The position numbers were made by a program, and so were the translations under genes. The notes under the pieces were generated by a model. The model was not told the DNA's origin, made no database searches, and saw nothing but the letters and a program-made list of their open reading frames with translations. Of a stretch of DNA of 10,418 nt, positions 1 through 10,418 are shown in pieces (the stretch's first letter is position 1; every line of letters starts with the position of its first letter). Source of the stretch: an uncultured Flavobacteriales bacterium (GTDB taxonomy: Bacteria > Bacteroidota > Bacteroidia > Palsa-965); assembly GCA_946478675.1 (NCBI GenBank), contig CAMLEF010000143.1, forward strand, positions 1 to 10,418, read 5' to 3'.

Positions 1-30
1 AAAAAGGCACCCATTACGGATGCCTTTTTT
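1..30 (-). terminator. Rho-independent terminator of the VCBS-repeat gene
   Basis: On the minus strand a 7-bp stem (GGCATCC with GGGTGCC, one G-U pair) closes a 5-nt loop (plus-strand arms 6-12 and 18-24). The stem is flanked by A and T runs, so the transcript ends in five U residues. It lies about 20 bp downstream of the stop codon at 52. Read on the plus strand the stem has a C-A mismatch, so it fits the minus-strand gene better, although the symmetric A/T runs could make it work both ways. Confidence 0.78.
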
Positions 31-51
31 CATTGGAAAAAATCTTCAGTC

Positions 52-1866
52 TTATTCCACCATCAATCGCTCCGTAGCGATGCGCTGGTCTTTGTTCTTC
101 ACTTCGATCATGTAGAGGCCGCTGGTGAGGATGTCACTGCTGACTTCGATGATCGACTGCTGGAGCGCCTGCTGCGAGAACACGAGCTTGCCGTTGATGT
201 CGTAGATGTTCATCGACAGGTTGTTCAGTCCGTACTGAGCGAAGTTGTTGAGGTGGATGTAGGTGTTGTTGCCTGCCGCAACCGGGTTCGGAGCTACGCC
301 GATCGACAGCGCGTTCTGCGGAATGTTGTGCGTAGCCAGCGGCGACTGTCCTTCGTTCACCGTGTATTCCATGTCGCCGTTGAGGCCGAGCATATGATCG
401 ACTACGCCCGACGGCCAGATGATCACGAGGCTGTCGAGGGAAGTGGCGGCGCCGAGGCCGAAGTACAGCGAGAGCGAGTTCTGCAGGCCGTAACCTTCGC
501 CGGAGCGCACTTCACGCACCTGCACGCCCCACGATCCGTAGATCTTCATGATGGCGCCGATACCGTTTTTGTTCGACATGCCGGGAGTCGCGCCGCCCAC
601 GAGGTTGAATTTCACCCAATGGTTGCCGTTGCCCGCGCTGGCGTTCATCCAGACGTGGTCGTTCCTGCTGGTGGATGCGGTGTTGTAGAGGCTCGCGTAT
701 GAAGCGTAAACGTCGAGGAAGCCGTCACCGTTCAGGTCGCCGACGCCCTGGCCGCGGATGTAACGCTGCGTGCTGCTCGTCGTGTAAGGGAACGGCTGCG
801 GCGTAACCAGCGTGAACGTACCATTGCCGTTGCCGCGATAGAGATAGTGCGCGTCGCCCGTGATCAGCAGGTCGAGGAAACCGTCGTTGTCGAAATCGTG
901 GAAGCTGGCATTCTCGCCGAAGTAGGAAGTCGTAGTGGCAATACCGGAAGTCGCCATCACATTTGTGAAGACACCGTTGCCGTCGTTGATCATGAGCTTG
1001 CTGTTCACGTCGTAGTTGAGCACGAATGCATCCATGTCGCCGTCGTTGTCGATATCGCCCCAGGCCGTGCTCCAGCCCTGTGCGCCGTCGCGAAGACCGG
1101 TCCAGTTGGTAACATCCTGCGTGTAGGTGCCGTTGCCGTTGTTGATGAACACCTGGTCGATGCGGCGCGGATCGGTATTGCTGGAGATGCTCTGGCGGCA
1201 ATGCGTGATCATCAGGTCAACGAGGTTGTCGTTGTTGACGTCGGTCCAGATGGAAGCGTAGTTGCCGCTGTTGGAATCCGGGTCCATCAGGATCGGGAAC
1301 TGCGAAAGCGGCATCACCGACTGGTCGAATACCCAGCCGCCGGAAGTGCCGTTGCCCATATAGACTTTCGGCTTGCCGGTATCGTGGCAGATGAAAACAT
1401 CGAGAAAACCGTCGTTGTCGATGTCGGCGAAGTTGCAGCCCTGCGTGAAGACGCTGCCGCCGCCGTACGACGTGGTCATGTTTTGCAGCGTGAAAGAGCC
1501 GGCGGCATTCGACGTGAGCAGGTAGCCGTTGGAGCTGCTGCCCTGGAAAACGTCATTGTAACCGTCGTTGTTGTAATCGCCCACGCATAAGGCCCACGGC
1601 GTGCCGAAAGAACCGGTGTTGTAACGGACTTCCGTAAAAGCGGCGTTCGGCGCATTCTGGAACTCGAGGAACATTTTTTTGTTGGCGCTGTCGCGGACGA
1701 TATCGTCTTTGAAGTCGCCGTTCATATCGCAAACTCCGACCGCGTTACCGCTGTGAAACGTCGACGACGGCAGCAACGACGTCTGGTCGGTAAAAGGAGA
1801 AGCGATCTGGGCGCTCATGGCGAAAGGGAGCAGGCCGGCAGAAAGCAGAAGTAGCTGTTTTTTCAT
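52..1866 (-). CDS. Secreted FG-GAP/VCBS-repeat protein with ASPIC/UnbV domain and T9SS sorting signal
   Basis: This 604-residue protein starts with a clear signal peptide (KK, hydrophobic stretch, AMSAQ, about residues 1-20). It then carries seven FG-GAP/VCBS calcium-binding loops of the type DxNxDGxxD, near residues 47, 97, 148, 209, 271, 324 and 377, which predict a beta-propeller. Residues about 415-500 match the ASPIC/UnbV (CRTAC1-like) domain, with the hallmark WPSG at 484-487. The C-terminal ~85 residues (from about APNPVAAG, 525) are a T9SS type A sorting domain, with the usual YDINGK and SGLYMIEV patterns. The protein should be exported by Sec, carried across the outer membrane by the type IX system and released or attached at the surface. 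Its ligand or role cannot be read from the sequence; such proteins often take part in adhesion or carbohydrate interactions. It has its own terminator and appears unrelated to the respiratory genes that follow. Confidence 0.93.
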   Translation of the reverse strand: MKKQLLLLSAGLLPFAMSAQIASPFTDQTSLLPSSTFHSGNAVGVCDMNGDFKDDIVRDSANKKMFLEFQNAPNAAFTEVRYNTGSFGTPWALCVGDYNNDGYNDVFQGSSSNGYLLTSNAAGSFTLQNMTTSYGGGSVFTQGCNFADIDNDGFLDVFICHDTGKPKVYMGNGTSGGWVFDQSVMPLSQFPILMDPDSNSGNYASIWTDVNNDNLVDLMITHCRQSISSNTDPRRIDQVFINNGNGTYTQDVTNWTGLRDGAQGWSTAWGDIDNDGDMDAFVLNYDVNSKLMINDGNGVFTNVMATSGIATTTSYFGENASFHDFDNDGFLDLLITGDAHYLYRGNGNGTFTLVTPQPFPYTTSSTQRYIRGQGVGDLNGDGFLDVYASYASLYNTASTSRNDHVWMNASAGNGNHWVKFNLVGGATPGMSNKNGIGAIMKIYGSWGVQVREVRSGEGYGLQNSLSLYFGLGAATSLDSLVIIWPSGVVDHMLGLNGDMEYTVNEGQSPLATHNIPQNALSIGVAPNPVAAGNNTYIHLNNFAQYGLNNLSMNIYDINGKLVFSQQALQQSIIEVSSDILTSGLYMIEVKNKDQRIATERLMVE

Positions 1867-2036
1867 TTGGTGTGTTGTTTGGAAATACGAGATTAGGAAA
1901 TAATTCCCGCAAATTCAAGGGGTTGGCTGCAAATAAGCAGGCGCCGGCCGCTCGCCCCGGACGGTCGCAAAACAGGAGAAAATATGTGCGGTAAAGCATG
2001 CTGGCCCGGCATGAAGCTCTTCAGCAGGCCACGGAT

Positions 2037-2495
2037 TTACACCCAGAATTCATCCGGCCAGTTCTCGCATTCATTGGATGCTTCGTGCGCAAGCTGTTCC
2101 CCGAGGATCGTTACCTGTTCGGGTGTGATCACGGCCTGGATCTCCCCGAAGAGCTCCCGTTCTTCGAAACGAATATGCCGTTCCAGTTCTTCTTCGATCA
2201 GCATCACGGCCTTCAGCTCGTCATCGGTTTTGGTAAAGAGCCGTGTCAGCCGCAGGTGCTGTTGCCGGGCTTTTTTGATGAAAGGGTGAAGGTTGCCCAG
2301 GAGCGGGAACAGGAATTGCTCCTCTTCCTGGAAATGCGGCAGCAGGTGGTGCGAGTAGAAATGATCGCAATACGCTTTGATGCGCAGCGGGGCAATTCCC
2401 TTGCGAAGCCCCTGCCGGATCTTCCAGCAAAGGAGCAGGCCGTGGTGGTGCTCGTGGCTCAGTGGCCGCAGCACTTTATTTCGTTTGATCGGCAT
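2037..2495 (-). CDS. Small hemerythrin-domain protein
   Basis: This 152-residue soluble protein has no signal peptide and the histidine/glutamate pattern of a four-helix hemerythrin di-iron site. Candidate ligands are the cluster SHEHHH at 13-18, H54 with E58 (HFQEE, followed by FLFP), H80 (QQH), and H107 with E111 (HIRFEE, followed by LF). Bacterial proteins of this class bind O2 or NO at a non-heme di-iron centre; the exact role here is inferred. Its ATG lies inside the end of ric (20-nt overlap), so the two are almost certainly translated from one mRNA. With ric upstream and an Rrf2 regulator divergent, a part in NO or oxygen handling, or in delivering or sensing O2/NO for the same regulon, is the best guess. 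No convincing terminator was seen in the 170 bp downstream; a 5-bp hairpin near 1997-2013 lacks a U-tract. Confidence 0.85.
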   Translation of the reverse strand: MPIKRNKVLRPLSHEHHHGLLLCWKIRQGLRKGIAPLRIKAYCDHFYSHHLLPHFQEEEQFLFPLLGNLHPFIKKARQQHLRLTRLFTKTDDELKAVMLIEEELERHIRFEERELFGEIQAVITPEQVTILGEQLAHEASNECENWPDEFWV

Positions 2496-3225
2496 CGGCT
2501 AATTTGCTTTCAAGAGCGGTGGCACGGGGAAAAAGAATGTTATTCTCGAGATGAATGTGCAGGTGCAGGTCCTTCTCGAACTCATCCATCAGCGCAAAAG
2601 CGGTCCGGTACGTGTTGCATCCGTCGGGCGGCACAGTGTAATTGCTGCTAATGGCTCTCATCTGGCGGAAACGTTCGCCTTCGGTATCGTGCTCCGCGGT
2701 CATCGCTTCCACCGGGTTACGGATGGTGCCGAAGCCGGGACGCTGCAGCGGTTTGTTCTGGTTACGCGCCGCCACCATCCGGCGGATATAAGGGAAAAGC
2801 AGCAGCTCTTCTTTCTTCATATGCATGGCCAGCTCACCGGCGCTTTTTTCGAAAAGGTTTTTCAGCAGGTGAAGTTCCGCGTGCGCATCGCCATGCACGT
2901 CGCAGATTCGCACGAGATAGGTACGAATCTGAGGAATGGCGGCTTCGGTATAGCGATGATGTTTTTCTTCGATATGGTCCGCAAGCCGGTCGAGCGGCCA
3001 GTGCGCGAAATCGGGTACGGTAGGATCTTCCTCGCCGCCGACCGCCTGTTTCAACGCTTCTTCCAGCGCGCCCCGGTCGATCTTCGCGTCTTTACAAATC
3101 TCAGCCAGCGAACGATTCCCGTTACAGCAGAAGTCGATACCGAAGCGTTGAAATACATCCGCGGTGCGGTAATCGCCGGCGACGATCTCGCCGACGGTCA
3201 TTTCGGGTAGGGAAGAATGATCCAT
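2476..3225 (-). CDS. ric: Iron-sulfur cluster repair di-iron protein RIC (ScdA/YtfE family)
   Basis: This 249-residue cytoplasmic protein has both RIC-family domains. Residues ~8-65 are the ScdA_N (DUF542) domain with the signature GIDFCCNG (C33, C34). Residues ~75-235 are the hemerythrin-like di-iron domain, with H84, H135 and E139 (HMKKE), H179 (AEHD), and H223 and E227 (HIHLENNILFP) matching the ligand pattern of E. coli YtfE. Length and domain order are normal. RIC proteins repair Fe-S clusters damaged by nitric oxide or oxidants and are typically repressed by NO-sensing regulators such as NsrR. The gene diverges from an Rrf2-family regulator, with a perfect palindrome between them, which fits that control. 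The start at 3225 gives the usual short N terminus before the DUF542 domain. The gene overlaps the hemerythrin gene downstream by 20 nt, so the two form an operon. Confidence 0.93.
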   Translation of the reverse strand: MDHSSLPEMTVGEIVAGDYRTADVFQRFGIDFCCNGNRSLAEICKDAKIDRGALEEALKQAVGGEEDPTVPDFAHWPLDRLADHIEEKHHRYTEAAIPQIRTYLVRICDVHGDAHAELHLLKNLFEKSAGELAMHMKKEELLLFPYIRRMVAARNQNKPLQRPGFGTIRNPVEAMTAEHDTEGERFRQMRAISSNYTVPPDGCNTYRTAFALMDEFEKDLHLHIHLENNILFPRATALESKLADADQTK

Positions 3226-3281
3226 TGTCTTTTTTTTGAGCGGTTGACAGATGCGGCATATCTGTAGCGCGAAAGCCTCAT

Positions 3282-3289
3282 CGAAGGTA
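3282..3289 (-). promoter_or_regulatory. Possible -7 element of the ric promoter
   Basis: Read on the minus strand, TACCTTCG matches the Bacteroidetes -7 consensus TAnnTTTG at five of the six fixed bases. It lies about 57 bp upstream of the ric start and 6 bp from the edge of the 24-bp palindrome. The expected -33 region therefore falls inside the palindrome, and a repressor bound there would block transcription. The single-motif match makes this tentative. Confidence 0.4.
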
Positions 3290-3295
3290 AAATTT

Positions 3296-3319
3296 ATTTC
3301 GGATAATATTATCCGAAAT
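3296..3319. promoter_or_regulatory. Perfect 24-bp palindrome, probable operator between ric and the Rrf2 gene
   Basis: The arms ATTTCGGATAAT and ATTATCCGAAAT are exact reverse complements with no spacer. The palindrome lies in the divergent region, over the predicted -33 positions of both promoters. Rrf2-family regulators bind as dimers to such sites and commonly regulate themselves, so the regulator encoded immediately downstream is the obvious candidate ligand; that link is inferred. The inner half-sites GGATAA/TTATCC recur in a second inverted repeat upstream of the oxidase genes. Confidence 0.75.
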
Positions 3320-3329
3320 TAAAAAGATA

Positions 3330-3337
3330 TATCTTTG
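3330..3337 (+). promoter_or_regulatory. Bacteroidetes-type -7 element of the Rrf2 gene promoter
   Basis: TATCTTTG is a full match to the Bacteroidetes sigma-ABfr -7 consensus TAnnTTTG and is followed by C, as is common. It lies 19 bp upstream of the regulator's ATG, giving a short leader. The corresponding -33 region is covered by the palindrome at 3296-3319, an arrangement that fits autorepression. Confidence 0.65.
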
Positions 3338-3356
3338 CGCCACCAACAAGCACAGG

Positions 3357-3791
3357 ATGTTTTCCAAAGCATGTGAATACGGGATACGCGCTGCAATCTA
3401 TATTGCGGAACAATCGAGGGAAGGATTGCGTGTCAACCTGAAGGATATTTCCAGCCAGATCGATTCACCGGAAGCTTTTACCGCGAAGATCCTGCAGCAA
3501 TTGGCGAAAAGCGGCATCGTCACTTCCATCAAAGGGCCTGCGGGCGGCTTCGAAATAGCGCCTGCGAAGATGGAGAAGATTCGTCTCAGCCAGGTTGTTT
3601 CCGCAATCGACGGCGACGAAGTCTACACGGCCTGCGGGCTGGGGTTCAGGGAATGCTCGGCGCGCCAGCCCTGCCCGATGCACCACAAATTCAAAAAAAT
3701 CCGCAATGATCTCCGGCAAATGCTCGAAGGCACCACGCTGTTCGAGTTGTCTTCCGGCACCAAAAAAGGGTTGACCTTTCTCAAGCGCTAA
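3357..3791 (+). CDS. Rrf2-family transcriptional regulator with Fe-S-type cysteine triad (NsrR/IscR-like)
   Basis: This 144-residue protein has the normal Rrf2 length. The N-terminal winged helix-turn-helix begins MFSKACEYGIRA, contains the recognition region around residues 28-52, and has the conserved wing KGPAGGF (59-65). C93, C100 and C106 form a C-x6-C-x5-C triad in the loop where IscR, NsrR and RsrR bind an Fe-S cluster, followed by the usual C-PMHH/K-dimer helix. The spacing differs from the C-x5-C-x5-C of IscR and the C-x4-C-x5-C of E. coli NsrR, so the sensed signal cannot be assigned by motif alone. Its neighbours (ric, hemerythrin, cbb3-like oxidase, truncated hemoglobin) point to NO or redox sensing. 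It is divergent from ric and heads the oxidase gene row, and probably controls both through the two GGATAA/TTATCC palindromes. Confidence 0.9.
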   Translation: MFSKACEYGIRAAIYIAEQSREGLRVNLKDISSQIDSPEAFTAKILQQLAKSGIVTSIKGPAGGFEIAPAKMEKIRLSQVVSAIDGDEVYTACGLGFRECSARQPCPMHHKFKKIRNDLRQMLEGTTLFELSSGTKKGLTFLKR

Positions 3792-3806
3792 AAAATTTTA
3801 GTCCTA

Positions 3807-3836
3807 TTAAGGATAAAAAGGTCTTTTTATCCTTAA
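3807..3836. promoter_or_regulatory. 30-bp inverted repeat upstream of the oxidase genes, probable second operator
   Basis: Two 14-bp arms (TTAAGGATAAAAAG and CTTTTTATCCTTAA) are exact reverse complements around a central GT. The repeat begins 16 bp after the Rrf2 stop and ends 26 bp before the preferred oxidase start. It shares the GGATAA/TTATCC half-sites of the palindrome at 3296-3319, but here they are 10 bp apart rather than 2 bp. A terminator is less likely, because the T-run is inside the stem and the sequence after it (AATGC) is not U-rich. No good TAnnTTTG element was found nearby, so it is unclear whether a separate promoter starts here or whether the repeat modulates read-through from the regulator gene. 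Confidence 0.65.
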
Positions 3837-3862
3837 TGCACCACCTCAATTCAAATTCAATT

Positions 3863-5599
3863 ATGGAAAAGCGGGAATTACTGAGCGAGTCGGGCGTGAT
3901 CATTACGATCATACTCGTGATGATACCGATACTCGCGGGGGCAACGATAGCGATCGTAAAATCGTTCGGGTTGATCAGGAGATTTCGCCAGCAGAAAGCG
4001 CTGGAGGAATTGCGGGAACGGCTGGCCGCTATGCCGGCGGAAGAAGTGGCGGAGATGGAGAAGCGAAAGCAGGAGCAGGCGTATGTCGTTCCCCCGCGGG
4101 CGCTCAGCGGAGAAGATAATCCGGTCGACCGGAAAGGTCTTGTGCAGCGCGTGATGCAGGAGGACATCCGTCTTTTCGAAGCAAAAAAGAAAAGCCAGAA
4201 GCGACCGCCGGTTCCGCCGGAGCTGGCGAAGCTGGTGCTCTGGTACCTGGGCACAGCGGTTTTCTGGTTGGTTTTCGGAACAACTGCGGGCGAATATCTC
4301 GGGATAAAATTCAGCCGGCCCGATATCGATCATATCAGCTGGCTGAGCTTCGGCCGGTTGCGCCCGGTGCACACGAACGCGGTTTTTTGGGGATGGGCAT
4401 CGCTGGCGATGGTGGGACTGGGTTATTACGTCGTGTCGCGCGTCAGCAATGCGCCGGTGGCGAGCATTCGTCGCGGCTACCGTTCACTGATCAGCATGAA
4501 TGCGGCGGTGGTGCTGGGCTCGGTGCTGCTGATGGCCGGGATAAACAACGGGGGAGGCGAGTACCGCGAATACATCTGGCCGGTGATGGGCCTTTTCGGC
4601 TACGGCGTCGTGCTCTCGCTGGCTAATTTCATTCAAACGATTGCACGGCGAACGACGCGCGAGATTTACGTTTCCAACTGGTATATCGTATCCGCGATGA
4701 TGTTCCTGCTCGTGATCGCCTTCGTCGCTTACTGGCCCGGCTGGCAAACGGGGCTGGGAGAGTCGATCGTCCAGGGATATTACATGCACCAGGGCGTGGG
4801 CATGTGGTTCATGTTCTTCAACCTCGGCCTGATGTATTATTTCCTGCCGCAGCAGCTGAACAAGCCGATCTATTCCTACGGCATCGGTGTGCTCGCATTC
4901 TGGACGCAGATTCTTTTTTACTCCGTGATCGGCACACACCATTTTATTTTCAGCGCGATTCCGTGGTGGTTGCAAACGGTGGCCATCATCGGCAGCGTGG
5001 GCATGATCATTCCCGTCACGGCGGGCACGACGAATTTCCTCATGACGTTCAAGGGATCGTGGAGCAAGATCGCGAGCAGTTATACGCTTCCGTTTTATCT
5101 CGTCGGCATCATCTTTTATTTCACCGGGTCGATGCAGGGAACGGCAGAAGCGTTCCGTTTCACCAACCAGGCCTGGCACTTTACCGATTTTACCGTAGCG
5201 CATTCGCACCTGACGATGTACGGCATCATCAGCTTCATGCTCTGGGCGTTTATTTATGCGCTGGTGCCGCGGCTCACCGGGAAGGAACCTCCGCAGGTGA
5301 TGGTCGGCATTCATTTCTGGCTGGCGTTGACGGGGCTGCTTTTTTACACGATCCCGCTGATGATCGGCGGCACGTTGAAAGGACTGTCGTGGATGGATGG
5401 AAAGCCGTTCATCGAAAGTGTCCGGCTCATGGCCCCTTACTGGCTGTGGCGCGCCATAGGAGGAACGCTGATGTGGCTGTCGCACCTGGTGTTCGCCTAC
5501 AACTTCTGGCGCATGGTAGCAAAACGAAACGAAATCCATCTTCCGTCAACCGCGGCTGAAATGCTGGCGGCGCGTGAAGAAGCAATTACACAATCCTGA
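3863..5599 (+). CDS. ccoN: cbb3-type (C-family) heme-copper oxidase subunit I with N-terminal extension
   Basis: This 578-residue membrane protein is the catalytic subunit of a terminal oxidase reducing O2 at a heme b3-CuB centre. CcoN ligands are visible: H170 (RPVHTNAV) and H449 for low-spin heme, H447 (AHSH) for high-spin heme, and H309 (YYMHQGVG) with H359 and H360 (GTHH) for CuB. Y353, six residues before H359, sits where the cross-linked tyrosine of cbb3 oxidases lies. The FeB glutamates of NorB are absent (G313 replaces the first, four residues after the CuB histidine), which favours oxidase over NO reductase. An N-terminal membrane helix (~10-33) and a charged segment (~38-118) come before the normal core; ordinary CcoN is about 475 residues. 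The start at 3863 is preferred because the in-frame ATG at 3836 overlaps the inverted repeat. The diheme subunit follows after 10 nt. Confidence 0.9.
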   Translation: MEKRELLSESGVIITIILVMIPILAGATIAIVKSFGLIRRFRQQKALEELRERLAAMPAEEVAEMEKRKQEQAYVVPPRALSGEDNPVDRKGLVQRVMQEDIRLFEAKKKSQKRPPVPPELAKLVLWYLGTAVFWLVFGTTAGEYLGIKFSRPDIDHISWLSFGRLRPVHTNAVFWGWASLAMVGLGYYVVSRVSNAPVASIRRGYRSLISMNAAVVLGSVLLMAGINNGGGEYREYIWPVMGLFGYGVVLSLANFIQTIARRTTREIYVSNWYIVSAMMFLLVIAFVAYWPGWQTGLGESIVQGYYMHQGVGMWFMFFNLGLMYYFLPQQLNKPIYSYGIGVLAFWTQILFYSVIGTHHFIFSAIPWWLQTVAIIGSVGMIIPVTAGTTNFLMTFKGSWSKIASSYTLPFYLVGIIFYFTGSMQGTAEAFRFTNQAWHFTDFTVAHSHLTMYGIISFMLWAFIYALVPRLTGKEPPQVMVGIHFWLALTGLLFYTIPLMIGGTLKGLSWMDGKPFIESVRLMAPYWLWRAIGGTLMWLSHLVFAYNFWRMVAKRNEIHLPSTAAEMLAAREEAITQS

Positions 5600-5609
5600 G
5601 CGAAGAACG

Positions 5610-6602
5610 ATGAGCTTTTTCAATAATCACCGGACACTGTTCGGTACAGCTTTGGGGCTGTTCGTCACACTTACCCTGTTTGTTGCGCTTATCCCGGCCT
5701 TGGTCAACCAGCGCGAAAATGCACCGTTGCCGGGCGCTGTTCCCCTGAGCGCGGATGCGGCAGCCGGGAAAAAAGTTTTTATCGCCAACGGCTGCGTCGC
5801 CTGTCATTCCCAGCAGGTGAGAAATATCGACATGGACAGGATGTGGGGAAGCCGGCCCGGCATTGCGGCGGATTATGCAGGCAATACGCGCATCGATTTC
5901 TGGCGCAATACCGCCACGCTCATGGGCACCGAACGGACGGGCCCCGACCTGACCGACGTCGGCAACCGCCAGCCGGGCCTGGAGTGGAACCTGATCCATC
6001 TTTACCAGCCGAGATCGGTGGTAGCTGCTTCGGTGATGCCCGCTTACCCGTGGCTGTTCGAAATTAAAAGCGCGCCGGCAAAAGGAGATGTCGTGGTGAC
6101 GGTGCCCGCTGCCTTCCGCACGGATACCAACGGCACGATCGTCGCCACGAAGGAAGCGCTGCAACTCGTGGCCTACCTGCAGAGCCTGAAACAGGTGCCG
6201 CTTCCCGACGGAACGCCCGCGCCGGAATTTTTGTACCGCAGGCAAGCGCCGGTAACCGCGCAGAACAATCTTCCGGATGGCCGCGAGCTGTATGCCGCCA
6301 ATTGCCAGAGCTGCCACCAGGAAAACGGCGAAGGGCTTAAAGGAGCTTTCCCTCCGTTGAAAGGAAGTCCCATCGTTACGGGCGACAGCCTGCAATTGTA
6401 CGTCACCATCATTATGAAAGGATACGACCCGCGCCCGGAATATGCAACGATGCCCGCGGTCGGCACCAATAACAACCTTACGCCGGAAGAAGTAACCGCG
6501 ATTATGAATTACGAGCGCTCCAGCTGGGGAAACAAGGCGGCCCCGCTCACCGTGGACGAAATCAGGAAGATTATGGAAATGATACAATCCCCCAAACCAT
6601 GA
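5610..6602 (+). CDS. ccoO: Diheme oxidase subunit: CcoO-like domain fused to a CcoP-like cytochrome c domain
   Basis: This 330-residue protein is anchored by one N-terminal helix (~10-32) and carries two periplasmic heme c domains. The first is CcoO-like: CVACH at 62-66 followed by SQQVR, then RTGPDL (109-114), the HLYQPR motif (130-135) and axial M143 in SVMPAYPW. The second, after a linker near 195-222, is a class I cytochrome c domain of the kind found in CcoP: CQSCH at 232-236, then QENGEG, and axial M281 in ATMPAVG. It should pass electrons from a donor cytochrome c to the CcoN heme-copper site. Canonical cbb3 oxidases have CcoO and a diheme CcoP as separate proteins; here one heme domain seems to have moved onto CcoO and another to be missing. 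An upstream in-frame ATG at 5574 would overlap ccoN by 26 nt; 5610 leaves a short N-in tail before the anchor and is preferred. The stop overlaps the next start as ATGA. Confidence 0.88.
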   Translation: MSFFNNHRTLFGTALGLFVTLTLFVALIPALVNQRENAPLPGAVPLSADAAAGKKVFIANGCVACHSQQVRNIDMDRMWGSRPGIAADYAGNTRIDFWRNTATLMGTERTGPDLTDVGNRQPGLEWNLIHLYQPRSVVAASVMPAYPWLFEIKSAPAKGDVVVTVPAAFRTDTNGTIVATKEALQLVAYLQSLKQVPLPDGTPAPEFLYRRQAPVTAQNNLPDGRELYAANCQSCHQENGEGLKGAFPPLKGSPIVTGDSLQLYVTIIMKGYDPRPEYATMPAVGTNNNLTPEEVTAIMNYERSSWGNKAAPLTVDEIRKIMEMIQSPKP

Positions 6603-6883
6603 GAAAGTCCCGGAAGATTTTCCTGCTGTTTGTTTTGCCGGCGCTGTCCGTTTTGCCGCAGGCTGCGATTGCCTGTGAAGCCTGCCAGCGACAGCAGCCC
6701 CGCATTACCCGCGGCCTCACGCACGGCACAGGGCCCGAAAGCAACTGGGACTGGCTGATCGTTTCAGGAGTGACGCTGATCACCGTCGTTACGTTCGTGC
6801 TTGCCGTACGTTACCTCGCCCGTCCCGGCGAAAAGAATGTCACTCACATCAAGAACATCATAACTGCATTGGAAAATGAATGA
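6599..6883 (+). CDS. Small membrane protein with exported CxxC motif, oxidase-associated
   Basis: This 94-residue protein has an N-terminal signal sequence (~1-25), then CEAC (C26, C29) at the predicted mature N terminus, a short polar stretch with RGLTHGTGPESNWDW (38-52), one membrane helix (~52-72) and a basic cytoplasmic tail. The CxxC is not followed by H, so it is not a heme c site. The first cysteine sits directly after AIA, so lipidation is conceivable, but the lipobox is imperfect. It overlaps the diheme subunit by 4 nt (ATGA) and the next gene by 8 nt, so it is made with the oxidase. A small accessory subunit comparable in position to CcoQ, or a copper or thiol-redox assembly factor, is possible; no family is assigned with confidence. 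Confidence 0.75.
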   Translation: MRKSRKIFLLFVLPALSVLPQAAIACEACQRQQPRITRGLTHGTGPESNWDWLIVSGVTLITVVTFVLAVRYLARPGEKNVTHIKNIITALENE

Positions 6884-7280
6884 CGACGAAAACAAAGTGG
6901 TGCTTTTCATGGACAATGAAGAGCGGCCGTTCGCGGAATTGTCGACGCCGGTACAGTTCGAGCTGGATACGCAGAAGCTGACCGACGGCGAGCATTTGCT
7001 CCGGATCGTCAGCCGTTCTTCGCGCGGGCGGGAAGGTGTGCGGGAGGTTCGCTTTTTCGTGCGCAACGGCCCTGCCATTACCATCTCCGGGCTGAAGGAG
7101 AACGACGTGATCGACGGTGTGCTGCCGATCATGATCAACGCTTACGACAAAGGCAACCAGCAGAAGTTCATCATCGAAGGCAGCGAAACCCCGCAAAGCG
7201 TTCCCAGCTGGCTGTGGCTGCTGATCATCCTGTTCTCCGGCTGGGCGGCTTATTATGCCATTACTTATTTCCATTCGTAA
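6876..7280 (+). CDS. Ig-like domain protein with C-terminal membrane anchor, oxidase-associated
   Basis: This 134-residue protein has no signal peptide. Residues ~5-104 alternate strands and turns in a way that suggests one or two bacterial Ig-like beta domains (for example DGEHLLRIVSRSS, and EVRFFVRNGP before a second strand set). One helix at ~110-131 ends the protein. This anchor (VPSWLWLLIILF ... YYAITYF) resembles the CcoP N-terminal anchor, which has the pattern PxWWxxxF followed by aromatic residues. No heme motif is present. Overlap with the small CxxC protein (8 nt) ties it to the oxidase operon. One reading, inferred only, is that it supplies the CcoP membrane helix while the heme domain resides on the CcoO-like subunit. 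Topology is uncertain because the soluble part comes first without an export signal. Confidence 0.72.
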   Translation: MNDDENKVVLFMDNEERPFAELSTPVQFELDTQKLTDGEHLLRIVSRSSRGREGVREVRFFVRNGPAITISGLKENDVIDGVLPIMINAYDKGNQQKFIIEGSETPQSVPSWLWLLIILFSGWAAYYAITYFHS

Positions 7281-7300
7281 ACAAACCGGAAACCGATCTC

Positions 7301-7693
7301 ATGGAGAAGAAAGATATCACCACGCTGGAAGATGTTCGGACCCTGGTGAATTCGTTTTACAGCGATGTCCGCGAAGACGAGTTGCTCGCCGGCATTTTCA
7401 ACGAAGTGATCCGCGACCGCTGGCCGGAGCATCTTGAAAAAATGTACAGCTTCTGGCAGACGGTGCTGCTGGAGGAACATACGTATTACGGCAGCCCGTT
7501 TCCGCCGCACGCGAAGCTGAGCATCGAACAGCAGCATTTCGAACGATGGTTATTGCTGTTCGGAAAAACGATCGATACGCATTTCTCGGGCCCGCGCGCA
7601 GAAGAAGCGAAATGGCGCGCGGAAAAAATGGCGGAGATGTTCCTGCACAAGATCCGTTATTACCGTGATCATCCTACCCGGACGGTTTTATGA
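7301..7693 (+). CDS. Group III truncated hemoglobin
   Basis: This 130-residue protein is a single globin domain of the TrHb3 class, close in pattern to Campylobacter jejuni Ctb. Diagnostic positions are conserved: tyrosine B10 (Y20 in NSFY), distal histidine E7 (H44 in WPEH), proximal histidine F8 (H70 in PPHAKL) and tryptophan G8 (W83 in HFERWLLLF). The FWQTVLL stretch before F8 also matches the family. Group III globins bind O2 and NO tightly and in Campylobacter are induced by nitrosative stress and linked to low-oxygen respiration; a similar role is inferred here. The start at 7301 (MEKKDITTL) matches the family N terminus; longer in-frame starts run into the previous gene. It follows the Ig-like gene by 20 nt and overlaps the next gene by 4 nt (ATGA). 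Confidence 0.92.
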   Translation: MEKKDITTLEDVRTLVNSFYSDVREDELLAGIFNEVIRDRWPEHLEKMYSFWQTVLLEEHTYYGSPFPPHAKLSIEQQHFERWLLLFGKTIDTHFSGPRAEEAKWRAEKMAEMFLHKIRYYRDHPTRTVL

Positions 7694-8121
7694 CCAGTTG
7701 GATCACATCTTCCGCGGCATCGGCTGCAGCGCACATCTGGCTGGGTTTCGTTTGCGCCATCAGCTTCATGGAGGCGTGGCTGAAGTTTCGCGCGCGGGGC
7801 ATGACGGTGACGCTCGGACTTGAAGTCGGGAGACTGGTTTTTAAAGCGCTGAACCGGGTGGAATGGTGCTTCGCAGTGATCATCCTGCTTTATCTTCTAC
7901 TGTCGCGCAGCGCGGGCGAACTGCACACGTTGCCTTATTACATCGCTGCGGTGCTGTTGCTGCTGCAATCCCTATGGCTGCTGCCGGCGCTGGATGCACG
8001 GGTGGAGCAACTGCTGGCCGGGAAGTCCCTGCCGCCTTCACGACTGCATTTTTATTACGTCGGCATGGAAGTCGTGAAAACCATTGCACTGTTCATTTTC
8101 GGAATCCTCCTTTTTAACTAA
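7690..8121 (+). CDS. Four-helix membrane protein of unknown function
   Basis: This 143-residue hydrophobic protein has about four membrane helices (~12-30, 58-73, 80-100, 121-141). Polar residues lie within or at the ends of helices: H15 and E28 in helix 1 (HIWLGF...MEAW) and H120 and E127 in helix 4 (LHFYYVGMEV), with RVEW at the start of helix 2. Such pairs can bind heme or metal, but no known signature was recognised. It overlaps the truncated hemoglobin stop by 4 nt (ATGA) and lies 5 nt before the dioxygenase gene, so it is cotranscribed. Translational coupling suggests a functional link with the globin or oxidase; this is inference. It has no signal peptide beyond helix 1 and no cysteine pair. 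Confidence 0.75.
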   Translation: MTSWITSSAASAAAHIWLGFVCAISFMEAWLKFRARGMTVTLGLEVGRLVFKALNRVEWCFAVIILLYLLLSRSAGELHTLPYYIAAVLLLLQSLWLLPALDARVEQLLAGKSLPPSRLHFYYVGMEVVKTIALFIFGILLFN

Positions 8122-8126
8122 CCATT

Positions 8127-9038
8127 ATGGAACAAGAAGACATCATCCGCGCCATCGAAGAAAAGTATGTCGCGCTCGGCGAAAAACCCGCTACGTACCT
8201 CCAGGGATTGTTTCACGCACGGCCGCTCTGCTATTGGGACTACGTCGAAGTGGACACGCTGCTTTCATTGCAGAAGCCGCGCACCAACTTCAAGGATGAA
8301 GAAGTATTCATCATGTATCACCAGGTGACGGAGCTCGTGCTGAAACTGATGCTGCATGAGATCCGGCAGGTGGCGGGCAACCATGCGCCGAACGAAGAGC
8401 TCATCGTCTCCCGGCTCGATCGTCTCTGCCGCTATACAAACATGCTGATCACTTCCTTCAGCGTCATGAAAGACGGGATGAGTTATGTCGATTACAATCT
8501 TTTCCGCACGTCCCTCGCGCCGGCCAGCGGTTTTCAAAGCGTACAGTTCCGCTATATCGAATTGTACTGCACGCGCATCGCCAATCTCGTCAGCGAAGAA
8601 GGAAAGAACAAGCTGGGCGCTGATCCTTCCGAAGAAGAATGCCTCGCGCATATTTACTGGAAAAATGCGGGCATCAATCGCGCTACCGGGAAGAAGACGA
8701 TGACGCTGCAGCTTTTCGAAGAAAAATACCACGACGATCTTCTCCGGCTGGCGAAAGCGATCAAAGGAAATACGCTGGAGGATAAAGTGCTCGCCCTGCC
8801 CGGCATTTCTCCCCGCCTGCGTGAGAAGCTCCGCGAATTCGACAGGTTGTATAATGTCGAATGGCCGCTCGTGCATCTCGATACCGCGCGCCACTATCTC
8901 GACAGCAAAGGAGAAGCAAAAGCGGCTACCGGCGGATCGGACTGGAAGAAATACCTGCATCCGCAATCTCAGCAGCGCAAATTTTTCCCGACGCTCTGGA
9001 ACGCGGACGAAAACGAAGGCTGGGGAAAAACGTTGTAA
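8127..9038 (+). CDS. kynA: Tryptophan 2,3-dioxygenase
   Basis: This 303-residue soluble heme enzyme opens the indole ring of L-tryptophan with O2 to give N-formylkynurenine, the first step of the kynurenine pathway. Family landmarks are in order: the WDYVEVDTLLSLQ stretch (37-49), F61 and H65 in FIMYHQ (matching F51 and H55 of the Xanthomonas enzyme), R127 in FRTSLAPASGFQS (matching R117), the heme-ligand histidine H250 in PLVHLDTA (matching H240), and T268 in ATGGSDWKKYL (matching T254). The FFPTLW end is typical. The key residues are intact, so it should be active. It follows the membrane protein by 5 nt and precedes the cupin by 2 nt, at the end of a gene row otherwise devoted to respiration and NO. 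No other kynurenine-pathway gene is visible. Confidence 0.9.
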   Translation: MEQEDIIRAIEEKYVALGEKPATYLQGLFHARPLCYWDYVEVDTLLSLQKPRTNFKDEEVFIMYHQVTELVLKLMLHEIRQVAGNHAPNEELIVSRLDRLCRYTNMLITSFSVMKDGMSYVDYNLFRTSLAPASGFQSVQFRYIELYCTRIANLVSEEGKNKLGADPSEEECLAHIYWKNAGINRATGKKTMTLQLFEEKYHDDLLRLAKAIKGNTLEDKVLALPGISPRLREKLREFDRLYNVEWPLVHLDTARHYLDSKGEAKAATGGSDWKKYLHPQSQQRKFFPTLWNADENEGWGKTL

Positions 9039-9040
9039 CG

Positions 9041-9346
9041 ATGGAAACCACCCTCACACCCGTTGTCCTGCCCGTTTCCAAAGGCGAGCAGTTGAAAGTG
9101 CTCCAGGTAACCGGTAAAGCAGGCATGCGCATGCCCCGGCATTTTGCCACAGCAGAAGCGGTGCTCTTCATACAGGAAGGTGTTGCCACGCTTTTTCTCG
9201 AGGGCCAGGAACACCTGCTCAAAAAAGGAGATACGTTCATCATTCCCGCCGGCAAAATCCATTCGCTTCAGCTGAACTCCGGCTTCAGGGCCATGGTCAT
9301 TATGCCTGAAAATGCCGTTATCCGGTTTGACGATCATCCCGCTTAA
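9041..9346 (+). CDS. Small single-domain cupin protein
   Basis: This 101-residue protein is one cupin barrel. Motif 1 is degenerate (MPRHFATAEAVLFIQEG, with H34 and E39), lacking the second histidine of HxH; motif 2 is clear (KKGDTFIIPAGKIHSLQ, with H74). A three-ligand metal site (H34, E39, H74) is possible. The family is functionally broad, including oxygenases, isomerases and sensors, and the protein is too short for 3-hydroxyanthranilate dioxygenase, so its link with tryptophan breakdown is not established. The start at 9041 is 2 nt after the dioxygenase stop; a longer upstream frame overlaps that gene and is not cupin-like. It appears to be the last gene of the row; no clear terminator follows. 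Confidence 0.85.
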   Translation: METTLTPVVLPVSKGEQLKVLQVTGKAGMRMPRHFATAEAVLFIQEGVATLFLEGQEHLLKKGDTFIIPAGKIHSLQLNSGFRAMVIMPENAVIRFDDHPA

Positions 9347-9381
9347 GATCCGTTGCGCGGCAGCCGGCTTCACCAGAAATT

Positions 9382-9415
9382 TTTGAGCGTCCGGGACGCA
9401 TATTAATTATCTTTA
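9382..9415 (+). promoter_or_regulatory. Candidate promoter of the multiheme cytochrome gene with internal palindrome
   Basis: A TTTG (9382-9385) and a TATCTTTA (9408-9415, one mismatch to TAnnTTTG) are spaced 22 bp apart, close to the usual Bacteroidetes -33/-7 arrangement, and lie 20 bp upstream of the GTG start. Between them is GCGTCC-G-GGACGC (9387-9399), two exact 6-bp arms around one base. It could be an operator. It lacks the U-run expected if it were the terminator of the preceding cupin gene. Confidence 0.45.
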
Positions 9416-9435
9416 GAGGTCTAAACCTCCTCTTA

Positions 9436-10418
9436 GTGGTAAAAAATTACGCTTCGCGTTTCAAAGCGTTCCTGGTCGTCGGAATTGCGGTCATCGTGGT
9501 GGTTTTCGCCGCTACGTATTCCTCCAATACGGCGGAAGCCCGGACGTTTCATACGGCTTCCGAACGTGCGCGCCTGCACGATATGCTGCAGTCCCAGCCT
9601 TACGATACGAACACCTATTTCGCCACCGGCGGCCGGTGCAGCGGTTGCCACGGCCATGATCCTGCCGGCTTTTCGCTCATCACGCCGGCGGGTGTGGATG
9701 TGAATATCGCTGACGACTGGCAGGGAACGATGATGGCGAATTCCGCGAAGGATCCGCTCTGGCGCGCGAAGGTCAGCCATGAAATTCTCGTGAACCCGGG
9801 CCTGTCCGTGGAGATCCAGGATAAATGCACCCGCTGTCATGCGCCCACCGGCCACTTCGAGGCGATGTACCTCGGGCAGCCGCATTACAGCATGCAGCAG
9901 CTCGCCGCCGATACGTTCGGCATGGATGGCGTCAACTGCAGCGCCTGCCACCAGCAACAGGATACGCTCATGGGCCGCAATTTCTCCGGCGACCTGCACT
10001 ACCTGCAAAAACATGTTTACGGCCCGTACACCGATATCGTCAGCGCCGTGATGGAATTCTTCGTCCAGTTTACGCCCGAATACGGAAATCACATCACGCG
10101 TTCCGATGCCTGCGGCGGCTGCCATACGCTCATCACGCAAACCACCGATCTTTCCGGCAATCTCACCGGCGGCGAATACGTCGAGCAGGCGACTTACCAC
10201 GAATGGAAAAACTCCGCGTACAGCGATTCGCTCGTTGCCGGTTACCGCGCCTGCCAGGGTTGCCATATGCCCGCGCTGCCCGTCACCGACAGCATCAAGC
10301 TGGCCACGAACTACCCGTTCATTCCCGGCCGCACGCCGTTCTACCAGCATTTTCTCGTCGGCGGAAACGCGTTCATGCTGAAAATGCTGCAGGATAATAT
10401 GTCGGCCTGCGGTGTGAC
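9436..10418 (+). CDS. Membrane-anchored multiheme cytochrome c, partial (cut by window end)
   Basis: The reading frame is open from a GTG at 9436 to the window edge, giving 327 residues. An N-terminal uncleaved anchor or signal sequence (~10-28, AFLVVGIAVIVVVFAATY) comes before a periplasmic region with five CXXCH heme c sites: CSGCH (68-72), CTRCH (131-135), CSACH (168-172), CGGCH (226-230) and CQGCH (273-277). The stretch QATYHEWKNSAYSD (251-264) before the fifth site resembles spacers seen in cytochrome c554/octaheme-type proteins. It should be an electron carrier or multiheme reductase in the periplasm; the substrate is unknown because the rest is missing. No ATG lies upstream in frame, and the first internal ATG would remove the export signal, so GTG is the likely start. 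It lies 89 bp after the cupin with its own promoter-like motif, so it probably forms a new transcription unit. Confidence 0.87.
   Translation, partial: MVKNYASRFKAFLVVGIAVIVVVFAATYSSNTAEARTFHTASERARLHDMLQSQPYDTNTYFATGGRCSGCHGHDPAGFSLITPAGVDVNIADDWQGTMMANSAKDPLWRAKVSHEILVNPGLSVEIQDKCTRCHAPTGHFEAMYLGQPHYSMQQLAADTFGMDGVNCSACHQQQDTLMGRNFSGDLHYLQKHVYGPYTDIVSAVMEFFVQFTPEYGNHITRSDACGGCHTLITQTTDLSGNLTGGEYVEQATYHEWKNSAYSDSLVAGYRACQGCHMPALPVTDSIKLATNYPFIPGRTPFYQHFLVGGNAFMLKMLQDNMSACGV

Follow-up and report, generated by a model that had tools for sequence, protein, structure and literature searches.

A conserved Bacteroidota gene cluster places a distinct C-type heme-copper oxidase in a putative nitric oxide regulon

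We found that a gene cluster of an uncultured Flavobacteriales bacterium belongs, on good support, to a nitric oxide (NO) regulon. The cluster lies in the first 10,418 nucleotides of contig CAMLEF010000143.1 (GCA_946478675.1), and this whole stretch is called the window. The cluster probably represents an NO-responsive regulon with a distinct C-type oxidase that sustains O2 respiration under NO and perhaps also removes NO. What was computed comprises gene identities, linkage, operator conservation, the operator at NO genes of relatives, residues and phylogeny; from these we infer the Fe-S cluster on the Rrf2 regulator, NO as the signal, O2 as the substrate, and NO tolerance. The inventories of regulons and oxidases were taken from relatives, not from the window's own genome.

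The cluster consists of two divergent arms with a perfect 24-bp palindrome between them (Table 1). One arm encodes RIC and an HHE hemerythrin protein, and the other is an rrf2-led operon in the order rrf2, ccoN-like, ccoO/cytochrome c, two small membrane proteins, group III truncated hemoglobin (trHb), mem143, a tryptophan-dioxygenase (TDO)-like gene and a cupin. Between ccoN and the cupin, neighbouring genes are -8 to +20 bp apart, and the rrf2/ccoN gap is 71 bp. RIC exceeded the TIGR03652 cut-off (223.8 versus 204.7 bits) and contained ScdA_N and Hemerythrin domains, which identified it as a member of the family. A preliminary description of this DNA had placed RIC and a hemerythrin protein on one side of a palindrome, and the domain matches and the perfect 24-mer confirmed this. 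Its group III trHb in tightly spaced genes was borne out as well: a 13-sequence profile gave the group III structure 2ig3 as best solved relative (E 8e-27; 97.1 bits versus 27.8 bits for the next structure). The CcoO–cytochrome c protein has two CXXCH motifs, the same as in 78 of 80 sequences including the window. Pfam and NCBIfam gave no match for the 94-aa membrane protein, both Cys of which were invariant across 18 aligned sequences, and no family match for mem143. The 134-aa protein had a low-confidence predicted structure (pLDDT 64) with no significant fold match, and its homologue carries a fused cytochrome c domain in loci L176-L179. The TDO-like protein fell below the TIGR03036 equivalog cut-off (99.5 versus 390.7). 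Other recurring products are HTHP, ferredoxin, DUF488 and TDO-like proteins, and a search of viral contigs revealed no relative.

Table 1. Features of the cluster, with window positions
Feature	Position	Strand	Evidence and occurrence
HHE hemerythrin-domain protein, 152 aa	2037..2495	-	PF01814 30.9 bits; 20-bp overlap with RIC; homologue in 34/80 related loci
RIC/ScdA/YtfE di-iron Fe-S repair protein, 249 aa	2476..3225	-	TIGR03652; in 38/80 related loci
Operator, perfect 24-bp palindrome	3296..3319	.	core GGATAATATTATCC at 3301-3314
TAnnTTTG, Bacteroidota -7-like element ahead of rrf2	3330..3337	+	sequence match; presumed function
Rrf2-family regulator, CX6CX5CxxH, predicted Fe-S NO sensor/repressor	3357..3791	+	PF02082 89.8 bits; TIGR00738 over cut-off
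Possible degenerate second operator copy, 1 mismatch, rrf2-ccoN gap	3811..3824	+	pattern match
CcoN-like C-type heme-copper oxidase subunit I, 578 aa, N-terminal helical extension	3863..5599	+	COX1 270 bits
CcoO domain fused to one cytochrome c domain, 330 aa	5610..6602	+	FixO 91.3 bits, Cytochrom_C 69.4 bits
Small membrane protein with CxxC, 94 aa	6599..6883	+	in 77/80 loci
Ig-like domain + C-terminal TM helix, 134 aa, probable complex subunit	6876..7280	+	in 77/80 loci
Group III truncated hemoglobin (trHb)	7301..7693	+	PF01152; in 56/80 loci
Membrane protein mem143, 143 aa	7690..8121	+	in 20/80 loci
Tryptophan-dioxygenase (TDO)-like heme protein	8127..9038	+	PF03301 95 bits, partial match; in 12/80 loci
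Small cupin, final operon gene	9041..9346	+	Cupin_2 35.1 bits; in 8/80 loci

The neighbourhood comparison across Bacteroidota that the preliminary description had called for revealed a recurrent linkage. Among 57 related loci with full flanks, Rrf2 was found in 49, trHb in 41, RIC in 30 and HHE in 29, whereas 20 canonical ccoNO loci, from the same genomes and with the same profiles, gave 0, 1, 5 and 0, respectively. The RIC genes near 5 of these 20 canonical loci argue against the NO-regulon view. Among all 80 related loci, some with incomplete flanks, 24 had no trHb match and 42 no RIC match. A quinol-type NO reductase gene (qNOR) adjoins the cluster in two Chitinophaga, in C. pinensis as qNOR–RIC–Rrf2. 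With a qNOR in this cluster in a relative (L047), the earlier wording that the regulon is built around an oxidase "rather than a NO reductase" can be applied to the window only. The Chitinophaga qNOR had also raised the idea of the oxidase as a mere companion of NOR, which was dropped, as qNOR scored over the cut-off in only 14 of 40 carriers.

The palindrome is the sole perfect one of at least 16 bp in the window, and none of 300 dinucleotide shuffles of the whole window, nor any of 20,000 of intergenic sequence, matched it. Its centre lies 50 bp ahead of rrf2 and about 82 bp ahead of RIC. It would cover the predicted -33 region of the rrf2 promoter, and is followed by a TAnnTTTG element that we take to be the Bacteroidota -7-like motif. 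The consensus RGAYAW-NN-WTRTCY recurs in relatives with nearly constant spacing to rrf2: the core occurred ahead of Rrf2 in 28 of 68 and of CcoN in 20 of 81 regions (window included) versus 32 of 6300 windows elsewhere, and most scored sites were centred within a narrow range of the gene start, 31 of 38 at 50-55 bp ahead of Rrf2 and, in relatives, 15 of 19 at 21-24 bp ahead of CcoN. At the matrix threshold used, 43 of the 80 related loci had no site. The candidate second copy is weak alone, because two matches with at most one mismatch also arise in 18 of 200 shuffles. Judged by sequence, the palindrome is a conserved operator.

A scan of 40 relatives' genomes returned 45 sites, versus 13 for the reversed pattern. 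When the 23 sites outside the cluster were sorted by hand, nine lay before nirK (2), norC, a cupin gene preceding qNOR, flavohemoglobin (2), a DUF2249-RIC fusion, HHE and trHb/ferredoxin; three lay before Rrf2 genes, seven were apparently unrelated and four uncertain. In relatives, the operator is therefore common to known NO genes (9/23 sites).

The cbb3-like oxidase of the preliminary description proved to be C-type, and phylogeny placed the CcoN-like enzymes as a sister clade to canonical cbb3. As in canonical cbb3, the six His metal/heme ligands (H60, H207, H257, H258, H345 and H347) were kept in all 81 CcoN-like sequences, as was the helix VII Tyr (Y353 = Y251), whose cross-link is predicted. 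The seven best fold matches of the predicted model, which has moderate confidence (pLDDT 69.9), were cbb3. The changes S240G, T321S, E323Q, W203G and W341F were fixed in 81/81, while E122 and E125 were kept. The alternative K-channel of cbb3 is given as Tyr-II + Ser + Tyr (PMC3084760, Table 2 footnote); here both Tyr remain and Ser240, present in 15/15 aligned canonical cbb3 sequences, is Gly. H243A was dropped as a diagnostic residue, since Ser stands at this position in three alphaproteobacterial cbb3 sequences. CcoN scored 232.2 bits against the TIGR00780 cut-off of 583.15, CcoO is fused to one cytochrome c domain in place of a canonical CcoO with a separate diheme CcoP, and the window's operon contains no CcoP or CcoQ gene. 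The marks of NORs are H-X-Arom-X-E, HH-X-Arom-Arom-X17-E and, distinctively, loss of the cross-link Tyr (PMC3084760). Neither motif was found in any of the 81 sequences, whereas all five qNOR tested and the cNOR control had both; only the second discriminates, because the first alone also matches somewhere in 7 of 8 CcoNO. On these sequence features the oxidase is neither a NOR nor a canonical cbb3, and the retained Tyr and six His together with the missing NOR motifs point to a predicted O2 reductase.

All 40 carrier genomes have another COX1-family gene, so the CcoN-like oxidase is an additional enzyme; 36 have a CcoNO-type gene. To test co-occurrence we used the family of G010, because of the 296 genomes in the phylum of G002 only 9 were positive at E<=1e-100. 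Among 195 genomes of that family, RIC (E<=1e-30) was found in 27/30 carriers versus 84/165 non-carriers (p 4e-5), and NosZ in 23/30 versus 71/165 (p 7e-4). This NosZ enrichment would fit an enzyme that works chiefly as an NO reductase, forming N2O from NO, as a third route alongside cNOR and qNOR that serves NO detoxification or feeds clade II NosZ. So would its place in an NO regulon, the altered K-channel Ser, and the 25 of 40 carriers with no qNOR found and no cNOR among their COX1-family matches, which include 14 of the 24 carriers with NosZ. Some NOR activity of cbb3 enzymes is reported (PMC9266656, PMC8780969), and one review limits that of oxidases with the words "unless NORs are absent" (PMC9266656/PMC8780969), but PMC9266656 also describes it as too low to matter much in defence. 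We consider such a chiefly NO-reducing enzyme unlikely: the Tyr is kept and both motifs are absent throughout the 81 sequences, and of the eight carriers with NirK (five over the cut-off, three below) seven also have a canonical NOR, which indicates that NO producers do not rely on the oxidase.

Cbb3-type enzymes are generally high-affinity oxidases, and hemerythrins and globins bind O2 too, which would suit an ordinary micro-oxic oxidase whose linkage to RIC, HHE and trHb reflects oxygen limitation rather than NO. This explanation appears improbable. One of two FNR-like matches with one mismatch in the window does lie before ccoN (3771-3784), but 68 of 200 shuffles give at least two, which is chance level. 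Furthermore, in relatives the same operator precedes nirK, norC and flavohemoglobin genes, and 36 of the 40 carriers have a CcoNO-type gene as well, with most of the linkage missing at the 20 loci of that type that were compared. Of the NO/low-oxygen regulon first proposed, the NO part was thus supported by linkage and by the operator at NO genes, and the low-oxygen part was not.

The three cysteines attributed to Rrf2 were identified as C93, C100 and C106. The motif C93-X6-C100-X5-C106-xx-H109 was invariant in 18/18 aligned sequences, window included, as was a fourth Cys, C6, and the Rrf2 domain with three clustered Cys matches the NsrR/IscR type. The protein was below both equivalog cut-offs (NsrR, 38.2 versus 182 bits; IscR, 60.9 versus 207.55 bits). 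Its closer match to IscR among named equivalogs, and the recurring HTHP, ferredoxin, DUF488 and TDO-like genes, could mean that it senses Fe-S status or another oxidant in a general module of metal-centre repair and respiration, which is very improbable given that, outside the cluster, the operator precedes genes such as nirK, norC, flavohemoglobin and the cupin gene ahead of qNOR.

Under the NO-responsive reading that we favour, an NsrR/IscR-like Rrf2 repressor with a predicted Fe-S cluster on three Cys and one His would bind the GGATAA-TA-TTATCC operator between the arms, overlapping the rrf2 promoter, and would be released when NO damages the cluster. The first arm would then supply RIC and the hemerythrin protein for Fe-S repair and di-iron NO/O2 chemistry, and the second the C-type enzyme (CcoN-like, CcoO–cytochrome c and two small membrane subunits) with the group III globin. 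Most likely, the enzyme takes electrons from cytochrome c and reduces O2 to water, by a proton route predicted to differ from that of canonical cbb3. It may sustain respiration while NO inhibits the housekeeping aa3 and cbb3 enzymes, possibly with some NO removal; the NO-tolerant or NO-consuming role proposed earlier is an inference in keeping with this.

A cbb3-like complex in an NO regulon is unexpected, because the canonical cbb3 tested are described as strongly inhibited by NO and poor NO reductases (PMC9266656). It stands beside, not instead of, ordinary oxidases, and gives a direct test of bacterial respiration under NO; it could also help to explain NO handling by N2O-reducing Bacteroidota without canonical NOR. 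The fixed S240G and E323Q swaps are selection-tested changes in the proton path region of a C-type oxidase. The cluster occurs in many Bacteroidota, and the data suggest that these bacteria may keep a special oxidase for living with NO. More tentatively, many Bacteroidota might possess a C-type heme-copper enzyme of a second functional type, dedicated to NO, with the Tyr kept and the proton path rebuilt, which either respires O2 and clears bound NO by oxidation to nitrite or is the main NO reductase of NosZ bacteria without canonical NOR. In open-licence literature searched by title and the start of the abstract we found no description of the cluster; a heme-copper oxidase "unknown group", outside authentic cbb3 with its "mandatory Glu", is already in print (Muntyan et al. 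2015, as cited in PMC5492636), and the CcoN-like clade is possibly the same or overlapping.

Canonical cbb3 (CcoNOQP; in Bacteroidota a CcoNO fusion + CcoP) shares with the present enzyme the C-type fold, the six His, the helix VII Tyr, a CcoO-type cytochrome subunit and cytochrome c as likely donor, whereas the enzyme described here differs in its sister-clade position, five fixed substitutions, single c domain fused to CcoO, absence of CcoP/CcoQ genes from the operon, two extra small membrane proteins and NO-type operator. P. aeruginosa CcoN4/MpaR is similar in that a respiratory poison switches on a special CcoN isoform by way of a neighbouring regulator and a palindrome; there, however, the poison is cyanide, the regulator is of the GntR/PLP type and CcoN4 swaps into ordinary cbb3 (PMC10790758), whereas here a whole separate complex is paired with Rrf2. 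cNOR and qNOR belong to the same superfamily, share the NO regulon and, as qNOR, adjoin the cluster in two Chitinophaga, but differ in the Tyr and the motifs. In Proteobacteria, the NsrR regulon is controlled by a Rrf2-type Fe-S regulator through a palindromic operator and includes RIC/YtfE, Hmp and globins. The present cluster likewise sets RIC and globin genes under a Rrf2-type regulator and a palindrome, but its regulator is below the NsrR model cut-off, its operator has another sequence and its main operon encodes an oxidase complex.

In the window, the RIC and HHE genes, whose reading frames overlap by 20 bp, diverge from a plus-strand series comprising rrf2, ccoN-like, ccoO–cyt c, a 94-aa CxxC membrane protein, a 134-aa Ig-like membrane protein, trHb, a 143-aa membrane protein, a TDO-like protein and a cupin. 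The rrf2–ccoN gap was 71 bp and the gaps downstream were -8 to +20 bp; the two arms form a compact divergon. The best solved relative of trHb was a group III haemoglobin, as the preliminary description had assigned it. The tryptophan dioxygenase model matched the TDO-like protein only over residues 33-146 and far under cut-off; this protein could be a distinct heme enzyme that takes part in the NO response. Neither flanking gene had a homologue in any of 80 related loci, so both probably lie outside the module.

Coordinates of features in the window and in related loci
Sequence	Feature	Position	Strand
Window	T9SS-sorted secreted protein, flanking	52-1866	-
Window	HHE protein	2037-2495	-
Window	RIC	2476-3225	-
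Window	Palindrome	3296-3319	
Window	FNR-like match, before ccoN	3771-3784	
Window	Possible second operator copy (one mismatch)	3811-3824	
Window	ccoO–cyt c gene	5610-6602	
Window	TDO-like protein	8127-9038	
Window	Multiheme cytochrome c fragment, flanking	9436-10416	
L065	Polytopic protein, ~435 aa	12915-14216	
L166	Polytopic protein, ~435 aa	3457-4773	-
L125	A/B-family-like subunit I	5653-7098	
L126	Single heme-copper-like protein	952-2289	-
L127	Single heme-copper-like protein	4994-6448	-
L128	Single heme-copper-like protein	5048-6382	
L129	Single heme-copper-like protein	5003-6343	
L130	Single heme-copper-like protein	4489-5928	
L131	Paraburkholderia aromaticivorans plasmid pBN2 gene	8794-10458	

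The related loci came from a scan of one genome per species (84,980 species), in which 218 stretches were confirmed and the best 80 of the 218 were used (63-72% identity; 78 labelled Bacteroidota, L020 Verrucomicrobia and L024 only 'bacterium'). The surroundings of the 80 oxidase genes, searched with profiles derived from these loci, contained ccoO–cyt c in 79, the 94-aa and 134-aa proteins in 77 each, rrf2 in 71, trHb in 56, RIC in 38, HHE in 34, the 143-aa protein in 20, the TDO-like protein in 12 and cupin in 8. BLAST with the window proteins gave near-identical counts, except for cupin (3). Dropping 23 truncated loci left 57 whose flanks reached 3 kb or more upstream and 7 kb or more downstream; in these we found rrf2 in 49, trHb in 41, RIC in 30 and HHE in 29, compared with 0, 1, 5 (two of them weak, 22 bits) and 0 of 20 canonical CcoNO loci from the same genomes, searched over ~8 kb flanks with the same profiles. 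The proposed linkage was thus borne out. In a deeper branch with shorter CcoN (L176-L179), RIC or a weak RIC-like gene (54-63 bits) was near in 3/4 loci, and in L179 RIC was the gene immediately 5' of ccoN. Clustering, with one representative per cluster identified, added 2Fe-2S ferredoxin (32 of the 80 loci), DUF488 (10), DUF2249 (6) and HTHP (6). The HTHP (hexameric tyrosine-coordinated heme protein) gene, named from a Pfam match of the L010 protein only, lay between ccoO–cyt c and the 94-aa gene in L009, L010, L019, L023 and L061 and 3' of the 134-aa gene in L015. The polytopic proteins of L065 and L166, without a Pfam match and NnrS-like by eye, either neighbour a DUF2249 gene or follow an operator site.

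Cytochrome cbb3 subunit I (3mk7, 9g6b, 9g83) was nearest to the CcoN-like protein in fold and sequence, and the score against the ccoN model was far under cut-off (232 versus 583 bits). A tree was built from 15 sequences out of the family's 81 and from 7 variants. With NORs as outgroup, the family (support 99.9/100) joined a Paraburkholderia plasmid gene (75.4/94), and the two together were sister to canonical cbb3 (93.7/64). This proteobacterial gene (L131) encodes Gln323 and Ser321 with Ser240 kept, and its neighbours were a CcoO-like gene, cytochromes c, a P-type ATPase and a molybdopterin oxidoreductase. The six His ligands, the cross-link Tyr251, Tyr317, E122 and E125 were kept in 81/81 family sequences, and S240G, H243A, T321S, E323Q, W203G and W341F were fixed in 81/81 relative to 8/8 CcoNO proteins. 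S240G, T321S, E323Q and W203G also held in 7/7 more distant Bacteroidota variants, among which two had Tyr at 341, one Gly at 243 and one His at 237; H243A was rejected as a diagnostic because position 243 also varies in alphaproteobacterial cbb3. According to PMC3084760, the C-type K-channel consists of Tyr-II, Ser and Tyr, and NORs are recognised by a pair of motifs together with the missing Tyr. Both K-channel Tyr were present and the Ser was absent in the family, and either NOR motif was found in 0/81 sequences while qNOR and cNOR controls had both; the first motif alone was also present in 7/8 CcoNO proteins. By these features the CcoN-like protein belongs to a C-type heme-copper enzyme, neither canonical cbb3 nor NOR. 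Two CXXCH motifs were present in 78/80 CcoO–cyt c fusions. In the PDB, the cytochrome c domain of the window's fusion (residues 214-322) matched alcohol dehydrogenase cytochromes first, then mostly cytochromes fused to copper nitrite reductases. The 134-aa protein homologues of L176-L179 carry an extra cytochrome c domain, suggesting that this protein is a subunit of the oxidase complex.

The 40 carrier genomes examined, drawn from half of the 80 loci, each had one or more further COX1-family genes. In 36 there was a CcoNO-type open frame (705-765 aa, by reading the COX1 listing), which makes the CcoN-like protein part of an extra enzyme. Denitrification genes over cut-off were NosZ in 24/40, qNOR in 14/40 and NirK in 5/40; a further 3 genomes had NirK matches of 178-204 bits, weak multicopper matches being disregarded; cNOR, taken from the COX1 listing rather than a search with its own model, occurred in 1/40 (L124). 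Searched in these two ways, qNOR and cNOR were found in none of 25/40 carriers, which included 14 of the 24 with NosZ. In these carriers the CcoN-like enzyme might itself serve as a NOR. Reviews describe oxidases as having little NO reductase activity, which matters to a limited degree 'unless NORs are absent' (PMC9266656, PMC8780969). A q/cNOR was present in 7/8 NirK carriers (p 0.002, uncorrected for kinship); that these NO producers keep a real NOR speaks against the CcoN-like enzyme being theirs. Among 195 genomes from the family of genome G010 (30 with the oxidase, 165 without), carriers more often had RIC (E<=1e-30; 27/30 versus 84/165, p 4e-5), NosZ (E<=1e-100; 23/30 versus 71/165, p 7e-4) and qNOR (7/30 versus 12/165, p 0.014), kinship among genomes again being uncorrected.

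Other heme-copper-like proteins were seen in relatives. The single 445-485-aa proteins of L126-L130, possible unusual NO reductase-like enzymes, keep HH and H345 and have Gly at the H207 position, Asn at Tyr251 and Met at H347. The L128 protein scored 27 bits against the ccoN model, those of L127-L129 share a contig with a clade II NosZ gene, and an operator site lies just 3' of such a gene in genomes G038 and G039. The L125 protein, with a cupredoxin-like frame directly upstream and, by eye, no Tyr four residues past the helix VI His, is possibly a CuA-type NOR.

The palindrome noted between the two arms was confirmed: it is perfect over 24 bp and was equalled in 0/20,000 intergenic dinucleotide shuffles. 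From palindromes upstream in several related loci we derived the pattern RGAYAW-NN-WTRTCY (GGATAA-TA-TTATCC in the window). It occurred upstream of rrf2 in 28/68 regions, ccoN in 20/81 (window included), RIC in 1/38 and trHb in 0/56, against 32/6,300 windows elsewhere, an enrichment that is partly circular because the pattern was picked after viewing the same regions. The spacing of sites to genes is free of that circularity. When sites were scored with a matrix derived from them, the site centre fell 50-55 bp before rrf2 in 31/38 scored sites (50 bp in the window) and 21-24 bp before ccoN in 15/19; 43 of the 80 relatives had no site above the matrix threshold. The window's second copy, with one mismatch, is weak alone, since two such matches arise in 18/200 shuffles.

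In the 40 carrier genomes, a stricter operator pattern gave 45 sites in 28 genomes versus 13 for the reversed pattern. Sorted by hand, 22 were at the oxidase cluster and 23 elsewhere. Nine of the latter precede nitrogen-oxide genes: nirK (L139, L168), norC (L124), a cupin and then qNOR, 331 bp away (L123), flavohemoglobin (L140, L148), a DUF2249–ScdA_N–hemerythrin fusion (L141), HHE (L146) and a divergent trHb/ferredoxin pair (L169). A further three lie before Rrf2 genes. For four the assignment is uncertain (YceI, DGC/DUF302, a membrane protein with no family match and one site lacking an assigned target), and the remaining seven seem unrelated, of which three fall within genes. Chitinophaga pinensis is among the carriers of the oxidase cluster. 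In two Chitinophaga loci (L047, L068), RIC–rrf2 is divergent from the oxidase operon and qNOR adjoins the cluster. The earlier view of a regulon built around an oxidase rather than a NO reductase applies to the window only. The sites at nitrogen-oxide genes and the Chitinophaga layout are the strongest evidence pointing to NO as the signal, directly or via Fe-S damage. The low-oxygen half of that proposal, though not disproved, was without support, its two FNR-like matches (one mismatch each) being at chance level.

No measurements of expression, binding or activity for the oxidase cluster turned up in the literature searched. In the simplest mechanism, the CcoN-like oxidase would be produced upon NO exposure and would be active when other oxidases are blocked, RIC and HHE would repair Fe-S centres, and trHb would handle NO or O2. 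Tested cbb3 enzymes are strongly inhibited by NO, according to the same reviews (PMC9266656, PMC8780969). The closest precedent is CcoN4 of P. aeruginosa, which is described as induced by cyanide (PMC10790758).
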